Source: a virus. Taken from it: a DNA stretch of 64,000 nt. The notes under the pieces were generated by a model, which saw only the letters and a list, made by a program, of their open reading frames with translations, had not been told where the DNA came from and searched no databases. This document shows positions 1 through 64,000 of this stretch, piece after piece; position 1 is the stretch's first letter, and each line of letters begins with the position of its first letter. The DNA lies in the IMG/VR virus record IMGVR_UViG_3300009370_000009, positions 1 through 64,000 of that record; one strand, written 5' to 3'. The position numbers and the translations under genes are program-made.

Positions 1-513
1 GCTATCACCGCCAGTGGCGGGGTAGTCGGGAATGTAACCGGCAACGCCTCAGGGACTGCCGCTACCGTCACCACCGCTGCCCAGACTGCTATCACTTCGG
101 TTGGGACTCTGACCGGGTTGACGATGGGTGGCACCGTTGACGCTGCCGATCAGATTGTTCAGAAGCCAGTCCTAAAGGATGTCGGAGAGACTTGCGTCGC
201 TAATGGAACATCGGGAGCGACGGACACGATTGATCTTCAAGATGGCAACGTCCACAATGTGACGTTGACAGCGAACTGTACGTTTACCTTCTCTAACCCT
301 CCTGCTTCAGGGACCTCGGGTTCATTCACCCTGTTCCTCAATCAGGATGGTACGGGGTCACGCACGGCCACTTGGCCGGGTTCGGTGAAGTGGGCTGGTG
401 GAACCGCGCCAACCCTTACTACTACTGCTAGTCGTACAGATATTCTGGTCTTTACAACTATTGACGGGGGAACGATCTGGTACGGAGCAGTGTCAGGACA
501 GGACTTCCAGTAA
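1..513 (+). CDS. tail fibre protein, C-terminal part (5' end outside window)
   Basis: The reading frame is open from base 1, so the gene begins upstream and 170 residues are visible. The visible part starts with an Ala/Thr/Gly-rich stretch and continues into a domain of about 125 residues with the motifs DVGET, TANCTFTFSNPPASG, SFTLFL.QDGTGSR and TWPGSV. The same domain, nearly residue for residue, ends the fibre gene at 7134-7832, which begins with a major-tropism-determinant-like N-terminus; by inference this gene does too. The stop overlaps the next start (TAATG). It is probably a virion adhesin at the tail tip. Function is inferred from the paralogue and the neighbouring adhesin genes; the receptor is unknown. 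Confidence 0.75.
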   Translation, partial: AITASGGVVGNVTGNASGTAATVTTAAQTAITSVGTLTGLTMGGTVDAADQIVQKPVLKDVGETCVANGTSGATDTIDLQDGNVHNVTLTANCTFTFSNPPASGTSGSFTLFLNQDGTGSRTATWPGSVKWAGGTAPTLTTTASRTDILVFTTIDGGTIWYGAVSGQDFQ

Positions 514-1319
514 TGCCTGTAGGTTCCGCTAAGTTCGGGTTGATGGCAGCCGCCGGGGGCGGCGCTAGTTTTGTTGCCACGGGCGGGATCATCACCCAAT
601 ACACCAACTCAGGTACGACGTATCGGGTCCACACCTTCAGGGGTTCAGGTAAGTTTGTTGTGAATAGCGGTGAGGCTGATGTAACTGCCTTGATTGTCGC
701 AGGAGGTGGAGGAACTGGAGCCGCTGGTGCTGGTGCGGGAGGTATGCAGCAGATTAGTTCAACAGCATCAGCCGGAACCTATTCCATCGTGGTCGGTGCC
801 GGTGGTGCGGGTACAGCAACTAGTGGTGGGAATAACGGAGCAAACTCGTCTGCGTTCGGCACAACTTCTACTGGAGGAGGTAAGGGTGGCGAAGGCTCAG
901 GCGGCTCAGGAGGCTCAGGCGGCGGCGGCTACGGAGGCGGTTCCCCCGGTTCCGGCACCTCGGGACAAGGTAATGCTGGTGGGTCATGGTCCGGTTCGGA
1001 GATTGGCGGTGGCGGCGGCAAGGGAGAAGCGGGCAATACTGATGGTCAAGGATACGGTGGCGATGGAGCCACTGGGATAGGTGTTAGTTCTTCAACCCCC
1101 TATTACGCAGGTGGCGGTGCCGCTGGCGACTACAACACCGGCAACCAGTACTACGGCGGTCAGGGTGGTGGAGCCAACAACGCACCGAATAGCCACGGTA
1201 TCGGAGGGGTTCCGAATACCGGGGGCGGGGCGAGTGGTAGGGATGTTACGCCTGTTGCAAAGGATGGGGCCGATGGCGGTGCGGGCATCGTTGTGATCCG
1301 CTACGAGGTGGCTGCGTAA
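513..1319 (+). CDS. glycine-rich tail fibre/adhesin protein
   Basis: A 268-residue protein. After about 35 residues comes a beta-like segment (YRVHTFRGSGKFVV, then ALIVAGGGG) typical of the glycine-rich domain of phage receptor-binding proteins, followed by about 200 residues dominated by Gly, Ser and Ala with runs of four or more glycines. It ends in AGIVVIRYEVAA, a common closing strand of these domains. Such Gly-rich regions are known in phage adhesins as polyglycine-helix tips. It starts on the TAATG overlap with the upstream fibre and ends on another TAATG, so it is part of a coupled adhesin string. Receptor-binding function is likely but not shown by the sequence itself. Confidence 0.7.
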   Translation: MPVGSAKFGLMAAAGGGASFVATGGIITQYTNSGTTYRVHTFRGSGKFVVNSGEADVTALIVAGGGGTGAAGAGAGGMQQISSTASAGTYSIVVGAGGAGTATSGGNNGANSSAFGTTSTGGGKGGEGSGGSGGSGGGGYGGGSPGSGTSGQGNAGGSWSGSEIGGGGGKGEAGNTDGQGYGGDGATGIGVSSSTPYYAGGGAAGDYNTGNQYYGGQGGGANNAPNSHGIGGVPNTGGGASGRDVTPVAKDGADGGAGIVVIRYEVAA

Positions 1320-1921
1320 TGGCTCTCCCCGCTTACATTGACGAGTCCACTGGTGCGATCACCGATGGTGAGGCATGGGTCGCCCTGGCGACGAAAACGC
1401 CCAGCGGGGCGAACGTGTCGTTCACTTCGACCGATGACGGTCAGGTCGGGGACTGGTCGCAATACATGGATCTCGTCGTGATCGGGTACTTCCGTATGAG
1501 CGCATCTGGAACCTATGGCGGTATGTGGCTCAACTTCAACAGCGACACGGGAAGCAACTATGCGTGGCAGGAGATGGTGTGCGATGGGTCGTCTGTGAAC
1601 TCTTGGGCTACTGGTTCTGCTGGGAGCGCAGGTACCGATTACATCAGAGTGGCTCATTGTCCCAAGGCGGGTGCCACCGCCAACATCTTTGGCTCAATGG
1701 TGTTAAACATCTTTGATGTCAATTCTGGCAAACACAAGTTGCTGACTTCGACTAGCGCTGCCGACTTGGATTCCAACAATACCGATAGCACCTGTGTCCT
1801 CTTTACTGGAACGTGGAAGAAACAAGATCCGATCACTTCGATCACCTTTGATGTGGACAACAACTACGTCACTGGAACCCGTTTCGACCTGTTCGGTGTC
1901 CTCCCAAGGATGGTGGCCTGA
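1319..1921 (+). CDS. LYG-family tail adhesin paralogue 1
   Basis: A 200-residue protein with no named domain that I recognise. It shares a layout with five other genes in this region: a 'Y..L.I' strand (QYMDLVVIGYF), a central segment with FNSDTGSNYAWQE, and a C-terminal strand of the F.LYG type (here FDLFGVLPRM). The closest match in the central segment is the gene at 9093-9719 (FNGDTTGANYMWGG). Start and stop overlap the neighbours by one base. Inferred to be a small beta-sandwich adhesin or fibre tip subunit. No catalytic motif is visible. Confidence 0.6.
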   Translation: MALPAYIDESTGAITDGEAWVALATKTPSGANVSFTSTDDGQVGDWSQYMDLVVIGYFRMSASGTYGGMWLNFNSDTGSNYAWQEMVCDGSSVNSWATGSAGSAGTDYIRVAHCPKAGATANIFGSMVLNIFDVNSGKHKLLTSTSAADLDSNNTDSTCVLFTGTWKKQDPITSITFDVDNNYVTGTRFDLFGVLPRMVA

Positions 1922-2457
1922 TGGCTGTGATCGAAGCAATCGCCACAACGTATTTGGAGGCTGATGCGGGGAACATCACATGGAGTTCGATTCCGCAAAC
2001 CTACGAGCATCTACAGATCCGTGCCAGTTTTCAGGATCACAACGCCACCAACTCGGCAACGAACTTCACGCTGGCGGTCTACTTCAACAACGACAATAGT
2101 TATGCAAGGTTCGCCACTCACATGGTGAGGGCCTACGGAAGTACCGATACTGGCTATGCCCACGCCTCTTGGGCGCAGGTTGGATACATGGGTGCCGAAC
2201 CAGACATCCCCCGTTATGCGGGGGTTGTGTTGGACATTCTGGACTACACCAACGCGAACAAGAAGACCGTGGTTTCTGGCCTCAACGGTTATGTGGGGAC
2301 GGTCAATAATGTTTCGTTCGGCTCGTCGCTATGGCATACGGCCAGCAGCGGGTCGGGCGTGAACGATGCGGTAACCCAGATCATGTTGCATTCTCCCGGC
2401 GGTGCTGGTCTGCTGCGGGGTGGGTCAGCGACTCTCTATGGATTGAAGTCTTCGTAA
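1921..2457 (+). CDS. LYG-family tail adhesin paralogue 2
   Basis: A 178-residue protein of the same local family: N-terminal QTYEHLQIRASFQD, a central FNNDNSYARF segment and a C-terminal ATLYGLKSS. It starts on TGATG at the end of paralogue 1 and ends on TAATG at the start of paralogue 3, so the three are probably translated together. No transmembrane segment or enzyme motif is visible. Likely a virion surface protein of the tail fibre region; the family itself I cannot name. Confidence 0.6.
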   Translation: MAVIEAIATTYLEADAGNITWSSIPQTYEHLQIRASFQDHNATNSATNFTLAVYFNNDNSYARFATHMVRAYGSTDTGYAHASWAQVGYMGAEPDIPRYAGVVLDILDYTNANKKTVVSGLNGYVGTVNNVSFGSSLWHTASSGSGVNDAVTQIMLHSPGGAGLLRGGSATLYGLKSS

Positions 2458-2990
2458 TGGCTGCTTTCACGGTTATCGACCACACTGAGATCGGGTCAGG
2501 CGGTGCTGGCTACTGGGAAGAAACAGGCATCTCGTCGTCCTACGACCACCTGTATCTGGTTGCGTCGTTGCGTGGCGAACACGCCACCAGAAAGTATGTC
2601 TCATTGTCGCTGACCGTAAACAGTGTCACTTCGTCGGTGTATTCCAATACGGCGATGTTCGCCAACTCCTCCTCCGTTACGCCAACCCGCGAGCCGGCGC
2701 GTTCCAATCTGGTCAACGCGTTCTGGCCGGGAAACAACACCCTCGCTGACACGTTCGGGTCTATGACGATCTGGATTCCCAACTATGCCAACACGGCGAA
2801 CTTCAAGTCGTTCGTGATGAGGTCTGCTTCCCCGAACAACAGCACGGGCACTGGCGATTGGATCGTCGGGGTCACGGCAGGTCTTTACAAGCAGACTTCA
2901 GCGATCTCGTCAATCAAGATCGCATCGGGTTACTCCGATGACTTGGCCCAGTATTCCACTATCACCCTCTACGGGGTAACAGGAGCTTAA
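2457..2990 (+). CDS. LYG-family tail adhesin paralogue 3
   Basis: A 177-residue protein starting at the TAATG overlap (MAAFTVIDHTEIG); a longer in-frame reading from 2331 only runs into the upstream gene. It has the family pattern: SSYDHLYLVASLRG near residue 25 and a C-terminal ITLYGVTGA. It closes the first cassette of three paralogues. About 60 non-coding bases follow, holding a promoter for the chaperone-like gene. Role inferred as adhesin from family and position. Confidence 0.6.
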   Translation: MAAFTVIDHTEIGSGGAGYWEETGISSSYDHLYLVASLRGEHATRKYVSLSLTVNSVTSSVYSNTAMFANSSSVTPTREPARSNLVNAFWPGNNTLADTFGSMTIWIPNYANTANFKSFVMRSASPNNSTGTGDWIVGVTAGLYKQTSAISSIKIASGYSDDLAQYSTITLYGVTGA

Positions 2991-3022
2991 GTGATGAGCA
3001 ATCTGCAGAATATGAAAAAATC

Positions 3023-3031
3023 TGGTATACT
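3023..3031 (+). promoter_or_regulatory. extended -10 promoter upstream of first tail chaperone-like gene
   Basis: TGGTATACT lies 20 bases before the ATG at 3052, with AAGGAG (3039-3044) placed well for ribosome binding. No good -35 hexamer is seen at 17 bases. The TGn extension plus TATACT recurs at several intergenic gaps in this window. Confidence 0.5.
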
Positions 3032-3051
3032 TTACATTAAGGAGATTATTG

Positions 3052-3363
3052 ATGGCACGATTTAAGGTTGTCAACGGTGAATACATCGAGTTGACGGCAG
3101 AAGAAGAAGCGGAAATGGACGCGATGGCTGAGGCTACGGATCAGGACTTGACCTTCGTCCGTGCTCAGCGCAACGCCATGCTGGGGGCCTGTGATTGGAC
3201 CCAGTTGGGTGACGCCACACTGGGTGACCATACTGCTGAGGAATGGCGTACATACCGTCAGGCTTTAAAGGACATTCCGCAGAATTATAGTCGTGTCAGC
3301 GATGTGGTGTGGCCGAATGATCCGCCGACACAGGCGGTTATTGACGCTGAGGGGGCTGAGTAA
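3052..3363 (+). CDS. phage tail assembly chaperone-like protein (Phage_tail_APC type)
   Basis: A 103-residue protein starting at 3052 (a TTG three bases earlier is in frame, but the ATG is better spaced from AAGGAG). After an acidic N-terminus it has the pattern R..RNAML...DWTQL.DA.L....EWRTYRQALKDIP, then VVWP..PPT. This is the classic signature of the small Phage_tail_APC family, which accompanies tail fibre genes. The gene at 9743-10048 is a paralogue with the same core. It overlaps the next fibre gene by TAATG. Likely acts in the cytoplasm as a fibre assembly chaperone; this role is inferred from the family. Confidence 0.75.
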   Translation: MARFKVVNGEYIELTAEEEAEMDAMAEATDQDLTFVRAQRNAMLGACDWTQLGDATLGDHTAEEWRTYRQALKDIPQNYSRVSDVVWPNDPPTQAVIDAEGAE

Positions 3364-3866
3364 TGGCTGTACAAATCCAGCTTCGTCGTGGCACGGCTTC
3401 GCAGTGGACTTCTGCGAATCCTACGTTGGCGGCGGGAGAGATGGGTATCGAAACCGATACCGACAAGTATAAGATCGGTGACGGGTCTACCGCTTGGACC
3501 TCGCTGGGCTACTCTTCTCTCCCCGGTACTGCTATTAGCAATACAGTGGTTGATGCCAAGGGCGACATCATTGCTGCCACGGCAGATAACACTGTCGCCA
3601 AACTAACGGTGGGTTCTAACGGTCAGGTGCTGACTGCCGCCTCAGGCCAGAGTACGGGCCTCCAGTGGACGACCATCTCGTCAGATTCAATCTCTGATGC
3701 TGACAGCGATACGAAGATTCAGGTTGAGGAAGGGTCTGACGAGGATATTATTAGGTTCGATACGGCTGGTACAGAGCAAATGACCATCAAAGCTGATGGT
3801 ACAATTACACTAACACAAGGATTGGACGACGTTAATGCCGTATTAGCCGTTCAGATCTTTCGATAA
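3363..3866 (+). CDS. tail fibre protein with major-tropism-determinant-like N-terminus
   Basis: A 167-residue protein. Residues 1-50 (IQLRRGTASQW, LAAGEMGIETDT, YKIGDGSTAW) match the N-terminal domain found in Mtd-like phage receptor-binding proteins, used for attachment to the tail. The middle has GDIIAATADNTVAKL and the end has DTKIQVEEGSDEDIIRFDT, common in fibres of environmental phages. The protein then stops after a short tail, so it looks short compared with relatives that continue into a tip domain. The G+C-rich composition of the preceding region fades out within this gene near 3760. A strong Shine-Dalgarno (AAGGAGG) follows the stop for the next gene. Confidence 0.7.
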   Translation: MAVQIQLRRGTASQWTSANPTLAAGEMGIETDTDKYKIGDGSTAWTSLGYSSLPGTAISNTVVDAKGDIIAATADNTVAKLTVGSNGQVLTAASGQSTGLQWTTISSDSISDADSDTKIQVEEGSDEDIIRFDTAGTEQMTIKADGTITLTQGLDDVNAVLAVQIFR

Positions 3867-3878
3867 GGAGGAAAACCA

Positions 3879-4235
3879 ATGGCTACATATTCCAAACAAT
3901 ATTTATCTGGCGGTGGCGCTAATGGAACTGGTATTGAACTCGCTGTTGATAGTGGGACTTATACCACGATTCACACTTCTAGTGGTACTGCTGGTGACAT
4001 AGATGAGATTTGGCTGTATGCTTCTAATACCCATACTTCGGATATCAAGGTAACTTTAAAATTTGGCGGGACAGATGATCCTGACGACATTATTGAAGTT
4101 ACTGTTGGTGCTGAAGCTGGACTAGTTTTGCTAATCCCAGGGCTGATTCTTAAGGGTGGTTCTTTGGTGCTTTTGGGCGCTGCTGCAACTGCTTCTAAGG
4201 TCTCGGTATTCGGATACGTAAATAGGATCTCTTAA
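3879..4235 (+). CDS. virion-associated protein of adhesin region, unknown
   Basis: A 118-residue protein preceded by a near-ideal ribosome binding site (AAGGAGGAAAACCA before ATG). It is rich in Gly, Thr and Val with alternating hydrophobic residues suggesting beta-sandwich strands, including IDEIWLYASN, IKVTLKFGG and VSVFGYVNR at the end. I do not recognise the family. The position between a fibre and Kelch-like proteins, and the strong translation signal, suggest an abundant structural or decoration protein. Confidence 0.55.
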   Translation: MATYSKQYLSGGGANGTGIELAVDSGTYTTIHTSSGTAGDIDEIWLYASNTHTSDIKVTLKFGGTDDPDDIIEVTVGAEAGLVLLIPGLILKGGSLVLLGAAATASKVSVFGYVNRIS

Positions 4236-4237
4236 TC

Positions 4238-4681
4238 ATGGCGGAGATAGAACGTATTCTGCCTACTACGAAGGTATCACAATGGCTTGCTTCTGCTATC
4301 ACTGGTGAATCCATATCACCTCCCCCTACGGGGAACGCTGGCTATTTTGTGGGTGGCAATAGTGGTAGCCGACTTGATTCTATTGATAGGGTAGATTTTG
4401 ATGATGACACTAGGTTTACCCTTAGTGCCACATTAAGTGTTGCTCGTGATCAAATTGGTGGAATATCCAATTCTGGTGTTGCTGGGTATGTTGCTGGTGG
4501 GTCGTATAACCCTGGCAGTGGTTGGACAGGAAGGCTTGATATTCACAAGTTGACGTATAATGGTGACACTACGTCTGTAATTAGTGCAACTTTGGGTGGA
4601 ACGGGCCGGAGACAACTTGGAGATGCTGGTATGTCTAATCAAGGTACTGCTGGTTATTGGGCTGGAGGTTATAGTACATAA
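4238..4681 (+). CDS. Kelch-like repeat tail protein, N-terminal half of a split gene
   Basis: A 147-residue protein. The N-terminus (IERILPTTKVSQW) parallels the N-terminus of 5277-6233 (MERTHPGTKVSEW). Two complete repeats of about 50 residues follow, each starting AGY.xGG, running through an I/L-D-strand and L-S-A-T-L-S, and closing with SN.GV/T. A third repeat begins (AGYWAGG) but stops after three more residues at 4679-4681. The rest of that repeat is encoded by the next gene, in the -1 frame, starting on TAATG. These repeats resemble Kelch-type propeller blades, common in receptor-binding tips. Either the gene was split by a frameshift, or the propeller is assembled from two chains. Confidence 0.65.
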   Translation: MAEIERILPTTKVSQWLASAITGESISPPPTGNAGYFVGGNSGSRLDSIDRVDFDDDTRFTLSATLSVARDQIGGISNSGVAGYVAGGSYNPGSGWTGRLDIHKLTYNGDTTSVISATLGGTGRRQLGDAGMSNQGTAGYWAGGYST

Positions 4682-5277
4682 TGGCATATCAGGATACGGT
4701 TGCTAAACTTACTTATTCTACTGAGGCGCGCACTGTATTGAGTGCCTCTATGTCAAATGACAGGTATGAAACTGCCGGTTTTTCCAATTCGGGTACTGCT
4801 GGGTATGTGGCTGGTGGTTATGGCACGGCTTATGGTTCCAACCAAGGATTGTTGCAGTCGATAGATAAATTTACTTTTTCTAATGATAGCCGTTCTACTT
4901 TGAGTGCTGTTATTACTATGGGTTATTCTAATACTTTTGGTAGATATGGGTGTATGGGGTTTGCCAATAGCGGCACTGCTGGTTATATCGCTGGCGGTGG
5001 ATATATGCCGCGTACAGATATTATTGATAAGATTACGTTCTCTAATGATTCTAAATCAACTCTATCTGCTACCTTAAGTGACGACACTTGGGATCAGGGT
5101 GCAGGATGGGAGAATAAGAATACGGCTGGATATGTTGGTGGTGGGGCAAGTCATACTGGTGACTCAGACGTTATTGACAAACTTACTTTTTCTAATGAAT
5201 CGATTAGTACGCTAACGGCTACGCTTTCCGTTCAGCGGGAACGTTGTGCTGGTTTAGGTAATGGAGGAACGTATTAA
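4681..5277 (+). CDS. Kelch-like repeat tail protein, C-terminal half of a split gene
   Basis: A 198-residue protein beginning inside a repeat: after MAYQDT the segment VAKLTYS...RTVLSAS and SNSGT completes the blade cut off at the end of 4238-4681. Three complete repeats follow (AGYVAGG, AGYIAGG, AGYVGGG), each with IDK.TFSND or SNES and a TLSA/TLTA strand. Together the two genes give six repeats, matching the six in the undivided paralogue 5277-6233. No independent ribosome binding site is evident; translation probably depends on reinitiation at TAATG. Confidence 0.65.
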   Translation: MAYQDTVAKLTYSTEARTVLSASMSNDRYETAGFSNSGTAGYVAGGYGTAYGSNQGLLQSIDKFTFSNDSRSTLSAVITMGYSNTFGRYGCMGFANSGTAGYIAGGGYMPRTDIIDKITFSNDSKSTLSATLSDDTWDQGAGWENKNTAGYVGGGASHTGDSDVIDKLTFSNESISTLTATLSVQRERCAGLGNGGTY

Positions 5278-6233
5278 TGACACGTATGGAACGTACTCAT
5301 CCTGGTACTAAAGTTTCTGAGTGGGCTTCTGGTTCTATTGCTGCCAATCCGGGTTGGATCAAGCAACCCGCTGGTTATTTTGGTGGCGGTAATGACAGTG
5401 GCAATCAGTCCACTGTAGATAAGATACTTTTTAGCAACGATTCTCGGACCACATTGGGTACTGGTATGTCTGTCGTCCGCGAAGGTCTTGCTGGGATGGC
5501 TTCACCAGTTGCAGGCTATTTTGGTGGTGGTGAGGGCGGGACTAACGCTGGCAACATTGTTGACCGCTTCCTGTTCTCTAACGATTCTAGAACCACGTTG
5601 GGTACTGGTTTATCGGTTACCCGCTACAATCTTGCTGCGATGGCTTCGTCGGTTGCGGGCTATTTCGGTGGCGGGTATTACCCGTGGAGTGCTGTCGTTG
5701 ACCGTTTTCTTTTTAGTAACGACTCCCGAACGGTATTGAGTACGGGTTTGTCAGTTGCCCGACAGTATCCCTCAGGGATGGCTTCGTCGGTTGCGGGTTA
5801 TTTTGGTGGCGGTCATGCGGAGTCTAGTGGAGCCTCCAGCGTTGTTGACCGTTTTCTTTTTAGTAATGATTCCCGCACCACATTGGGGACGGGCCTATCG
5901 GCTGCCCGTTCACAGATCGCTGGATTTGCTTCTGACGTTGCCGGTTATTACGCTGGCGGCGGTTCGCCTAATGTAACTACTGTTGATCGGTTTCTGTTTA
6001 GCAATGACAGCAGAACCACATTGACTAATGGCGTGTCGGCTGCTCGTGCTGGTGCTGGCGGAATGGCTTCTGATTCAGCAGGTTACATGGGTGGTGGCCG
6101 TAACGCAAGTTCTACCAATGTAGACATTGTTGACCGCTGGCTTTTCTCTAACGACTCTAGAACTACGTTGAGTACTGGCTTGTCGTATACCCCTAACAAT
6201 GTTGGTGCGTTTGGGGATTCGTCATCGGTATGA
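5277..6233 (+). CDS. Kelch-like six-repeat tail adhesin
   Basis: A 318-residue protein. After a 31-residue N-terminus (MERTHPGTKVSEW) come six repeats of 45-51 residues: AGYFGGG, a variable loop, VDRFLFSNDSRTTL, GTGLS..R, then MASSV or similar. The variable loop after the glycine run differs most between repeats, while the second half is almost invariant; this is the pattern expected of propeller blades with exposed binding loops. It is a paralogue of the split pair just upstream. Likely a virion receptor-binding protein. Six blades closing into a propeller is an inference from repeat count and length. Confidence 0.7.
   Translation: MTRMERTHPGTKVSEWASGSIAANPGWIKQPAGYFGGGNDSGNQSTVDKILFSNDSRTTLGTGMSVVREGLAGMASPVAGYFGGGEGGTNAGNIVDRFLFSNDSRTTLGTGLSVTRYNLAAMASSVAGYFGGGYYPWSAVVDRFLFSNDSRTVLSTGLSVARQYPSGMASSVAGYFGGGHAESSGASSVVDRFLFSNDSRTTLGTGLSAARSQIAGFASDVAGYYAGGGSPNVTTVDRFLFSNDSRTTLTNGVSAARAGAGGMASDSAGYMGGGRNASSTNVDIVDRWLFSNDSRTTLSTGLSYTPNNVGAFGDSSSV
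5370..6230 (+). repeat. six tandem Kelch-like coding repeats
   Basis: Each unit is about 140-150 bases and contains a near-identical core (gttgaccg.ttt.tttt followed by a version of agtaacgattcc and accacattg). The conserved core codes VDRFLFSNDSRTTL. High DNA identity between units would allow unit gain or loss by recombination. Confidence 0.7.
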
Positions 6234-6234
6234 C

Positions 6235-6240
6235 TATAAT
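6235..6240 (+). promoter_or_regulatory. possible -10 element upstream of 6259 gene
   Basis: TATAAT lies directly after the stop of the Kelch-like gene and 18 bases before the next ATG, with GGAAAGGATT as a ribosome site in between. No -35 is evident and the TGn extension is off by one base, so this is weaker than the other sites. Confidence 0.35.
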
Positions 6241-6258
6241 AAATGGAAAGGATTTATA

Positions 6259-6801
6259 ATGGATTTGAATGATGCAATAGAACAGATACAACAACCACGG
6301 TCCAGGTATCAACTGGAGCGTTTTGTGATAGGTCAGCATGATACTGTGGAGATGCAGTTTTACCAGTGCGTGATTGAACTCAACGATATGCTACATAAGT
6401 ATAGATTAGCTGAGATCAGTCAGGTTAGGATGGAAAGGGAGATTGCTCGTCTCGAGAACTCAGATGAGGAAGATGCTGATTTGGATTTGGCTGAGAAGAA
6501 ACTTGAATACGAGTTCTTTCTTGGTGTCAAGAATGGAGGGGAACGGGAGATTATATGCCTATTGGATATCTACAACCAGATTCCCCATTTTTCCAGAGAT
6601 GAGATTGACCATGCTCAGCCTGAGTATTGGGATAAGCGGTTGACTCGTCAGACCCAGCTTCAGATTATGGCTGGCAATGTGCAGTGGGCACAGTTGGATT
6701 CGATGCGTCAGATCGACAAGTTGGAACCGATGATTGAGGAACAGCAGAAACTTATCACTGATATGGCTGAGAGAGAACTTATTGAAGGGGGTGAAGTATG
6801 A
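6259..6801 (+). CDS. hypothetical protein, coiled-coil-rich, adhesin region
   Basis: A 180-residue protein starting at 6259 after AAAGGATT; an in-frame reading from 6199 would run back into the Kelch gene. It is highly charged, Glu/Gln/Leu-rich and predicted by eye to be mainly helical, with heptad-like stretches (residues 60-100 and 150-178). There are no catalytic motifs. Its acidic C-terminus overlaps the next start by ATGA. Its position at the end of the Kelch set suggests an assembly factor or chaperone for those proteins, but that is a guess. Confidence 0.5.
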   Translation: MDLNDAIEQIQQPRSRYQLERFVIGQHDTVEMQFYQCVIELNDMLHKYRLAEISQVRMEREIARLENSDEEDADLDLAEKKLEYEFFLGVKNGGEREIICLLDIYNQIPHFSRDEIDHAQPEYWDKRLTRQTQLQIMAGNVQWAQLDSMRQIDKLEPMIEEQQKLITDMAERELIEGGEV

Positions 6802-7094
6802 GATATTTCAAGTGGAAGCTTTCTGAGGGAACTTGGGGCACCGGTCCAGAAGTGGAACTTAATTCAGTAAATAAGATCACTGCTGGATCCTATGTGGATT
6901 CTGATGGGTATCGTATTGGATATTTAAAAGATTATAGTATTTCTGGTGTAGACTCTGATTGGGATGTTACTGAGGTATCAGAGGCAGATGCTTTGGCTTT
7001 TGCTCAGGCGATTTGGGCAGATGCTGAAGTGGATTCTGATGGTATACTTACCCATCCACAACCTGAAGATGTTGAAGAACCAGTAGTTGAATAG
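6798..7094 (+). CDS. small acidic protein, possible fibre assembly factor
   Basis: A 98-residue protein overlapping the upstream gene by ATGA. It has an N-terminal RYFKWKLSEGTWGTGPE motif, a Tyr/Gly-rich middle and a very acidic tail (PEDVEEPVVE). It occupies the same last-in-cassette position as the two tail chaperone-like genes, yet lacks their RQ.L.D core. Family not recognised. Confidence 0.5.
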   Translation: MRYFKWKLSEGTWGTGPEVELNSVNKITAGSYVDSDGYRIGYLKDYSISGVDSDWDVTEVSEADALAFAQAIWADAEVDSDGILTHPQPEDVEEPVVE

Positions 7095-7115
7095 TTAGTT
7101 TAAAAATAGCATATC

Positions 7116-7124
7116 TGCTATACT
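7116..7124 (+). promoter_or_regulatory. extended -10 promoter upstream of fibre gene 7134
   Basis: TGCTATACT ends only 9 bases before the ATG at 7134, with GGAGGT (7125-7130) between. Transcription starting 6-7 bases past the -10 would leave almost no leader and lose the ribosome site, so this promoter would make a near-leaderless mRNA, whereas read-through transcripts would keep the site. Confidence 0.5.
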
Positions 7125-7133
7125 GGAGGTATT

Positions 7134-7832
7134 ATGGCAGTACAAATTCAACTTAGACGAGACACTGCTAGTAATTGGACAACTAATAACCCGACGTTGG
7201 CTGAGGGCGAGTTCGCTATTGAGACGGACACCGACAAGTACAAGATCGGTGACGGTTCCACAGCGTGGACCTCTCTCGGCTATTCGTCGCTGCCCAGTGG
7301 TACGGCCACGATAGCCAGCCCGACGTTTACTGGGGTACCTGCCGGTCCTACGGCATCAGCGAACACCAATACGACTCAGTTGGCTACGACAGCGTTCGTA
7401 ATGACTGAGGTTGGGGACTATTTACCTTTGGCTGGTGGGACTCTCAGCGGTGCCGTGAACGCTGGTGACCAGATCATACAGAAAGCAGTATTCAAGGATG
7501 TTGGAGAAACGCTAGCAACTAATGGCACATCTGGATCTACGGCAACCATTGATCTTGAAGACGGCAACTTCCACAAAGTCACCCTGACGGCGAACTGCAC
7601 CTTTACGTTCTCAAACCCGCCAGCCTCAGGTACGGCTGGTTCGTTTACGTTGTTCTTGGTTCAGGATGGGACAGGTTCCAGAACGGTGACTTGGCCGGGT
7701 TCGGTTGACTGGGCTGCGGCTACTGCTCCTACGTTAACCACTACTGCTGCTGCAGTTGATGTGTTAACGTTTATCACCTTGGATGGTGGTACTATCTGGA
7801 ATGGGTTTGTTGCCGGTCAGGCGATGGGCTAA
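7134..7832 (+). CDS. tail fibre protein: Mtd-like N-terminus plus shared C-terminal domain
   Basis: A 232-residue protein. Residues 1-52 are the Mtd-type N-terminal domain (IQLRRDTASNW, LAEGEFAIETDT, YKIGDGSTAW), shared with 3363-3866. Residues 55-105 are a linker with TIASPTFTGVP and TTQLATTAFV, a collar-like motif frequent in phage fibres. Residues 106-232 are the domain shared with the truncated fibre at the window start (DVGET, TANCTFTFSNPPASG, TWPGSV). It heads the second adhesin cassette and overlaps the next gene by TAATG. Virion attachment through the N-terminus and a distal C-terminal domain is the expected arrangement. Confidence 0.75.
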   Translation: MAVQIQLRRDTASNWTTNNPTLAEGEFAIETDTDKYKIGDGSTAWTSLGYSSLPSGTATIASPTFTGVPAGPTASANTNTTQLATTAFVMTEVGDYLPLAGGTLSGAVNAGDQIIQKAVFKDVGETLATNGTSGSTATIDLEDGNFHKVTLTANCTFTFSNPPASGTAGSFTLFLVQDGTGSRTVTWPGSVDWAAATAPTLTTTAAAVDVLTFITLDGGTIWNGFVAGQAMG

Positions 7833-8512
7833 TGAGTTTAGGTTCTAATCGTGCATTATTAGCGGCTGCCGGTGTGTCTACGGGGCTTAAGTTTGGCGAC
7901 GAAGCGTGGATGCAAGTTGACAATGTAACAGTTAGTGGCAATTCCAATCTGGATGTCACGTTTACATCTAGTGGTTCGGAGGAAGCGTGGTCTAGTTTCA
8001 GAGATTTGGTTATAATGATTAAAGCCAAGTCGCAGGCGTATTCCGAACAAAACTTAATGGTTGAAATAAACAATATCGCACTGTCTACAACATCAAACCG
8101 TCAGTATTATAATGCCAAGTTTCATTATATGGCCGGTGGAAGTGGCACATACACTTACTCGGACAATACTTATATGAATGGCAGTGCGGGTGATCAGTAT
8201 GCTAGCAAACAGTCAGGGATGGTGGTTGGTTATCAGGGTGGTCGTTCTAATATGATAGCTCCCAATATTATCACGTTCTATGACATCAACTCGTCTCAGA
8301 CAAAGTATTGGCAGCATATGGCTTTTCCTGGCAAGGTCAGTACCGGCACTGGTCAGGATTCACATCCAATTTGGGGCTATCATTCTTTCTTTTACACTTC
8401 TCGTACAAATACCCCTGCCATCACTACTCTTAACTTTTATGGTGGCGATAATCACAATTGGAGAGACGGTGCCACATTTTCGTTGTACGGCATCTTAGGA
8501 GATGAAACATGA
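7832..8512 (+). CDS. LYG-family tail adhesin paralogue 4
   Basis: A 226-residue protein, the longest of the six paralogues. The N-terminal MSLGSNRALLAAAG resembles the opening of the glycine-rich protein at 513 (MPVGSAKFGLMAAAG), suggesting shared N-terminal attachment sequences. It has the SSFRDLVIMIKAKSQ strand, NLMVEINN, and ends with ATFSLYGILGDE. It begins the second trio of adhesin paralogues and overlaps the next gene by ATGA. Enzyme motifs are absent. Confidence 0.6.
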   Translation: MSLGSNRALLAAAGVSTGLKFGDEAWMQVDNVTVSGNSNLDVTFTSSGSEEAWSSFRDLVIMIKAKSQAYSEQNLMVEINNIALSTTSNRQYYNAKFHYMAGGSGTYTYSDNTYMNGSAGDQYASKQSGMVVGYQGGRSNMIAPNIITFYDINSSQTKYWQHMAFPGKVSTGTGQDSHPIWGYHSFFYTSRTNTPAITTLNFYGGDNHNWRDGATFSLYGILGDET

Positions 8513-9093
8513 CGTACCATCTTATTTCTGCTGTGGAACTGTCTTCAACCACTAGCGTGGTTGAGTTTGCGGACATATCAGATGAAGGGATAATGCTGGA
8601 ATGTCGAGTCAACGCCAAGTCAACTCGTACCACTCAATCTGACCAAATCGCCTTTAAAACTATAGATGGTACTCAAAATGGCTGGTCAGGTGGGATGGCT
8701 GTCGCAGACACAGGTGGTTGGGTCAACTCCAACAGTAACTATTATTGGGGCGGCGGGTCTGCTTATTTTTCAAGCACGGTGTACAGTAACATTGCTGCGT
8801 CCGGGTCCACCAACAATGTGTCCGGGCAGTTCTCTCCTGTCATCATGCAATTTTGGAATTACAATGTTGACACTCAACCTACGAGCGCCATGTTGTGGTC
8901 AGGTACTTTGAATGCCACTAACGCAGCGTGGAGTAACAATTCCGTTCAGTTTGTTTGGGGCAATTTGTTGGATTATTCTGGCGGTTCTCAGTTTGAGAGA
9001 CTGACCAAGATGTCAGGTTTGTACATACAATGCGGTTTCGGAGATTTTGTGGCTGGTTCATCATTTCGTCTATACGGGTACAAGGCAGCATAA
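8509..9093 (+). CDS. LYG-family tail adhesin paralogue 5
   Basis: A 194-residue protein with the GIMLECRVNAKSTRTTQSD strand region near residue 28 and the C-terminal SSFRLYGYKAA. Rich in Ser, Gly, Asn and Trp, as expected of an extracellular beta-sandwich. It overlaps its neighbours by ATGA and TAATG. Assigned to the adhesin family by position, size and closing motif. Confidence 0.6.
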   Translation: MTYHLISAVELSSTTSVVEFADISDEGIMLECRVNAKSTRTTQSDQIAFKTIDGTQNGWSGGMAVADTGGWVNSNSNYYWGGGSAYFSSTVYSNIAASGSTNNVSGQFSPVIMQFWNYNVDTQPTSAMLWSGTLNATNAAWSNNSVQFVWGNLLDYSGGSQFERLTKMSGLYIQCGFGDFVAGSSFRLYGYKAA

Positions 9094-9719
9094 TGGCACT
9101 GGTAAAGGCAATGTTCTTTTTGAGCCAGTCTACTGTTTCTGGTACTGGGACGTATACGGTGTCTCATTCAATCAGTAACGCTAACGACTATCAGTCGCTC
9201 AGGATTATCTTCTCCGCTAGAACAAATAGTTCCAATATAGCCAATGGTCGTGGGATGGGGTACGACAGGTTGTATATGCAGTTTAATGGTGATACAACTG
9301 GAGCGAACTATATGTGGGGTGGAATTGACGGCAACTATGATAATGATTCTGCTGCGTATTGGAGACAAAGAGACAGTTCAAATCTAGGCAGCGGGTATCG
9401 CACTACCTATGGGTATGACATCGGAGAATTGGCTGCACACGGCAGTACCAGGGATGGGAGTAATGATGTTTGGACTAGTGGAATGATCGACATTTTGCAC
9501 AAGTCTGGGTCTTGGTGTCAGAGTATTATCCAAACGTGGCAACCAAAGGGTAACGGTGGTTCTTCGTTCAACGCACAGTTGTACTCCACAGGAAAGGTTC
9601 TCTCCGGGTTTGTATGGAAGGATACTTCTACGTTAACTTCCGTTGCTTTTAAGACTAGGCACAACCGGTTTGAGCCTGGATCACATTTTGCTTTATATGG
9701 TTTAAAGAATACGGCGTAA
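9093..9719 (+). CDS. LYG-family tail adhesin paralogue 6
   Basis: A 208-residue protein taken from the ATG on TAATG at 9091-9095; a longer reading from 9030 lies inside the previous gene. It contains DYQSLRIIFSARTNSS, LYMQFNGDTTGANYMWGG (very like paralogue 1) and ends HFALYGLKNTA. Last of the second trio, followed 23 bases later by a tail chaperone-like gene with its own GGAGG site. Confidence 0.6.
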   Translation: MALVKAMFFLSQSTVSGTGTYTVSHSISNANDYQSLRIIFSARTNSSNIANGRGMGYDRLYMQFNGDTTGANYMWGGIDGNYDNDSAAYWRQRDSSNLGSGYRTTYGYDIGELAAHGSTRDGSNDVWTSGMIDILHKSGSWCQSIIQTWQPKGNGGSSFNAQLYSTGKVLSGFVWKDTSTLTSVAFKTRHNRFEPGSHFALYGLKNTA

Positions 9720-9742
9720 CAGCTGATTGGAGGAAATAGATT

Positions 9743-10048
9743 ATGCCAGTAGAATCAGGCGCAACCCGCCTAACTAATGAATCAGGAACTTGGGAGTATG
9801 TCCCTCTGACTCAAGAGGAAATAGATCTTCGCAATGCTCAAGCGGAGGATGCGGATCTAGACTTTAGTGAGATCAGAGCAGTACGGGATGGAGATTTGGC
9901 CCGGTCTGATTGGACAGATTTGCCCAATGCTCCACTTACTGCTGAGAAGGCAGCGGAGTGGCAGACGTACCGTCAGGAACTACGAGACTATCCGGCACAG
10001 TCCGACAGGGTTTCAACACTTCCGGCGTGGCCAACACCTCCGTCTTAA
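9743..10048 (+). CDS. phage tail assembly chaperone-like protein, second copy
   Basis: A 101-residue protein preceded by TTGGAGGAAATAG. It has the acidic N-terminus (PLTQEEIDLRNAQ) and family core R.VRDGDLARSDWTDLPNAPL, EWQTYRQELRDYP and PAWPTPP. It is a diverged paralogue of 3052-3363; each copy closes a cassette of adhesin genes, so each may serve a different fibre. After it come 57 non-coding bases with a possible weak promoter (TGATAAGAT at 10077-10085). Confidence 0.75.
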   Translation: MPVESGATRLTNESGTWEYVPLTQEEIDLRNAQAEDADLDFSEIRAVRDGDLARSDWTDLPNAPLTAEKAAEWQTYRQELRDYPAQSDRVSTLPAWPTPPS

Positions 10049-10105
10049 AATATTATTCGGTTTTTTATTGAATAAGTGATAAGATTGCCATAGGGGGAAT
10101 GTTCT

Positions 10106-10528
10106 ATGGCAAAAGAAGATTCAATAAGCATTTCTAAATCTGAGATAATTGCTGCCCTGTCTAAAGTTGAAGATATCAAGGAAAAGACATCTGTTGGAAT
10201 TAAGCAGGCCACTAGCACTCTAGAAAAGATTAAAGACAATATTGCCTGGTTGCTAGGCTTGCCTGCCACTATAGGTGGTGCATTTGGTTTCTTGATAGAC
10301 TCTGGAAACGAGCAGGCTGAATTATCATATCAGGTGGCTCAATTGGAAGACGCCGTTGCTGAACTTAAGGCTGAAAATGATTTGCTTGGCGGGGGAGCGA
10401 AGAATTTCAGTTTAGATTTGTCTAATGCACCTGGTGGCTCATTGACGCCTATTTTAGTCGGTATTACGATTGTTATTCTTGTTGGAGTCCTATTCTGGTA
10501 TCAGAGTAGGCGAAGAAAGAGAGGATGA
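10106..10528 (+). CDS. small membrane protein with coiled coil, upstream of lipoprotein
   Basis: A 140-residue protein. Residues 1-48 are a charged helix, followed by a moderately hydrophobic Gly-rich stretch (IAWLLGLPATIGGAFGFLI, residues 49-67). A coiled-coil-like segment (residues 70-95) and a clear transmembrane helix (ILVGITIVILVGVLFWY, about 114-131) follow. It ends in a strongly basic tail (RRRKRG), which by the positive-inside rule should face the cytoplasm. GGGGGAAT gives a weak ribosome site. It overlaps the lipoprotein gene by ATGA, so the two are probably co-translated and act together at the membrane. A holin- or spanin-like role is possible because the endolysin is downstream, but no family is recognised. 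Confidence 0.6.
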   Translation: MAKEDSISISKSEIIAALSKVEDIKEKTSVGIKQATSTLEKIKDNIAWLLGLPATIGGAFGFLIDSGNEQAELSYQVAQLEDAVAELKAENDLLGGGAKNFSLDLSNAPGGSLTPILVGITIVILVGVLFWYQSRRRKRG

Positions 10529-13500
10529 AAAAACCCTCAGCGATATTTGTCGCTGGGGCGCTACTCCTCGCCAGCTGCTCGAGTGGTTCTACAGAGTCTG
10601 AGATTACAACAGGAACATTGTTTCCGGCAACTACTACTAGTGTGGTGGAAACGGATCGGCCTGTAGTTACAACAACTACGTCAACAATTGCGCCGGTAAT
10701 GTTGGAGAGTGTTCCTCTGGTTGATTACGCTATTCCTGAATATACCGCAGAGAATGATACATTTTCTTTTGAAAACTTTGGCGGTGGAGAAGCTCCAGCC
10801 GACTTAACTGTGAACATGGCTCGCCGTTTGTATGGCGACAACCAGGTATGTTCTGATGTTACGGATAACAAGTGTACGCCGTATCCTGTGATTCTACAGT
10901 TGATGTCGCAGGCCAATAAGTCGATGCGTGGCGGTTTGTGTGAAGGGCTGGCTGTATTGAGTATGCGTCTCTCTGGTGATATTGAAACGCTGGCATCTTT
11001 TCAAAATACTACAACTGTTGCCGAACTGATTAAAGAAGACCCTGCTTTGCTTTCTGAGATTGCCTATTGGTATGTAACCCAGTTTGCAATGGAAGTCCAA
11101 CAAGAGGCTTCGTCGTATTTAGAGTTGTCACCGACGGCATTGGCTGAGATTCTGCTGTATGACTTCGCAGAGGCAGAACAAGGCAATCCTTATACTGGGT
11201 TCACAATCGGTATTTACAGCGACAAGGGAGGTCACGCTGTGACTCCTTATCGCGTTGAAGAGATGGCTAGTGGGTACAGGATATATATTTATGATTCAAA
11301 CTGGCCCGGTGAAGAGCGTTGGATAGACGTTTCCAAGGATGGCACTTGGATATATGCGTTAGCCGCTACTAACCCTACTGAGCAGTCAGAGGCGTGGTCT
11401 GGCGGGGTTGGGACTATGGAATTGACACCTATGCGTGCCCGTACTGGGCCTTTTACTTGTAGTTTCTGCCCTCAAGAAGAAGGGGAGGAATCTGGCACGA
11501 TGCTTACTGTTGCTGCTTCTGGCAGCAAGCAGATGGCATTAAAGATTGAAACTGAATCCGGGCAAAGACTTGGATACTATGACGGGGCATTTGTTAACGA
11601 GATTCCTGGGGCGACGTATAGGTATCTCATATCAGGACCAAGTACTTCTGATCCCGTGCTTGTTTTCCTGCCACCTGGTATTGAAACTTTCAGTGCCGAT
11701 GTTGAAGAGATTGCTGTACCGGGAAAGGATGAGCCAGTTTCGACTAAAGATAGAATTGAAGACGCTATAGAAGAGGTAGTGGAGCAAAAGTTCTCCTTGT
11801 TGGTTTTAAATGAAGAAAAGTCGGTTCAGATTGAGGCTGTAATAGTTGAGGAAGAAGAACCTGAAAGGTGGGAGCAGCCCGATGATGAATCTGAGGAAGA
11901 GCAATCTTTGCTTGATTTCTCTGAAGAATCTATTGAGATCGCAGAGATTGAGGAAGCCACAGTTGCAATTGCTGTTGACTCTCTTGAAGTCGAAGTTGAA
12001 CTAGATACAGGGCAGCAAATCGAACTGGTATTTGATTCAGAGCCAGAAATTTCTGATGAGCTAGATATGATGGATATTTCCATTCAAGATAATGAAGGTG
12101 AATTGCTGGCTGAAGTTGAGGTTGATCTGTCCGCTTATAGGGCTGTTGCTGCCGTGGAAGAGCCAACAACGACTACACCTGACCAGCCTAGCGTTACAAT
12201 TCCTACGCCAGAACCGGTAGTTGTTCCTGTGATTATTGAAATAGCATACAATGAAGAAATTGGTGAAATTGTTCAAGAGGAAGAAGTAGTTGAGGCGTGG
12301 GTTGCCTCAGATGCTGAGTATTATCAGGCTGTAGCAGAAGATAGAATTGAAGAGGTGTTGGGAGAGTCTTATGTAGAAGAGATTCAAGATGTTAGTGAAT
12401 GGGAGGCTCCTGAAGAGTTTGATGATACAGAATTGGATATGGCTGAGATTATTCTTAGCGTAGATGAGGAATATTGGGAGGACGAACAGTGGGATGAGGT
12501 TGATTATGATGATGAATGGTTTGAGGAACAAGAGGATGAAGTAGAAGAATTCTTCGCAGAGGCTGTTGAGTTAGAGGTGGTTGTTGAGTTTATTGAAGAG
12601 CATGAAGAAGAATTAGCAACCTTCTTTATCAATGAAGAGGTTGATGAAGAAGAGTTTTGGGATGCCTATGAAGAGGAATACTATGAGGAAGATTTTGCTT
12701 TCCAAGAGTATGATGCCGAACTCGAGGAAGAAATGATCCTTGAAGAATTTGGATTAGAAGAGTGGAACGAAGACTTATTAGGGCCGGCTCCAACAGAGAC
12801 TGAAGAGTGGACTGAAGAGGATTGGAATGCTTATGATGAGGAAATGGATGAGATTTGGGAAGAAGAGATGGAAGATCCAGAAGCATGGGAAGAGGAACTT
12901 CTGGAAGAATTAGGGGTAGAGGAATGGGACCCAGATTGGGGACCATCACCAACAGAATCAGCAGACTGGACTGAGGATGATTGGGATGCTTACGATCAAG
13001 AATGGGCTACTGACGAAGAGCAGCGTATTCTTGAGGAAGAGGGCTTGGAAGAGTGGCCAGAAGACTGGGGGCCATCACCAAGCGAAACTGCTTTATGGAC
13101 TGAAAGCGATTGGATCGCTTATGACGAAGAGCAGGAACTATTATGGGAGGTCGAAAATGAGACGGATACCAATATCGCCGTGGAAGAGGATTGGCTTGAT
13201 GAAGATTGGTTGGAAGAAGAAGTTGAAGTTATATCTGAGATTGATTTTGGATTAGAGGATGAGTTGGTTGAAGAAGAGTTTTTAGAGATGCTATCTGAAC
13301 TTAGCGAAGATGAGTTGGATGATTGGGAAGACTTCATAGGTGATGAAGAAGAGGAAGAATGGTATAATGAAGAGGACTCTATTGAAGAGGAATTGGAGGA
13401 TATAGATGAAGAAGAGTGGAATCAAGAACCCGGCGAAGATGGGGACGAAACTTGGTGGGGGGATGATGAATCAGAAGACCAGGAAGAAGAAGGGTGGCTG

Positions 13501-15246
13501 GAAGGAGCCGAAGAAGAAGTAGAAGATTGGGACGAGGATTACGAGGAAGATCTTGAAGACTCAACCGAGGAAGACGTAGATAGTTTTGACGAAGAATTTC
13601 TGCCCGAGTCGGATTTACCTTCAGAGGAAGAAGTGGATGAAGAGCAAGTGGATGAAACGGAGATGCCTCCTGCAGAAGAGGACGAAGAGCGGGGGGAGGA
13701 GTTAGATGAAGAAGTCGAAGAAGAATGGGAAGAAGAAAGCGAAGAGATATTTGAAGAAGATGAGGAAGAAGAATGGGAGTGGGAAAACGAAGGAAGCACT
13801 TCCGATGAGGGGGATGACCAAGACGATTCTACATGGGATGAATCCGATCTCGAAGATGAAGCCGTAGAGGAAGAGTCTTGGGACCCTTATGAACAGTGTA
13901 GAGGAACGTCAGCTTGTGACAGTGCCCCTGGAGGGTATGAAACTTGGGACGATTACGATCAAGCAAATGACCCCGGCTACTACGACGACTGGGGCGACGA
14001 ACTGCCGAGTGGGTATGCGACATGGGCTGACTTCGCTCAAGAGGTGGAAATAGGGGTAGTCAGCGCCGACGTTGCTGCCGAGTATCTGCCCGAAGAGGTG
14101 CAGGAAGCGATCATCCCTGTGGTCGTCGTCGTAGAGGAGGTCTACTATCCGACGGTTTCCTACACATACGAGGACGTTTCCATATCGGAAATCCTGTCAA
14201 CCAATGTTTCCACGGCTCAGACCGGAACGGCTACCAGTTCAGTCGTGACGGCTACGAACGTTACCGGCACTGAGGTAACGGCTGCGAATGTCACTGGTAC
14301 AGAAGTCTCTACGGATATGACCGCCGTGTTGAGTCGTGATGCTAATGACGGGCACTGGCATACTTGGGAGACAACGGTAACTACGACTGAAACTACGACT
14401 GAAACTACGACCCAAACTACGACAGAAACTACGACTGCTACGACGGTGACCAATACCCTTGTTGACACAACGACTGTTGTCGGTCGTACTGGTTCCGACA
14501 TGACAACTTGTACGTTCTATGACGGGGTGAACGTCGGCTGCTCCACGGCGCGTGGATGGAGTCCTGAGACAACTACCGTCACTGTTGGAGATCCCTACAC
14601 CGAGGCCAGCACAACGACCGCTACGGCGGACGTAGTGACGACTGTTACGGCTGACGTTGTAACCACCGCAACCAGCACAGCGAGCCAGCAGGTCGAACAG
14701 GGTTGCTCTGAGGGCGGCTGGACAGGGATGGGGGACTGGTGCATCGTCTCGTCTAGCAGTCGCACCGATTACGACTACATCCAGTTCACATTGGATGAGC
14801 CAACGAGCATCCGTATCGACGCTGAAACAAACCTGACCCGCGCCCAGTTCAATACGAACAACGAGGCTGGTGACCCCTACATCTACCTAAACTGGGATAC
14901 CCACGCTCCTGAAGGAAACCACTCAGGAGACGCATCAGCAGTAGGGGTTGGTCAACTGATTGAAAGTGACGATGACGGCGGGAACGACTGTGGGAACACT
15001 TGTCTCAACCCGCCCAGCACCGCCGTGGATGTGGATGAAACTCCACATGTAATTAGATGCGAAGATGCTGGCACCGATTGTTCAGATTGGCCGGATCTCC
15101 CCCCAGTCATCGACAACGTTAGTGATCAGTGGGATAGTCGCATCGTCCGCACCAATCAGGCTGCGGGCAACTATGTAGTAAGAGGTTCGGTCTATAACGG
15201 AAACAATGACGGGTGGTATCGCTTGACGATTGAGGAGGTCGAGTAG
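10525..15246 (+). CDS. giant phage lipoprotein: papain-like domain, hyperacidic repeats, Thr-rich stalk, C-terminal beta domain
   Basis: A 1573-residue protein. Residues 1-18 form a lipoprotein signal peptide (KK, hydrophobic core, lipobox LLASC with Cys18); a Thr/Ser linker follows to about 60. Residues 90-330 hold motifs like bacterial papain-like cysteine peptidases: Cys139 in GGLCEG, His237 in GGHAVTPYRV and Asn259 in YDSNWPG. From about 440 to 1120 roughly half of the residues are Asp/Glu, with many Trp and Tyr. A Thr-rich segment near 1290-1320 (TTTE repeats) leads to a C-terminal domain (about 1410-1573) with DYIQFTLDEP, DPYIYLNW and GNYVVRGSVYN, resembling pre-peptidase C-terminal (PPC) beta domains. 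Secretion and lipid anchoring outside the cell membrane are predicted. The base composition changes at about 13900. Peptidase activity and role (exclusion, cell-surface binding, virion part) are untested. Confidence 0.75.
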   Translation: MKKPSAIFVAGALLLASCSSGSTESEITTGTLFPATTTSVVETDRPVVTTTTSTIAPVMLESVPLVDYAIPEYTAENDTFSFENFGGGEAPADLTVNMARRLYGDNQVCSDVTDNKCTPYPVILQLMSQANKSMRGGLCEGLAVLSMRLSGDIETLASFQNTTTVAELIKEDPALLSEIAYWYVTQFAMEVQQEASSYLELSPTALAEILLYDFAEAEQGNPYTGFTIGIYSDKGGHAVTPYRVEEMASGYRIYIYDSNWPGEERWIDVSKDGTWIYALAATNPTEQSEAWSGGVGTMELTPMRARTGPFTCSFCPQEEGEESGTMLTVAASGSKQMALKIETESGQRLGYYDGAFVNEIPGATYRYLISGPSTSDPVLVFLPPGIETFSADVEEIAVPGKDEPVSTKDRIEDAIEEVVEQKFSLLVLNEEKSVQIEAVIVEEEEPERWEQPDDESEEEQSLLDFSEESIEIAEIEEATVAIAVDSLEVEVELDTGQQIELVFDSEPEISDELDMMDISIQDNEGELLAEVEVDLSAYRAVAAVEEPTTTTPDQPSVTIPTPEPVVVPVIIEIAYNEEIGEIVQEEEVVEAWVASDAEYYQAVAEDRIEEVLGESYVEEIQDVSEWEAPEEFDDTELDMAEIILSVDEEYWEDEQWDEVDYDDEWFEEQEDEVEEFFAEAVELEVVVEFIEEHEEELATFFINEEVDEEEFWDAYEEEYYEEDFAFQEYDAELEEEMILEEFGLEEWNEDLLGPAPTETEEWTEEDWNAYDEEMDEIWEEEMEDPEAWEEELLEELGVEEWDPDWGPSPTESADWTEDDWDAYDQEWATDEEQRILEEEGLEEWPEDWGPSPSETALWTESDWIAYDEEQELLWEVENETDTNIAVEEDWLDEDWLEEEVEVISEIDFGLEDELVEEEFLEMLSELSEDELDDWEDFIGDEEEEEWYNEEDSIEEELEDIDEEEWNQEPGEDGDETWWGDDESEDQEEEGWLEGAEEEVEDWDEDYEEDLEDSTEEDVDSFDEEFLPESDLPSEEEVDEEQVDETEMPPAEEDEERGEELDEEVEEEWEEESEEIFEEDEEEEWEWENEGSTSDEGDDQDDSTWDESDLEDEAVEEESWDPYEQCRGTSACDSAPGGYETWDDYDQANDPGYYDDWGDELPSGYATWADFAQEVEIGVVSADVAAEYLPEEVQEAIIPVVVVVEEVYYPTVSYTYEDVSISEILSTNVSTAQTGTATSSVVTATNVTGTEVTAANVTGTEVSTDMTAVLSRDANDGHWHTWETTVTTTETTTETTTQTTTETTTATTVTNTLVDTTTVVGRTGSDMTTCTFYDGVNVGCSTARGWSPETTTVTVGDPYTEASTTTATADVVTTVTADVVTTATSTASQQVEQGCSEGGWTGMGDWCIVSSSSRTDYDYIQFTLDEPTSIRIDAETNLTRAQFNTNNEAGDPYIYLNWDTHAPEGNHSGDASAVGVGQLIESDDDGGNDCGNTCLNPPSTAVDVDETPHVIRCEDAGTDCSDWPDLPPVIDNVSDQWDSRIVRTNQAAGNYVVRGSVYNGNNDGWYRLTIEEVE
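12739..13132 (+). repeat. three tandem coding repeats in acidic region of the lipoprotein
   Basis: Copies start at 12739, 12901 and 13030. Each codes a conserved stretch of about 34 residues: LEE.G.EEW, then GP.PTE (or GPSPSE), then WTE.DW.AYD.E, separated by variable acidic spacers. The rest of the acidic region is irregular. Confidence 0.65.
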
Positions 15247-15267
15247 CGTGCAATCGTATGGTAGTTA

Positions 15268-15276
15268 TGGTATTAT
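15268..15276 (+). promoter_or_regulatory. extended -10 promoter placing +1 at or near a start codon
   Basis: TGGTATTAT ends 6 bases before the ATG at 15283. There is no Shine-Dalgarno between stop of the lipoprotein and this ATG. The spacing implies a leaderless transcript, a mode common in Actinobacteria. Confidence 0.5.
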
Positions 15277-15282
15277 GTAGTT

Positions 15283-16155
15283 ATGTCAATGTTAGTACAT
15301 GAAACGTTTGGAGATGGCTGGGAGAGGTCATGGAAAGGGGAGGTTCACCACGCCTACAAGAGTGGTGACGCGTTACGCCTGATGTTTCGAGAGGGAAAGC
15401 ATTATGGTTGTGCCTTATATCAAGAAGTCGCCCCTTCTCGTCATGTAAAATGTTCATATATGGTTAGAGCTCTTGGAAATTGGAACTCTGACAGCACGGG
15501 GAAAACATTAGGATTTGCAGATTTAAGATGGAAAGATGACAGGGGGCGATCTTATGGTCATGGCAATAGGAGACCTAATCCTGATGGCTTTTCTTTTAGA
15601 ACTTGGTTTGGTAAGTCTAAAGACGGTAAAATGCCAATCGGTATGTACTTTTATCACCTGGGGCAGACCCCTAGATGGGGTGATTCTGTTAAGGTAGGGG
15701 AGTTAACAATTGGTTCTGCTCCAGTTTTGTTTGAATGCGAAGCCGATTTTGACGAAGGATTTATTCGTGCTAGGGTTGATGGTGGCGATTGGGTCAGGCA
15801 TAATCTAGTTGTTACGGACAAGACGGCAGTCAATTGGGCTTGGTTGGATGCTTATTACGGTGGCCCTGCTGTTGCGCCAGAGAATATGGCGTGGGATGTT
15901 TCAGATTATAAACTAGAAAATTTAGGGCCAGATCCCATGGACCCGAGTATTGATTGGGATGGGATTATGAAAATGATCGCTGAAAAGGAAGAGGCTGCCA
16001 AGGAGACAGCGGAATCTGAGGAAGCGGTTGAAAAGGTTGTATTGGATGGGTTGGCGGAGCATGGACTGAAGTCAGTTTCTGAAAATTCGCTGATTCAAGA
16101 TTTACGAGATTTAGCAGATAAATTAGAGGCTTTGGAAGCCGGAAAGGTAAGTTAA
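15283..16155 (+). CDS. polysaccharide-lyase-like virion or secreted protein
   Basis: A 290-residue protein. Residues 1-220 resemble the jelly-roll fold of polysaccharide lyase family 14 and related lectin-like proteins: W..SW.GE near the start, ALYQEV, GFADLRWKDD, SFRTWFG, MYFYHLGQTPRWGDS and a final W.VSDYKLENLG. The C-terminal 60 residues are helical and charged (EKEEAAKETAESEEA). PL14 enzymes cut acidic glycans; I cannot identify the catalytic residues with confidence, so sugar binding without cleavage is possible. It sits just before the endolysin, preceded by a possible leaderless promoter, and overlaps a small gene by TAATG. Confidence 0.55.
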   Translation: MSMLVHETFGDGWERSWKGEVHHAYKSGDALRLMFREGKHYGCALYQEVAPSRHVKCSYMVRALGNWNSDSTGKTLGFADLRWKDDRGRSYGHGNRRPNPDGFSFRTWFGKSKDGKMPIGMYFYHLGQTPRWGDSVKVGELTIGSAPVLFECEADFDEGFIRARVDGGDWVRHNLVVTDKTAVNWAWLDAYYGGPAVAPENMAWDVSDYKLENLGPDPMDPSIDWDGIMKMIAEKEEAAKETAESEEAVEKVVLDGLAEHGLKSVSENSLIQDLRDLADKLEALEAGKVS

Positions 16156-16328
16156 TGAGTGTAGTTACGAATTTTAATCCTACTGCTGAAGAAGTTATCA
16201 ATGAACTTACGAATCACCCAGATGGGAAGGTTCAGTTAGAGATGGCAGTTCTTCGTGCAGTGGTTGCCCGTCAAAAGGCATATATTGATGCATCGCAAGA
16301 AAGCGAGGAGGAAGAGGAGAACCCATGA
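16155..16328 (+). CDS. small hypothetical protein (57 aa)
   Basis: A short gene between the lyase-like protein and endolysin, starting on TAATG and ending on ATGA with the endolysin start. It reads MSVVTNFNPTAEEV and ends in SEEEEENP, with helical, charged content between. The perfect fit between two overlapping starts and stops supports it being real. No family is recognised; an endolysin partner is conceivable from position only. Confidence 0.6.
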   Translation: MSVVTNFNPTAEEVINELTNHPDGKVQLEMAVLRAVVARQKAYIDASQESEEEEENP

Positions 16329-17035
16329 GCATCCCAGTCTCAAGCTCGCGTGTCGATCTGAGCCTACTGCATCCTAGGTTCAAATTGAGGTTAGAAAAGT
16401 TTTTTGAAGATCCAAGAATACGTGGTCGTGTTGTTGTGACATCTGGGTGTCGCTCTTATGCTAAACAGAAATATTTATATGACAAGTATAAGGCGGGTCG
16501 TGGTAATTTGGCTGCTAATCCTGATTGGCAGCGTCCTGACGGGTTCTTTAAGGGGTCTTTTCATATGGAGCAGCCTGATGGGTATTGTTATGCTGTTGAT
16601 TTTGGCCTCGTAAGCAAGAAAATTAAAACTTGGGAAGTTAATGCTATTGCTAAGCATTATGGTATTCGCCCAACTGTCAGTAGTGAATGGTGGCATCATC
16701 AGCCCCGAGATGGGAATGACTGGTTTGGTGTTGAGGGTGGCGCCCCGGAGCCAGAAGAGGTTAAGAAGGAATCAAAGATGGATTGGCTGGGTTTGGTAAG
16801 GCTTTTGAATCAATTAAAGGATGAGGTTCAAACTAAGCCGATTAAGTATAAAGAGCGTTCTGAGCGGGTGAAGATTCTTCAAAGACGTTTGGGCGCAGTT
16901 GGATTTGATGCCGGTGTTCCTGATGGCATATTTGGAAGGGGAACCCGTAAAGCTGTTAAGAACTTTCAAAGGGTTAGAAGACTAAAGTCTGACGGTCATG
17001 TTGGGCCGGCTACCTGGAAAGCGTTGTGGGAGTAA
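16325..17035 (+). CDS. endolysin: VanY-type D-Ala peptidase plus peptidoglycan-binding domain
   Basis: A 236-residue protein. Residues 1-135 match the D-alanyl-D-alanine carboxypeptidase / L-Ala-D-Glu peptidase family: TSGCRSYAKQ, His80 in SFHMEQ with Asp92 in AVDFG, and E121-W-W-H124 in SEWWHHQ, giving the zinc ligands and catalytic Glu. The insertion between His80 and Asp92 is longer than in classic HxxGxAxD motifs. A charged linker leads to a C-terminal peptidoglycan-binding domain (about 170-236: VKILQRRLGAVGFDAG, DGIFGRGTRKAV, FQR, DGHVGPATW). It cleaves host wall peptides at lysis. No signal peptide is visible, so it depends on a holin; the recognisable holin lies 21 kb downstream. Confidence 0.85.
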   Translation: MSIPVSSSRVDLSLLHPRFKLRLEKFFEDPRIRGRVVVTSGCRSYAKQKYLYDKYKAGRGNLAANPDWQRPDGFFKGSFHMEQPDGYCYAVDFGLVSKKIKTWEVNAIAKHYGIRPTVSSEWWHHQPRDGNDWFGVEGGAPEPEEVKKESKMDWLGLVRLLNQLKDEVQTKPIKYKERSERVKILQRRLGAVGFDAGVPDGIFGRGTRKAVKNFQRVRRLKSDGHVGPATWKALWE

Positions 17036-17304
17036 GAGTTTGGATAGACCAAGACCTCTGTACGGGGGATGGTCTTTGTGAGGAAATATGCCCTTCCGTG
17101 TTTGCAATGCACGATGATGGCTTGGCTTATGTCAAAGAGGCACACTGGCCGACGATGTACGGACCAGATGGGTCACCGAAAGGCGATCCCGTGTATCAGA
17201 TGTCTACAGGCTTAGCCACTGTACCGGAGAGTGACATCGAGGCGGCGATAGAGGCTGCTGATGAATGTCCCGGGGAGTGTATTTTTATAGAGGTTGAGGG
17301 CTAA
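17026..17304 (+). CDS. ferredoxin, single [4Fe-4S]-type cluster
   Basis: A 92-residue protein starting at GTG 17026 inside the end of the endolysin (10-base overlap), with GGAAAG upstream. The N-terminus VRVWIDQDLCTGDGLC is typical of actinobacterial small ferredoxins. Cluster ligands are Cys12, Cys18, Cys22 (followed by Pro) and Cys81 (followed by Pro); the presence of Cys22 favours four iron atoms over three. Cys85 is extra. A loop between the halves (residues 36-66, including YGPDGSPKGDPVY) is longer than in minimal proteins of this type. It would carry electrons in the cytoplasm, as an auxiliary metabolic gene. No partner reductase is in the window. It ends just before a good promoter for the connector genes. 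Confidence 0.8.
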   Translation: MGVRVWIDQDLCTGDGLCEEICPSVFAMHDDGLAYVKEAHWPTMYGPDGSPKGDPVYQMSTGLATVPESDIEAAIEAADECPGECIFIEVEG

Positions 17305-17310
17305 CCAACT

Positions 17311-17339
17311 TTGAAGTAAGACTACTTCAGTGCTATACT
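17311..17339 (+). promoter_or_regulatory. promoter for head-tail connector/tail operon
   Basis: TTGAAG (17311-17316), a 17-base spacer ending in TGC, then TATACT (17334-17339). This is the best sigma-70-like site in the window, with -35, ideal spacing and extended -10. It ends 15 bases before the ATG at 17355, giving a leader of about 9 bases with little ribosome site. Confidence 0.65.
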
Positions 17340-17354
17340 TGGGTAGAGTGAAAA

Positions 17355-18290
17355 ATGGAAGAGGTTCAATCTAATACTAGCAAAACGTTTACACTGTCTT
17401 TAGGTGCCGATCCGGTAGGTAATAGTGTTACTGCTGTATTGACACATAGTTGGAGTGGAGAGACTGTCCTAGGTTCGACTAGTTGTACTAGGACTGGAGT
17501 AGGCACTTATACTATTACTTATGGTGAAAAGGCTGCTGGATCTGGGAATTATTACTTGGATGCTGCTGGGGAACATAAGGTTGAATTTACGTATACTGTG
17601 GGTTCTACGGAGTATACTTCTGCTCAGTATTTCTTTGTGTATGAGCCGTATATAAACTCAACCGATTTTTTTGCTATTCATTCTGGTCTTGAAAGTAGTT
17701 TTTCTTCTTCGTTTACGACATACGAGAAGAAAGTTAGAAGAATTATTAACACCTATTGTGGGCAAGATTTTTATAGTTTCCCAAACAAAAGTATTACTTT
17801 AGATGGAACCGATTCTCCTGCTTTACATTTGCCTAAACCAATGTATACGTTGACTACGGTGCATGCTGATTATGGCGATAGTGATCAACTATTGATTCAC
17901 GATTCGTCTGATTCCACAAAACTAAATTTGGAGAAAGTTAGAAGTTTTGGGAATTTTGAATCGAGTTGGCATTTACGGTTTAAGCATAAGACGACTACTA
18001 ATGTGAACCAGAGATTGCTTGGAGACAAGTTTACTCATAAATCAGATTATCGAGTTAAAGGCGATTGGGGATGGAGGTTCATTCCTCAGAATGTACAGAG
18101 TGCATCTGAAATTCTAATAGCGGATATGATGAATAATGATAGTGAATACCGTAATCATCGGATTCTTGACGTAAGCCTAGATACGACTAGGATGTCGTTC
18201 GATTCAGACTTTTTAGGGACTACTGGTAATACTGAAGCTGATATACTGTTGATGGATTATACTACGTATGTTATGGACTATGTTGTATAA
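17355..18290 (+). CDS. head-tail connector (adaptor) protein with N-terminal Ig-like domain
   Basis: A 311-residue protein. Residues 1-100 form a beta-rich Ig-like domain (TFTLSLGADPVG, VEFTYTVGSTEYTSAQYFFVYE). The remainder looks like phage adaptor proteins that sit below the portal: VRRIINTYCGQDF, LDGTDSPALHLPKPM, and DWGWRFIPQNVQSASEILIADM near the C-terminus. It overlaps the next connector gene by TAATG. The additional N-terminal domain is unusual for the family and may decorate the neck. It heads the tail operon under the promoter at 17311-17339. Confidence 0.65.
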   Translation: MEEVQSNTSKTFTLSLGADPVGNSVTAVLTHSWSGETVLGSTSCTRTGVGTYTITYGEKAAGSGNYYLDAAGEHKVEFTYTVGSTEYTSAQYFFVYEPYINSTDFFAIHSGLESSFSSSFTTYEKKVRRIINTYCGQDFYSFPNKSITLDGTDSPALHLPKPMYTLTTVHADYGDSDQLLIHDSSDSTKLNLEKVRSFGNFESSWHLRFKHKTTTNVNQRLLGDKFTHKSDYRVKGDWGWRFIPQNVQSASEILIADMMNNDSEYRNHRILDVSLDTTRMSFDSDFLGTTGNTEADILLMDYTTYVMDYVV

Positions 18291-18670
18291 TGAAACAGAC
18301 GTTTATACATTTCCCGAACACAGTTGAGGTACACACTAAGACTGTCACTACAAGTGCCGCTGGTCAGAGAAAAGCTTCCTTTGGTTTGAATAGCACTGTT
18401 AATGTAAGAGTTCAATCTGGTAGCGGATCAAGAACTACTAGCGGTTATATTGCTGAAGTCGATTCGTATACTGTAATATTCTCTCATGAGGATAAGGCTT
18501 TGGTAACGTATGCTAACAGATTGAAAAATCTTAAAGATCGGGATGGGACTGTTATTGAGGCTGGTCCGCTTGAAATATTGAATGTGGAAAAGAAACTGGG
18601 TGTGTCTGGTAAAATTAATCATTTGATTGCTCAAGTTACTAAGGTTAAAGAGGGCAGTGAAAATGACTAG
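18290..18670 (+). CDS. head closure / head-tail stopper-like protein
   Basis: A 126-residue beta-rich protein, starting on TAATG. The first half (FIHFPNTVEVHTKTV) and DRDGTVIEAGPLEILNVEKK fit the pattern of small head-closure proteins that plug the connector. Assignment rests on size and position second after the adaptor, before the HK97-gp10-like gene. Sequence similarity alone is weak. Confidence 0.5.
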   Translation: MKQTFIHFPNTVEVHTKTVTTSAAGQRKASFGLNSTVNVRVQSGSGSRTTSGYIAEVDSYTVIFSHEDKALVTYANRLKNLKDRDGTVIEAGPLEILNVEKKLGVSGKINHLIAQVTKVKEGSEND

Positions 18671-19193
18671 TTGGTCTATAGATGCTAAGAGTATGGCGTC
18701 TGTCAAGAAACAGACTGACAAAATTAAGACGCTTCGTCTTAATGTTAAGCAGACGTTCGCTACGATGGGTGATCTTGTGTCATCTGATGTTTTAAAAGCA
18801 TTAGATAGGCAGATGCAATTGAAGCATTCTGATACGAAGATTTCTGAATTGGTTGATGTGTCTACGACTGCTACTGGGCATGCACGGTTCAGAGTTGAAA
18901 TCACAGGTAAGGAAGACAAAGGTCAATTTTTAATGTCTGGACGAAAGAAGACTTCTGGATTGATCCTGCCCAGGAAGGGGAAAGCTATGAAAGTTAGGAA
19001 AAATGACCCCAACATGGCTGGAAAGGTTCTACGTCAAGCTAGAAAGGTCAGAGTTCCTGGTCGTTCAGACGAGATGCATCAGATAGCGCTTGCTGTGGTT
19101 AAGGGCAGGATGGCTGAGAGGATTGCAGATGCTACTGGTTTGGGTGTACGTGGTGGTGGTGCTATAACTAGAGGTCGAGGGGGATGGGGGTAA
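18663..19193 (+). CDS. HK97 gp10-like tail completion / minor tail protein
   Basis: A 176-residue basic protein. The start is the ATG at 18663, overlapping the upstream stop by 8 bases; the in-frame extension to 18627 has no better signal. The N-terminus has a long helix (ASVKKQTDKIKTLRLN, VKQTFATMGDL) as in gp10-type proteins, followed by a strand-rich middle and a Gly/Arg tail. Proteins at this place in siphovirus operons join the tail tube to the head. Confidence 0.55.
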   Translation: MTSWSIDAKSMASVKKQTDKIKTLRLNVKQTFATMGDLVSSDVLKALDRQMQLKHSDTKISELVDVSTTATGHARFRVEITGKEDKGQFLMSGRKKTSGLILPRKGKAMKVRKNDPNMAGKVLRQARKVRVPGRSDEMHQIALAVVKGRMAERIADATGLGVRGGGAITRGRGGWG

Positions 19194-19197
19194 GTAA

Positions 19198-19641
19198 ATG
19201 TCTGTAGTCGCATATGATGTAAACACATTCTTGAAAGCAGATTCTGCTTTGCAAACGCTAGCTGGAAAAACGACCTCCAGTCCTATGGATATATTCCCAA
19301 TCATAGGCTACGGTTCGTCAGGGGTTTCTGGATATGATGTTCCATTTATGGTCTATATTTGGGAACCTTTAGATTTAGGTGTTGAGCAATATTGGAATAG
19401 GGCAGATCTAATTCGTTATACTATATATGATAGTGATGCAGATAGGTGTTTTAAAATGGCAAATCGGTTGATTGCGTTGCTTGGAAAGGGGGATAGTGTA
19501 TCTGGTTCGTCGGGGATAACTTCAACGGCCAACCGTATACACTCGTCTAGGTTGATGGACTCATTTTCTGAGGAACCCGTCGAAAAGGAAGGATGGTATA
19601 CTGTCATCTTGACTTTTGAATTGATGTACAATGTGATCTAG
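19198..19641 (+). CDS. tail terminator-like protein
   Basis: A 147-residue protein, GGGGGTAAGTA before its ATG. The pattern SVVAYDVNTFLKADSALQTLAG, then a mid-protein DADRCFKMANRLIALLG helix and the final strand GWYTVILTFELMYNV fits the small alpha/beta tail terminators that cap the tube. It lies directly before the tube gene, as is usual. The identification is by pattern and gene order. Confidence 0.55.
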   Translation: MSVVAYDVNTFLKADSALQTLAGKTTSSPMDIFPIIGYGSSGVSGYDVPFMVYIWEPLDLGVEQYWNRADLIRYTIYDSDADRCFKMANRLIALLGKGDSVSGSSGITSTANRIHSSRLMDSFSEEPVEKEGWYTVILTFELMYNVI

Positions 19642-19660
19642 ACTAGCATAATAAGGGCAA

Positions 19661-19855
19661 ATGGGCTATACTGCTATTACGTATATAGGTGCGGAAAGCG
19701 ACTACATTGCTAAAATAAAAAAACAGGTTTTTTATTTTGAGTGGCAAAATAGTCGAGGAGTGGGAAAAGGAAAAGATGAGGTTCCAGAGGAGATCGCCAT
19801 TAGTTTATCTAACTGGCGTGACAGTAAGGGGCATCATTTATTCACATTAGAATAA
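19661..19855 (+). CDS. small hypothetical protein in tail operon
   Basis: A 64-residue protein between tail terminator and tube genes, with TATIGA-like beta start (ITYIGAESDYIAKIKKQVFYFEWQ pattern in parts), a Gly/Lys loop and an acidic end. AAGGGCAAATG gives a modest ribosome site. Small neck or tail accessory proteins are common here; no family is recognised. Confidence 0.5.
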   Translation: MGYTAITYIGAESDYIAKIKKQVFYFEWQNSRGVGKGKDEVPEEIAISLSNWRDSKGHHLFTLE

Positions 19856-19868
19856 TAGGAGGAAAAAA

Positions 19869-20426
19869 ATGGCTGTTACAGTAAGTAATATTCTAGTCGG
19901 TGAAGCCCAGGTTTTGGTTGGGGCCAATCTGACTTCTGCTGCAGACATTGGCGCCACTCAGGACGGTGTAGAGCTTTCTTGGGAGCCTGACATGGTTGAT
20001 ATTGAGATCGATCAGTTTGGTGACGCCGCTAAGGTGATTCAGTCGATGGTTAAGGTTATGCTTAAGACGACTCTTGCAGAGGCGACTTTGGTCAACCTTG
20101 CCAACGCTTGGGGTTATGATTCTACTGTCGGAAACTCTGACATTAAGCAGAATCAGGACGGGACGGACACTAACACTTTCATGTTTGGTGTTGAGAACGT
20201 TTATCCGTTTGAGCGTGCAATCAAGACTGTTGGTAGCGCTCCTGGCAGTACGGCGTCAACTACGTTGACTCGTACATTCCAGGCTAAGCGTGCGATCTCT
20301 TACTCGGCCAGTTCCCACAGCATGAAGCGTGCTGAGGCGACTGTGTTCCCTGTGGAGTTTCGTATTCTGCCAACCGCTGCTGATGTCGGTTATGAGTACG
20401 GTAAGATCATTGACGCAACCGCATAA
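19869..20426 (+). CDS. major tail tube protein
   Basis: A 185-residue protein preceded by an excellent ribosome site (ATAGGAGGAAAAAAATG), in keeping with high expression. It starts VTVSNILVGEAQVLVG and includes VELSWEPDMVDIEIDQFGD, TLANANAWG-like and FPVEFRILP patterns typical of siphovirus tube proteins (beta barrel with long loop). Position right before the frameshifted chaperone and tape measure is diagnostic. Codons are more C-ending than in neighbours, another sign of strong expression. Confidence 0.8.
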   Translation: MAVTVSNILVGEAQVLVGANLTSAADIGATQDGVELSWEPDMVDIEIDQFGDAAKVIQSMVKVMLKTTLAEATLVNLANAWGYDSTVGNSDIKQNQDGTDTNTFMFGVENVYPFERAIKTVGSAPGSTASTTLTRTFQAKRAISYSASSHSMKRAEATVFPVEFRILPTAADVGYEYGKIIDATA

Positions 20427-20440
20427 AGTTCGGTTGTCTG

Positions 20441-20449
20441 TGATATAAT
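20441..20449 (+). promoter_or_regulatory. extended -10 promoter before tail chaperone
   Basis: TGATATAAT, with AAAGAAAGGTGTG downstream as ribosome site, 26 bases before the ATG at 20476. No clear -35. It would boost chaperone and tape measure transcription separately from the abundant tube gene. Confidence 0.5.
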
Positions 20450-20475
20450 ATAGAAAAGAAAGGTGTGAAAAGTTA

Positions 20476-20805
20476 ATGGCTGCAAAGAACGATGACCTTC
20501 GTGTCGGGTATGATATTGTGTTTGCTGATGGGGTGACTCGAAAGATTAAACCCCTGACGATCCGCCAGCTTCGTAGTTTTATGAAGGTGATGGACAAGAT
20601 GCAGGATCTGGATACGGAGGATACCACACAGTCGATGTCTGATGAGGATATTGACAATATGGTCGAAGCAGCCGCCATAGCGCTGTCCAAGGTAGACAAG
20701 GAGTTGTCGGAAGATTCTGATGCTCTGGAAGATGCCTTGGACTTGCGTTGTTTTGGGGCACTTATGGCGGCTTCTATGGGTAACGACCCAAATTTAGACC
20801 AGTAG
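20476..20805 (+). CDS. tail assembly chaperone, short (G) form
   Basis: A 109-residue protein: beta start (LRVGYDIVFADGVTRKIKPLTIRQLR), then acidic helices (TEDTTQSMSDEDIDNM, EAAAIALSKVDKELSEDSD) and a C-terminal ALMAASMGNDPNL. This is the shape of siphovirus tail chaperone G proteins, which bind the tape measure during tail assembly. It terminates at TAG 20803-20805, just after the slippery sequence at 20787-20796. A fraction of ribosomes should shift to -1 and make the long form ending at 21137. Confidence 0.8.
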   Translation: MAAKNDDLRVGYDIVFADGVTRKIKPLTIRQLRSFMKVMDKMQDLDTEDTTQSMSDEDIDNMVEAAAIALSKVDKELSEDSDALEDALDLRCFGALMAASMGNDPNLDQ

Positions 20806-21137
20806 TATCTGGGGAGGGGGACTCCTCAGAGGGGAAGGATTGGGAGGATTTTCCTCTGACTGCGATGGGGATATATGTCTTTACTGAGATAGGGGCATGG
20901 AAATCTCTTGAGGAGTTGGAGGATAGCCTAATTCTACCAGAGTTAGTAGAGTTTGTTGGTGCTTGCCGTAGGGCAGATCACCGCAATTTGAAGATTGCCG
21001 CTATGGCGCAGGGCGCGGAAACTAATCTAGACTCAGATGATTATGGATTTGATATAGGAGATGGGTCTAGTGAGGCTGCTGCTTCTGGATTTGAAATATC
21101 TCATCTGCCAATTGGTGTTGGGTTTACTGAAGAATAG
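20476..21137 (+). CDS. tail assembly chaperone, long (GT) form by -1 frameshift
   Basis: The -1 frame is open from before the slip site to TAG at 21135-21137, adding about 114 residues after slippage at TTA 20794-20796 (next codon AGA 20796). The added part begins RPVVSGEGDSSEGKDWEDFPLTAMGIYVFTE in short pieces: an acidic linker, then helical segments with WKSLEELEDSLILPELVEF. The first ATG in this frame (20865) has no proper ribosome site, which supports frameshift expression rather than an independent gene. G/GT pairs between tube and tape measure are the standard arrangement in long-tailed phages. Confidence 0.8.
20787..20796 (+). other. overlapping tandem -1 slippery heptamers
   Basis: CCCAAATTTA contains two perfect X XXY YYZ heptamers in the chaperone reading frame: C CCA AAT (20787-20793) and A AAT TTA (20790-20796). 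The zero-frame stop TAG follows at 20803. The -1 frame is open on both sides. Confidence 0.85.
20826..20859 (+). other. stem-loop downstream of the frameshift site
   Basis: TCAGAGGGGAA (20826-20836) pairs with TTTTCCTCTGA (20849-20859) over 11 bp with two G-U pairs and a 12-base loop. It lies 29 bases after the slip site, farther than the usual 5-9, so its role as a frameshift stimulator is uncertain. Confidence 0.45.
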
Positions 21138-21181
21138 TGGACTAATGACGCCAAATATGGGAGAATATATGTAGGTGAAAC

Positions 21182-24100
21182 ATGGCTGCTAACGAATCTA
21201 TAATTAAGATTAGAGGGGACGCGACTGATGCTATATCAGCGTTTCAGGCGCTTGCTGCTGCCACTGTAAAGTCTTATCAAGCTACAGAGAAAGCTGCTGA
21301 TACTTTTAAAGAGTTAAGAGATAATCAGAGGGCTATGGCTAAGACCGCTAAAATTAGCGGCGCCATGATCAAAGATCTTGACAAGAACATAAACAAATAT
21401 GCCAAGAGTACAGGAGCATCTGTAAAGGAAATAAAAAAACTTAAGGGTGGGCTGAGGAACATAAATAGCTCCTTTGGTACCGCCAGCATGCGAGCTCATC
21501 AGTTTGCTATGGATTTGAAGGGTGTCGGCTTAGCGATTCGTAATTCTGGTAAGAACCTGCAGTTCATGGGTAGAAGCATCATGATTGGTATGCTTCCTTT
21601 TGCTAATGCTATTTCTAAGGCTAGTAGTTTTGCTAGGGCTTTAGAGCAGGCTGAGATTAGATTTATTAAAATTACTGGTCTGACTCGTGGAGCTGGAGAT
21701 GATTTTGAAAAGTTGTTTGGACAGTTTGAGAAACTGTCTGAGTCGTTTGGTGTTTCTAGGGATCTGATTACTGATATCGCTACAGACTTCGCTTTGGTTG
21801 GTATGCCCATTAGCGAAGTGGATACTCTGGTTAGGGCCTCAAATGAGTTGGCGATCCTCGGGCAGATTGATGTTGGTCCTGCTAAAGAGATTTTGACATC
21901 AACTGTTTTCGCTATGAGGAACATGGCGACTTTGAGAGGGGAAACTCTTTCATTCAATGATGCTATTAAGCAGGCTACTGGGCAGATGTATCTGTTCAAT
22001 ATTGTTAATAACAATACTGCTATGGCAATTTCTGATATGGCTGATGCTATTCCGAAGTTGGTTCCGATTACGGTTCAGTTCGGTTTGACGGTTACTGAGG
22101 CTGCTGGTGCTTTGGCTGCTATGAAGGCGTCTGGTGTTTCTGCTGCTGAGGGTACTGTTGCTTTGCGTACTGGTTTGTTACGTTTGACTAGTCTTACTAA
22201 GCAAGCAGATGAGAAGGTTGAAGAGGCTAGGAAGACTTTGAAGAAGTTCAACTTTGAGGCCGGGGTCGGTATTGAGACTTTGGCTAACTTTGGTCAGAGC
22301 CTGTTGTCTATTAGAAGGGAACTTGGTGATGCTTCTGCGTTCGATATTGTCAAGAATATTCTTGGCATTAGGCAGACTGCTAAGGTCCAGTTGTTTGTTA
22401 TGGATATGCAGGCAGCAGAGAATCAGATTCAAGTTGTAACTGATGCTATGAGAGAGCTGGGCGGCCAGGAAGTGTTTGGTAGTCAACAGGTTTCTAATAT
22501 GACTGAGTTCGCTAGGGCTTCGAGGGTTCCTTCGGAAGGGATGAAGAAGGCTGCGGATGAGTTGTTGAAGGATTCTAAGAAGATGGAGAATGTTACTTCG
22601 CAGTTCTTGCGAAGCTTGATCATTCAGATGTCTGGTGTTGAAAACGCTCAGAAAAGCTCAATGGAAGAGATGCAGAAGGTTTTGGAATCTGATGCATTCA
22701 AGATGCAGCAGGCTAGAACTGCTATGAAGAATGCTTTGACGGAAATAGGTGGTTTGGTTAACAGGATGGTTGTTGATCATATTCTGCCTATTGTTAACAA
22801 ATGGATTGACGCTTTTAGGGCTATACCTGATGGGGTTAAGAAAATAATTGTTATTATTGCTGCTTTGGTTGCTTCTTTTGGTCCTTTATTGTATATGTTG
22901 GCGATTATGAAGATGGCGTTTGGTCAGACCATGCAAATTATGGCGGGGGCGGTAGGAAGGTTCTTCTCAGGCTTTACTGCTGCTGGTAGGGCGGCAACTG
23001 TTGCTGCTAATGAGCAGGCTTTTTCGGTTGAGATGCTAGCATTGGCTCATAAGCATTCTACAGCGGCGATAGTACAAAATACAGCGGCGAAGGCTGAAAA
23101 TCTTGGAGTCCTCAGTGCGGCGCACGGGTTGCATATAAAAGAGGCCGCATCTAAGGAGATGGCAGCGTTAGCGACACAGATGGACACGGTGGCTGCACAT
23201 GCTAATACTGTGGCTCATCGTGAAAATATATCGGTTAGAGCCGTGAATGCCTTTAACAAACACATTGGGAGAACCGCATTTGGCAGGGGTGTAGCCGGTG
23301 CTGCTCGTATGGCAATGCATCCTGCCCGTAGTATTAGAAAGGGCGCTCTTGGTGTTAAAAGGTTCATGTATGGGGCGCGTGGTGGTGTGATGCCATTTGG
23401 CGCTGGGGGCCGTGCTGGTGCAGCATTACATAGTAGGACTGTTGGAAATGTCCGAAAATTTCAGATGGGGCGTACTATTAGAAAAGCGCATATGGCGACG
23501 GCGCCAGCATGGCGCGGGCCAATGGCTGCACCGGGATCAATCCCCGGCGCTTTGGGGTCTGGACAGTTTAAACGTGCTGGAGAGATGGCTAAGAGTCGTG
23601 GAATGTTTTCTGGCTTGAAAAAACAGGCGACAGGATTTATTGGAGTAATAAAAAAGATTGGCCCGCTGCTTAAACTCATGTTGTCTCCAATAGCGATGGC
23701 TAAAAAGATATTGATGTTTTTCAATCCTTGGGCTTTGGCGTTTACTGTGTTACTTGGTACCATTGCTGCTGTTTGGATCACCATCAAAAATAACTGGGTT
23801 ACGTTTAGAGCCGCCGTAGAGCCGGGATTGGAGGCTCTTAGGGCTGCTTGGGATTCGATTAAGTCTGCTTTGGGTTCTGTGATGGACGCCGTGTTCCAGT
23901 TGTTTAATAGGTTGTCTTTTGGCGCTAAAGAAGGTGCCGATCAAGGTACTACCTTGGGCAAAGTGTTTGGCGCAGTCTTTAAGGGTATTGCGCTCGCTTT
24001 GCAGGGTATAGCTGGTTTGTTTAAACTTGTAGCCAAAGCGATTAGTTTGGCTATGGATGTTGTTACGCCGGTTATCAACTTCTTTTTAGGGCAACTGACT

Positions 24101-26128
24101 GCTGTTATTGAAATTGTAAAAGCGATGGTTGCTTTGTTTAAGGGTGATTTCTCTCAGGTTTGGGTGCATGTTAAGAGAGCTGCTGGTGCCGCCTTGCTTG
24201 GCCTTGTAAGCATGGTTGATGGCGTATTCAATTTCATAATAGATAAACTTGCTTGGTTTGTTGATCGGGCGGCTAGTGTGGTCGGATGGTTTAATGATTC
24301 TTGGGCTGATGGGTTGCGTGCTGCCGCCGAGGGGTTGCGTGATTTTGGAACGACAGCTGTAGATGGCATGCGGGATCAGATAGCAGAATTGAGTGGTATT
24401 TCGGCGGAAGAACTTATAGGAATTAGGTCCAGCGATGTAAGAAGTATTGGTGAAGAGTTGGGTGGAGTTCTTGGTTCTGGGGTTGCCGATGGGTTTGAAG
24501 ACGAGATGGAGTTTGCTGCTCCTGGGATGCATCAGGCTATTAATGATGCAGCGAAAGAGGGGCGGGAGGCTGCTGAAACATTTGCTGATGGCTTTACGTC
24601 TGCTTTTGCTAAGTTTGTTAAGGAAATGGAAAAGGCCATTAGGAAGATGGTTGGCGACGCTAAGGCTTTGGTTCTTGATGCGTTTGATAGTCAAACAGAG
24701 AGTGTTGTGGCAGCGTATGATGCTCAGATTGATGCTATTAACGCTGTTATTAAAGAGGAAGAGCGTCTGTCTAAGGAGGTTGCTTATCAGACGAAGCGTC
24801 GTGAACAGATTAGAGATATGGCCCTTAGGAATGATTCGTATCGTCGGAATAGGGCTTTGGCTATCTATGAGGGGCGGATTGGTGATGCTCGCCAGTTGGA
24901 TCTTAAGGAGAGGAAGCAGAAGGAAGATGCTGACAAGAAGTTGTCGGATCTTGACACTAAGCGTAACGAAACTCTGCTGGATCAGCAACGTCAAGATACG
25001 ATAGAGAGGATTAATGAGCAGAAGAGGGCGTATCAGCAGTTACGTGATGATATGAAAACTGAGTTGGATGGTGTTCTTGAAGAGTTGACTAAGTTTAGTC
25101 CCAAGAATAAGGCTGAGTGGGCACAGATTGTAGATGATATTGATGCTGAGATCGTTAAACTTGTTGGCAGCGAAGAGGCTGAGGGTATCATGGGTAAACT
25201 TAGAGGTGAGATGGGGCCTAACATTTTCGACAGCATTGTGGAGGATGTTACTAGTGGTATGCGTGATGTTTACAACTGGACTCCTGCGGCTATGGAGGGG
25301 GATGGCCCGTTTGCATGGTTGTTTGATGAGTTTGATAAGGTTGAGGAAGAGTTTGTTGCTTTTGAAACTAGGATTAAGGGTTGGAAGGATAGGTTGGAGC
25401 AGGCTTTATTGGGGGAGCAAGCGGGCACTCAGGAAGCCTTGATGATGGCGACTAAGGGTCTTGATAAAAATATTTATGGTCACATTATTTCTGGTCTGAC
25501 TGACCCGATCCGTGGCCCAGAGTATGGATCTGAGTTTGAGGCGAGAATGGCTGGTGCGCAAAATTGGGCAAATTATTTAAATGAGTCTCGTGTTGCGAGA
25601 GCACAAGAAGGCGCAAAGGGAATACCAGACTATAAGTCTGAATTTGCAGCAAGAATGGGCGGTGCGCAAAACTGGGCAGATTATTTAGGTGGGGTAGTGG
25701 CTGGGATTCCGTCATGGTACACCGGCTCAGACTGGGAGCCTGACTATAAATATTATGGTGGTGCTATTAAAGCTCAGTATGGAAGGTATCTTGGCGGGTT
25801 TGGCTCGTCTATGATCCCTGTTATGGCTCATGGTGGCGAGTTTATGATGAGCGCTAAGGCTACTAGGCGTATTGGTGTTGGGGCTTTGAATAACATGAAT
25901 AGCTTTGGTAAACTTAGCGGTCCTAATGATGCTGGCGGGGGAGTGACTAATAACAGTAATAGTAATATTACTATCCATGTTGATACTTTTGTTGGGCAGC
26001 GTGAATGGTTTGAGAAGATGATGTCCGATTATAATATCCATGTTGCCCCAAGTTCTGAACGGGCTAGGGGTATTGAGAAGAGGACTGTGGGAAGCTATAC
26101 TGAGCGAAACACTAGATCCAGGGTCTGA
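21182..26128 (+). CDS. tape measure protein
   Basis: A 1648-residue protein, the longest in the window, directly after the chaperone. Residues about 150-330 match the TP901-type tape measure core (FEKLSESFGVSRD, ITDIATDFALVGMP, VSAAEGTVALRTGLLRL). Hydrophobic segments lie near 553-580 and 841-870, as expected of a protein that enters the host membrane. Residues 1166-1310 are a long charged helix, and 1443-1503 contain a tandem duplication (ARMAGAQNWANYL and ARMGGAQNWADYL). The C-terminus has the frequent motif PVMAHGGEFMM. By the usual 0.15 nm per residue, the tail would be about 245 nm long. It ends on TGATG with the next gene. Confidence 0.9.
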   Translation: MAANESIIKIRGDATDAISAFQALAAATVKSYQATEKAADTFKELRDNQRAMAKTAKISGAMIKDLDKNINKYAKSTGASVKEIKKLKGGLRNINSSFGTASMRAHQFAMDLKGVGLAIRNSGKNLQFMGRSIMIGMLPFANAISKASSFARALEQAEIRFIKITGLTRGAGDDFEKLFGQFEKLSESFGVSRDLITDIATDFALVGMPISEVDTLVRASNELAILGQIDVGPAKEILTSTVFAMRNMATLRGETLSFNDAIKQATGQMYLFNIVNNNTAMAISDMADAIPKLVPITVQFGLTVTEAAGALAAMKASGVSAAEGTVALRTGLLRLTSLTKQADEKVEEARKTLKKFNFEAGVGIETLANFGQSLLSIRRELGDASAFDIVKNILGIRQTAKVQLFVMDMQAAENQIQVVTDAMRELGGQEVFGSQQVSNMTEFARASRVPSEGMKKAADELLKDSKKMENVTSQFLRSLIIQMSGVENAQKSSMEEMQKVLESDAFKMQQARTAMKNALTEIGGLVNRMVVDHILPIVNKWIDAFRAIPDGVKKIIVIIAALVASFGPLLYMLAIMKMAFGQTMQIMAGAVGRFFSGFTAAGRAATVAANEQAFSVEMLALAHKHSTAAIVQNTAAKAENLGVLSAAHGLHIKEAASKEMAALATQMDTVAAHANTVAHRENISVRAVNAFNKHIGRTAFGRGVAGAARMAMHPARSIRKGALGVKRFMYGARGGVMPFGAGGRAGAALHSRTVGNVRKFQMGRTIRKAHMATAPAWRGPMAAPGSIPGALGSGQFKRAGEMAKSRGMFSGLKKQATGFIGVIKKIGPLLKLMLSPIAMAKKILMFFNPWALAFTVLLGTIAAVWITIKNNWVTFRAAVEPGLEALRAAWDSIKSALGSVMDAVFQLFNRLSFGAKEGADQGTTLGKVFGAVFKGIALALQGIAGLFKLVAKAISLAMDVVTPVINFFLGQLTAVIEIVKAMVALFKGDFSQVWVHVKRAAGAALLGLVSMVDGVFNFIIDKLAWFVDRAASVVGWFNDSWADGLRAAAEGLRDFGTTAVDGMRDQIAELSGISAEELIGIRSSDVRSIGEELGGVLGSGVADGFEDEMEFAAPGMHQAINDAAKEGREAAETFADGFTSAFAKFVKEMEKAIRKMVGDAKALVLDAFDSQTESVVAAYDAQIDAINAVIKEEERLSKEVAYQTKRREQIRDMALRNDSYRRNRALAIYEGRIGDARQLDLKERKQKEDADKKLSDLDTKRNETLLDQQRQDTIERINEQKRAYQQLRDDMKTELDGVLEELTKFSPKNKAEWAQIVDDIDAEIVKLVGSEEAEGIMGKLRGEMGPNIFDSIVEDVTSGMRDVYNWTPAAMEGDGPFAWLFDEFDKVEEEFVAFETRIKGWKDRLEQALLGEQAGTQEALMMATKGLDKNIYGHIISGLTDPIRGPEYGSEFEARMAGAQNWANYLNESRVARAQEGAKGIPDYKSEFAARMGGAQNWADYLGGVVAGIPSWYTGSDWEPDYKYYGGAIKAQYGRYLGGFGSSMIPVMAHGGEFMMSAKATRRIGVGALNNMNSFGKLSGPNDAGGGVTNNSNSNITIHVDTFVGQREWFEKMMSDYNIHVAPSSERARGIEKRTVGSYTERNTRSRV

Positions 26129-26604
26129 TGGCTACCGTAACTGGAATTGCTGAACTGTCGGCAACCGGTACGCTTCCTAAGATTAGGGTTAGTGGTGTCA
26201 ATACTTATGTTGACGTTTATAGGTTATGTAAACTTAATAATAAGATTTTAACCGCCCATAATAGAAAGTTTGGTATTGGGGTCAACTATGTGTACGATGA
26301 TGTGCAGTTGCTATCTGGTAATACCCGGAGGTTTCTTCGGGGCGTTAAGCAAACTTTCAATTTAGACTGGCAGTTTCTGCCGTCTAAGACTTCTAAGACG
26401 GTTGATGGCCAGTATGGTAGAGATTATTTGAAAAGTTTAGTCGGGAACCGGCAGATGTTGGAGTTCTTTGTTCAAGATAAACCTAATGATGCTGGATCTA
26501 CTTACACTGTTTTTATAGAGTCATACAATGAAGATCTAGTTCGTAGAGAACTCAACACGGGGACACACTTTTATAATGTTTCATTAGTGTTAAGGGAGAG
26601 TTAA
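26128..26604 (+). CDS. distal-tail-like protein, short paralogue
   Basis: A 158-residue protein right after the tape measure. After a short Thr/Gly/Ala start it has V.VYRLCKLNNKIL, NRKFGIGVNYVYDDV, NTRRF, F.LDWQFLPS, GRDYLKSL, YTVFIESYNEDLVRRE and a final FYNVSLVLRES. The same motifs, in the same order, form the C-terminal 170 residues of the next protein. A distal tail or baseplate-ring role is inferred from position; the start segment (TGIAELSATGTL) looks like a remnant of the 20-residue repeat of the next gene. Confidence 0.65.
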   Translation: MATVTGIAELSATGTLPKIRVSGVNTYVDVYRLCKLNNKILTAHNRKFGIGVNYVYDDVQLLSGNTRRFLRGVKQTFNLDWQFLPSKTSKTVDGQYGRDYLKSLVGNRQMLEFFVQDKPNDAGSTYTVFIESYNEDLVRRELNTGTHFYNVSLVLRES

Positions 26605-29388
26605 ATGGCTACAGCTTTTAATGACGGCTATAATTCGTTTACTCATCCGTTAACTTATTCATTCACTGGTACTACTCGAGAGATTGAGAGTGGCGCCATA
26701 ACTATTTCAGCGTCTGGTTCTGCTGTCACTGCTGCAACGTTGGTGGAGCATCTTGCTGCTGCGGTTATTGGTGCAGGTTCTGCTGTTATTGCGGCTTATG
26801 GTGAGCGGGTTGGCGTTTGTCAGATGTCGGGTTCTGGGTCTGTTTCTTGTGCGGCATCTAAGGTTGCTGTGGCTAGTTCTGCGGTGTCTGGTGCTGGTTC
26901 TGTTTCGGCTACGGGTATTGAGGAGTTGTTGGCTTCTTCGTCGCCGTCTGGTTCAGGTTCTGTGTCTGCGACGGCTTATGAGATAATCCATGCTTCTGTG
27001 GCGATTTCTGGTACGGGTTCGTCGGTTACGGTTGGTATTGAAGAGTTGTTGCCGACGGTTGCGTTGTCTGGTTCGGGGTCGGTGTCGTGTTCTGCGATGG
27101 AGATTCTGTTTGGTTCTGTTGCTATTTCTGGTACGGGTTCTTCTGTTACTGTTGGCATAGAGGAGTTGTTGCCAACGGTTACTATGTCTGGGACTGGTAC
27201 TTTGTCGTGTACTGGTATAGAGGTTCTTCTGGGTGCTGCATCGTTGTCTTGTTCGGGTTCTGCTGTTACTGTTGCTATTGAAGAGTTGTTGCCAACTGTG
27301 ACTTTGGCTGGGGCGGGCACTGTGTCTGCTACTGCAACGCCTATATTGTTCGCGTCTGCTGCTGTTTCGGGAGCCGGGGCGGTGTCGGCGTCTGCTGTTG
27401 AAATCTTGTATGCTTCTGCGGCACTATCTTGTTCTGGTTCTGCTGTATCTGTCGGGATGGAGGAACTGCTACCAGAGATTACTTTGTCTGGAACGGGTAC
27501 GCTTTCAGTTTCGCATTCTGGCATCCAGTATGCTTCGGCGGCTATTTCCGGGTCTGGTACTGCGGTGTCGGTTGCTGGTCTGATTGAATATGCTTCTTCT
27601 GCGATAATCGGTGTTGGTTCTACTCTGTCGGTGGCAATCGAGGTATTGCTTGATTCGACAACACTTGCCTGTACTGGAACTCTGTCAGCGACTGGTACGG
27701 AAGTTCTGCATGGCGCTTCAGCGGTTTCTGGTTCTGGTTCTGTGTCGTGCGTTCCGTTGGTGTTTAATGCTGGCGCTGTTGTATTGTCTGGATCTGGTTC
27801 TGTTGATGCGGATTATGGTACTGGTTTGTTCGCCAGTGCGGCTTTGGCTGGAAGTGGTTCTGCTGTTTCTGCAGCCGGTTTGATAGAGCATCTGGCTTCT
27901 GCTCTTGTTGGTGCTGGTTCTTCGTTTATTGCTGCTATGGGGATACGATTTGGTAATGCAACTGTTACTGCAAGCGGTAGTGTTGCTGCTACTGGAACAG
28001 AGATCAATCACCGTTCAGTTGCTGTGTCTGGGTCTGGTACGTTGTCTTGCGTTTCGCATGCTGTTAGACCTGGGTATCCTTCGGTTTTGGCCGGTTCTGG
28101 TTCTACTGCTGCTGTTGGTCGGGAAGAACTTCTGGGTGTGTCTGCGTCTAGTGGTTCTGGTAGCGTGTCGGGGACTTCGTATAAGATTAGGTATCTGTCG
28201 ATATCTATATCTGCTACTGGTTCGTCTCTGGCGGCGGGTAGGGAGGTTTTGTTTAATACTTCGGCTCAGTCTGGTATCGGATCTTTGGCTGCTGCCCCTG
28301 TTGTTGTCAAGAGTTTGAGTGCTGCTATATCTGGTAGTGGTTCGGTTGCAACTGATTATACCAGGCATGCTTTGTCAAGTTCTGCGTTCTCTGGTGCTGG
28401 ATCTGTTTCTTCTTCTGGTACTGAGGTGTTGTTTGGTAGTGTTGCTCCTATATCTGTTGGTTCTACGGCTACGGTTGGGAGTGAGGTGCTGTTAGCTACT
28501 TCTACGATATCGGGTGCCGGTTCTGTTTCTGTTACTGGTACGGAGGTTGTGTTTGCCAGTGCGTCGTTGTCTGGTTCTGGCACCGTTCCTGATGTTGCGT
28601 GCAGCAAGATTGCTGTTGGGTCTTCTGGCCCTGTTGCGGGTTCTGGTTTGGTTGCGGTTATCGCTAGGGAAGTTTTGTTGGTGGCGAAGGAGTTGTCTGG
28701 GTCTGGTTCTGTTCCTGCTGTGTCATCAACGGCGGATCGGATAGTTGATCCTCCAGCCATGTCGGGTGCAGGAGCCGTGACTGCTGTTGGGGAGATTCAG
28801 ATTGTGGCTTCTCCTACGTTGTCTGGTTCTGGATCGATTAGTGTTGTGGTTACTCAGATTGGGAGAGCGGTTCTTAGTGCTGATAGAAGCAAAGTTGGTG
28901 TGATGGATGATTGGCTGTACCTTATGCGTCTTGATAATAATCCTATAACTGAGCAAAATAGGAAATTTGGGATTTCTGAAAAGTTTAATTCTGTGTCTAC
29001 GGTTAGTAGGGCAGATGGGAATACTAACAGGTTTTTCCCAACAGATTACAATAAGAAGGTATTTAAGTTTACTTGGAAGTTTATAGCAAACGACAAGCAG
29101 GGTAATTTCGATTTCTTGAATGGGCGTGATTATTTGAAGTCTGTTGCTGATGCCGATTCGATTCATACTCTTGGTTTGCGTAGTGCAACGAGTTCGGTAT
29201 TTGATGCTGATGGGGATTACAGTGTTGTGGTAAAATCATATAGTGAGAATCTTGTCCGTAGGGCGGTTGTTACTGATACTGTTGATGGTGTTGTGTCTGA
29301 TGATGCTGAGATTGGGACGCCGTTGAATAGTGATAGTAAGTATGGTAAATATTTTTGGGATGTTACTATGGAGTTTGAAGAGGTATGA
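26605..29388 (+). CDS. distal-tail-like protein with 36 copies of a 20-residue repeat
   Basis: A 927-residue protein. Residues 1-33 are a unique start. Residues 34-758 are 36 consecutive repeats, nearly all 20 residues long, with consensus (V/I/L)SGSGSVS(A/V).G.E.LLAS.A: a small-residue turn SGSG, a beta strand, a variable position pair, a second strand or hydrophobic patch. Residues 760-927 are the distal-tail-like domain shared with 26128-26604 (QNRKFGISEKF, NTNRFFP, GRDYLKSV, YSENLVRR, FWDVTMEFEE). The regular period suggests a beta-solenoid shaft or a rigid fibre projecting from the tail tip. Function of the repeat is unknown. Confidence 0.75.
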   Translation: MATAFNDGYNSFTHPLTYSFTGTTREIESGAITISASGSAVTAATLVEHLAAAVIGAGSAVIAAYGERVGVCQMSGSGSVSCAASKVAVASSAVSGAGSVSATGIEELLASSSPSGSGSVSATAYEIIHASVAISGTGSSVTVGIEELLPTVALSGSGSVSCSAMEILFGSVAISGTGSSVTVGIEELLPTVTMSGTGTLSCTGIEVLLGAASLSCSGSAVTVAIEELLPTVTLAGAGTVSATATPILFASAAVSGAGAVSASAVEILYASAALSCSGSAVSVGMEELLPEITLSGTGTLSVSHSGIQYASAAISGSGTAVSVAGLIEYASSAIIGVGSTLSVAIEVLLDSTTLACTGTLSATGTEVLHGASAVSGSGSVSCVPLVFNAGAVVLSGSGSVDADYGTGLFASAALAGSGSAVSAAGLIEHLASALVGAGSSFIAAMGIRFGNATVTASGSVAATGTEINHRSVAVSGSGTLSCVSHAVRPGYPSVLAGSGSTAAVGREELLGVSASSGSGSVSGTSYKIRYLSISISATGSSLAAGREVLFNTSAQSGIGSLAAAPVVVKSLSAAISGSGSVATDYTRHALSSSAFSGAGSVSSSGTEVLFGSVAPISVGSTATVGSEVLLATSTISGAGSVSVTGTEVVFASASLSGSGTVPDVACSKIAVGSSGPVAGSGLVAVIAREVLLVAKELSGSGSVPAVSSTADRIVDPPAMSGAGAVTAVGEIQIVASPTLSGSGSISVVVTQIGRAVLSADRSKVGVMDDWLYLMRLDNNPITEQNRKFGISEKFNSVSTVSRADGNTNRFFPTDYNKKVFKFTWKFIANDKQGNFDFLNGRDYLKSVADADSIHTLGLRSATSSVFDADGDYSVVVKSYSENLVRRAVVTDTVDGVVSDDAEIGTPLNSDSKYGKYFWDVTMEFEEV
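26704..28878 (+). repeat. 60-bp coding repeat array, 36 units
   Basis: Units of about 60 bases (20 codons), exceptions being 19, 21 or 22 codons at units 23, 29, 30, 32 and 34. The turn is coded mostly by tctggttctggttct-like DNA. Alternating pairs such as VGIEELLPTV recur every second unit among units 6-13, so the array probably grew by duplication of two-unit blocks. Confidence 0.75.
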
Positions 29389-32300
29389 TTACTGTAAATG
29401 ACCAGGGGACAGCGTTGAGTTCTGCTTTCGATACGGCTACGGCGTCGGGGGTTCAGCAGGTTTTGCCTAAGATTATTGCTGAGTGGAGGAATTCTAAGAC
29501 TTTAGATAATGTTGCTGTGACTGTTACGCCTTCGTCGGAGGATTATACTGATTCTGAGAAGGCGGATGGGGAGGTTGGAGATTATTTTGATGGTAGGCAG
29601 GTCACTAATGGGTGGAATAGGCAGGCTACAACTTGGGCTGTTGCCGGCGATAAGGATGTTGATGGTTTAACGATTCGTGCTGATGGCACATGGCATGCGA
29701 TGCCGGAAAAGAATGATGGGGCGACAGAGTTTGGTTGGCGTGCGAAGAATGCTACTAACTCGTCTGGCGTGTATTCAACTGAGCCGGTTGTAACAATGAC
29801 TTTTGATCAGGAAAAAATAAACTATATTGATGTTTATACTTCTGAGTATTCTGGCGCTGTCAAAGAGTATACTTTGCAATATAAGGATTCAAACGGAACT
29901 TATCAGAATGTTGTTACGAACCATGTTTTATCTAAGGGCACTCACACTTATAGGCACACGCTGAATTCTGGTAACACGCTGGATGTGCAGGGAGTTAAAC
30001 TGACAGTACATAAGACTCAGAATGGATCAGATCACGCAAGGATTAATGAAATAAATCCTGTATATGAAACAGATATTAGTGATAAGGTTGTAAGTTGCAG
30101 CACTGCAAAGAATAGGGAGATACATGATACTACTTTGCCTTTGGGTGGGATTGCAGCTAATGAGTTTTCTATGACGTTGGATAATCACGATCATAGTTTT
30201 ACTATTGGTAATAATAAGTTGTATGGCGGTTATATAAATAAAGATGTTAAGTTTACTATTTCTATGGGTTGGAGGACTTCTGAGAATCCTGATGTTTTTG
30301 AATATGTAAATTGTGGTACTTACTGGGCTGATGAGTGGAAGCAGTCTAGTAATATGACGATGGAGGTTAGGGCTAGAGATTTTACTAGGTTCATGACTGA
30401 TGTGGCTATTGATGGTGGGTTTATTGTTGAAAACTCTGATGCGGGTGCTGCTCTGAGAACTCTGGTGACGCAGAAGAACTTCCCACGGGCTGACTTCCAG
30501 TCTCTGTATCCGTATCGAAAGGCGGTTAGGGAGGATGGGGCGATTGCCCACTTCCGCTTCTCAGAGGGGGTCGGTGACGGGACCGCGAGCGGTACAGACT
30601 CCATTACCCCCTCTAATGGCCTCGTAGCCCGCTGGTGGGCCTTACAGGAGGTCTCAGAGCATATTATGGAGGTCCAGAAGGCGCAGAATCCTGACACGTT
30701 GGTGTTCCAGACTCAGATTCCGTCCCTTTCGGGGAGGGAGTTGATTGACTACACTAGGTCACCGAATGTAACTGAAAATAGTTTGGAAAATGCTGCGACA
30801 ACTAATAATGCCATAGATTTCGATAACCGAACGATAGGCGGGCAGACAGATTATTATCATGCCGTATTCGATGGATTTTTCATTCCTCCAAGTAGTAACA
30901 ATTATCAGTTTAAAGTCACTGTCGCTAATGGCGGGTTTAGGTTGTATATTGGGGGAAATTCGTCTAGAACGATATACGAGTCTGGTAAGGGAAGCGAGAC
31001 TTTGCGTAGGGATATGGATACGCATAAGGGCTATTTGAGATTGGACAAGTTGTTCAAGTCGTCTGATAATTATACTACTGATAGTATTTATCTTTATGCT
31101 GGGCGACCTGTACCTATTAGGGTTGAGGCTTTTCATGCTGATGGTACATTTGATTTCAAGGTAGAGCGCAATATTGGTGGCGGTTCTTTTTCGGCAATTA
31201 CGAATACGGAGACTAGGACTGAGGTTGCATTTGACGTTATTGGATCTAGGAATGATTTCGTTGCCACTAATAACTATTCGTCAGATATTAGAAATCATGG
31301 CACATATTCTGGTGATCCGTTGCTTCGCAAACCTGGTGGTTTAACTTCGGATCGGGAAGATCATGCTGTTCAGTTTGATCATACTAGTGGAAGCGACGAT
31401 TATGTTACTATTCCATATGACTTATCTCTTGACCTTACCAATAATACTAGTAGCAACTATACTGGCGAGTTTAGTCTTGAAGCATATGTAAACTTTACTG
31501 CATTTGTATCGGGTCAAGGTGTTTATGCCGGCAATATGGATAATGCAACATCTGGTACTGGGACTAAGGGTGTTGGGTTGTATTGGAAGAGTTCGAGTCG
31601 TGGGGTTAAGTTTATCAATAGTTCAGGGACGATGCATCAGGCATCTGTTACTGCGGCTGGGGCAATAGATAGCTGGGTTCACGTTGTCGCTACATACGAT
31701 GGTACAGATTTAAAGTATTATGAGAATGGGGTCTTGAAGGATACGGCGACGAGCGTTGGCGCCCCGGCAGGTTGGTCTAGTCAGGATTTCTTGCTTGGTA
31801 AGCATACTTATGGGTCTACAAGCACTACTCATTTCCGTGGGTATTTCGATGAGTTTGCTATTTACCGAAAGGCGCTGACGGCAGATCAGGTGCGGGATCA
31901 TTATTATATTACCACTATGTCTGAGTTGAGGATTCATCCGTATCTGTTTGGCAATCAGAATGCTTTTGAGATTGCAGGTCAGATTGCTACTGGTGATTTG
32001 GGCATGTTTTATTTCGATGAGTTTGGGAAGTTCAGGTACGATCACTTCTATAGACTTCACGAGGCAGCCATTACGGATCACGCTGTGTCTCAGGCCACTC
32101 TGAGCGATTCTTCTAATATTGAGAATGCGGAGAGGCGTATCGAATTGCTTGCGAATAAGGTTACAGTGGTAGTTAATCCTACTATCAAAAAGAATATAGG
32201 AATTAACTCGTTGTGGAGGGCGCCTAATAATCATAGTGTTACAGTTACGAAACTTGCTAGCGATCCGTTATCTGCTTCTGCCACTCAAATGTTGGTTGAT

Positions 32301-33059
32301 AATATCTCAGATCCACCGTGGCCGGAAAAGGGGTATGTGAAAATAAATTCAGAAATTATTAAGTATGATTCGACTACTGGAAGCCAGTTGTTAGAACTTA
32401 CTAGGGGCCAGTTTGGAACTACTGCTGCTGAACATGCACGACTTTCTATTGTTAGAGAGACGAAGTTTTACCAGTTTGGTTGGACGCAGGCCCCTGCTGT
32501 TGATATTAAAGATCCATTTATTGCTGCTATAGAGTTTGAAAACCCAGATTTGGTTGAAATTGAGAGATTTATTAAAAAACCTTATTCTGGTGAAATAGTT
32601 ATTTCGGCCACAACTGATGTCCCGATTGAATCCAACTCTGGACAAGTAGTGTTGTTGGATGGAAAGAATGAGTACACTGGCGTTGAGTATTTCACCTCTA
32701 TTGCGGGGGTGGCAATTTCTGATGCCGGCGCAACTTCTGAGGTGAATAGCAAGAGTGCTAACTATTCTGATAGTATTAGAAAATACGGTTTGAAAGAGAT
32801 AAAGATAAATAACAGGTTCTTTTCTGATGAGGATTACGCTCAAAGGATAGCTGACTTTCTGATTAGCAAGATGGAAAATGGGTCACCAATATTGGATGTG
32901 AATGTGATATCTATGCCTAGGCTTCAATTGGGTGATCGTGTCACGATTTCTAGCCTAGAGCAGCTTGGGATTTCCAATCGTGACTACTGGGTTATTGAGT
33001 CTAAAATAGAGTATACTGGAGGAGTGAAGCAAAAACTTACTCTTAGGGAGGTTTCCTGA
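29385..33059 (+). CDS. tail hub protein with embedded lectin-like domains
   Basis: A 1224-residue protein starting on ATGA. Residues about 60-230 look like a discoidin/F5-8C-type sandwich (WHAMPEK, INYIDVYTSEYSG, EYTLQYKDSNGTYQ). Residues 235-360 and 860-1224 are hub-like (EFSMTLDNHDHSF; VKINSEIIKYDS, LTRGQFGTTAAEH, LQLGDRVTISS, KQKLTLREVS). Inserted between are a PA14-like domain (488-595: AVFDGFFIPPSSNNYQFKV, GGFRLYIGG) and a LamG/concanavalin-type domain (658-840: FSLEAYVNFTAF, WVHVVATYDGTDLKYYENG, GYFDEFAIYRKAL). It probably forms the tail-tip hub with carbohydrate-binding insertions. A visibly G+C-rich patch at 30470-30735 (residues 362-450) suggests imported DNA. Confidence 0.7.
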   Translation: MITVNDQGTALSSAFDTATASGVQQVLPKIIAEWRNSKTLDNVAVTVTPSSEDYTDSEKADGEVGDYFDGRQVTNGWNRQATTWAVAGDKDVDGLTIRADGTWHAMPEKNDGATEFGWRAKNATNSSGVYSTEPVVTMTFDQEKINYIDVYTSEYSGAVKEYTLQYKDSNGTYQNVVTNHVLSKGTHTYRHTLNSGNTLDVQGVKLTVHKTQNGSDHARINEINPVYETDISDKVVSCSTAKNREIHDTTLPLGGIAANEFSMTLDNHDHSFTIGNNKLYGGYINKDVKFTISMGWRTSENPDVFEYVNCGTYWADEWKQSSNMTMEVRARDFTRFMTDVAIDGGFIVENSDAGAALRTLVTQKNFPRADFQSLYPYRKAVREDGAIAHFRFSEGVGDGTASGTDSITPSNGLVARWWALQEVSEHIMEVQKAQNPDTLVFQTQIPSLSGRELIDYTRSPNVTENSLENAATTNNAIDFDNRTIGGQTDYYHAVFDGFFIPPSSNNYQFKVTVANGGFRLYIGGNSSRTIYESGKGSETLRRDMDTHKGYLRLDKLFKSSDNYTTDSIYLYAGRPVPIRVEAFHADGTFDFKVERNIGGGSFSAITNTETRTEVAFDVIGSRNDFVATNNYSSDIRNHGTYSGDPLLRKPGGLTSDREDHAVQFDHTSGSDDYVTIPYDLSLDLTNNTSSNYTGEFSLEAYVNFTAFVSGQGVYAGNMDNATSGTGTKGVGLYWKSSSRGVKFINSSGTMHQASVTAAGAIDSWVHVVATYDGTDLKYYENGVLKDTATSVGAPAGWSSQDFLLGKHTYGSTSTTHFRGYFDEFAIYRKALTADQVRDHYYITTMSELRIHPYLFGNQNAFEIAGQIATGDLGMFYFDEFGKFRYDHFYRLHEAAITDHAVSQATLSDSSNIENAERRIELLANKVTVVVNPTIKKNIGINSLWRAPNNHSVTVTKLASDPLSASATQMLVDNISDPPWPEKGYVKINSEIIKYDSTTGSQLLELTRGQFGTTAAEHARLSIVRETKFYQFGWTQAPAVDIKDPFIAAIEFENPDLVEIERFIKKPYSGEIVISATTDVPIESNSGQVVLLDGKNEYTGVEYFTSIAGVAISDAGATSEVNSKSANYSDSIRKYGLKEIKINNRFFSDEDYAQRIADFLISKMENGSPILDVNVISMPRLQLGDRVTISSLEQLGISNRDYWVIESKIEYTGGVKQKLTLREVS

Positions 33060-36000
33060 TGTCTGAGGGAACTCCCGAAAATAAGGTAACGTATTTTACT
33101 GCCCAGGGCCATAGCCACGATGGAATTAATTCCACTAAGATAGATTTTTCTGGCTATGATTTGTTTGATTTTATAACGGAAGGCGATTTAAAGCGTATCG
33201 TCCTGAACATTGTTGACGATAACCCGTTACGACCTAAGGGCGGGATTATAATAGAACCCCCAGAGGGTGGTGCTGATGGGGTGTTTATTGGCCCAACTGT
33301 ACCTGGCACATTAACTGGCTTGGCATCGACTTGCGAGATAGTTGACGATGGGGCGTCGATCAGGAATGTTACATGGAATAAAGTTCCGGGGGCGTCGTCG
33401 TATATTGTTCAGTTATATAGAAGTATTGATGATGGAGCCAACTATTTGAAAGTTGCGGAAGTCGAAACTTCTATTACGAGCCATTCGTTTGAGCAGGTTC
33501 CGATGGCGAATGTTGCGGATACTAAATATAAATTGATTGCTTATGGTAAGAGTGGAGCGGGAATATCTGGGGGGAACCAAATAATAAGCAATATTTCGGC
33601 TTGTGTTGATACAACTGCGCCGAGTGGACCTAAGTTTGAAGATTCGTCTAGTTCGTCTACTCCGAATATGTTTGTTAGCTTCAAGGGGTTTATAGCGAGG
33701 CTTCAGGAGCAGACTGAGGCAGATACCAAGTGGGGTATCGGCCAGTTTGAATATAGTGTTTCTACGAGCCTGGCATCTGAAGGTCAGTGGGTTTCTAACG
33801 AGGTTAAGAGTGGCCGCCAGACGGGCAGGATTATTACTGCTTCTGGTTTGACTACTGGAACTGCATATTATTTACGGGTCCGTGCTTATGACAATTCTAA
33901 CAATTATAGTCCTTGGACTTATTGGAACGGTCTTGGCGATGACGGGGACGCAACGATGTCAAACGCTGACTCGATTACTCCTGCTAGGATAACAGGAAAT
34001 GCTGATATTGTTGCTAATAGTATTACGGCATCAGAGATCGCTGCGCATACTATAACTGCTGGGGAAATTCAGGCTAACACTATATCGGCTGATCGTCTAC
34101 AGACAACGTTTGCTTTGGTTGACCATACGATTCAATCTAATTCCTATACTGCTGGCGATGAGGGTTGGATGATCCAATATGATGGGACCGCTGAATTTAA
34201 TGGTGCCGTGACGGCTAGGAACTTGACTATTGTTGGCAAGACGAGCGATAGTAATGATTGTTCTATAGAGCTGCAAGCTAGCAATGGCGATCCTTTGTTT
34301 AAGGTAGATCCGAATGGTGATGTAACTGCTAAGGCTGATTTAACGGTAGGGAATTGGACATCGAGTTCTGGGAAGGGCATGAATTGGGACAGTTCGGCTG
34401 GAGAGTTGAGTATTCGTGGTGTTATTGGTATTGTTGGGGGGTGGACGATTGATGCTAGCGCCATGTATGTTGGCAGTCGAACAACTAGTGGATATTCGTC
34501 TTCTGGGATAACATTCTACAGCGGTGGATCGTTACATTCTAAAAACTTTTATATTGACAGTAGCGGAGAAGCACACTTTAGTACATCTGGAAGCGGAACA
34601 GGTGCTAAGTTGGTTATTTCGCCTACAGCCTCAAGTGTGGCTGAACATTCATGGATTCAAGGATATACTGGAAGTGGAAATGAGGCGTATCCTGGGCTGT
34701 TGATCTTCACTACAGATAGCTCAACAGAGTCAGCAGTCTATTTGGCTGCCCCAAGATTTACCACCACAACGAATTTTTCTGGTTTTAAAGCCGTTCATAA
34801 TACAGCTGGTCGGGGGTTTGTTACTATGGGAACTCCTGATAAGCAGAATACATTTATATCAACATCCACTAGCGCCAGTGCTGTTACTAATGTTTTGGGA
34901 TATGGGGGGTTGTCGTTTGCTGAGCATGGAGATCCTGGGGCCGGGGTAGGAAATACTTTGTATCGAAAGAATACTAATGAGTTGTGGTGGAATGATTCTC
35001 GAATTGATGGCGGCTCTACGTATACGTTCTCCTCGCCACTGTCAGAGTCTGGTGGGACGGTCAGCATCGATCTGACTTCTTATATGACGCATTGGAAGGT
35101 TCAAGGGGATGACGCCAGCCCTACAGATATTGGCCCCACTCAGGAGACGTTGACCATCTCTGGGGGCACACATTTAACTTCTGCTAGGGCATCTAATCAG
35201 ATTACGATTAATCACAATTCTGGTGCTGGATCTAATCATATACCTGCAGGGGGAAGCAGCGGGCAGGTATTGGAATATGGTGGTTCCTCCGGTACAGCAC
35301 AATGGGCTTCTGCAAGTGGTGGTGTAACAGATCATGGGGCTTTATCTGGTTTGTCTGACGATGACCACCCCCAGTATCTGAAACTTACCGGGGGCACAAT
35401 GAGTGGTGGTATAACATTCTCTAATGGCAACCACATAACCGGCTCTAGCAGTAGCAACGTCTACTTCCAAGGCGGGTCTAGTGGAACCTCATGGTTGAGG
35501 GCTTACTCTGGAAGTAGCGCCAAGATCAAGTGCGGCAGCGCTGGAGACATCGTTTTTTATGCCTCTCCTAGGCCTAATGGGAACATGTACCACGATCTTG
35601 GGACTTCTAGCCTGTGGTGGAACTACTCGTACCACTACAAGATGGATACTTCTGCGTTGCCCGGTGCTGCTGGTTCCGGTTGGTACATGTGGTTCAACAC
35701 ATCTGACCAGGTGATGAAAACATCGTCATCAGAGCGCATCAAGAAGGACATCGTTACGATTCCGACAACTGAAGCCTTGGACAGAATTAAGGATCTACGG
35801 CCCGTTGAGTTCTCAGCCAAGACAAACCCCAGCGATCTAGTGATAGACGACATGTGGGAGTTCAAGCGTTATAGGGGTTTCATCGCAGAAGAGGCGGCAA
35901 CGGTCGATAAGGACTACGGTTTGTACAACTGGTGGAAGTCGAATGATCCTGATAGCGAGGACTATGACAAGGTGCTGCCCAGCCTCTCGTCTCTACAGAG

Positions 36001-36163
36001 GGAGTGGACTGATGAAGAGGTCGCTGCTTATTATGATCTTGATGAAGCAAGGCCGCAGATGTTTGATCTGCATGCTATTTTGGCTGATTCTGTAGGGGCT
36101 ATACAAGAACTATCAAACAAATTAGAGGCTGCAGAGGCCAGATTGGCTGCTTTGGAAGCCTAA
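33059..36163 (+). CDS. central tail fibre with fibronectin III domains and S74 self-cleaving chaperone
   Basis: A 1034-residue protein. Residues about 80-185 and 200-310 are fibronectin type III-like (VTWNKVPGASSYIVQLYRS; GLTTGTAYYLRVRAYDNSNNYSPW). A fibre-type segment follows (NSITASEIAAHTITAGEIQ), then a beta-rich shaft with Gly/Ser. Near residue 755 HGALSGLSDDDHPQY is a common fibre hinge motif. The final 145 residues are an intramolecular chaperone of peptidase family S74: SSERIKKDI with Ser890 and Lys895 as the expected catalytic pair, followed by YRGFIAEEA and a C-terminal coiled coil (SNKLEAAEARLAALEA). The chaperone drives trimerisation and cuts itself off. The last part is G+C-richer than the middle. 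Confidence 0.8.
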   Translation: MSEGTPENKVTYFTAQGHSHDGINSTKIDFSGYDLFDFITEGDLKRIVLNIVDDNPLRPKGGIIIEPPEGGADGVFIGPTVPGTLTGLASTCEIVDDGASIRNVTWNKVPGASSYIVQLYRSIDDGANYLKVAEVETSITSHSFEQVPMANVADTKYKLIAYGKSGAGISGGNQIISNISACVDTTAPSGPKFEDSSSSSTPNMFVSFKGFIARLQEQTEADTKWGIGQFEYSVSTSLASEGQWVSNEVKSGRQTGRIITASGLTTGTAYYLRVRAYDNSNNYSPWTYWNGLGDDGDATMSNADSITPARITGNADIVANSITASEIAAHTITAGEIQANTISADRLQTTFALVDHTIQSNSYTAGDEGWMIQYDGTAEFNGAVTARNLTIVGKTSDSNDCSIELQASNGDPLFKVDPNGDVTAKADLTVGNWTSSSGKGMNWDSSAGELSIRGVIGIVGGWTIDASAMYVGSRTTSGYSSSGITFYSGGSLHSKNFYIDSSGEAHFSTSGSGTGAKLVISPTASSVAEHSWIQGYTGSGNEAYPGLLIFTTDSSTESAVYLAAPRFTTTTNFSGFKAVHNTAGRGFVTMGTPDKQNTFISTSTSASAVTNVLGYGGLSFAEHGDPGAGVGNTLYRKNTNELWWNDSRIDGGSTYTFSSPLSESGGTVSIDLTSYMTHWKVQGDDASPTDIGPTQETLTISGGTHLTSARASNQITINHNSGAGSNHIPAGGSSGQVLEYGGSSGTAQWASASGGVTDHGALSGLSDDDHPQYLKLTGGTMSGGITFSNGNHITGSSSSNVYFQGGSSGTSWLRAYSGSSAKIKCGSAGDIVFYASPRPNGNMYHDLGTSSLWWNYSYHYKMDTSALPGAAGSGWYMWFNTSDQVMKTSSSERIKKDIVTIPTTEALDRIKDLRPVEFSAKTNPSDLVIDDMWEFKRYRGFIAEEAATVDKDYGLYNWWKSNDPDSEDYDKVLPSLSSLQREWTDEEVAAYYDLDEARPQMFDLHAILADSVGAIQELSNKLEAAEARLAALEA

Positions 36164-36166
36164 TAA

Positions 36167-36175
36167 TGGTATAAT
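36167..36175 (+). promoter_or_regulatory. extended -10 promoter upstream of 36185 gene
   Basis: TGGTATAAT ends 9 bases before ATG 36185; GGAGATG lies in between. A start 6-7 bases downstream leaves a leader of about 3 bases. No -35 hexamer is evident. Confidence 0.5.
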
Positions 36176-36184
36176 GGAGATGTC

Positions 36185-36784
36185 ATGGGATATAACACTT
36201 ATTCTACTGTAAGTTGGAGCGACGGCACTCCAATAACGTCAGATCGTTTACAGCAAATGTCGTCAAATTCTGAGGCGATCAAGACTACTACGGATGAGTA
36301 TGCTCAGGGCCTTTTGGCTCATCAGGAGTATGGTACGTCTGGTTCTGCCATTACAGATACTAGTGCGGATAAGGTTATTGGGCTTGATAGTTCTAGTTCT
36401 TGGGATAATAGTGGAGATAATAGAGTAACAATTGGAGCCAATAGATGGCTTAAGATAACCTTTAGCATTTCTGGGGTTGAGTTTACTGATCTTGCTAACG
36501 GAGCGATTGGAGCTGGGTACTATTTTAAGTTAGTTGAAGGTACGGCCAGTTCAGATACTACTGTGGCGCAGTGGTATTTTGCAACACCGGATGAGGATGC
36601 TTCAGACATGAAAACTACTGGAGGTGCTTATACTGTAATGTTGGATAGCGGCGCTACGGGCAAAACGAACGTTGCGTATACAGTATTCATGTCTAGAGAA
36701 AGTGGCGCTACTTCGTACAAAACTCTGGCTTCGAGTACCTCTAAGAAGCAATTGTTTGCTGAAGACTGTGGCAAGAAGGTCTAA
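36185..36784 (+). CDS. minor tail protein
   Basis: A 199-residue protein. The N-terminus SWSDGTPITSDRLQQMSSNSEAIK is typical of minor tail proteins in actinobacterial phages. The rest is a beta-sandwich pattern (RWLKITFSISGVEF, GAGYYFKLVEG, VAYTVFMSRESG). It has its own promoter 9 bases upstream and is overlapped at its end by the HNH gene. Probably the last virion gene of the tail module. Confidence 0.65.
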   Translation: MGYNTYSTVSWSDGTPITSDRLQQMSSNSEAIKTTTDEYAQGLLAHQEYGTSGSAITDTSADKVIGLDSSSSWDNSGDNRVTIGANRWLKITFSISGVEFTDLANGAIGAGYYFKLVEGTASSDTTVAQWYFATPDEDASDMKTTGGAYTVMLDSGATGKTNVAYTVFMSRESGATSYKTLASSTSKKQLFAEDCGKKV

Positions 36785-37241
36785 GCAACTTCCCTCTCAG
36801 AGGGGAGAGATTGATTGGCGTGTTGACCATTATTTTGACGGGTCTGCTAATCCAAATTTTGGCGGGGGTAAGTATGTGGATGATAAAGGTTACGTAAGGG
36901 TTTTGCGTCCAGATCATCCTAACGATATTTGCGGCTATGTGTATGAGCATCGTGTAGTTATGGAAGATTTTTTACAGAGATACCTGGAGAGTTGGGAGAC
37001 CGTGCATCATATTAACGAAGAAAAATTGGACAATCGGATAACCAATTTGTATCTGTGTACCGCTCAGGAGCATACTGCTATTCATAGCGAAGGCAGGCGT
37101 TTGACTTGGAAGCATAAGGACAAGTTGAGGGAGACAGCGAGCAAGACTGCTGAGAAGCGTCGGGGGCGTAAGGTGGTGAAGCGTGACCTCTCAGGGAAAT
37201 CTGCCCTAGGTCCGCGTTCCGCGTCGAACGACGGTGTATGA
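36768..37241 (+). CDS. HNH homing endonuclease
   Basis: The likely start is GTG 36768 (VARRSKQLPSQ), giving 157 residues; a longer frame from 36672 lies wholly inside the tail gene. The core is YVYEHRVVMEDFL, ETVHHINEEKLDNRITNLYLC, the signature of free-standing phage HNH nucleases (His-His-Asn with DNR and NL). The C-terminal part is basic (KHKDKLRE, KRRGRKVVKRD) and should bind DNA. It overlaps the tail gene by 17 bases, which is typical of invasive homing genes settled between modules. The 3' end is G+C-richer than surroundings. Target site unknown. Confidence 0.8.
   Translation: MARRSKQLPSQRGEIDWRVDHYFDGSANPNFGGGKYVDDKGYVRVLRPDHPNDICGYVYEHRVVMEDFLQRYLESWETVHHINEEKLDNRITNLYLCTAQEHTAIHSEGRRLTWKHKDKLRETASKTAEKRRGRKVVKRDLSGKSALGPRSASNDGV
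36790..36806 (+). other. short hairpin at the tail/HNH junction
   Basis: TTCCCTC-TCA-GAGGGGA, a 7-bp stem including one wobble and a 3-base loop, right after the stop of the minor tail gene. No T-run follows, so terminator function is doubtful. Confidence 0.35.
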
Positions 37242-37268
37242 TGGTCTGAAGCCATTCACGGAGGACGT

Positions 37269-38444
37269 ATGAAGGTATGTGAGGCAGCGGGGTGTGGAAT
37301 CAAGTTCATCCCCAATGTACATAATCAAAAATATGCAGATCCTAGATGTAGGAAAGATCTTGACGCCTGCGAGGGCGAGAAGATTTGCCGCTTTAGGCTC
37401 GAGTCAGGAGATTTCCCTGTGGAAACAGACCCACTTAGTGGTGATAAGTACGATAACGATTACGAACTTAGAGCCGCTTATAACAAGTTAGTAACAGAAT
37501 ATAATAAAGTTAAAGATAAGAAAGATGATCTTGCTGGTGCAATTTATGAAGCGGTGAAAGATGAAATTTCAACGCTGTCTTTGCCTGATGTTCCTGCTCC
37601 AAAGAAGGATAGGAGAACTAAGGGGGAAGAGGTTGCAGTAGCGGTCTTAGCGGATTGGCAACTCGCTAAGGTGACTCCAGATTACGATTCTTCCGTTTGT
37701 GAAGAAAGAATCCAGAAGTTTGCGGAAAAAGTCGTACATCTGACTAACATTCAAAGAGAGAATCATCCAGTTAAGAAGTTGCATGTTTGGGCACTGGGTG
37801 ACATTGTTGAAGGAGAGTTGATTTTTCCAGGGCAATCGTTTTTAATTGATGGTGGCTTGTATAGGCAAGTTACGGTTGATGGCCCGAGGATTATGGCAAC
37901 GTTCCTTAGGACAATGCTTGAAAATTTTGAGTCCGTTCATGTTTCTGGCGTTATTGGCAATCATGGTGCCATAGGCGGTAGGGCAAGGAAGGATCATGAT
38001 CCCGAAACAAATGCCGACCGAATGCTTTATAGGATTATAAGTCTAATGTTTGAATCTGAACCAAGGATTACATTTGACATTCCTGACGGGCACGGGGAGC
38101 GAAATTGGTATACGGTAGACAGAATCGGGAATTATAGTTGTCTACTGTGTCATGGCGACCAGTTCAGGTCTTTTGGTTCGTTTTATCCGTTCCAGAAGAA
38201 GATATATGGCTGGAAAGTTGGGGCTGTCCAAGAAGAATTTCAAGATGTTTTCTGTGGACACTGGCATACTCCTACAAAGATGACGTTTAATACTGTTCAA
38301 TGTAGGGTTGCTGGAAGCCCTGAGTCTACTAATACATATGCTATGGAATCACTGGCTGCTATTGGCAGACCATCTCAGCATTTACAGTTTGTGCATCCTG
38401 AAAATGGGATTGTCACGGCTGAATATACGTGCTGGCTAGATTAA
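37269..38444 (+). CDS. metallophosphoesterase with N-terminal Cys motif
   Basis: A 391-residue protein. Residues 1-30 are a zinc-finger-like start (VCEAAGCGIKFIPN, Cys at 4, 9 and 27) related to the start of 50297-50614, but with one Cys replaced by Ala. A charged helical region follows to about 115. The remainder holds calcineurin-like motifs in order: D129-W-Q131 (usual DxH with Gln for His), GDIVEG near 177, GNHG near 231, CHGD near 297 and GHWH near 331. It probably hydrolyses phosphodiesters with a two-metal centre; an SbcD-like DNA nuclease or a nucleotide phosphatase are both possible. It has a GGAGGAC-type site before ATG. Confidence 0.75.
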   Translation: MKVCEAAGCGIKFIPNVHNQKYADPRCRKDLDACEGEKICRFRLESGDFPVETDPLSGDKYDNDYELRAAYNKLVTEYNKVKDKKDDLAGAIYEAVKDEISTLSLPDVPAPKKDRRTKGEEVAVAVLADWQLAKVTPDYDSSVCEERIQKFAEKVVHLTNIQRENHPVKKLHVWALGDIVEGELIFPGQSFLIDGGLYRQVTVDGPRIMATFLRTMLENFESVHVSGVIGNHGAIGGRARKDHDPETNADRMLYRIISLMFESEPRITFDIPDGHGERNWYTVDRIGNYSCLLCHGDQFRSFGSFYPFQKKIYGWKVGAVQEEFQDVFCGHWHTPTKMTFNTVQCRVAGSPESTNTYAMESLAAIGRPSQHLQFVHPENGIVTAEYTCWLD

Positions 38445-38454
38445 AGGAGAAAAA

Positions 38455-38664
38455 ATGTTAAATTCAACTTTTATTAAGGATGCTCTTGAGAGGGCTATCT
38501 GGACTGCAGCTCAGGCTTTTCTTGCTGTCTTTACTGTTGGCGATATGGCCAGCGCGAAGGCTGCGGGTGTCGCTGCTGTTGGTGCCGGAATATCTGTTCT
38601 GAAGAGTGTTGTTGCAACTCAGGTTGGCGAAAGCGGCACTGCTGCTACCTTACCAAAGGGTTAA
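38455..38664 (+). CDS. holin, r1t-like
   Basis: A 69-residue protein with AAAGGAGAAAAA before ATG. Pattern FIKDALERAIWTAAQAFLAVFTVGD, then AAGVAAVGAGISVLKSVVA gives two membrane helices joined by a short loop, as in the r1t holin family that is common in actinobacterial phages. It would form the membrane lesions that release the endolysin. The endolysin gene is 21 kb upstream; here the holin stands with a metallophosphoesterase and zinc-ribbon gene. Confidence 0.75.
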   Translation: MLNSTFIKDALERAIWTAAQAFLAVFTVGDMASAKAAGVAAVGAGISVLKSVVATQVGESGTAATLPKG

Positions 38665-38666
38665 AA

Positions 38667-38861
38667 ATGGAAAAGGCTAGTATTTTTTGCAAAAAGTGCA
38701 ATGGCAGGGTACTTGCTAGTGAGGTACCTGGGTATCCGTACATTGATCTAACTTGTTTAGGTTGTGGATGGTCAAGAGACGTTCCTAAAGATGTATGGGC
38801 TAATGCAACTAAGGCTAGCCTAAGACAAATAGTAGATAAGGCTGACAAACTTGAATTTTAA
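38667..38861 (+). CDS. zinc-ribbon protein
   Basis: A 64-residue protein with CKKC near residue 8 and CLGC near residue 30, forming a compact zinc ribbon, followed by a Trp-Ser-Arg segment and a charged helix. It is two bases from the holin stop and overlaps the MerR-like gene. Probable role in nucleic acid or protein binding; unknown. Confidence 0.55.
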   Translation: MEKASIFCKKCNGRVLASEVPGYPYIDLTCLGCGWSRDVPKDVWANATKASLRQIVDKADKLEF

Positions 38862-39303
38862 AGTTTCGCCAAATAAGGTATATTCTTATGGGCCTGATTT
38901 GGTGAAAGTTTTGTCTATTCATAAAAAATTTAATAAAGTTAAAATAAAACAACTGGCTTCGGGAGATATCCTCGAGATACCATTAGATAATGCGTATCTA
39001 TTCTTGAAGCGAGTTTATACGATAGGGGAAGTGGCCAAGATTGTTCAGAGGAAACCTGATACAATCAGGAGGTATGAGCGTCTTGGCCACTTATCCCCAC
39101 CAGAGCGGGTTGGTGGGGGTTCCGGTTTAAAGAATTGGCGAGTGTATACGCAAGATGACGTTGCGGATGTGCTATCATTCTTTTCGGAGCGGAAGCCTCC
39201 GGGGCGCCCGCCTAAGAAAAATATAACCAGTAGAGAACTCAGGTCCAGAATAAGAGACTTGAGTGCAAAGAGCAAAAGAGCATTGGAGAATTTCAATGAG
39301 TGA
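38851..39303 (+). CDS. MerR-like DNA-binding protein
   Basis: A 150-residue protein with a TTG start inside the zinc-ribbon gene end. Residues 1-52 form a small beta-rich domain (IHKKFNKVKIKQLASGDILEI). Residues 55-120 are a MerR-type winged helix: YTIGEVAKIVQRKPDTIRRYERLGHL then YTQDDVADVLSFF, in short pieces. Then PPGRPPKKN resembles an AT-hook, and the C-terminus is basic. It is a candidate phage regulator, standing next to WhiB. Effector-binding domain absent. Confidence 0.65.
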   Translation: MNFKVSPNKVYSYGPDLVKVLSIHKKFNKVKIKQLASGDILEIPLDNAYLFLKRVYTIGEVAKIVQRKPDTIRRYERLGHLSPPERVGGGSGLKNWRVYTQDDVADVLSFFSERKPPGRPPKKNITSRELRSRIRDLSAKSKRALENFNE

Positions 39304-39496
39304 TAATCATAAAGATGGTAAGATTTGGGTGTCATTGGGCATTACGAAGAATCTAGGGAATTATGAGTCCCTGAGATTGGATGCTGGCGCAGAGGTTAGG
39401 ACTGATGCCTTTGATAACAATACGTTATGGGCACAACTGTGGCAGAAGGTTGACGAGCAGATTGAGGAAAAGCTTTCCGAGTTAGATAAGGAATAG
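39296..39496 (+). CDS. small hypothetical protein between regulators
   Basis: A 66-residue protein starting at ATG 39296, overlapping the MerR-like gene by 8 bases; a longer frame back to 39263 lies in that gene. It has a conserved-looking core KIWVSLGITKNLGNYESLRLDAG and an acidic helix at the end. Genes of this kind are common in actinobacterial phages beside replication genes; function unknown. Confidence 0.5.
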   Translation: MSDNHKDGKIWVSLGITKNLGNYESLRLDAGAEVRTDAFDNNTLWAQLWQKVDEQIEEKLSELDKE

Positions 39497-39498
39497 GC

Positions 39499-39786
39499 AT
39501 GCCGAATTTGGACGGGGCTTTATGTAGAGGAAATGCCCGTGAAAATTATTGGCTGAGTTACGTTGAGGCAGAGGTCGAGTGTGCCAAAAGCATTTGTATG
39601 GAATGCCCAGTTATATCGGAATGTGCTTTACTGATGATGATGCAGTATGCCGAAGGTGACATACCGGTAGGTGTTTTTGCCGGAACCAGTGAATTTGATA
39701 GGCTTGAATCCTTGTGGAAGGAGGTTGGAGATGGCAAAGAAAGTAACTGGTCAGGATTTGATAGCCTTATTCCAGAAGGAATGTGA
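39499..39786 (+). CDS. WhiB-family iron-sulfur regulator
   Basis: A 95-residue protein. Four cysteines fit WhiB: Cys9, Cys33-x2-Cys36-x5-Cys42, followed by the glycine turn (VGVFAGTSE, canonical GVWGG) and DR. WhiB proteins bind a [4Fe-4S] cluster and work with the principal sigma factor in Actinobacteria; phage copies can repress host WhiB genes and alter superinfection. Aromatic F replaces W in the glycine turn. The basic C-terminal tail of host WhiB proteins is weak here. This gene is the main evidence for an actinobacterial host. Confidence 0.8.
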   Translation: MPNLDGALCRGNARENYWLSYVEAEVECAKSICMECPVISECALLMMMQYAEGDIPVGVFAGTSEFDRLESLWKEVGDGKESNWSGFDSLIPEGM

Positions 39787-40042
39787 TAAACACGGTAAGT
39801 TGTTTGTACCGGACCCTCCAAGGCAAGAGCAAGTCGCAAAGAGTTTGGTTGATCATTTCAATTACAAAGATCTAGAGCCTGCTGTTGCTAAGTTTGTTGT
39901 GGATACTTATGGTGCGATTTTAGTTTTCGATTTCGCTTTGAAATCCAAAGATTTGATAGAAAGGTCTAAATTTGAAGAAGCGTCAAAAAAGAGATTTAAA
40001 GACATTGTTGAGCAAACTAGACTTAAGATGGAGTCAAATTGA
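39731..40042 (+). CDS. hypothetical protein upstream of helicase, possible helicase loader
   Basis: A 103-residue protein starting at ATG 39731, 55 bases inside the WhiB gene, after GGAGGTTGGAG. It reads AKKVTGQDLIALFQKECDKHG, then helical, charged segments ending RFKDIVEQTRLK. It ends with TGA overlapping the TTG start of the DnaB-like helicase. A helicase-loading or primosome role is inferred only from adjacency. Confidence 0.5.
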   Translation: MAKKVTGQDLIALFQKECDKHGKLFVPDPPRQEQVAKSLVDHFNYKDLEPAVAKFVVDTYGAILVFDFALKSKDLIERSKFEEASKKRFKDIVEQTRLKMESN

Positions 40043-41259
40043 ATTACGAAACTAAACTGTTGAACGCCATTGTCGCAGATGGCGACTTTGCGCTATGTGG
40101 TACGGAAAATGTTAAAAATGTGTTTGTTGAGCAGAAAGATGTTTGGTCTTTTATTGCCGACCACTACGACGTACACAAGAAGGTACCATCTACTGAAACT
40201 ATCAAGCATCATTTCCCCGACTTTGAAGTATTCCATGTCACAGAACCCTTGCAATATTATATAGATATTGCTCATAGGGAGTCTCTGTCTCAGCAAGTAA
40301 GAACTGCGTTGTCAAGAAGTAATGATCTTGTAGATGAATCTGGTCCCAAAGAGGCAATTGGATACCTCATGTCTAGGGCTAGTGAACTTACCAAAGTTAG
40401 TTCTTCCTTGAAGGATTCAAACTTAGTTGAGGAATGGGAGGATCGTTTTGAGGATCTCCTAACACGATCAAAGGAGAAGAACAGGGATATTGTCGGAGTG
40501 CCTAGCGGAATCTCTATCATGGATAAGATTTTCGGCGGCTGGCAGGATGGCGATTTTGTTGTTTTACTGGGATGGACTGGCGTAGGCAAGTCATTCGTTG
40601 CTCGTTTGTTTGCTGTGAATGCTTGGCGTGCTGGTTATACTCCTTTGGTTATCTCATTAGAGATGAATAAGCAGCAGGAAGCTCAGCGTATCGACACACT
40701 GTTGAATAATGGTGAGGGGCATTTCACGAATACCGATTTGGTTAGTGCAAACCCAGGTATCGTTGATAAGTATAAGTCTTGGGCCAAGGAGACTTATGAA
40801 GGAAAGCACCCTATTCACGTTGTGACTACTGAGGGCATGGACACTGCGGATCAGCACATGGTTCAGGCTAAGATTGATCAGTATAAGCCGGATTTGGTTA
40901 TCCTTGACTATCATGGATTATTCGATGATGCTAGCGGTGCTAGGAATGAGACTGAGAAAGCGAAGAATCTTTCTAAGGCATTCAAAAGGATGGCTGTGAA
41001 GAATTCTGTTCCGATCATCGACGTTGCTGCAGTAACCATGTCTGATGGCCACTCTGAGCGTCCACCAGAGTTGGAAGAAGTTGCGTGGTCTAAGCAGTTG
41101 GCTTACGATGCCGACTTGGTGTTGGCTATACATAGGGATTTCAATTCCGATGTGTTTCAGGTGGTAAGCAGGAAGGTGAGAAGGGCAACTCATTTTGGTT
41201 TCTATCTTCGTTGGAATTTGGACACGGGTGATTGGAAGGAAGAGTGGGATCTGGCATGA
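40039..41259 (+). CDS. replicative DNA helicase, DnaB-like
   Basis: A 406-residue protein with TTG start overlapping the upstream stop. An N-terminal helical domain (1-120) precedes a RecA-type motor domain: Walker A G178-WTGVGK-S185, then LVISLEMNKQQEAQRID (motif 1a), Walker B DLVILDYHGLF, and a C-terminal Arg-containing segment VVSRKVRRATHFG. It unwinds DNA at the phage fork, together with the primase two genes later. Family membership is clear from motif order. Confidence 0.85.
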   Translation: MNYETKLLNAIVADGDFALCGTENVKNVFVEQKDVWSFIADHYDVHKKVPSTETIKHHFPDFEVFHVTEPLQYYIDIAHRESLSQQVRTALSRSNDLVDESGPKEAIGYLMSRASELTKVSSSLKDSNLVEEWEDRFEDLLTRSKEKNRDIVGVPSGISIMDKIFGGWQDGDFVVLLGWTGVGKSFVARLFAVNAWRAGYTPLVISLEMNKQQEAQRIDTLLNNGEGHFTNTDLVSANPGIVDKYKSWAKETYEGKHPIHVVTTEGMDTADQHMVQAKIDQYKPDLVILDYHGLFDDASGARNETEKAKNLSKAFKRMAVKNSVPIIDVAAVTMSDGHSERPPELEEVAWSKQLAYDADLVLAIHRDFNSDVFQVVSRKVRRATHFGFYLRWNLDTGDWKEEWDLA

Positions 41260-41483
41260 GTGACTATCATCAGATTAGCGAATTTTTAGAGTTTGAGGGT
41301 GACAATCCTGCTGTTACTGGGATTGTGGAGAATCCGGGGGCGCTGAATAGGATTAAGCCTTGGATTGGTGATATGATCAGCAATGAGATATATGATGGAC
41401 GAGAAGTCAAGTCTAGGCTTTTACTCGAGTATATGCATGGGGAGGATTTGTACTACTTTAAGTTGGTGTTTCAAGAATGCTAG
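41256..41483 (+). CDS. small hypothetical protein between helicase and primase
   Basis: A 75-residue protein starting on ATGA at the helicase stop and overlapping the primase start by 7 bases. Acidic, with GALNRIKPWIGDMIS and YYFKLVFQEC. Tight coupling on both sides suggests a replication accessory role; no family seen. Confidence 0.5.
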   Translation: MSDYHQISEFLEFEGDNPAVTGIVENPGALNRIKPWIGDMISNEIYDGREVKSRLLLEYMHGEDLYYFKLVFQEC

Positions 41484-42361
41484 AGGATATCAAGAAACTT
41501 CTTGACAGGGCCAATGTTAATATACAATCACAGGGGATAGAAGAGGTAGCAATCTACTGTCCATTCCATAGAAATACTGACAGCGCTTCGTGCTATATAA
41601 ATACAAAGAGTGGACTGTGGCAGTGCTTTAATCCGTCATGTGGCGCAAAGGGGAATTATAGGCAGCTACACAGAAGATTGCTTAATGAAGATGTCACAGA
41701 GAACACTGTTGTAAATCCTGAGTTGTTGAAAATTAAGTTAAATAGGAAAGTAGACATTAGTGAAGATATAGAAATGTCTATTGATGGCTTAACTTTGGAT
41801 TACGAACTTGATGGTCATAAGTTGTCCTCTTTGACAGACCGAGGGTTTGACATGGATACGTTGAAATACTTTGAGGTCTGCTTCTCAGATAAGAAGCAGA
41901 GGGTAGTCATCCCGGTCAGAGATGAGAGTTATAAGTTGGTTGGGATGATAGGAAGGGCAACTGATAGTAATCAAGAGCCAAGGTATTTGTATACTAATGG
42001 GTTTAAGCGTGCAAAGGTATTGTTCAATCTGTGCAATGCTAAACAGTATGACTCTGTGATTATTACTGAAGGAAGCCTAGATGCTATAAAGATACACCAG
42101 GCTGGGTTCCCAAATGTGATAGCAACGCTAGGTTCTAAGATTTCAGAACATCAGTACACTCTGATCAGAAAGTATTTTGATGAAATTATCGCATTTCCCG
42201 ATGCAGATGAGGCCGGTCGGGTCATGGGACATGATATAATGGTGTCATGCCGTGGACGGCGTGTGCGATGGGCAGAATGCTCAGATGGGCGCGCCGACCC
42301 CGGTGACATGACAGCTTCTGAGATTTCAGAGGCTGTCGATAACAGTAAAATTAAACTATAA
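41477..42361 (+). CDS. DNA primase, DnaG-like zinc and TOPRIM domains
   Basis: A 294-residue protein. Zinc-binding domain at residues 25-60: Cys28, His31, Cys50, Cys55 (YCPFH and CFNPSC). TOPRIM domain from about 140: VVIPVRDES, SVIITEGSLDAIKIHQAG with catalytic Glu, IAFPDADEAG with the metal Asp residues. It is shorter than cellular DnaG and lacks a helicase-binding C-domain. It makes RNA primers for replication. A perfect TGATATAAT (42232-42240) lies inside the 3' end, possibly serving the ssDNA-binding gene. Confidence 0.85.
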   Translation: MLEDIKKLLDRANVNIQSQGIEEVAIYCPFHRNTDSASCYINTKSGLWQCFNPSCGAKGNYRQLHRRLLNEDVTENTVVNPELLKIKLNRKVDISEDIEMSIDGLTLDYELDGHKLSSLTDRGFDMDTLKYFEVCFSDKKQRVVIPVRDESYKLVGMIGRATDSNQEPRYLYTNGFKRAKVLFNLCNAKQYDSVIITEGSLDAIKIHQAGFPNVIATLGSKISEHQYTLIRKYFDEIIAFPDADEAGRVMGHDIMVSCRGRRVRWAECSDGRADPGDMTASEISEAVDNSKIKL

Positions 42362-42379
42362 AATAACTAAGGAGAAAAA

Positions 42380-43027
42380 GTGAAAACGTTTACATCGTTA
42401 CAAGAAATGGAAAAGCAAATTGGTGCAACCTCAACTGGGGGTGGCACTAAAAAGTATTTTAGCCTAAAGGATGGGGATTCTTTTAAGATTAGGTTCCGTC
42501 AGGAACTGACAGAAGATTCCGCCAATTTTGATTCTGAGGCTGGCACGGCAATGACTACTAACGTGGTTACTTCGGTGATCAATTGGAAGTGGAAGGTTGC
42601 TTCTACCGCTCAGAGTGAGCAGCATGGGTACCGTTGCTGGGGCACTGAGCAGGCTATGAACAATGGCAGATGGAAGCCGCGACCGCATTTATTGGTCAAT
42701 GTCGCAGTTGAGGTTGAGCCGGGGGTATGGGAGCCTAGAGTTGTCGATACTACGTTCAATCAGCGACATATTGGTTTAACGCTAATTGAGTATGCTAAAG
42801 AGTTTGGTACGATCACGGATCGTTATTACAAGTATTCCCGTACTGGATCTGGTGCGTCGGATACTAACTATACTCTTATCCCGTTGGAGATTGCTGCTGA
42901 GCCTGAGGCTGTTACCGCCTTGCAGTTGCATGATCTGAATGGCATGTACATGTCTCTGCCATATAGTGAGCAGGAGACTTATCTTACGACTGGCGAGCGT
43001 GCAAGCGCTCCAGCCAGCGACTGGTAG
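42380..43027 (+). CDS. probable single-stranded DNA-binding protein
   Basis: A 215-residue protein with GTG start after AAGGAGAAAAA, a strong site. The opening MKTFTSLQEMEKQI, Gly-rich KYFSLKDGDSFKIRF strand, aromatic-rich centre (INWKWKV, GYRCWGTEQAM) and LPYSEQETY ending suggest an OB-like fold of the kind seen in phage ssDNA-binding proteins. Position after primase and strong ribosome site support this. No acidic C-terminal tail of the classic SSB type, though it ends in Asp-Trp. A hairpin terminator candidate follows. Confidence 0.5.
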   Translation: MKTFTSLQEMEKQIGATSTGGGTKKYFSLKDGDSFKIRFRQELTEDSANFDSEAGTAMTTNVVTSVINWKWKVASTAQSEQHGYRCWGTEQAMNNGRWKPRPHLLVNVAVEVEPGVWEPRVVDTTFNQRHIGLTLIEYAKEFGTITDRYYKYSRTGSGASDTNYTLIPLEIAAEPEAVTALQLHDLNGMYMSLPYSEQETYLTTGERASAPASDW

Positions 43028-43040
43028 AAAGTGGGTCGTT

Positions 43041-43073
43041 GAGGGGGGAGGGGCAAACTGTCCCTCTCCCCTC
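43041..43073 (+). terminator. strong GC-rich hairpin after ssDNA-binding gene
   Basis: GAGGGGGGAGGGGC (43041-43054), loop AAACT, GTCCCTCTCCCCTC (43060-43073): 14 bp with two wobble pairs. No T-run follows, so it could be an RNA-stabilising or attenuating hairpin rather than a classical terminator. The next ATG is 11 bases on. Confidence 0.5.
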
Positions 43074-43083
43074 GACTTACGAT

Positions 43084-43608
43084 ATGATATTTGGACTAGA
43101 CATAGATGGCGTTGTGTGCGATTTCCTTGCAGGTGCGAGGGCGTTGGCAGATAGGTTAGATCTGGATGTTAGTGATAGGGAGTTGGTTCTGGAGTATGAG
43201 GGGATGCCGGATAGTTATGAGTCTGTGTTGGATGGGGAGCCGTTCTGGTTGAACATGAAGCCTATTAAAACTTCTTGGCATGTGGTGAATGATCTGTTTG
43301 GCAAGGGTAACGATGTTCATTTTGTGACTTCTAGGGCGAAGGAGTCTGCTATAATGGTTACTGAAAGGTGGCTGGATGAGTGGGGCTTCATGTATTCAGG
43401 GGTTCATTTTTCATCGAATGGGCATAAGGTCGAGTTGTATAAAGAACTAGGCATGGATGTTTTCGTAGATGATAATCCAGGGATTGTTGGCGAAATAAAT
43501 ACAGTGGGAATGGGGATATTGATGTCTCAAGATTACAATATTACTGATGAAGCGTCTATAAGGATTGACGATTTGTCTGATTTATACGAGTTTGCGTGGT
43601 CAAAATGA
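43084..43608 (+). CDS. 5'(3')-deoxyribonucleotidase-like HAD phosphatase
   Basis: A 174-residue protein. I take ATG 43084 as start because the HAD motif begins at once: GLDIDGVVCDF (Asp6 nucleophile, Asp8). VHFVTSRAKES is motif II, and VFVDDNPGIVGE is motif IV; HKVELYKELG supplies the Lys. This suits the NT5C deoxynucleotidase group, which dephosphorylates dNMPs. The reading frame extends to 43039 through the hairpin, but that would put the start in the stem. It overlaps dCMP deaminase by ATGA, linking the two in pyrimidine nucleotide balance. Confidence 0.75.
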   Translation: MIFGLDIDGVVCDFLAGARALADRLDLDVSDRELVLEYEGMPDSYESVLDGEPFWLNMKPIKTSWHVVNDLFGKGNDVHFVTSRAKESAIMVTERWLDEWGFMYSGVHFSSNGHKVELYKELGMDVFVDDNPGIVGEINTVGMGILMSQDYNITDEASIRIDDLSDLYEFAWSK

Positions 43609-44102
43609 AGCAACTAAAGCATGATCCGAATAATAGGCCAGACTGGGATTCGTATTTTTTTAATATAGCGCAGGTTGTTTCGCAAAGGTCTACTTGTCCA
43701 TCAAGAGCTGTTGGTGCTGTCATTGTTGACTCTGAAACGATGGGCATCATATCTACTGGATATAATGGCTCTCCGAAGGGGACTGAACATTGCGCTATCT
43801 CTTGTTTAACAAGGGAGCCTGGTAGTGATTTCCGCAAGTGTAGAGCGGTACATGCTGAACTTAATGCAATATTGCATGCTGCACATAACGGTGCAAAGAC
43901 TAAGAACGCCACAATGTATCTTACTACTACTCCGTGTGTGTTCTGTGCTAGGACTATCATAAATGCTGGTATCAAAGAAGTTAGGGCTATGACTAAGTAT
44001 CATCATGAAGACGCCATTGACCTCCTTAGTCAAGGTGGAGTGGCCACGGCAGTCATCTCCCCAGTTGAGTTGCGTCACTTGTTGAAGATGTGGCAAAATT
44101 AA
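43605..44102 (+). CDS. dCMP deaminase
   Basis: A 165-residue protein starting on ATGA at 43605. Zinc and catalytic motifs: His83-Ala-Glu85 in AVHAELNA and Cys111-x2-Cys114 in TTTPCVFCAR. GYNGSPKG and DFRKCRAVH are standard for deoxycytidylate deaminases. It makes dUMP for thymidine synthesis; no thymidylate synthase is in this window. It overlaps the polymerase gene by TAATG. Confidence 0.85.
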   Translation: MKQLKHDPNNRPDWDSYFFNIAQVVSQRSTCPSRAVGAVIVDSETMGIISTGYNGSPKGTEHCAISCLTREPGSDFRKCRAVHAELNAILHAAHNGAKTKNATMYLTTTPCVFCARTIINAGIKEVRAMTKYHHEDAIDLLSQGGVATAVISPVELRHLLKMWQN

Positions 44103-47100
44103 TGGATGACTTTGTACACTTACATTGTCATTCCGAATACAGTCTTTTGGACGGAATGTCAACGCCTAATGATATTGCACGCATAACTTCAAAGCATGGT
44201 CAGGTTGCTGCAGCCATTACCGATCATGGAACTATGGGTGGGGTGCTTAAGTTTCAGAAGGCTTGCAAGGATCATGATGTCAAACCTATCTTCGGGATAG
44301 AGGCGTACTTCGTTCCAGACGTTAATAATGACGATATGGACGCCAAGTCGGAGAGGTTCCATTTGATATTGCTTGCTAAGAACAATGAGGGATTGACAAA
44401 GTTATTTAAATCAACTAAAACTGCGTGGTCTGATAATTTTTATTACAAGCCGAGAATAGATTTCAAATTATTGGAATCATTGGTTGACAATGATGTGGTA
44501 GCGTTATCTGGGTGCAGAGGTAGTGCTATTGCGAAGGCTTTGGAGAATGGGGATGAAAGTCGTGCTGCGAAACTGTCTGAAAAGTTTATCAGTATATTCG
44601 GAGACGACTTCTATTTTGAGATCCAACCTTGGAATCCTAAAGAGATCAACGATGGCATTGTTGATCTAGCGCAGGCGTATGGGAAGAAGGTCGTTGGGAC
44701 GGCGGATTGCCATTACCCAACTAAGCATGATGCTGGGTGCGAAGAGGTTCTTCTGACTGCAGCCCAGTACCCCGGTTTTAACGCTGAAGTGCTGAGGCAC
44801 GCAACTGATCATAGTTGTGCGACTATTACGTCAATGTCGGTGACGGATAAATTAAATACGATGTATCCGAATAGGTTCTTGCGGTTCGATGACATTAGTC
44901 CGTACATTGCAGATGCAGAAGAGATATCTAGTTGGTTTGAGGCAGCAGGCTATGGGGATAGCGCTATACTCTCTAACACAATTGAAGTAGCGGAGAAGTG
45001 TTCGGCTGAGGTTCAGACGAGACAGTCGTTGCTGCCAAAGTATATTAAAAGTCTCAATTCTAACGAGTATTTGCAGGATATAGCGGTGCATGCTTTGGAA
45101 GAAAAGGGATTGGGCGAAGACGACAGGTATTTCAACAGATTAATGGAAGAGTTGGATATTGTCGCAAAGTTGGATTTCTCTGACTATTTCTTGATTATTT
45201 GGGATCTGGTTAAGTGGGCAGATCAAAGCGGTATAGGTCGTGGCCCTGGTCGTGGGTCTGTTGGTGGCTCCTTGTTGGCTTACGTACTGGATATCACTAT
45301 TGTAGATCCTATAAAGTATGACCTCTTGTTCGCTAGATTTATCAACCCTGAAAGGAACGACTATCCAGATATTGACTTGGATTTTGAGGATAAGAGGCGT
45401 AAAGAGGTTAAAGACTATCTAGTTGAAAAATGGGGCTACGAGAATGTTGCTGCTATTTCGACTTATGGGGAATTCAAGGCTAAGTCTGTTATCAAAGATG
45501 TGTCGAGGGTATTCGCTCTACCCTATGCAGATGTAAATGGTATTACGCCTTTGTTTGAGACTCTTGATGAACTTAAAAGCAATGATAAGGGTAAGTTGTT
45601 TTGTCAAAAGTATCCTGATATTATAAGTACCGCTGAGAAGTTGGAGGGGAGAATACGTAATACTGGTATTCATGCTGCTGGAATGGTGGTGTCGTCTGTC
45701 CCTCTCAGCGAGGTCTGCCCAATGGAGACTCGCAAAGAGGTTGGGGGCAGCGAGAGGTCACTGGTGTCTGCTTTTGAGATGAACGATGCTGAGGCTGTTG
45801 GGCTAATTAAGATTGACATCCTTGGGCTTAAGACGGTTGCTGTAATATCTGATTGTCTAAAGAAGATCAAAGAGTTGCATGGGGTTGATGCCGCAGAGGA
45901 TTCTTTGAGGCTGGACGATCCTGAAGTATATAAAGCTATTGATTCTGGCAGTACGGCAGGGGTGTTTCAGGCTGAGGCTGGGGCGTACACTAATCTTATT
46001 GATCGAATGGGCATATCGGATTTTAATGATCTAGTCGTTAGTAATGCTTTGGTTAGGCCGGGGGCGCTGCTGTCTCAGGGGAAAGATTATATTGCGTGTA
46101 AGAAGGGCGAACGGAAGCCTAAGTATATTCATGAATCAGTTGAGTCGATTCTTAGCGATACGTATGGGACAGTGGTGTTTCAGGAGCAGTTGATGGCGGT
46201 TGCTGTTGAGATTGCAAACTTTTCATGGTCAGAAGCAGATACATTGCGTAAGATTATCGGAAAGAAGCGTGATATTCGGGAATTTGATAAGTTCAAGGAT
46301 AAGTTCTTGAATAATGACAAGTTAAGTTTAGATGTATCCAAGAAGGTATGGAATGACTTTGAGTTATCTTCTTTATATATGTTTAACAAATCTCATGCTG
46401 TTGCGTATTCTATGCTTACGTATCAAACAATGTGGTTGAAGCACCATTATCCTTTGGAGTACATGTGGAGCATGTTGTCTAATGAGAATAACAAGGAGAA
46501 GATAACTGCTTATATTCTGGAGGCTAAGAGGATGGGGATAGAAGTTCTGCCTCCAGATGTTAACACTTCGGATGATTATTTTACTATTGATACTGCTGAT
46601 CACATTGAGGGTTATGGTATTAGATTTGGATTGTCAAATGTTGCTTCTTGCGGGAAGAAGGCGATAGAAGAAATAAAGAGTAAAAGGCCATTCTCTTCAT
46701 ATGAAGAGTTTACCGGTAAATGCCGCAAGAGTGCTGTGAATAAGACTATCACGGAGAACCTAGACAAGGTTGGGGCGTTCGCTTCATTACGGCATGTATC
46801 TGAGTATGAGCATGAGAAGTATTATCTCCCGATACTTGGGTTGCCTGTAAAACAAAACTTCAACGATGATTTCACTGACTATGTTGAGAACTGCGCAGAC
46901 TTTGACGTTAAAGAGCCTGAGCTGCATATTGTAAGAGGTGTCGTTCGTGCTGCAAAGAAGTGGCCTGGCAATATGCGAGTCGAGTTGGAAGACGAAACTG
47001 GATCTCTGACATTGTTTGCTGATAGGGATTGTGAAATATCCACTAGGGATTATATTTATGCATTAGTTGGGGACAAGGGTGTCCATATGCATTGCGATGC

Positions 47101-47509
47101 TTTTGAATATGAGGACACGGATATGCATAAATTTGTTAAATTGATGCATAAAGGTAAGCAACATCACTATAGCGCTTTGTACGGTCATGGGCTTGGACTG
47201 TTTGGCGAAGAGAAGTCGTTGATGTATTGCTTTGACTACCGAGTGTTCCAGACTTCTAAGGGGACGAAGATGGCCAATATGTATTGTTGGGATGGCGAGT
47301 CGATGTCTAAGATTGTCATATTCCCCAAATTGTATGGTGTTTTTGCTACAATGTTAAGTAGCAACCAGTGGTACGCAGCCAAATTGGAGGCTATTACTGA
47401 TAGGAGAACTAGGATTGCAAAGCTTGATGGGTACAAGTTGAGTACCCCGAACTCGATGATTAAGATCGAAGACTATATCGAAAGGAAGAATTTGAATGTT
47501 AGTAATTGA
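44102..47509 (+). CDS. DNA polymerase III alpha subunit-like (family C) polymerase
   Basis: A 1135-residue protein starting on TAATG at 44102. N-terminal PHP domain: HLHCHSEYSLLDG and ITDHGTMGG. Polymerase core: GRGPGRGSVGGSLLAY, YPDIDLDF (Asp423, Asp425, Asp427; the latter two the probable metal ligands), NTGIHAAG, KSHAVAYSMLTYQTMWLKHH. A helix-hairpin-helix-like part and an OB-fold-like C-terminus (ELHIVRGVVRAAKK) follow. Length matches bacterial DnaE. No separate proofreading subunit is evident, so the PHP domain may proofread. Phage use of a family C enzyme is the less common choice compared with families A and B. Confidence 0.9.
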   Translation: MDDFVHLHCHSEYSLLDGMSTPNDIARITSKHGQVAAAITDHGTMGGVLKFQKACKDHDVKPIFGIEAYFVPDVNNDDMDAKSERFHLILLAKNNEGLTKLFKSTKTAWSDNFYYKPRIDFKLLESLVDNDVVALSGCRGSAIAKALENGDESRAAKLSEKFISIFGDDFYFEIQPWNPKEINDGIVDLAQAYGKKVVGTADCHYPTKHDAGCEEVLLTAAQYPGFNAEVLRHATDHSCATITSMSVTDKLNTMYPNRFLRFDDISPYIADAEEISSWFEAAGYGDSAILSNTIEVAEKCSAEVQTRQSLLPKYIKSLNSNEYLQDIAVHALEEKGLGEDDRYFNRLMEELDIVAKLDFSDYFLIIWDLVKWADQSGIGRGPGRGSVGGSLLAYVLDITIVDPIKYDLLFARFINPERNDYPDIDLDFEDKRRKEVKDYLVEKWGYENVAAISTYGEFKAKSVIKDVSRVFALPYADVNGITPLFETLDELKSNDKGKLFCQKYPDIISTAEKLEGRIRNTGIHAAGMVVSSVPLSEVCPMETRKEVGGSERSLVSAFEMNDAEAVGLIKIDILGLKTVAVISDCLKKIKELHGVDAAEDSLRLDDPEVYKAIDSGSTAGVFQAEAGAYTNLIDRMGISDFNDLVVSNALVRPGALLSQGKDYIACKKGERKPKYIHESVESILSDTYGTVVFQEQLMAVAVEIANFSWSEADTLRKIIGKKRDIREFDKFKDKFLNNDKLSLDVSKKVWNDFELSSLYMFNKSHAVAYSMLTYQTMWLKHHYPLEYMWSMLSNENNKEKITAYILEAKRMGIEVLPPDVNTSDDYFTIDTADHIEGYGIRFGLSNVASCGKKAIEEIKSKRPFSSYEEFTGKCRKSAVNKTITENLDKVGAFASLRHVSEYEHEKYYLPILGLPVKQNFNDDFTDYVENCADFDVKEPELHIVRGVVRAAKKWPGNMRVELEDETGSLTLFADRDCEISTRDYIYALVGDKGVHMHCDAFEYEDTDMHKFVKLMHKGKQHHYSALYGHGLGLFGEEKSLMYCFDYRVFQTSKGTKMANMYCWDGESMSKIVIFPKLYGVFATMLSSNQWYAAKLEAITDRRTRIAKLDGYKLSTPNSMIKIEDYIERKNLNVSN

Positions 47510-48410
47510 TAAAAGACGGGGCGATGAGATCCCGAAAAGAGAAATCATACCTACTCCAAGCATGGGGCTTAATCGTGCTTTGGGCGGTGGGTTCTATACT
47601 GGGGCCACGCACCTGTTATGGGGAACCCCGTCAGCGGGTAAGACGACTATGGCGTATCACGTTATGGCGAACGCTCAGGAGATGGGGTATAGGCCCGTTG
47701 TTGTTGACTCTGAGTATTCTTATAATGACGAGTACGCTGCAAAATGCGGTATCAATACAGATGACATTGTTTTGATGCAGGGAACTGTTGTTGAGGATCT
47801 GATTAAGAATCTGATCGGATACCTAGAACATCCTGTTGAGAAGCATATTTTCTTATTTGATTCTTTAAGCAATATTATCAAGGAAGAGTTCTACGACAAG
47901 CCAGAAGGGGGAAAGGCATTGGGTCTACAGGCGAGATCCCAAGGGTACTTCCTACAGAAACTGGTGCATCATTTGCATAAAGAGAGAAACATAATGCTGT
48001 TCATAGCCCATCAGACTGTTGATCTAAGCGGGCTGTATGCACAGCTGAAGGCGAAGATGGGCAATTCGGTCCACCACAATATGCACAATATCGTCAGGTT
48101 GTTCCTGTCATATTCAGCAAAAGAGATGGAGAGGGACGATTCAAAGATGATTACTAGTCAGAAGGTTGTGTGGACGATTGACAAGACCAAACAGATTCCA
48201 TCCATCGGCTCGTCGGGGCACTACTACATTCTGCCACAGGAGGGTACGATAGACTATGATCGGGAACTGATTGATACTGCTATTGAAGGCGGGTTTATTG
48301 AGAGAAGGGGTGCATGGTTCAATTTTGATGACAAGAAGTGGAATGGGCTAAACGCCATAGACCTGTCCGCAGAGGACAAGGACAAACTTAAGGAGTTGAT
48401 GAATGCCTAA
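47496..48410 (+). CDS. RecA-like recombinase
   Basis: A 304-residue protein overlapping the polymerase by 14 bases. Starts PTPSMGLNRALGGGFYTGATHLLWG with Walker A GTPSAGKT (about 43-50), PVVVDSEYSYN (the RecA 'DAE' region), IFLFDSLSNI as Walker B, and LFIAHQTVDLSG. Shorter than bacterial RecA and lacking its C-domain. It promotes strand exchange in phage recombination and replication restart. Confidence 0.8.
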   Translation: MLVIDKRRGDEIPKREIIPTPSMGLNRALGGGFYTGATHLLWGTPSAGKTTMAYHVMANAQEMGYRPVVVDSEYSYNDEYAAKCGINTDDIVLMQGTVVEDLIKNLIGYLEHPVEKHIFLFDSLSNIIKEEFYDKPEGGKALGLQARSQGYFLQKLVHHLHKERNIMLFIAHQTVDLSGLYAQLKAKMGNSVHHNMHNIVRLFLSYSAKEMERDDSKMITSQKVVWTIDKTKQIPSIGSSGHYYILPQEGTIDYDRELIDTAIEGGFIERRGAWFNFDDKKWNGLNAIDLSAEDKDKLKELMNA

Positions 48411-48711
48411 GCGCACTGAGAAGGAAGAGATTAAGAAAGATGGCGCTCAGGGAGTCAAAAACTCTGGGCGTGGAATGATGAAGGGTGATGCCAAGTTGGG
48501 GAAGTTTCTCATTGATTACAAACATAATGGGAAAACGTTCACTCTTACAAGAGAGGCTTGGAGGAAGATGCGCAAGGATGCCTGGAATTCGCAATACAGG
48601 CATCCTTGTATTTCTGTTGTCATGGGTGAAGATAGCGATGTTAAGGTTGCTATAATTGAATGGTCGTTATTTAGACAGTTGATAGAGGATACCGGGTATG
48701 ATTTACAGTGA
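48403..48711 (+). CDS. putative Hjc/VRR-like nuclease
   Basis: A 102-residue protein overlapping RecA by 8 bases. The basic N-terminus is followed by GDAKLGKFLIDYKH, which fits a PD-(D/E)XK core (Asp in GDA, Asp-Tyr-Lys), then FTLTREAWRKMRKDAW and ISVVMGE, VKVAIIEWSLFRQL. This pattern recalls small phage endonucleases or resolvases of the restriction-endonuclease fold. The presence of a RuvC-like gene nearby makes a second resolvase redundant, so other nuclease roles are possible. Confidence 0.5.
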   Translation: MPKRTEKEEIKKDGAQGVKNSGRGMMKGDAKLGKFLIDYKHNGKTFTLTREAWRKMRKDAWNSQYRHPCISVVMGEDSDVKVAIIEWSLFRQLIEDTGYDLQ

Positions 48712-49231
48712 GGATTTGCCTGACAAGAAGTATAACACTCTTACAATAGATCCTCCTTGGCCAATTTCGTTATCGTCAAGGAGCTTTAGAGGGGCAACTA
48801 GGCATGAAATGACGTATAAAACGATGTCTCTTGACGAGATAAGGGGGCTGCCAATTGAAAGCTTAACTAATGATGGAGCTCATGTTTATACTTGGACAAC
48901 TAATAAGTTTCTAGAAGAAACATTTGATATAATTAGGGGATGGGGTGTGAGGTATCATTTAACTATGGTTTGGACTAAACCAAGAGCATTGGCGCCGTCA
49001 ATGGGATACCAGTTCGCAACAGAGTTCTGTCTGTTAGGATTCAGAGGCCAACCGATGAAAAAATTTGAAAAAATGGGGCAGTCGAATTGGATCCACGAAG
49101 TAAGTGCAAAGCACAGTACAAAACCTGAGCTTTTTAAAGAGAGGGTTGAAGTTGTCAGCCCTGGTCCTAGATTAGAGATGTTTGCAAGAGCCAGCCGTGA
49201 AGGTTGGGACTCTTGGGGCGACGAGTTGTAG
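48698..49231 (+). CDS. MT-A70-family adenine methyltransferase 1
   Basis: A 177-residue protein overlapping the nuclease by 14 bases. DPPW at residues 18-21 (IDPPWPISL) is the catalytic motif; GAHVYTWTTNKFLEETFDI, YHLTMVWTKP and a C-terminal EMFARASREGWDSWG are standard for the family. It would make N6-methyladenine in phage DNA (RNA is possible for the family). A second member is at 57091. Confidence 0.8.
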   Translation: MIYSEDLPDKKYNTLTIDPPWPISLSSRSFRGATRHEMTYKTMSLDEIRGLPIESLTNDGAHVYTWTTNKFLEETFDIIRGWGVRYHLTMVWTKPRALAPSMGYQFATEFCLLGFRGQPMKKFEKMGQSNWIHEVSAKHSTKPELFKERVEVVSPGPRLEMFARASREGWDSWGDEL

Positions 49232-49243
49232 AAAGGGAGTATA

Positions 49244-49561
49244 ATGGATATAGTAGTTGATACAAATTATATTAGAGAGGCAATGGGGAGTGAGGCTGAG
49301 GAATTCATAGAGGTCATGCGGATTGTTGGTGACATTATTGAGAATCCTAATGATTATCTAGGAATTCAGGCGTCTAAATGTGCTACAATATTAGCAGCGT
49401 ATAGGACGCAAATGATTGTTAAGTCACAGGCTTACAAGAGAAGATCTTCTCGCATGACTGAGACAGACAAACTGAGAAATGATATTTGGAAAACGCTGTA
49501 TCAAGCGTTGGAAGAGAATATCAACACGTTGAAGTTGAGTGCCAAGGGAGGCATTAATTAA
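49244..49561 (+). CDS. hypothetical protein (105 aa)
   Basis: A small mostly helical protein with GAAAGGGAG ahead of ATG. It has an acidic first helix (EAEEFIEVMRIVGDI) and a basic middle (SQAYKRRSSRM), and overlaps the next gene by TAATG. No family recognised. Located between a methyltransferase and a Cas4-like nuclease, so a DNA-related role is plausible. Confidence 0.5.
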   Translation: MDIVVDTNYIREAMGSEAEEFIEVMRIVGDIIENPNDYLGIQASKCATILAAYRTQMIVKSQAYKRRSSRMTETDKLRNDIWKTLYQALEENINTLKLSAKGGIN

Positions 49562-50316
49562 TGAAAAGTCTTGAGAGGTTACGAGTCAAACCTGTGTCTG
49601 AGCCTAAGAAGGAGGCGGTCGTTGAGGTTAATGCCGACGATATTTCTGATAGGCTGCTGAAGTCGATAGACGATCATCTTGCTAAAAGAAATAAAACAGA
49701 GTTGAAGCGCGTTGATGGATTTCATCCGAGTTACACTAACCAGTGTGCTAGATACTGGGTGTATCTGTTCAGGGGGGTTGAAGTTGAAAATACTTTTGAA
49801 CCACAGACACATAGAATATTTGACAATGGGCATGCTGTACATGACAGGATCTACTCCTATCTCAGAGAAATGGGCATCCTAGAGTCTGAAGAAATTCCGG
49901 TGAATCTAGATGATCCTCCTGTTAGTGGAACTGCTGATGGGATTATCAATTTCGACGGTAGACAGTTGATCGAATTGAAGTCTATATCTGATGCCGGCTT
50001 TGCTTATAGAAGAACATATAACAGGCCAAAAGATGACCATGTTAGGCAGGCGCAGATATACATGCATTGTCTAGATTTGTCAAGTGGTTTTGTAATTTAT
50101 GAAAATAAGAATAATCAAGAAATTTTACCTATTTATATTAAACGTGATGATGATTTTATAGAGAAATTATTTAAGAAGTACAGGAAAATATATGGGGCAT
50201 TTCTTGAAGACAAGCTACCGGTTCGTCCGTATAAAAGCGCAAGTTCTCAGCAATGCCTCTATTGCAATGCTAGAGATTTTTGTTGGGCGGATAAGGATGT
50301 CGGACAGAAAATCTAA
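49561..50316 (+). CDS. Cas4/RecB-like PD-(D/E)XK exonuclease
   Basis: A 251-residue protein. Four cysteines arranged as in Cas4-type iron-sulfur nucleases: Cys62 in NQCARYW and Cys232, Cys235, Cys241 in CLYCNARDFC. Between are DNGHAVHDRI, GTADGII (catalytic Asp) and QLIELKS (Glu-x-Lys), then VRQAQIYM. Phage versions act in recombination or end processing with RecA and RuvC, both in this cluster. No CRISPR array is near, so a spacer-acquisition role is not indicated. Confidence 0.75.
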   Translation: MKSLERLRVKPVSEPKKEAVVEVNADDISDRLLKSIDDHLAKRNKTELKRVDGFHPSYTNQCARYWVYLFRGVEVENTFEPQTHRIFDNGHAVHDRIYSYLREMGILESEEIPVNLDDPPVSGTADGIINFDGRQLIELKSISDAGFAYRRTYNRPKDDHVRQAQIYMHCLDLSSGFVIYENKNNQEILPIYIKRDDDFIEKLFKKYRKIYGAFLEDKLPVRPYKSASSQQCLYCNARDFCWADKDVGQKI

Positions 50317-50614
50317 AGTTTGCGCCAATGACGGGTGTGAAGTTGAATTCGTTCCAAAAGTATATAATGCTATATATTGCTCTACCGCCTGTAGGCGGAT
50401 TGTCACTAATGCTAAGATTCTTAAACGTTATCATGATAATAAAGAAGCCTTTTCTAAGAAGCGAATATGCTCTGGTTTCAACAGAGAGTGCAGCACAATC
50501 TTATCTAGGTATAATAAAGAGGATATTTGTGAAAGGTGTAAAACAGAGAGATATGTAATGCGGCTCGTCAATTGGGGTTGGGACGAAAAAAAATTAAGAG
50601 AGGAAATGCAATGA
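50297..50614 (+). CDS. zinc-finger protein related to metallophosphoesterase N-terminus
   Basis: A 105-residue protein starting at ATG 50297, inside the nuclease end. The first part, KVCANDGCEVEFVPKVYNAIYCSTACRR, in short pieces VCANDGC and YCSTACRR, binds zinc with four Cys. A second cluster near the C-terminus has CSGFNREC and CERC. The same N-terminal pattern opens 37269-38444. It overlaps the RuvC-like gene by ATGA. DNA binding is likely. Confidence 0.6.
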   Translation: MSDRKSKVCANDGCEVEFVPKVYNAIYCSTACRRIVTNAKILKRYHDNKEAFSKKRICSGFNRECSTILSRYNKEDICERCKTERYVMRLVNWGWDEKKLREEMQ

Positions 50615-51192
50615 TCATGAAAACGCTAGGTTCACTTAAAAAGCAGAAAATAATAGCAATAGATCCATCTACTAGGTCGTTAGCTTATGCCATTATGGAT
50701 TCTGATGACGAGATAATTGAGATAGGGAATATTGATTTATCTGGTGTATCCGATTTTAAAGAAAAACTACGTATAATTAGTTGCTCATTGCCTGGGATTA
50801 TGGAATTGCATAAGCCAAACGTAGCGGTTATTGAGGAAGCTGTGTATATCCAGAATTTCAAGACTAGTAAATTGATATCCTATATTATAGGACATACAAT
50901 GGGTATACTTGCCGCTACTTGTCCGTTTGTTTTTGAGGCGAATCCTATTGTGTGGAAAAATAAGATTGGATATAAGAAAGTTACTAAGGCCGAAAAGGAA
51001 CAATATGAGGCAAAATGGGGGGCTACTGAAGCGAAAAAGTGGGCTGCTAAAGAGAGGAAGTCCAGGGTAAGGGAGTTGATGAAAGATAAGTATGGAAATG
51101 CATTGGAAGATTCATCGTACAATTCCGACGAAATCGACGCTCTCGCCATCGGGGTGTGGTACAATTTGTGTGGAGGAAAGCCATGCCAATAG
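50611..51192 (+). CDS. RuvC-like Holliday junction resolvase
   Basis: A 193-residue protein; the start at 50611 (ATGATCATG) overlaps the upstream stop. RNase H-like fold: IIAIDPSTRSLAYAIMD with first catalytic Asp18, VAVIEEAVY with Glu, and NSDEIDALAIG with the final acidic pair. A charged insertion (TKAEKEQYEAKWG) separates the last strands. It resolves four-way junctions before packaging, or may debranch DNA for the terminase. Confidence 0.8.
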   Translation: MIMKTLGSLKKQKIIAIDPSTRSLAYAIMDSDDEIIEIGNIDLSGVSDFKEKLRIISCSLPGIMELHKPNVAVIEEAVYIQNFKTSKLISYIIGHTMGILAATCPFVFEANPIVWKNKIGYKKVTKAEKEQYEAKWGATEAKKWAAKERKSRVRELMKDKYGNALEDSSYNSDEIDALAIGVWYNLCGGKPCQ

Positions 51193-51491
51193 AACCGTAT
51201 AAAGATAAGGGATGGCTTTACGAGCATTATGTTAAGAAACGAATGAATCTATCCGATATAGCAAAAAGGTTAGATCAGAGTCACAATATTTCCATATCAC
51301 CGCAAGCCTTGTACAACTGGGTTAAGAAATTTGATTTATTGAAATTTAGAGGGAAAGGCAGAAATTTGGCTAGCACTTCTATGAAGCGTCCAAAATCTAA
51401 AATGCAAGAGCAGGTTGAAAAACAAAAACGTAAACAGCGTGCCGAAATGATGAATAGACGTAAAGCGATGCAGAAAGGGCGTAAAAGATGA
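51183..51491 (+). CDS. helix-turn-helix protein with basic tail
   Basis: A 102-residue protein starting at ATG 51183 after TGGAGGAAAGCC. Residues 1-50 form a homeodomain-like HTH (KDKGWLYEHYV, LSDIAKRLDQ, SPQALYNWVKKF); the remaining half is strongly basic, Lys/Arg/Gln-rich. DNA-binding, perhaps for recombination or regulation. It ends on ATGA with the next gene. Confidence 0.6.
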   Translation: MPIEPYKDKGWLYEHYVKKRMNLSDIAKRLDQSHNISISPQALYNWVKKFDLLKFRGKGRNLASTSMKRPKSKMQEQVEKQKRKQRAEMMNRRKAMQKGRKR

Positions 51492-52291
51492 CTACCTCAA
51501 AAATGCGACACACTGTTGACTCTGCAGATGTGGCCCTGTTCGGACAGTTGGATATGGTTTACAACCAATTGAGATTTGTTGAAGCAGAGCAGAATGAAAC
51601 GAAGTATGCCTGTAAGGGTTCCGGTAAGTGTTGTAGAATAGGTTTGCGTGTTCACATGTTTGAGTGTGCGAACATAGCCTACAATATTAGGCAGCAGTAT
51701 TACCTTGTCATGGAAGATAACGGTAAGCAGGCTGCTGATGACTTTATGAATGCCACCATTGATAGACTGGTGGATGCCATGCATGATGAAGATTGGGCAG
51801 AGGATGGCAGCACAAAGAGGTTCTGTGCCTTCTATGATAATGGGTGTACGATCTACGGATATCGCCCGATGGTGTGTCGGGCGTTTGGCACGATCACACA
51901 CGTTGACGACTACTGTCCTAGAGAACGCAATGAGCATGGGCATATAGACTATTTTTCTGGCGGTCCAATTGAAGATGCCGTCAAGTCGTTTCAAGGCATG
52001 ATGCAAAGATACGCTAACAGCAAGGAGTCTGGAGGGAACTATGACTTGGTTATATATATGCCTCTAGGCGTCCTGTCGTTTCTGTTACCGGATGAGCAAC
52101 TGAAAGAGTTGTATCAACAGACTGATCCGAAGTTTTGGATGACCGCTGAAGGGTGGTTTAACTATCGAGTTCACTTTACGAAGTTATACGGTTATGACAA
52201 AGATACACTTACGAAGGCGGCTAATGATGCTGGACATGATATAGTGTTTGACGATGTTGAAGATGGAACTCTAGTAGAGATAGAGAGATGA
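51488..52291 (+). CDS. YkgJ-type cysteine-cluster protein
   Basis: A 267-residue protein with CKGSGKCCRIG and FYDNGCTIYGYRPMVCRAFG, the two conserved halves of the CxxCxxCC (YkgJ) family, thought to hold zinc or iron. The C-terminal half (NYDLVIYMPLGVLSFLL) is not covered by the family. Function of these proteins is unknown; in this window it sits before a C5 methyltransferase. Confidence 0.65.
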   Translation: MTTSKMRHTVDSADVALFGQLDMVYNQLRFVEAEQNETKYACKGSGKCCRIGLRVHMFECANIAYNIRQQYYLVMEDNGKQAADDFMNATIDRLVDAMHDEDWAEDGSTKRFCAFYDNGCTIYGYRPMVCRAFGTITHVDDYCPRERNEHGHIDYFSGGPIEDAVKSFQGMMQRYANSKESGGNYDLVIYMPLGVLSFLLPDEQLKELYQQTDPKFWMTAEGWFNYRVHFTKLYGYDKDTLTKAANDAGHDIVFDDVEDGTLVEIER

Positions 52292-52292
52292 G

Positions 52293-53735
52293 ATGGATAG
52301 ACTTAAAGTTGGTGCTATGTGTGCTGGCTATGGAGGGCTGGAACTTGGCTTATCATATGCCGGTTTTAACGTACAACTTGAATGGGTTGCGGAAAGTGAT
52401 AAATGGGCATCGGTAGTTCTTGAAGAACGATTCGGTGTTGAAAATCTAGGAGACATAACCAAAATAGAAGATCCCCCTGTTGTCGATATCTGTGTGGCTG
52501 GGTTTCCATGCCAGCCAGTATCGCAGGCAGGCAGTCAGAGGGGAATAAACGATGAAAGATGGTTGATTGATGATGTTGTCAGAGTCGCAAACGCAGCAGG
52601 AGCCAGATGGCTCTTCTTGGAGAATGTTCTTGGAATATACACCGCCAACGAAGGTGACGCCTTCGGGCAAGTCCTCGCTAGTTTGGCCAAGGGTGGGTAC
52701 GATGCAAGATGGACAAATATGCGAGCAGATCACGCATGTGGGGCACCCCATAGAAGAAACAGATGGTTCTGCATCGCCTACAGGGGAAACGGATGGCTCA
52801 AGAATGGGTCAGATGAGTCTGAATCTTTCTTCTTCAAGTCAAGAGAGCTTATCGACAACATCCTCTCCAGTGAGTCCGAAAAATGTAGTAAGGGATTTGT
52901 TTCCGACTCCGACGGTGGTTCATTTGATTCGGAACGACGAGGACAGTGTGGAGGATTATTTGGAGCGGAGGCGTTTGGCGAAGTTGAAGGCGAAGAACGG
53001 GAATGGGTTCGGTCTGTCTTTGCCGATGGCGGTGAAGATGTTGCCGACTCCGACTGCTCAGGCAGCGAAGCATGGGGGGACGCCGGATGTGACGGCGGAT
53101 GGTCACGGGTTCAATCTGTGGGATCTGCCTCATCTGTTGCCGACTCCGCGAACGTCGGATACGAATGGTCCGGGGAAGCGGGGAGAGGGAGGGAAGGATT
53201 TGAGGACGGCGGTGTCTCTTCTTCCAACCCCTCAGGCGGGGGAGGCGTTTTTGCCGAATCATCCTCTGCACATTTCGTGGAGGATTCGTGCGGAGCAGGC
53301 GAGGTTGGCGGGGGAGCCAATGCCGAAGCCGGTGGGTGGTCCGAAGGGGAAGTTTACGGAGGACAAGTTGTTGCCGACTCCGACGAGCAGGGATCACAAG
53401 GGCAGGAATCAGAGGGACGACGACAGTTGTCTGCATGGGGCGATAGAGCAGCATGTGACTGGGGACAGTACGGAGACGCTGTAAGGCGTTGGGAGTGTAT
53501 GTTAGGTAGGTTTGCTCCTGAGCCGTCTGAGCCGTCTTTGACGAAGACTGGGGAGCCTAGTTCTCGTTTGGCTGTTCCGTTTGTTGAGTGGATGATGGGT
53601 TTGCCTTCTGGTTGGGTTACTGATGTTGAGATGGCTCGAACTCACCAATTAAAGTTGTTGGGTAATGGTGTTGTGCCTCAGCAGGCTGCTGTGGCTTATT
53701 TGTCGTTGTTGGGTTTGATTGATGTTGAGGTTTGA
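52293..53735 (+). CDS. C5 cytosine DNA methyltransferase with anomalous central region
   Basis: A 480-residue frame. N-terminal motifs: AMCAGYGGLELGL (SAM binding), GFPCQPVSQAG with catalytic Cys73, RWLFLENVLG, and HRRNRWF. C-terminal motifs: WGQYGDAVRRWE, FVEWMMGLPSGWVTD and LLGNGVVPQQAA. Between about 52880 and 53460 this frame gives low-complexity Gly/Ser/Glu sequence with recurrent VADSD, whereas the +1 frame gives a more protein-like sequence with recurrent LPTPT. The central part may therefore be translated in the other frame through two compensating shifts, or be dual-coding. The enzyme would protect phage DNA by 5-methylcytosine. Confidence 0.75.
   Translation: MDRLKVGAMCAGYGGLELGLSYAGFNVQLEWVAESDKWASVVLEERFGVENLGDITKIEDPPVVDICVAGFPCQPVSQAGSQRGINDERWLIDDVVRVANAAGARWLFLENVLGIYTANEGDAFGQVLASLAKGGYDARWTNMRADHACGAPHRRNRWFCIAYRGNGWLKNGSDESESFFFKSRELIDNILSSESEKCSKGFVSDSDGGSFDSERRGQCGGLFGAEAFGEVEGEEREWVRSVFADGGEDVADSDCSGSEAWGDAGCDGGWSRVQSVGSASSVADSANVGYEWSGEAGRGREGFEDGGVSSSNPSGGGGVFAESSSAHFVEDSCGAGEVGGGANAEAGGWSEGEVYGGQVVADSDEQGSQGQESEGRRQLSAWGDRAACDWGQYGDAVRRWECMLGRFAPEPSEPSLTKTGEPSSRLAVPFVEWMMGLPSGWVTDVEMARTHQLKLLGNGVVPQQAAVAYLSLLGLIDVEV
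52567..53484 (+). other. +1-frame open reading frame inside the C5 methyltransferase gene
   Basis: The +1 frame is open for 305 codons. From about 52895 it reads LFPTPTVV, MLPTPTAQ, LLPTPRTS, LLPTPQAG, LLPTPTSR at intervals, with balanced composition and G-ending codons. A DNA repeat TTGCCGACTCCG (53041, 53137, 53371; variant at 52901) encodes LPTP in this frame and VADS in the main frame. I recall LPTP-rich insertions in many phage and actinobacterial C5 methyltransferases. It has no good start of its own. Confidence 0.5.
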
Positions 53736-53971
53736 TTGTTGTGGTTTATGATGTTGATGGTTCGTTTGATGGCGAGACGCGTTTTTGCGTTAAGGTTGAT
53801 GAGGGTAGGGAGTTGGTTGTTGTTGTGACTTCTGAGGGTATTATTATGGATGTGTATGATAATGTGGAGTTGGATGAGGATGAGGGGGTTGTTTTGGATG
53901 ATTCTCACTCTGGGTCTGTTGGGATGTTGTTTGGTGAGTGGGCTGAGTGGGTTTGTGATGAAAGATCCTGA
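53732..53971 (+). CDS. small acidic protein
   Basis: A 79-residue protein with TTG start overlapping the methyltransferase stop. Val/Asp/Glu-rich beta-like protein (VVYDVDG, VVVVTSEG, ELDEDEGVVL). It begins the T/G-rich block of tiny genes. It has no recognised family; the open frame and overlap with the next start are its support. Confidence 0.4.
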   Translation: MIVVVYDVDGSFDGETRFCVKVDEGRELVVVVTSEGIIMDVYDNVELDEDEGVVLDDSHSGSVGMLFGEWAEWVCDERS

Positions 53972-54188
53972 GGTTGTTTTTGTTGAGAGTATGATTGCTA
54001 GGTTTAGGGATAGGGCTGAGGCTGTTAGGAAGCGTACTTTGCCTCCTGTTGCTGGGGCTGAGCGTCGTTTGTTTGTGAAGCAGGCTGAGTTGGATTTTCA
54101 GGATTTTGCTATTTTGGCTGATGCTGAGGGTTGTATTGATGATGGTGTTTTGTGTTTGAGGGTTGATTTGAGTGGACGAGAAGCCTGA
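53958..54188 (+). CDS. small hypothetical protein
   Basis: A 76-residue protein starting at ATG 53958, within the end of the preceding gene. Helical, with basic N-terminal half (MIARFRDRAEAVRKRTL) and acidic C-terminal half (FQDFAILADAEGC). It overlaps the next GTG-started gene. Family unknown. Confidence 0.45.
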   Translation: MKDPEVVFVESMIARFRDRAEAVRKRTLPPVAGAERRLFVKQAELDFQDFAILADAEGCIDDGVLCLRVDLSGREA

Positions 54189-54339
54189 TAGGTGTTTTGT
54201 GTATGGGAAGGATGGTTATAGGTTTGTTGACCATAAGTGGAAGTCTTTGGAGGTTCCTGAGGATCAACCTCACCATCATGGGTGGTTGTGGATTCGTTGT
54301 TCTGGTTGTGGCCTGATTAGGAGGGCAGATGACTCATAA
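54172..54339 (+). CDS. small zinc-binding protein (55 aa)
   Basis: GTG start at 54172, overlapping the previous stop by 17 bases. It reads MDEKPDRCF, HHHGWLWIRCSGCG and RRADDS. CSGC plus His/Cys residues suggest a single zinc site. The next gene overlaps by 11 bases. A short gene in a chain of overlapping frames. Confidence 0.45.
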   Translation: MDEKPDRCFVYGKDGYRFVDHKWKSLEVPEDQPHHHGWLWIRCSGCGLIRRADDS

Positions 54340-54505
54340 GTGTTATGTTGAACGTATTTATCATTTGACTTGTTCTTCTTGCGAGAATTGGTGGTCGTAT
54401 GCTCATGAGGATCGGTTGTATGATTTGAAGTTGCCGTCTGTTTTGAGTGTTATGTGTTGTCCTCATTGTGGGGAGAAGAATTCTGTTGAGAGGTCTGATA
54501 TGTGA
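54329..54505 (+). CDS. zinc-ribbon protein (58 aa)
   Basis: ATG at 54329. Two CxxC pairs (CSSC near 15-18 and CPHC at 44-47) make a classic zinc ribbon, with an aromatic-rich segment between. The TGATG junction couples it to the next membrane peptide. Such ribbons in phages often bind host RNA polymerase or nucleic acid; not shown here. Confidence 0.5.
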   Translation: MTHKCYVERIYHLTCSSCENWWSYAHEDRLYDLKLPSVLSVMCCPHCGEKNSVERSDM

Positions 54506-54630
54506 TGAAGTTGTTTTTGCATGCTGTTTGGTTGACTGTTTTTGGTGTTGGTTGTGTTGTGATTGCTTTGTTTGTAGCGTTGTTTGTGGATCGTTTGGTT
54601 TACAGGAAAGGGTTTAGGAATGTCAGATAG
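54505..54630 (+). CDS. single-span membrane peptide (41 aa)
   Basis: Starts on TGATG. It consists of one strongly hydrophobic helix (WLTVFGVGCVVIALFVALFV) and a basic C-terminus ([13 protein letters not shown]), which should face the cytoplasm. The end overlaps the start of the GMP reductase-like gene by 11 bases. Function unknown. Confidence 0.45.
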   Translation: MKLFLHAVWLTVFGVGCVVIALFVALFVDRLVYRKGFRNVR

Positions 54631-55633
54631 TAATTTTTTGTGTTATGATGATGTGTTGATTGTGCCGGGGTATTCTGAGGTCGAGTCTCGTAAGGGTTGT
54701 GATACTTCTGTTGCGTTTTCTGGGCTGGGTGGTGTTCATTTGGGTTTGCCTGTGATTGCTGCTAATATGGATACTGTTTGTGAAGCGGAGATGTGTAGGG
54801 CTATTTCTAAGCATGGTGGTATCGGTGTTTTGCACCGCAATTTGTCTGTTAAGCAACGTAGGGATCAGTTTCTTAGTGTTGTTAATGGCGGGTATCAGTG
54901 TGGTATTGCTTTGGGGGTTAATGAGGTTCCTTTGATGTCTGCTCGTTCGTTTCTGTTTCATGGGGCGAATATGATTGTGTTGGATGTTGCTCACGGCCAT
55001 TCTAAGCGTGTTGGGGACGTTGTGACGGCTTTGAGGGGGCTTATTGATAAGAATGGGTATAAGTGTACGTTGGTGGCTGGTAATGTGGCTACTCCTGCTG
55101 GTGCGGAGTTTTTGGCTGATGCTGGTGCTGATATGGTTAAGGTTGGTATTGGCCCGGGGGCTGCTTGTACGACTAGGTTGCAGACTGGTGTTGGTGTGCC
55201 GCAGTTTTCTGCGGTGATGGAGTGTTCTGAGGCTTTGTCTGGTTATTCGGATGTGCAGATTATTGCTGATGGGGGGATTAAGAATCCTTGTGATGTGGCT
55301 AAGGCGTTGGGTGCTGGGGCTGATGTTGTAATGTTGGGCGGTATGTTGGCTCGTTGTGTTGAGGCTCCAGGTAGGGTTAAGAAGGTTGATGGTGTTAGGT
55401 TGAAGCAGTATCGTGGTATGGCTTCTGCTGGTGCCGGCTCGAGCTATGTTGAGGGTGCGGAAGGTTGGGTTGTCTGTGATACTGATGTTGGTTCTGTGAT
55501 GACTTCTATTTCTAATGGTTTGCAGAGTTCTATGTCTTATGTTGGGGCTAGGACTTTGAGGGAGTTTGGGGAGAATGTTGCGTTTGTTACTGTGTCTCCT
55601 ATGTGTGTGAATGAAAACGGAACAAACTTTTAA
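54620..55633 (+). CDS. GMP reductase / IMP dehydrogenase-like enzyme
   Basis: A 337-residue TIM-barrel protein from ATG 54620 ([19 protein letters not shown]). IMPDH/GMPR motifs: [38 protein letters not shown] with catalytic Cys183, [25 protein letters not shown] and [10 protein letters not shown]. It lacks the CBS pair typical of IMPDH and is GMP-reductase-sized. GAACTTR replaces the usual GSxCTTR. The substrate direction (GMP to IMP, or IMP to XMP) cannot be told by eye. It would alter the host purine pool during infection. The gene is built almost entirely of T/G-rich codons. Confidence 0.8.
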
Positions 55634-55649
55634 AAAAATGGTTTGTTCC
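55619..55649 (+). other. inverted repeat across the GMP reductase-like stop
   Basis: GGAACAAAC (55619-55627) and GTTTGTTCC (55641-55649), 9 bp perfect, with a 13-base A/T loop holding the TAA stop. No T-run follows the second arm. It may be a transcript-end stabiliser or an operator. Confidence 0.45.
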
Positions 55650-55669
55650 CTGCGGTGGCGTTTCGTGTG

Positions 55670-55678
55670 TGGTAAAAT
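55670..55678 (+). promoter_or_regulatory. possible extended -10 promoter for 55721 gene
   Basis: TGGTAAAAT ends 42 bases before ATG 55721. This leaves a leader of about 35 bases containing the hairpin at 55693-55707. No clear -35. Confidence 0.4.
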
Positions 55679-55692
55679 GTGTATGGAAACAA

Positions 55693-55707
55693 GTTGCCGA
55701 AGGCAAC
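55693..55707 (+). other. tight hairpin in 5' leader of 55721 gene
   Basis: GTTGCC-GAA-GGCAAC, 6 bp with a 3-base loop, 13 bases before the start codon and just before the GGAATGGAG ribosome site. It may influence translation or RNA stability. Confidence 0.4.
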
Positions 55708-55720
55708 GGAATGGAGAAAA

Positions 55721-56728
55721 ATGAGTAGTTTATTAACTTTAGATGAAGCAAAGAATACTATTAATGAGAAGATGGAAGATACTGAGATTGTACCTTTTTC
55801 TTTTAACGATTTGAGCGTTGAAAGTAAGAGTGTTTTCAGTATTAATGGCGACAGGGTTAAACTTTCGGAGGAGGCTTCTAAGCAGTTTTCCGAATTGATT
55901 AGTGTGCCTTTCCCGTATGTGAAGCGTAGCCCAAATGAGTTGGTTGCTATGAATTACAATTATCATATTGATGAGACACCGGGTCGTTCTTTGAACGCTG
56001 TGTTTAGGGGCGATACTGTGTCGTCGTTTTCGGAGATGGATTTGCCGAATGTTGGGCATGGTGATGTTTTGGACGCTGCGGCTTTGGCTGTAGGGGATGA
56101 TGCCATGATTAAGCATTTCCGTATCAGCGATGCAGGCCAGTTAGGGGCGGTTATCACTACGGATGAGTTTAACTTTTTGAGCGAAGACACTCCGTATTAT
56201 GGCGGTGTTAAAATCAAGTTTTCCGATACTTGGGCTATTAGTCCAGTCGTTGAGGCTTATTTGGAGAGGGAGTGGTGCAGTAATGGTTCCACTACTCAGG
56301 TTGATAACCGTAAGTTCCGTGTGCGTGGTTATAGTCGTGATGCTATAGTCGAACAGTTTGCGGAGTTTGCGGGTATTGCTAAACGACAGATCAAGCCGAT
56401 GTTTGAGGGTTTCCTACATCTTCGTGATGAAAGGGTTAACGATGTCAGGGGCGTCGTCCTGCGTATCTGTCAGGAGAATGGCGTTCCGACTAAGGTGTTT
56501 AATCGTATCATGGAGTATTGGGGCGGGGAGGGGTTTAGGTCTACGTTCCCCAGCCCAGAGAGCATAGTGAACAATCCGACGATGTACCATGTTGTCAATC
56601 TGTTTACTTATGTTGGTTCTCATTGCCCGGACTTATCTCCAGAGCATAAGGAGTTGTTGATTGCTATTGGTGGTAATAATGCTTTAACGCATCATGACCG
56701 TTGCAATTCTTGTGGGACGCGTGTCTGA
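55721..56728 (+). CDS. DUF932-like phage protein
   Basis: A 335-residue protein from ATG 55721; the open frame extends to 55679 through the hairpin. The central pattern HFRISDAGQLG, GGVKIKFSDTWAISPVVEAYLEREWCSNGS resembles the DUF932 / TIGR03299 group of phage and plasmid proteins, which end in a conserved Cys-Asn-Gly. The C-terminus has CNSCGTRV. Function of that group is unknown. It has its own promoter and leader hairpin, which suggests it is regulated separately. Confidence 0.5.
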   Translation: MSSLLTLDEAKNTINEKMEDTEIVPFSFNDLSVESKSVFSINGDRVKLSEEASKQFSELISVPFPYVKRSPNELVAMNYNYHIDETPGRSLNAVFRGDTVSSFSEMDLPNVGHGDVLDAAALAVGDDAMIKHFRISDAGQLGAVITTDEFNFLSEDTPYYGGVKIKFSDTWAISPVVEAYLEREWCSNGSTTQVDNRKFRVRGYSRDAIVEQFAEFAGIAKRQIKPMFEGFLHLRDERVNDVRGVVLRICQENGVPTKVFNRIMEYWGGEGFRSTFPSPESIVNNPTMYHVVNLFTYVGSHCPDLSPEHKELLIAIGGNNALTHHDRCNSCGTRV

Positions 56729-57110
56729 GTTGGATTCCCATGCTATGGGTGCGCAGCCTGACAGATTAGTTGAGCGGGCTACTGAGTCGTCCTCTGATGA
56801 GAGGCACGAGCGTTTAATGTGGATGCATAGCGTTATAGAGTATATTGGTACTAGGGGTACCGATGCTGATGTTGAAGAGGCTATAAAGAAGTTTTCTATG
56901 GCTCATTGGGACAGTAACCCTAGTAAGCATGACTTTGCTAAGATGTTCGCTATTGCATCGTCGTCTATGCGTAAGGCTATTGAGGCTAAACTCGTTAAGC
57001 CTTTAGAGAAGACTTTAGACAAGGAAGAGGAAGAGAAGCTTAGATTGAAGAAAGAGGCAGCCTACGTTAAGCGAAAGACTGCTAAGAAGCGTGCTTCAAA
57101 GAAAGTATAG
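56694..57110 (+). CDS. helical protein with Lys/Arg-rich tail
   Basis: 138 residues if read from ATG 56694; GTG 56721, overlapping the upstream stop by 8 bases, is an equally plausible start. The protein is helical with an acidic middle (TDADVEEAIKKF) and a very basic C-terminus (KRKTAKKRASKKV). The tail suggests nucleic acid binding. Its end overlaps the second MT-A70 methyltransferase by 20 bases. Family not recognised. Confidence 0.5.
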   Translation: MTVAILVGRVSELDSHAMGAQPDRLVERATESSSDERHERLMWMHSVIEYIGTRGTDADVEEAIKKFSMAHWDSNPSKHDFAKMFAIASSSMRKAIEAKLVKPLEKTLDKEEEEKLRLKKEAAYVKRKTAKKRASKKV

Positions 57111-57648
57111 CATAGTTTATGCTGATCCTCCTTGGGACTACAAGGGACAGAGGCAGCACGCCGGTATCGGTAAGCCCGATACTGGTGCTGCTGTCTCTCA
57201 TTATGATACAATGCATATTGATGATATAAAAAATATGGATGTAAAGAGTATTGTTGATGACAAAGAGTCATTATTATTCCTGTGGTCTAGTAGCCCTCAT
57301 CTTCCCCAGGCATTGGATGTTATGGATGCTTGGGGGTTTTCTTGGGCTACAGTTGCTTTCGTTTGGGATAAGCAAAGGGTTAACCCTGGGTTTTACACAA
57401 TGAGTCAAGTGGAATTGTGTTTGGTGGGCAAGATGGGGAAGATACCTCAACCTAGGGGTGCGAGGAATGTTAGGCAGTTTATTTCTGAAATGCGTGGAGA
57501 GCATAGTTCTAAGCCTATTGAAGTTAGGGAAAGGATAGAACAAATGTTCCCCGCTCAACGAAAGATAGAGTTGTTTGCTAGGAATACTGCTCCGGGATGG
57601 GACTCTTGGGGCGAAGGTGTCGGTAAAACAGAATGGATGTTTCAATGA
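57091..57648 (+). CDS. MT-A70-family adenine methyltransferase 2
   Basis: A 185-residue protein with GTG start in the end of the previous gene. DPPW is at residues 12-15 (VYADPPWDYKG). SLLFLWSSSPHLPQALDVM, WATVAFVWDK and RKIELFARNTAPGWDSWG are family hallmarks. It is only distantly like 48698-49231, so the two probably methylate adenine in different sequence contexts. It ends with TGA overlapping a tiny membrane peptide. Confidence 0.8.
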   Translation: MLQRKYSIVYADPPWDYKGQRQHAGIGKPDTGAAVSHYDTMHIDDIKNMDVKSIVDDKESLLFLWSSSPHLPQALDVMDAWGFSWATVAFVWDKQRVNPGFYTMSQVELCLVGKMGKIPQPRGARNVRQFISEMRGEHSSKPIEVRERIEQMFPAQRKIELFARNTAPGWDSWGEGVGKTEWMFQ

Positions 57649-57719
57649 GAAGTTTTATTAATTGGGGTACCGCCGTACAGATTTTGGCATTTGCTGTATT
57701 GTGGGTTTTATTTATATAA
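57645..57719 (+). CDS. tiny single-span membrane peptide (24 aa)
   Basis: ATGA overlap with the methyltransferase stop. The peptide is almost all one hydrophobic helix (WGTAVQILAFAVLWVLFI). Very short, so expression is uncertain, but the coupling and composition are suggestive. Confidence 0.35.
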   Translation: MRSFINWGTAVQILAFAVLWVLFI

Positions 57720-57746
57720 ATGTACTCAATTTGGAGGAATATTTAA

Positions 57747-57881
57747 TTGACATTTGATCCTGAAGATCCTGCAGAGACTGAGTTTGATGGTGACGAAGAG
57801 TTGCACTGGAGAGAAGAGATGACGGGCGAGCGTCCTATTCTCAATCCTATTGGCGACCCTTACCACCCCAATAGTCTGTAG
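57747..57881 (+). CDS. small acidic protein (44 aa)
   Basis: TTG start with GGAGGA placed 8 bases upstream. Acidic first half (FDPEDPAETEFDGDEEL) and proline-rich end (ILNPIGDPYHPN). The good ribosome site supports it. Possibly a small antagonist or regulatory protein; unknown. Confidence 0.45.
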   Translation: MTFDPEDPAETEFDGDEELHWREEMTGERPILNPIGDPYHPNSL

Positions 57882-57885
57882 GGTA

Positions 57886-57894
57886 TGGTATAAT
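57886..57894 (+). promoter_or_regulatory. extended -10 promoter of the terminase operon
   Basis: TGGTATAAT ends 5 bases before ATG 57900. There is no ribosome site. The start of transcription should fall on or next to the start codon, giving a leaderless mRNA. No -35 match. Confidence 0.55.
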
Positions 57895-57899
57895 ATAAT

Positions 57900-58565
57900 A
57901 TGACAGATATCGCTATTGAGGACGAATCTGGCAACCAATTATCACTTATAGATCGTCTTGAGTTGGTAGATCAGGTTGGCGGTTATCACATCAAAGGATA
58001 CAATGTAACTGAAATTGCATCTTTGATGGATTTAGATCGCGCCAATGTCCGTTCTTACATTGATGAGTTTAAATTGATCCTGTCCCGTCAGGCCGACGCT
58101 GATCCGTACTTCTTAGAGCGTGTTCAGTTGAACACTATCAAAGCTCTAAGCGAATTTGATGAGATAGGCAAAGAGGCTTGGGAAACAGTAACTATCGCAA
58201 CCGATCATGGCATGGTAAGCGCAAGGATTCAAGCATTAAAACTTGCGGCTGAGGTTGCCCACAAAAAAGCACAGTTGCATCAGTTGATGAATAACAATCA
58301 GACTGATGTAGAATATGTTGCCAGAATGCAGAGAGCAGAGTCTGTCAATAATTTGTTATCGAAAATCATTCGTGACGTTATCTCGCAATATCCTGAGATT
58401 AGGGATAAAGTTCAAAGAGATCTGGCGGATGCATTTGAAATCCTGGATCAGAATATAATTGATGCAGAAGCCTCGTCCGTATTTGAGAGTTCAAATAATA
58501 TAGTTGACGCTCCCATCCTCGCAGAAGGGGTATCCGATAATGATTCCGCTCAGGGGGAAGTATAG
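57900..58565 (+). CDS. terminase small subunit-like DNA-binding protein
   Basis: A 221-residue protein just upstream of the large terminase. Residues 25-60 contain a helix-turn-helix (YNVTEIASLMDLDRANVRSYIDEF); the rest is helical (TIKALSEFDEIGKEAWET, IQALKLAAEVAHKKAQL) and ends in an acidic tail. This is the usual make-up of small terminases, which recognise the packaging site. Assignment rests on HTH, size and position. Six bases separate it from the large subunit. Confidence 0.65.
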   Translation: MTDIAIEDESGNQLSLIDRLELVDQVGGYHIKGYNVTEIASLMDLDRANVRSYIDEFKLILSRQADADPYFLERVQLNTIKALSEFDEIGKEAWETVTIATDHGMVSARIQALKLAAEVAHKKAQLHQLMNNNQTDVEYVARMQRAESVNNLLSKIIRDVISQYPEIRDKVQRDLADAFEILDQNIIDAEASSVFESSNNIVDAPILAEGVSDNDSAQGEV

Positions 58566-58571
58566 CAGACC

Positions 58572-60314
58572 ATGAGTGATTACATGGGTCTGAATCTTGA
58601 ACTAGACGATTTTAGTAAGTTGTTGAATCAAGATGAGTTAGTGGAAGAACCGGTACCGCTAGAAGTTTTCGTGCAAGATAAAAGATATTTGAATTTACCT
58701 CCTTTGTCTAAAATTCAAACTGAGATAGTAAAACAGAGCACGCAGATTTTCAAAGAGGAGACTTTAAAAAAGATATACGGGGACAAAGAGGGGATAGACT
58801 ATTATAATAAGTATACTCAGAACGAAGTCATATGTCAGTTAGGTAAAGGATCTGGTAAAGACCATTGTTCTAGAATATCGATGGCTAGAACGGTTTACCT
58901 GTTGCATTGTCTAAGAGATCCCCTGATGTATTATGGTAAGGCTAATGGTGTATATGTTGACCTTCTAAACCTTGCTGTTAACGCTCAACAGGCGCAAAGG
59001 GTTTTCTTCGAGCCTTTGAAAAATCTTTTGTTGGGCAGCCCCTGGTTTAACGATCAAGGGTTTGAGCCTAGAGTAAGTGAAATCTTCTTCTTTTCCAGAC
59101 CAGTCAGATGTTTCTCTGGCCACTCTGAATCTGAGGGTTGGGAAGGTTATGAGGTTATGACTGTTGTTTTAGATGAGATTTCAGCTTTCAAAACCGATTC
59201 AGAATTGAAGGGGGAGATTAGAAATAAAGGTTCAGCGTCTGCAATCTATAATATGAGCAAGTTGTCTGTTATGTCTAGATTTCCAGAGGTGGGAAAGGTT
59301 ATCCTGCTGTCGTTCCCTAGGTATAAGGGTGACTTCATTCAGCAGAGATATGAGGGGGCAATCGAAAAGAATGAACCCAAAACTTGGTGTATTAAAGCAT
59401 CAACGTGGGACGTTAATCCAACTATTGAAAGACACCAATTGGAATCGGAATACGTTCGTAACCCTATTGAGGCTGCTGCAAGGTTTGAATGTGAACCTCC
59501 ACACATGGAGGACGCATACTTTAGAGATGCAGAGCGTGTAAGGAAATCGTTCATGTATCATGATGATCCGATTGAAGAAGATGGAACATTTAAGAAGTGG
59601 TTTAATGGTGAAGATGGCAAGTTGAGGTATATGCATGTTGACCTTGGTCTTAAAAGAGACAGGGCTGCATTGTCTATGGTTCATGGTGCTGGCTTTACTG
59701 AGATAAAAACTTCTATGGGAACTGAGTTGCTTCCGATAATAAATGTTGATCTGATCCACTACTGGGAAGCTGTTCCGGGGAAAGAAATCAATTTCTCTGC
59801 TGTAAGGCAAATGATTCTAGATCTTAACAGGAAGTTTGAGTTAGTTTCTGTTACATTTGATCAATGGCAGTCTGTTGATATGATACAGACTTTAAGAAGT
59901 CTTGGGGTTAGTGCTGATTTACATGGCGTGAAGAAAACAGATTATGATACTTTGATGACTGCCATTTATGATAACAGGTTGCGTGGCTATTGGAGCGAAC
60001 TTCTGGTTGAAGACGAATTGTTGAAATTGAAGTTAATAAACAATACCAAGATAGACCATCCGACTAAAGGAACTAAAGATTTGGCTGACTCATTAGCTGG
60101 TGCAGTATTTGCGTGTGCAAAAAATATTAACATGGATACGGAAGTAGAGATAGAAATCATAAATACTGGCCCTGGTGTTCACGAAAAATATGAGAATGAA
60201 AAAGAGATGAGCGAAGTGCTAATGATGGATGAAAACAGTTTAGCTTGGGAATCGACAAACTCTACAGTAAGAAGTATGCCAAGTGAACTCCAAGAATGGT
60301 TTGGACATGTCTAA
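58572..60314 (+). CDS. terminase large subunit
   Basis: A 580-residue protein. ATPase: QLGKGSGKD (Walker A with Lys96, Asp instead of Ser/Thr after Lys), MTVVLDEISAF as Walker B with Glu. Nuclease domain: MHVDLGLKRDRAALSM, SVTFDQWQS and GTKDLADSLAGAVFA bear the metal-binding acids. It cuts and pumps the concatemeric phage DNA into the head. The portal gene normally next to it is not in the window, as small early-type genes follow instead. Confidence 0.9.
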   Translation: MSDYMGLNLELDDFSKLLNQDELVEEPVPLEVFVQDKRYLNLPPLSKIQTEIVKQSTQIFKEETLKKIYGDKEGIDYYNKYTQNEVICQLGKGSGKDHCSRISMARTVYLLHCLRDPLMYYGKANGVYVDLLNLAVNAQQAQRVFFEPLKNLLLGSPWFNDQGFEPRVSEIFFFSRPVRCFSGHSESEGWEGYEVMTVVLDEISAFKTDSELKGEIRNKGSASAIYNMSKLSVMSRFPEVGKVILLSFPRYKGDFIQQRYEGAIEKNEPKTWCIKASTWDVNPTIERHQLESEYVRNPIEAAARFECEPPHMEDAYFRDAERVRKSFMYHDDPIEEDGTFKKWFNGEDGKLRYMHVDLGLKRDRAALSMVHGAGFTEIKTSMGTELLPIINVDLIHYWEAVPGKEINFSAVRQMILDLNRKFELVSVTFDQWQSVDMIQTLRSLGVSADLHGVKKTDYDTLMTAIYDNRLRGYWSELLVEDELLKLKLINNTKIDHPTKGTKDLADSLAGAVFACAKNINMDTEVEIEIINTGPGVHEKYENEKEMSEVLMMDENSLAWESTNSTVRSMPSELQEWFGHV

Positions 60315-60345
60315 ATGATTCCTCGAAAAATATATACTCAATTTC

Positions 60346-60360
60346 ACTGAAACATTCAGT
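60346..60360 (+). promoter_or_regulatory. inverted repeat, possible operator
   Basis: ACTGAA-ACA-TTCAGT: two perfect 6-base arms and a 3-base spacer, 31 bases after the terminase stop. Size fits a repressor dimer site. Confidence 0.4.
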
Positions 60361-60373
60361 CAAATCCCGAGGG

Positions 60374-60389
60374 TTTGTAACATTACAAA
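60374..60389 (+). promoter_or_regulatory. 16-base palindrome, possible operator
   Basis: TTTGTAA-CA-TTACAAA: two perfect 7-base arms. It lies 14 bases past the first inverted repeat and next to the CGAGGGTTT direct repeat. Confidence 0.4.
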
Positions 60390-60500
60390 ACGCAGGGCAG
60401 CCCGATAGAGAAATGTCGAGGGTTTAAATCAGAGTTTACAGAGATTTTCGTTTGATCCGCGATGGAGAATGGTGCGTGTGGTAGTGTGTTTATTGGCGCC

Positions 60501-60517
60501 TGAGGGTCATGCCCTCA
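60501..60517 (+). terminator. weak hairpin upstream of 60563 gene
   Basis: TGAGGG-TCATG-CCCTCA, followed by TTCGTTTAGTT. Stem of 6 bp and a broken T-rich tail make it a weak intrinsic terminator at best. Confidence 0.35.
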
Positions 60518-60562
60518 TTCGTTTAGTTAAATCCATTGGATAGATTAACAAAAGGAAAAACA

Positions 60563-60871
60563 ATGAGCATTGTTAAGGTTGATGCGTTGCCGGATATCGT
60601 TAGGCATAGCGTTGCTAGTGGGCTGATTCTGGAGATCAGAGAAGCCCTTACGGAATCCATTAAGTCAGGTCAGGCTTTTAAGATTGATGACCTGCTTGAG
60701 GATAAGGATTTCCACAACATGCAGCAGAGAGTTAGGACTCAGGCTAGGAAACTGGGTATGAATGTCTCTGTCCGTAGGGCTAAGGAAGAGAATGCTCTCT
60801 ACTTTGTTGCCCTGTCAGATGATATTAAGAAGGATGCAAAGAAGCTTCCTTCTGAGGATTCTGATAAGTAA
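60563..60871 (+). CDS. hypothetical protein in its own transcription unit
   Basis: A 102-residue protein from ATG 60563 (AAAAGGAAAAACA upstream); the frame extends to 60536 without a better start. Helical first half (EIREALTESIKSG), then a basic region (QQRVRTQARKLGMNVSVRRAKEEN) and a strand YFVALS. It is bounded by the palindrome region and by a strong terminator, so it is a one-gene unit. Such small basic proteins with tight regulation may be nucleic-acid-binding; family unknown. Confidence 0.55.
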   Translation: MSIVKVDALPDIVRHSVASGLILEIREALTESIKSGQAFKIDDLLEDKDFHNMQQRVRTQARKLGMNVSVRRAKEENALYFVALSDDIKKDAKKLPSEDSDK

Positions 60872-60899
60872 CACATCTTAATATAAAACTGAATTCAGT

Positions 60900-60933
60900 A
60901 AAAGAGGGGCACCCTTCGGGGTGTCCCTCTTTT
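60900..60933 (+). terminator. rho-independent terminator
   Basis: AAAAGAGGGGCACCC-TTCG-GGGTGTCCCTCTTTT: 15-bp stem with one G-U pair, a stable tetraloop and a T-run. The clearest terminator in the window, ending the 60563 gene. Confidence 0.85.
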
Positions 60934-60963
60934 CTGGTTGTCGATAGTTTAGAAGGTAGGAAT

Positions 60964-61242
60964 GTGAAAGAAGATGAACAATTATCGAAGAATATGTGTC
61001 CTAGGTGTTTGGGGGATATACAGGGATATCCCGCAACAAGTAGAACAGATAACTTGACAGAAATATGCTCGCCATGCGGACAGACAGAAGCTATGGAGGA
61101 CTTTATATATAGCACTATAAAAACACAAGACATGTGGCCGACCCATGAGGGTTTTGCTAAACAGTCTTATTGGAATAAGATGAACAAACTGACCGGTATG
61201 ATTACTGATTTAACCAAAAAGGATAGTGATAAAAATGAGTGA
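60964..61242 (+). CDS. zinc-ribbon protein
   Basis: A 92-residue protein with GTG start 30 bases past the terminator, GAAGGTAGG upstream. CPRC at 12-15 and CSPC near 35-38 form a zinc ribbon; the rest is helical. It begins a run of small overlapping genes. Its stop overlaps the next ATG by 8 bases. No specific role seen. Confidence 0.5.
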   Translation: MKEDEQLSKNMCPRCLGDIQGYPATSRTDNLTEICSPCGQTEAMEDFIYSTIKTQDMWPTHEGFAKQSYWNKMNKLTGMITDLTKKDSDKNE

Positions 61243-61720
61243 TATAATTTCCATTGATGTTTCGGCTCTGATCCAGGAAATAACTAATGACGATAGTGGC
61301 TATCTTTCCAGTTATGTTGCAGATGCTGTTGATGAAAGGATTACTGAGGCGGTTGGAGATGCGGTAGATGATTACTTGCGCTATGGTAGCGATATTGCTG
61401 ATATTGTAAGTGACTGTGTTACTGATTATCTGAGTTCATCCCTTGGAGAGGAATTGTCGTCGTTATTGAATGATGTTGGGGAGACGAATCTATGCGGTTT
61501 AGGAAGTGATTTTGCGAGAGCAATCAATACTGTTTTAAAGCATCATGTACCCTGGTCGCAGGTTATTGAAGACAGTGAATTGGCGGATATTATCAAGTCT
61601 AACGAATCGACTGAGAACATTCAGAAAATTGTTTCTGATAAGTTCAATAAGGAAATGAAGGTTGAGGTTAGTTTTGTAGATAAGGAGCCGCCTGAGGTGG
61701 TTGGTGGGAGTGTTATTTGA
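61235..61720 (+). CDS. acidic hypothetical protein
   Basis: A 161-residue protein from ATG 61235. Strongly acidic with amphipathic helices of Asp/Val/Ser (DAVDERITEAVGDAVDDYL, SDIADIVSDCVTDYL). The last third has VLKHHVPWSQVIEDSELAD. Low pI suggests a DNA-mimic or assembly role, but that is speculative. It ends on TGATG. Confidence 0.5.
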   Translation: MSDIISIDVSALIQEITNDDSGYLSSYVADAVDERITEAVGDAVDDYLRYGSDIADIVSDCVTDYLSSSLGEELSSLLNDVGETNLCGLGSDFARAINTVLKHHVPWSQVIEDSELADIIKSNESTENIQKIVSDKFNKEMKVEVSFVDKEPPEVVGGSVI

Positions 61721-61923
61721 TGCCTCTGACTGAAGAGGAAAAAGCAGAGATTCGTCTTGAAACTGAGTATAGATGCGATATTTATACTAATGGAGACTGG
61801 TTTCAGGAAAGGGTTAGAGAAGCCCTATGCGAACTGCTATTTCCAGACGTTGAGTCGTGCGATGGAGAATGTCACATAGACTTTCTAGAATTATTGAAAA
61901 GAGCTTTAGATGCCAAAGTATGA
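61720..61923 (+). CDS. small acidic protein
   Basis: A 67-residue protein starting at ATG 61720 on TGATG. Four Cys and many Glu/Asp (RCDIYTNGDWF, ESCDGECHIDF). It overlaps the next gene by 14 bases. No family recognised. Confidence 0.5.
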   Translation: MPLTEEEKAEIRLETEYRCDIYTNGDWFQERVREALCELLFPDVESCDGECHIDFLELLKRALDAKV

Positions 61924-62104
61924 TATTGAAGTTGAACTTGTGGGTTCTGATGGTAATGCATTTGCGATTATGGGTAAAGTCAAGGATGCGTTGAAACGTA
62001 ATGGCGTTACCCCCGAGGAAGTAAATAAATATATGGAAGAGTCAATGTCTGGTGATTATGATAACCTGCTGAATACTGCTATGGAATGGGTGAATGTGTT
62101 ATGA
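61910..62104 (+). CDS. small hypothetical protein
   Basis: A 64-residue alpha/beta protein: YDIEVELVGSDGNAFAIMGKVKDALKRNG, here in parts, followed by VTPEEVNKYMEESMSGDYDN. This arrangement, with a strand, helix and a 'GDYDNLL' ending, is frequent in actinobacterial phage early regions. It ends on ATGA with the next gene. Confidence 0.5.
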   Translation: MPKYDIEVELVGSDGNAFAIMGKVKDALKRNGVTPEEVNKYMEESMSGDYDNLLNTAMEWVNVL

Positions 62105-62445
62105 GTTACACTAAGGAAGAAATAAAGAAGGCTATTGACGATGGTATTATCGTCAGTAATGGTCATGCTATTATTGACCCTGCTCATTATGCGCCGTTTG
62201 ATGTTAGCCATCTAATTAAGGAACACAAGTCTAACTTTAGTTCAAGTAAACAGACTATCTATACTGACGGGGTTGCAGTAGAATCAGTAGTTGGCGTAAA
62301 CAATTTAGACTTCCTGTATTCTCTAGTGCTTCAGTTGAATCTAGATTACGTGTCTTACTTTGGCAGAGGAACCCAGGCAGTAGAGATGGTTGAAGTTTTA
62401 AGTAGATGGGCACATAGTAAGGAAGAAGAATATGCCTCTAGATAG
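62101..62445 (+). CDS. hypothetical protein (114 aa)
   Basis: Starts on ATGA at 62101; an in-frame GTG/ATG further upstream lies in the preceding gene. It has SYTKEEIKKAIDDG, AHYAPFDVSHLI and a helical C-terminus with SRWAHSKEEEY. It overlaps the next gene by 14 bases. Unknown function. Confidence 0.5.
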   Translation: MSYTKEEIKKAIDDGIIVSNGHAIIDPAHYAPFDVSHLIKEHKSNFSSSKQTIYTDGVAVESVVGVNNLDFLYSLVLQLNLDYVSYFGRGTQAVEMVEVLSRWAHSKEEEYASR

Positions 62446-62656
62446 AACATTAGAAGGGCGCAGGGTGCGTCTTGTCAAGACTAACGATCCGTATACTAAA
62501 CTTGAGCGTGGTTCTTTAGGTACGGTTAAGTATGAAACGTATGACGAATTGTGGGGTGATGAAAAACTATCAGTAGATTGGGATGATGGTTCAAAACTTA
62601 TGCTTATAGCAGGTGAGGATCATTGGCAAATATTGCCTATGGAAGAAGTAAAATGA
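62432..62656 (+). CDS. DUF4314-like SH3-fold protein
   Basis: A 74-residue protein with GRRVRLVKTNDPYTKLERGSLGTV, in pieces VRLVKTNDPY and GSLGTV, then LSVDWDDGSKLMLIAGEDHW. This is the signature of the DUF4314 small beta-barrel family. Function of the family is unknown. It ends on ATGA with the next, also barrel-like, gene. Confidence 0.6.
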   Translation: MPLDRTLEGRRVRLVKTNDPYTKLERGSLGTVKYETYDELWGDEKLSVDWDDGSKLMLIAGEDHWQILPMEEVK

Positions 62657-62844
62657 TACATATTGGATCAAGGGTTAAAGTCATTGATCAAGATATAACG
62701 GGAACTGTTGTTAGGTATGACGGCAGTAAGCTTTGTGTATTGGATGATGACAGAGATATGTGGCGTTTTGATATAGAGCCAGAAGGTGAAGAAGGAATAC
62801 TTATTTATCGGCAATCAGAAGTTGAGGAAATAAATGAAGAATAA
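62653..62844 (+). CDS. small SH3-like barrel protein
   Basis: A 63-residue protein from ATG 62653. HIGSRVKVIDQDITGTVVRYDG and LCVLDDDRDMWRF suggest a KOW/SH3-like barrel, related in shape to the preceding DUF4314-like protein. Acidic end overlaps the next gene by 11 bases. Confidence 0.5.
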   Translation: MIHIGSRVKVIDQDITGTVVRYDGSKLCVLDDDRDMWRFDIEPEGEEGILIYRQSEVEEINEE

Positions 62845-63202
62845 GACTAAGTTAGCAGGGTTCTGTGGCGTGGATTCAGGCCAAATAATGGTCATTGATC
62901 CATGCTATGCGTTTAAGGATGACTATTTCGGTAGCGATACTCCTCCAACAGGTGGAAACTATGATTCTGTTTGCAGGGTAAGTATTGCAGATACGTTTGG
63001 AGAGTTTTCGTTACCTGCTAATGGTTACCACGGCAGTATTGGTGTAGTTACATCTTCTGGTTATGGTGACGGTAGATATCCTGTTTTTGTTGATGTTAAT
63101 GACGACGGCAGGGTTGTTGAATTGCGTATTGCCTTTGATGGCATTAGGCATGATGATCTTCAAGTTATGATGAATTGGGAAGAAGAGGAAGGGCTTATCT
63201 GA
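62834..63202 (+). CDS. DUF4241-like hypothetical protein
   Basis: A 122-residue protein. GVDSGQIMVIDPCYAF, HGSIGVVTSSGYGDGRYPVFV and GRVVELRIAF are the pattern of DUF4241-type phage proteins. No catalytic role is known. It ends on TGATG with the next gene. Confidence 0.5.
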   Translation: MKNKTKLAGFCGVDSGQIMVIDPCYAFKDDYFGSDTPPTGGNYDSVCRVSIADTFGEFSLPANGYHGSIGVVTSSGYGDGRYPVFVDVNDDGRVVELRIAFDGIRHDDLQVMMNWEEEEGLI

Positions 63203-63774
63203 TGCCTAATTGGTGTACAAATACGTTGAACATTTGCGGGCCTGTTGCTGAAGTAGACGGGTTTGTCAAAGCCATTAAGAGTGATGATGACGGTCAGGAA
63301 TATACTATTCTTGAAAGTCTCTATCCTATTCCAGATGACCTAAAAGATCTGCCTTCTAGGTTTGGTGCTATTCCTGATGATGATCCAGATAAGGAGAAGA
63401 AGGAGAGTAATAAGGAAAAGTACGGTGCTGTAGATTGGTATGATTGGTGCTGTAATAATTGGGGCACTAAGTGGGCTGATTGTCATACTGAGTATATTAC
63501 TGATGATCAATCAGAAGGTCTAAAGAAAGTTATGTTTAGATTTGATAGCGCTTGGTCGCCGCCAATTGATGGATTCAATGCTATTGCTATGATGTTTCCA
63601 AAGCTTGTATTTGACCTTAGGTATGAAGAACCTGGTATGTGTTATCAAGGTTACAAGATTTGGGGTAATGGTGAATCAGTAGCCGAAGCGGAAATGGAGT
63701 ATATGGCTTCAGGGGATATGATTTTTGATACTATTGATTGGGATTATGAACATTATTGCGGCAAGGAGGATTAG
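63202..63774 (+). CDS. Api92-like (ferredoxin-like fold) phage protein
   Basis: A 190-residue protein from ATG 63202. MPNWCTNTLNICG at the start, DWYDWCCNNWGTKWADC in the middle and FDSAWSPPIDGF later are hallmarks of Api92-like / DUF1281 proteins found in phages and mobile elements. The C-terminus is acidic. Function unknown; the family has a ferredoxin-like fold without iron-sulfur cluster. Confidence 0.65.
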   Translation: MPNWCTNTLNICGPVAEVDGFVKAIKSDDDGQEYTILESLYPIPDDLKDLPSRFGAIPDDDPDKEKKESNKEKYGAVDWYDWCCNNWGTKWADCHTEYITDDQSEGLKKVMFRFDSAWSPPIDGFNAIAMMFPKLVFDLRYEEPGMCYQGYKIWGNGESVAEAEMEYMASGDMIFDTIDWDYEHYCGKED

Positions 63775-63779
63775 TAAAG

Positions 63780-64000
63780 ATGAGTAGTAATTATCCGCCG
63801 GGTGTTACTGGAAATGAATATGAGATTGCTGGACCTGATGAGCAGTGGGACGAGGAGTATTTTTGTGAAAAGTGTGAAACGGATACTATGTTCAGTTGTG
63901 AATCATTTCAAGGACAAAGATCTGGTGTATGTGGGGAGTGTAATTCTGATCTTGATCTTGGTCACAGGGATGACTATATTGATTGGGAATGGGTAGAGGA
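63780..64000 (+). CDS. zinc-ribbon protein, 3' end outside window
   Basis: ATG at 63780; at least 73 residues, with no stop before the window ends. It begins SSNYPPGVTGNEYEIAGP, then has CEKC near residue 33 and CGEC near residue 55, a zinc ribbon of a type common in actinobacterial phages, followed by an acidic stretch. Weak ribosome site (AGGATTAGTAAAG). Confidence 0.5.
   Translation, partial: MSSNYPPGVTGNEYEIAGPDEQWDEEYFCEKCETDTMFSCESFQGQRSGVCGECNSDLDLGHRDDYIDWEWVE

Follow-up and report, generated by a model that had tools for sequence, protein, structure and literature searches.

A coupled membrane-protein and lipoprotein gene pair, shared by otherwise dissimilar phages, as a candidate host-envelope cassette

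The stretch of DNA analysed here, referred to as the window, covers the opening 64 kb of an IMG/VR virus record that is 90,382 bases long. It contains an open reading frame for a lipoprotein of 1573 residues, LP (10525–15246), and immediately before it a frame for a protein of 140 residues, P0002 (10106–10528). A preliminary description of this DNA had claimed such a lipoprotein frame with a small membrane gene coupled upstream; both genes exist and have an ATGA in common, which points to their translational coupling. The features of the pair and two neighbouring genes are as follows.

10106–10528, plus strand: P0002, the membrane partner of 140 residues, directly upstream of LP
10525–10528, plus strand: ATGA overlap of the P0002 stop and the LP start; the same −4 spacing is found in 39 of 78 homologous pairs
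10525–10578, plus strand: LP signal peptide and lipobox LASC with Cys18, a cysteine that all 71 aligned phage homologues have
10579–10713, plus strand: Thr-rich linker, residues 19–63
10714–11712, plus strand: N-terminal enzyme-like domain (N-domain), residues 64–396, with conserved Cys 109, 117, 312 and 315 and a candidate Cys-His-Asp site
10939–10941, plus strand: Cys139 (GLCEG), candidate nucleophile at a helix start, in 71 of 71 phage homologues and in the model
11233–11235, plus strand: His237 (GGHAVTPY), candidate base on a strand, from the alignment and the model
11293–11301, plus strand: Asp257-Ser-Asn259 (YDSNWP), candidate third catalytic residue, Asp257 preferred
11722–12324, plus strand: strand-rich middle segment, residues 400–600, with a WVASDAEYF motif conserved in most phage members
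12325–13884, plus strand: hyperacidic, Trp-rich region, residues 601–1120, 49.8% Asp/Glu, with 34 Trp and 3 Lys/Arg
14062–14724, plus strand: Thr-rich stalk, residues 1180–1400, 29% Thr
14737–15243, plus strand: C-terminal domain (C-domain), residues 1405–1573, with conserved cysteines and a weak likeness to PPC
16325–17035, plus strand: endolysin (VanY-like and PG_binding_1), a neighbour outside the cassette proper
17026–17304, plus strand: ferredoxin gene (Fer4_15, E 1.6e-18), found beside LP in 13 loci

Scanning IMG/VR with the N-domain yielded 75 loci, and wider profiles yielded, for each profile, the best 80 of about 103 relatives; after removal of duplicates, at least 80 distinct phage loci carry LP. 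In 78 of 80 such loci P0002 is the gene immediately before LP, and in the remaining two (L063 and L148) the contig starts within LP, so the proposed partnership holds in relatives. Complete homologues of LP measure 997–1733 residues and have the same architecture throughout, with the exception of one (L011, 1007–3493) that stops inside the acidic region at 828 residues, possibly through truncation or a sequencing frameshift. Against L004 and L005, dN/dS was about 0.045 in the N-domain and 0.12–0.14 in the strand-rich and acidic part that follows. This low ratio and the retention of the architecture indicate that LP is a real gene under strong constraint and not a chance or spurious frame. The N-domain had no match in 50,697 phage records (tblastn, E ≤ 0.01). 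The phage pair was also seen beside a collagen-like gene on a 3264-base contig assigned to a Phycisphaerae metagenome-assembled genome (L081, JASLZV010000272.1), which is probably a misbinned phage contig.

LP begins MKK...LLLASC18, a signal peptide with a lipobox cysteine as in bacterial lipoproteins, and both elements occur in every member with a complete start. The lipobox that had been read from this sequence is therefore present, and with it the surface-anchored architecture is supported. A hyperacidic, Trp-rich centre had also been described; beyond the core listed above, residues 440–1170 as a whole are 44% Asp/Glu, the net charge of LP is −407, and the region contains diverged repeats of the type EEWxxDWGPSPTExxxWTExDWxAYD. 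It follows the WVASDAEYF segment in most members and is found in all complete phage members at lengths of about 140–850 residues, the window's copy lying near the top of that range. Because its length varies so widely and it is absent from the cellular homologues that were checked, the acidic region appears to act as a spacer and not as a catalytic part. The Thr-rich stalk claimed beyond it is likewise present.

The C-domain retains the motifs DPYIYL, DDDGG, WDSRI and GWYRLTI. Its reported PPC-like character stood in part: five of 24 homologous C-terminal ends touch Pfam PPC (PF04151; best E 0.0024), whereas the window's own C-terminus has no PPC match and the curated cut-off for the family was not reached, and a PDB sequence search with the domain returned nothing credible. 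Although the C-domain is on average less conserved than the N-domain (0.57 against 0.69), its identity exceeds that of the N-domain by more than 10 points in 20 of 820 pairs, and between L037 and L060 the identity rises from 73% in the N-domain to 97% in the C-domain. Sequence identities of this kind indicate that the C-domain is swapped between phages by recombination, as would be expected of a specificity module.

The stalk and the beta-rich end look fibre-like, and the window's pair adjoins tail fibre and tail assembly genes, all of which would suit a virion component, a role suggested in the preliminary description, for example a tail-tip or head decoration protein. The signal peptide and lipobox of all members with complete starts speak against it, as do the constant coupling to a membrane protein, the occurrence of the pair away from tail genes, and the fact that the cellular homologues are nearly all lipoproteins. 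The universal lipobox in particular makes this reading very improbable. Elsewhere in the window, 26605–29388 encodes a 927-residue protein rich in repeats, each about 40 residues long and of the SGSGSVSATAxEILxASxAISG type.

P0002 has two hydrophobic segments, at about residues 46–64 and 108–132, which suggest a membrane hairpin with both ends inside. Its N-terminal part is variable and coiled-coil-like, its C-terminus is basic (RRRKRG), and the conserved loop reads DLLGGG.KNFSLDLS.APGGS. Comparison with Pfam XhlA fell below the cut-off (E 0.0027, 18.3 bits against 34.7). P0002 was considered as a holin and this was dropped, because a clear r1t holin is encoded at 38455–38664; P0002 is thus probably not the holin. 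Scanning the DNA before P0002 for promoters turned up nothing beyond matches at or near chance expectation.

Across 71 aligned phage N-domains, Cys18, Cys109, Cys117, Cys139, His237, Asp257, Ser258, Asn259, Cys312 and Cys315 are invariant. The Cys139/His237/Asn259 site that had been read from the sequence therefore stands as far as the presence and invariance of its residues go, but the third residue is more likely Asp257, since in one cellular homologue (L154) the Asn is gone but the Asp remains. No credible match to the N-domain was found in Pfam, PHROG, NCBIfam or PADLOC or among PDB sequences, the last searched with phage-only and with phage-plus-cell profiles. The domain is homologous over essentially its whole length (about 30–40% identity) to uncharacterised lipoproteins of Myxococcota, represented by L082 and L083 and by 17 Myxococcota genomes out of 284 sampled, a count that takes in the seed genome; nearly all of these relatives are lipoproteins as judged by eye. 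Six of them (L160, L161, L162, L165, L166 and L167) have Ser in place of Cys139, and L166 also lacks the His, so the candidate cysteine is not kept by every member, and these cousins are possibly inactive or Ser-based. Together, L082, L083 and L151–L167 outline a so far undescribed family of secreted domains in Myxococcota lipoproteins, one subgroup of which bears Ser for the candidate catalytic Cys.

A papain-like domain had been proposed for this part of LP. A first fold that included the disordered N-terminus reached a pLDDT of 56 and gave no useful matches, and an AlphaFold model of residues 64–396 built from 40 sequences (m2e0d56f7d4af) reached a pLDDT of 80.4 and a pTM of 0.79. In this model, and in LP numbering, residues 139–151 form a helix and 235–247 and 250–256 form strands, so that the Cys begins a helix, the His lies on a strand and the Asp comes after the next strand. 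This is the order in papain-like enzymes, in which the Cys stands at a helix start, the His on a strand and the Asp or Asn after the next. The predicted order of elements fits the proposal, but no significant fold, profile or sequence relative accompanies it. Foldseek found no PDB match at E ≤ 0.001 (cathepsin S ranked 19th, with E 0.087 and TMq 0.21), and hhalign of the N-domain against C1, C39_2 and Transglut_core members from Myxococcota gave probabilities below 2% throughout. Structural matches in BFVD, one at E 4.8e-4, were set aside because their TM-scores were too low to mean anything. A papain-like fold is plausible on the strength of the model, and we regard the N-domain as a candidate Cys-His-Asp enzyme whose family is undescribed.

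The neighbours of the pair vary among phages while the pair itself is kept. Three phages (L006, L014 and L017) have only P0002 and LP in common with the first 36 kb of the window (tblastn), and of 28 records that are relatives by DNA polymerase III alpha, many of them partial, 27 lack LP and the sole carrier belongs to the same species. The idea that the cassette is a component of the phage core was dropped on account of these 27 records, many of which are fragments. Changing neighbours and the lack of LP in polymerase relatives together show the pair behaving as a cassette, and it is probably an exchanged accessory unit tied to host or habitat. WhiB was found in 14 of 17 LP-bearing records and, with three matches over the cut-off, in the window's own record, and in the control set it matched in Corynebacterium only; the hosts are therefore most likely actinobacteria. 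From contig identifiers, the LP-bearing set is probably mainly marine. The end of the window's record (about 81500–90382, L225) lies mostly on the minus strand and includes WhiB-like genes at 84527–84661 and 85656–85796. An open reading frame at 54584–55633 resembles GMP reductase or IMP dehydrogenase by eye and may be an auxiliary metabolic gene; two 349-residue frames at 54.6–56.7 kb were suspected of being a tandem duplication, which on checking proved false.

Certain genes recur beside the pair, among them endolysin and r1t-type holin genes (eight loci each). An endolysin or r1t-type holin gene lies a few genes away in the window and in L006, L007, L016, L054, L055, L058, L060, L061, L062, L139, L170 and L174. 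In L060 the genes run endolysin-holin-P0002-LP, and the arrangement is similar in L054, L055, L139, L170 and L174. The pair might then be a lysis accessory in which, after the holin and endolysin have acted, P0002 and the LP enzyme would breach or loosen an outer or wall-associated layer that was still in place. This likens it to spanin pairs or to mycobacteriophage LysB by position, not by sequence. A coupled membrane protein and lipoprotein recalls Rz/Rz1, and near-constant pairing in unlike phages fits a required envelope function. By an approximate hand count, however, a recognised lysis gene stands within a few genes in about eight of 21 distinct contexts and is missing nearby in about 13, including several in which the pair heads a unit next to genes of opposite orientation; in L014, L020, L037, L041, L110 and L115 the pair opens such a rightward unit. 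This survey weakened the notion of a fixed place for the pair in a lysis operon. Lysis and tail genes adjoin in many phages anyway, the window's r1t holin (38455–38664) is far off, DNA-polymerase relatives lack the cassette, and the candidate catalytic domain sits at the membrane end of LP and not at its outer end. The hosts suggested by WhiB are actinobacteria, which are mostly monoderm and as such need no spanin. Because lysis genes are recurrent neighbours, this role ranks close behind exclusion and is nearly as likely, although taken by itself it is unlikely.

A different set of companions would suit a moron, that is, a lipoprotein that serves the infected host, for instance by binding divalent cations or by warding off grazers or other cells, whether catalytically or not. 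Ferredoxin and staphylococcal-nuclease genes recur beside LP (13 loci each), the latter often downstream (L064, L066, L068, L069, L073, L007, L020, L027 and others), the hyperacidic region suits ion binding, and LP shares its N-domain with bacterial lipoproteins. No tyrosine integrase was found in the window's record, so that, as far as this integrase type goes, a long-term benefit to a lysogen is not indicated, and we regard a moron as rather improbable. A further gene of 290 residues without known function (15283–16155 in the window) recurs near the pair in 10 loci.

We prefer to see P0002 and LP as a host-envelope cassette of actinobacteriophages with a role in exclusion or in preventing readsorption, and give this a probability of a little under two in five. 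What is well supported is a co-inherited cassette of membrane protein and lipoprotein, placed by its lipobox outside the membrane of an infected actinobacterium and bearing an exchangeable outer end; LP is very probably displayed outside the infected cell. Of the two coupled genes, the first would give a small hairpin protein in the membrane and the second a lipoprotein which, once exported and lipidated, stays on the membrane's outer face; actinobacterial lipoproteins sit on the cytoplasmic membrane. The enzyme-like N-domain would lie close to that membrane, and the polyanionic, Thr-rich arm of variable length would cross the wall and present the exchangeable C-domain outside. The Cys-His-Asp domain may cut or modify a protein near the membrane while the arm and C-domain act at the cell surface, and the altered envelope would exclude further phages and keep released progeny from being lost on infected cells or debris. 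This role is preferred because the unit is accessory, mobile between phages and surface-directed, with a recombining end.

Several observations weigh against exclusion. The pair matches no PHROG or PADLOC family, and in the window it sits amid genes for structure or lysis, whereas lytic phages usually have their exclusion functions among the early genes. The candidate Cys is missing from some cellular homologues. Near-constant presence in the set could also reflect a needed function such as lysis. The boldest picture, which we offer tentatively and consider somewhat doubtful, is that phages exchange horizontally a new system for remodelling the surface of the marine actinobacteria they infect. 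It would combine a membrane hairpin protein with a polyanionic lipoprotein enzyme that spans the wall and has interchangeable tips, and this enzyme would come from an undescribed cysteine-hydrolase family that Myxococcota share.

The preliminary description had called this architecture unfamiliar from phages, and no described phage family matched it in PHROG, PADLOC or phage-record searches. Phage surface lipoproteins are a known kind; the architecture of LP, the pair and the N-domain family are undescribed in the sources searched. A unit that recurs in phages sharing little else implies a repeated need or profit at the surface of hardly studied hosts. LP would add an enzyme-headed, wall-spanning class to the phage surface lipoproteins, and its N-domain points to a family in phages and Myxococcota that is described in no database searched. 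Clear and cheap tests can be built on the pairing, on the invariance of the site and on the exchangeability of the end.

Among known systems, the closest by sequence are the Myxococcota lipoproteins (L082, 1936 residues; L083, 542 residues; L151–L167), whose N-domains are homologous to that of LP (34% identity for L082; HMM E-values down to 8e-54 for the set). Like LP they have a lipobox in nearly all cases and CEG, GHA and YDxN motifs, and most have the same Cys pairs. Unlike LP they have no hyperacidic arm in those checked, no P0002 partner was seen, and they end differently, L082 in Laminin_G_3 and cEGF. Papain-superfamily, C39 and transglutaminase-core enzymes share with LP the order of elements and short motif likenesses (HAV..., GHCE.FA), but no significant sequence, profile or fold match. 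Rz/Rz1 spanins and mycobacteriophage LysB are encoded near holin and endolysin, as the pair is in some phages, and Rz/Rz1 are a coupled membrane protein and lipoprotein as P0002 and LP are; LP differs in its 1000–1700 residues, its enzyme-like head, its want of a family match and its apparently actinobacterial hosts. That phage lipoproteins do the work proposed here makes an exclusion role credible. Ltp of Streptococcus phage TP-J34 is a superinfection exclusion lipoprotein (PMC3952083), phage-encoded and exposed on a Gram-positive host cell as LP would be. Ltp is small, belongs to the lysogeny module of a temperate phage, and is not known to have an enzyme-like domain, acidic arm or membrane partner such as LP has; LP shows no homology to PHROG or PADLOC exclusion families and is not assigned to the Ltp type. 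Llp of phage T5, a lipoprotein made in the infected cell that prevents reinfection and adsorption to debris (PMC9586334), is small, binds an outer-membrane receptor of a Gram-negative host and has no known homology to LP, yet it exemplifies the role that we propose for LP.
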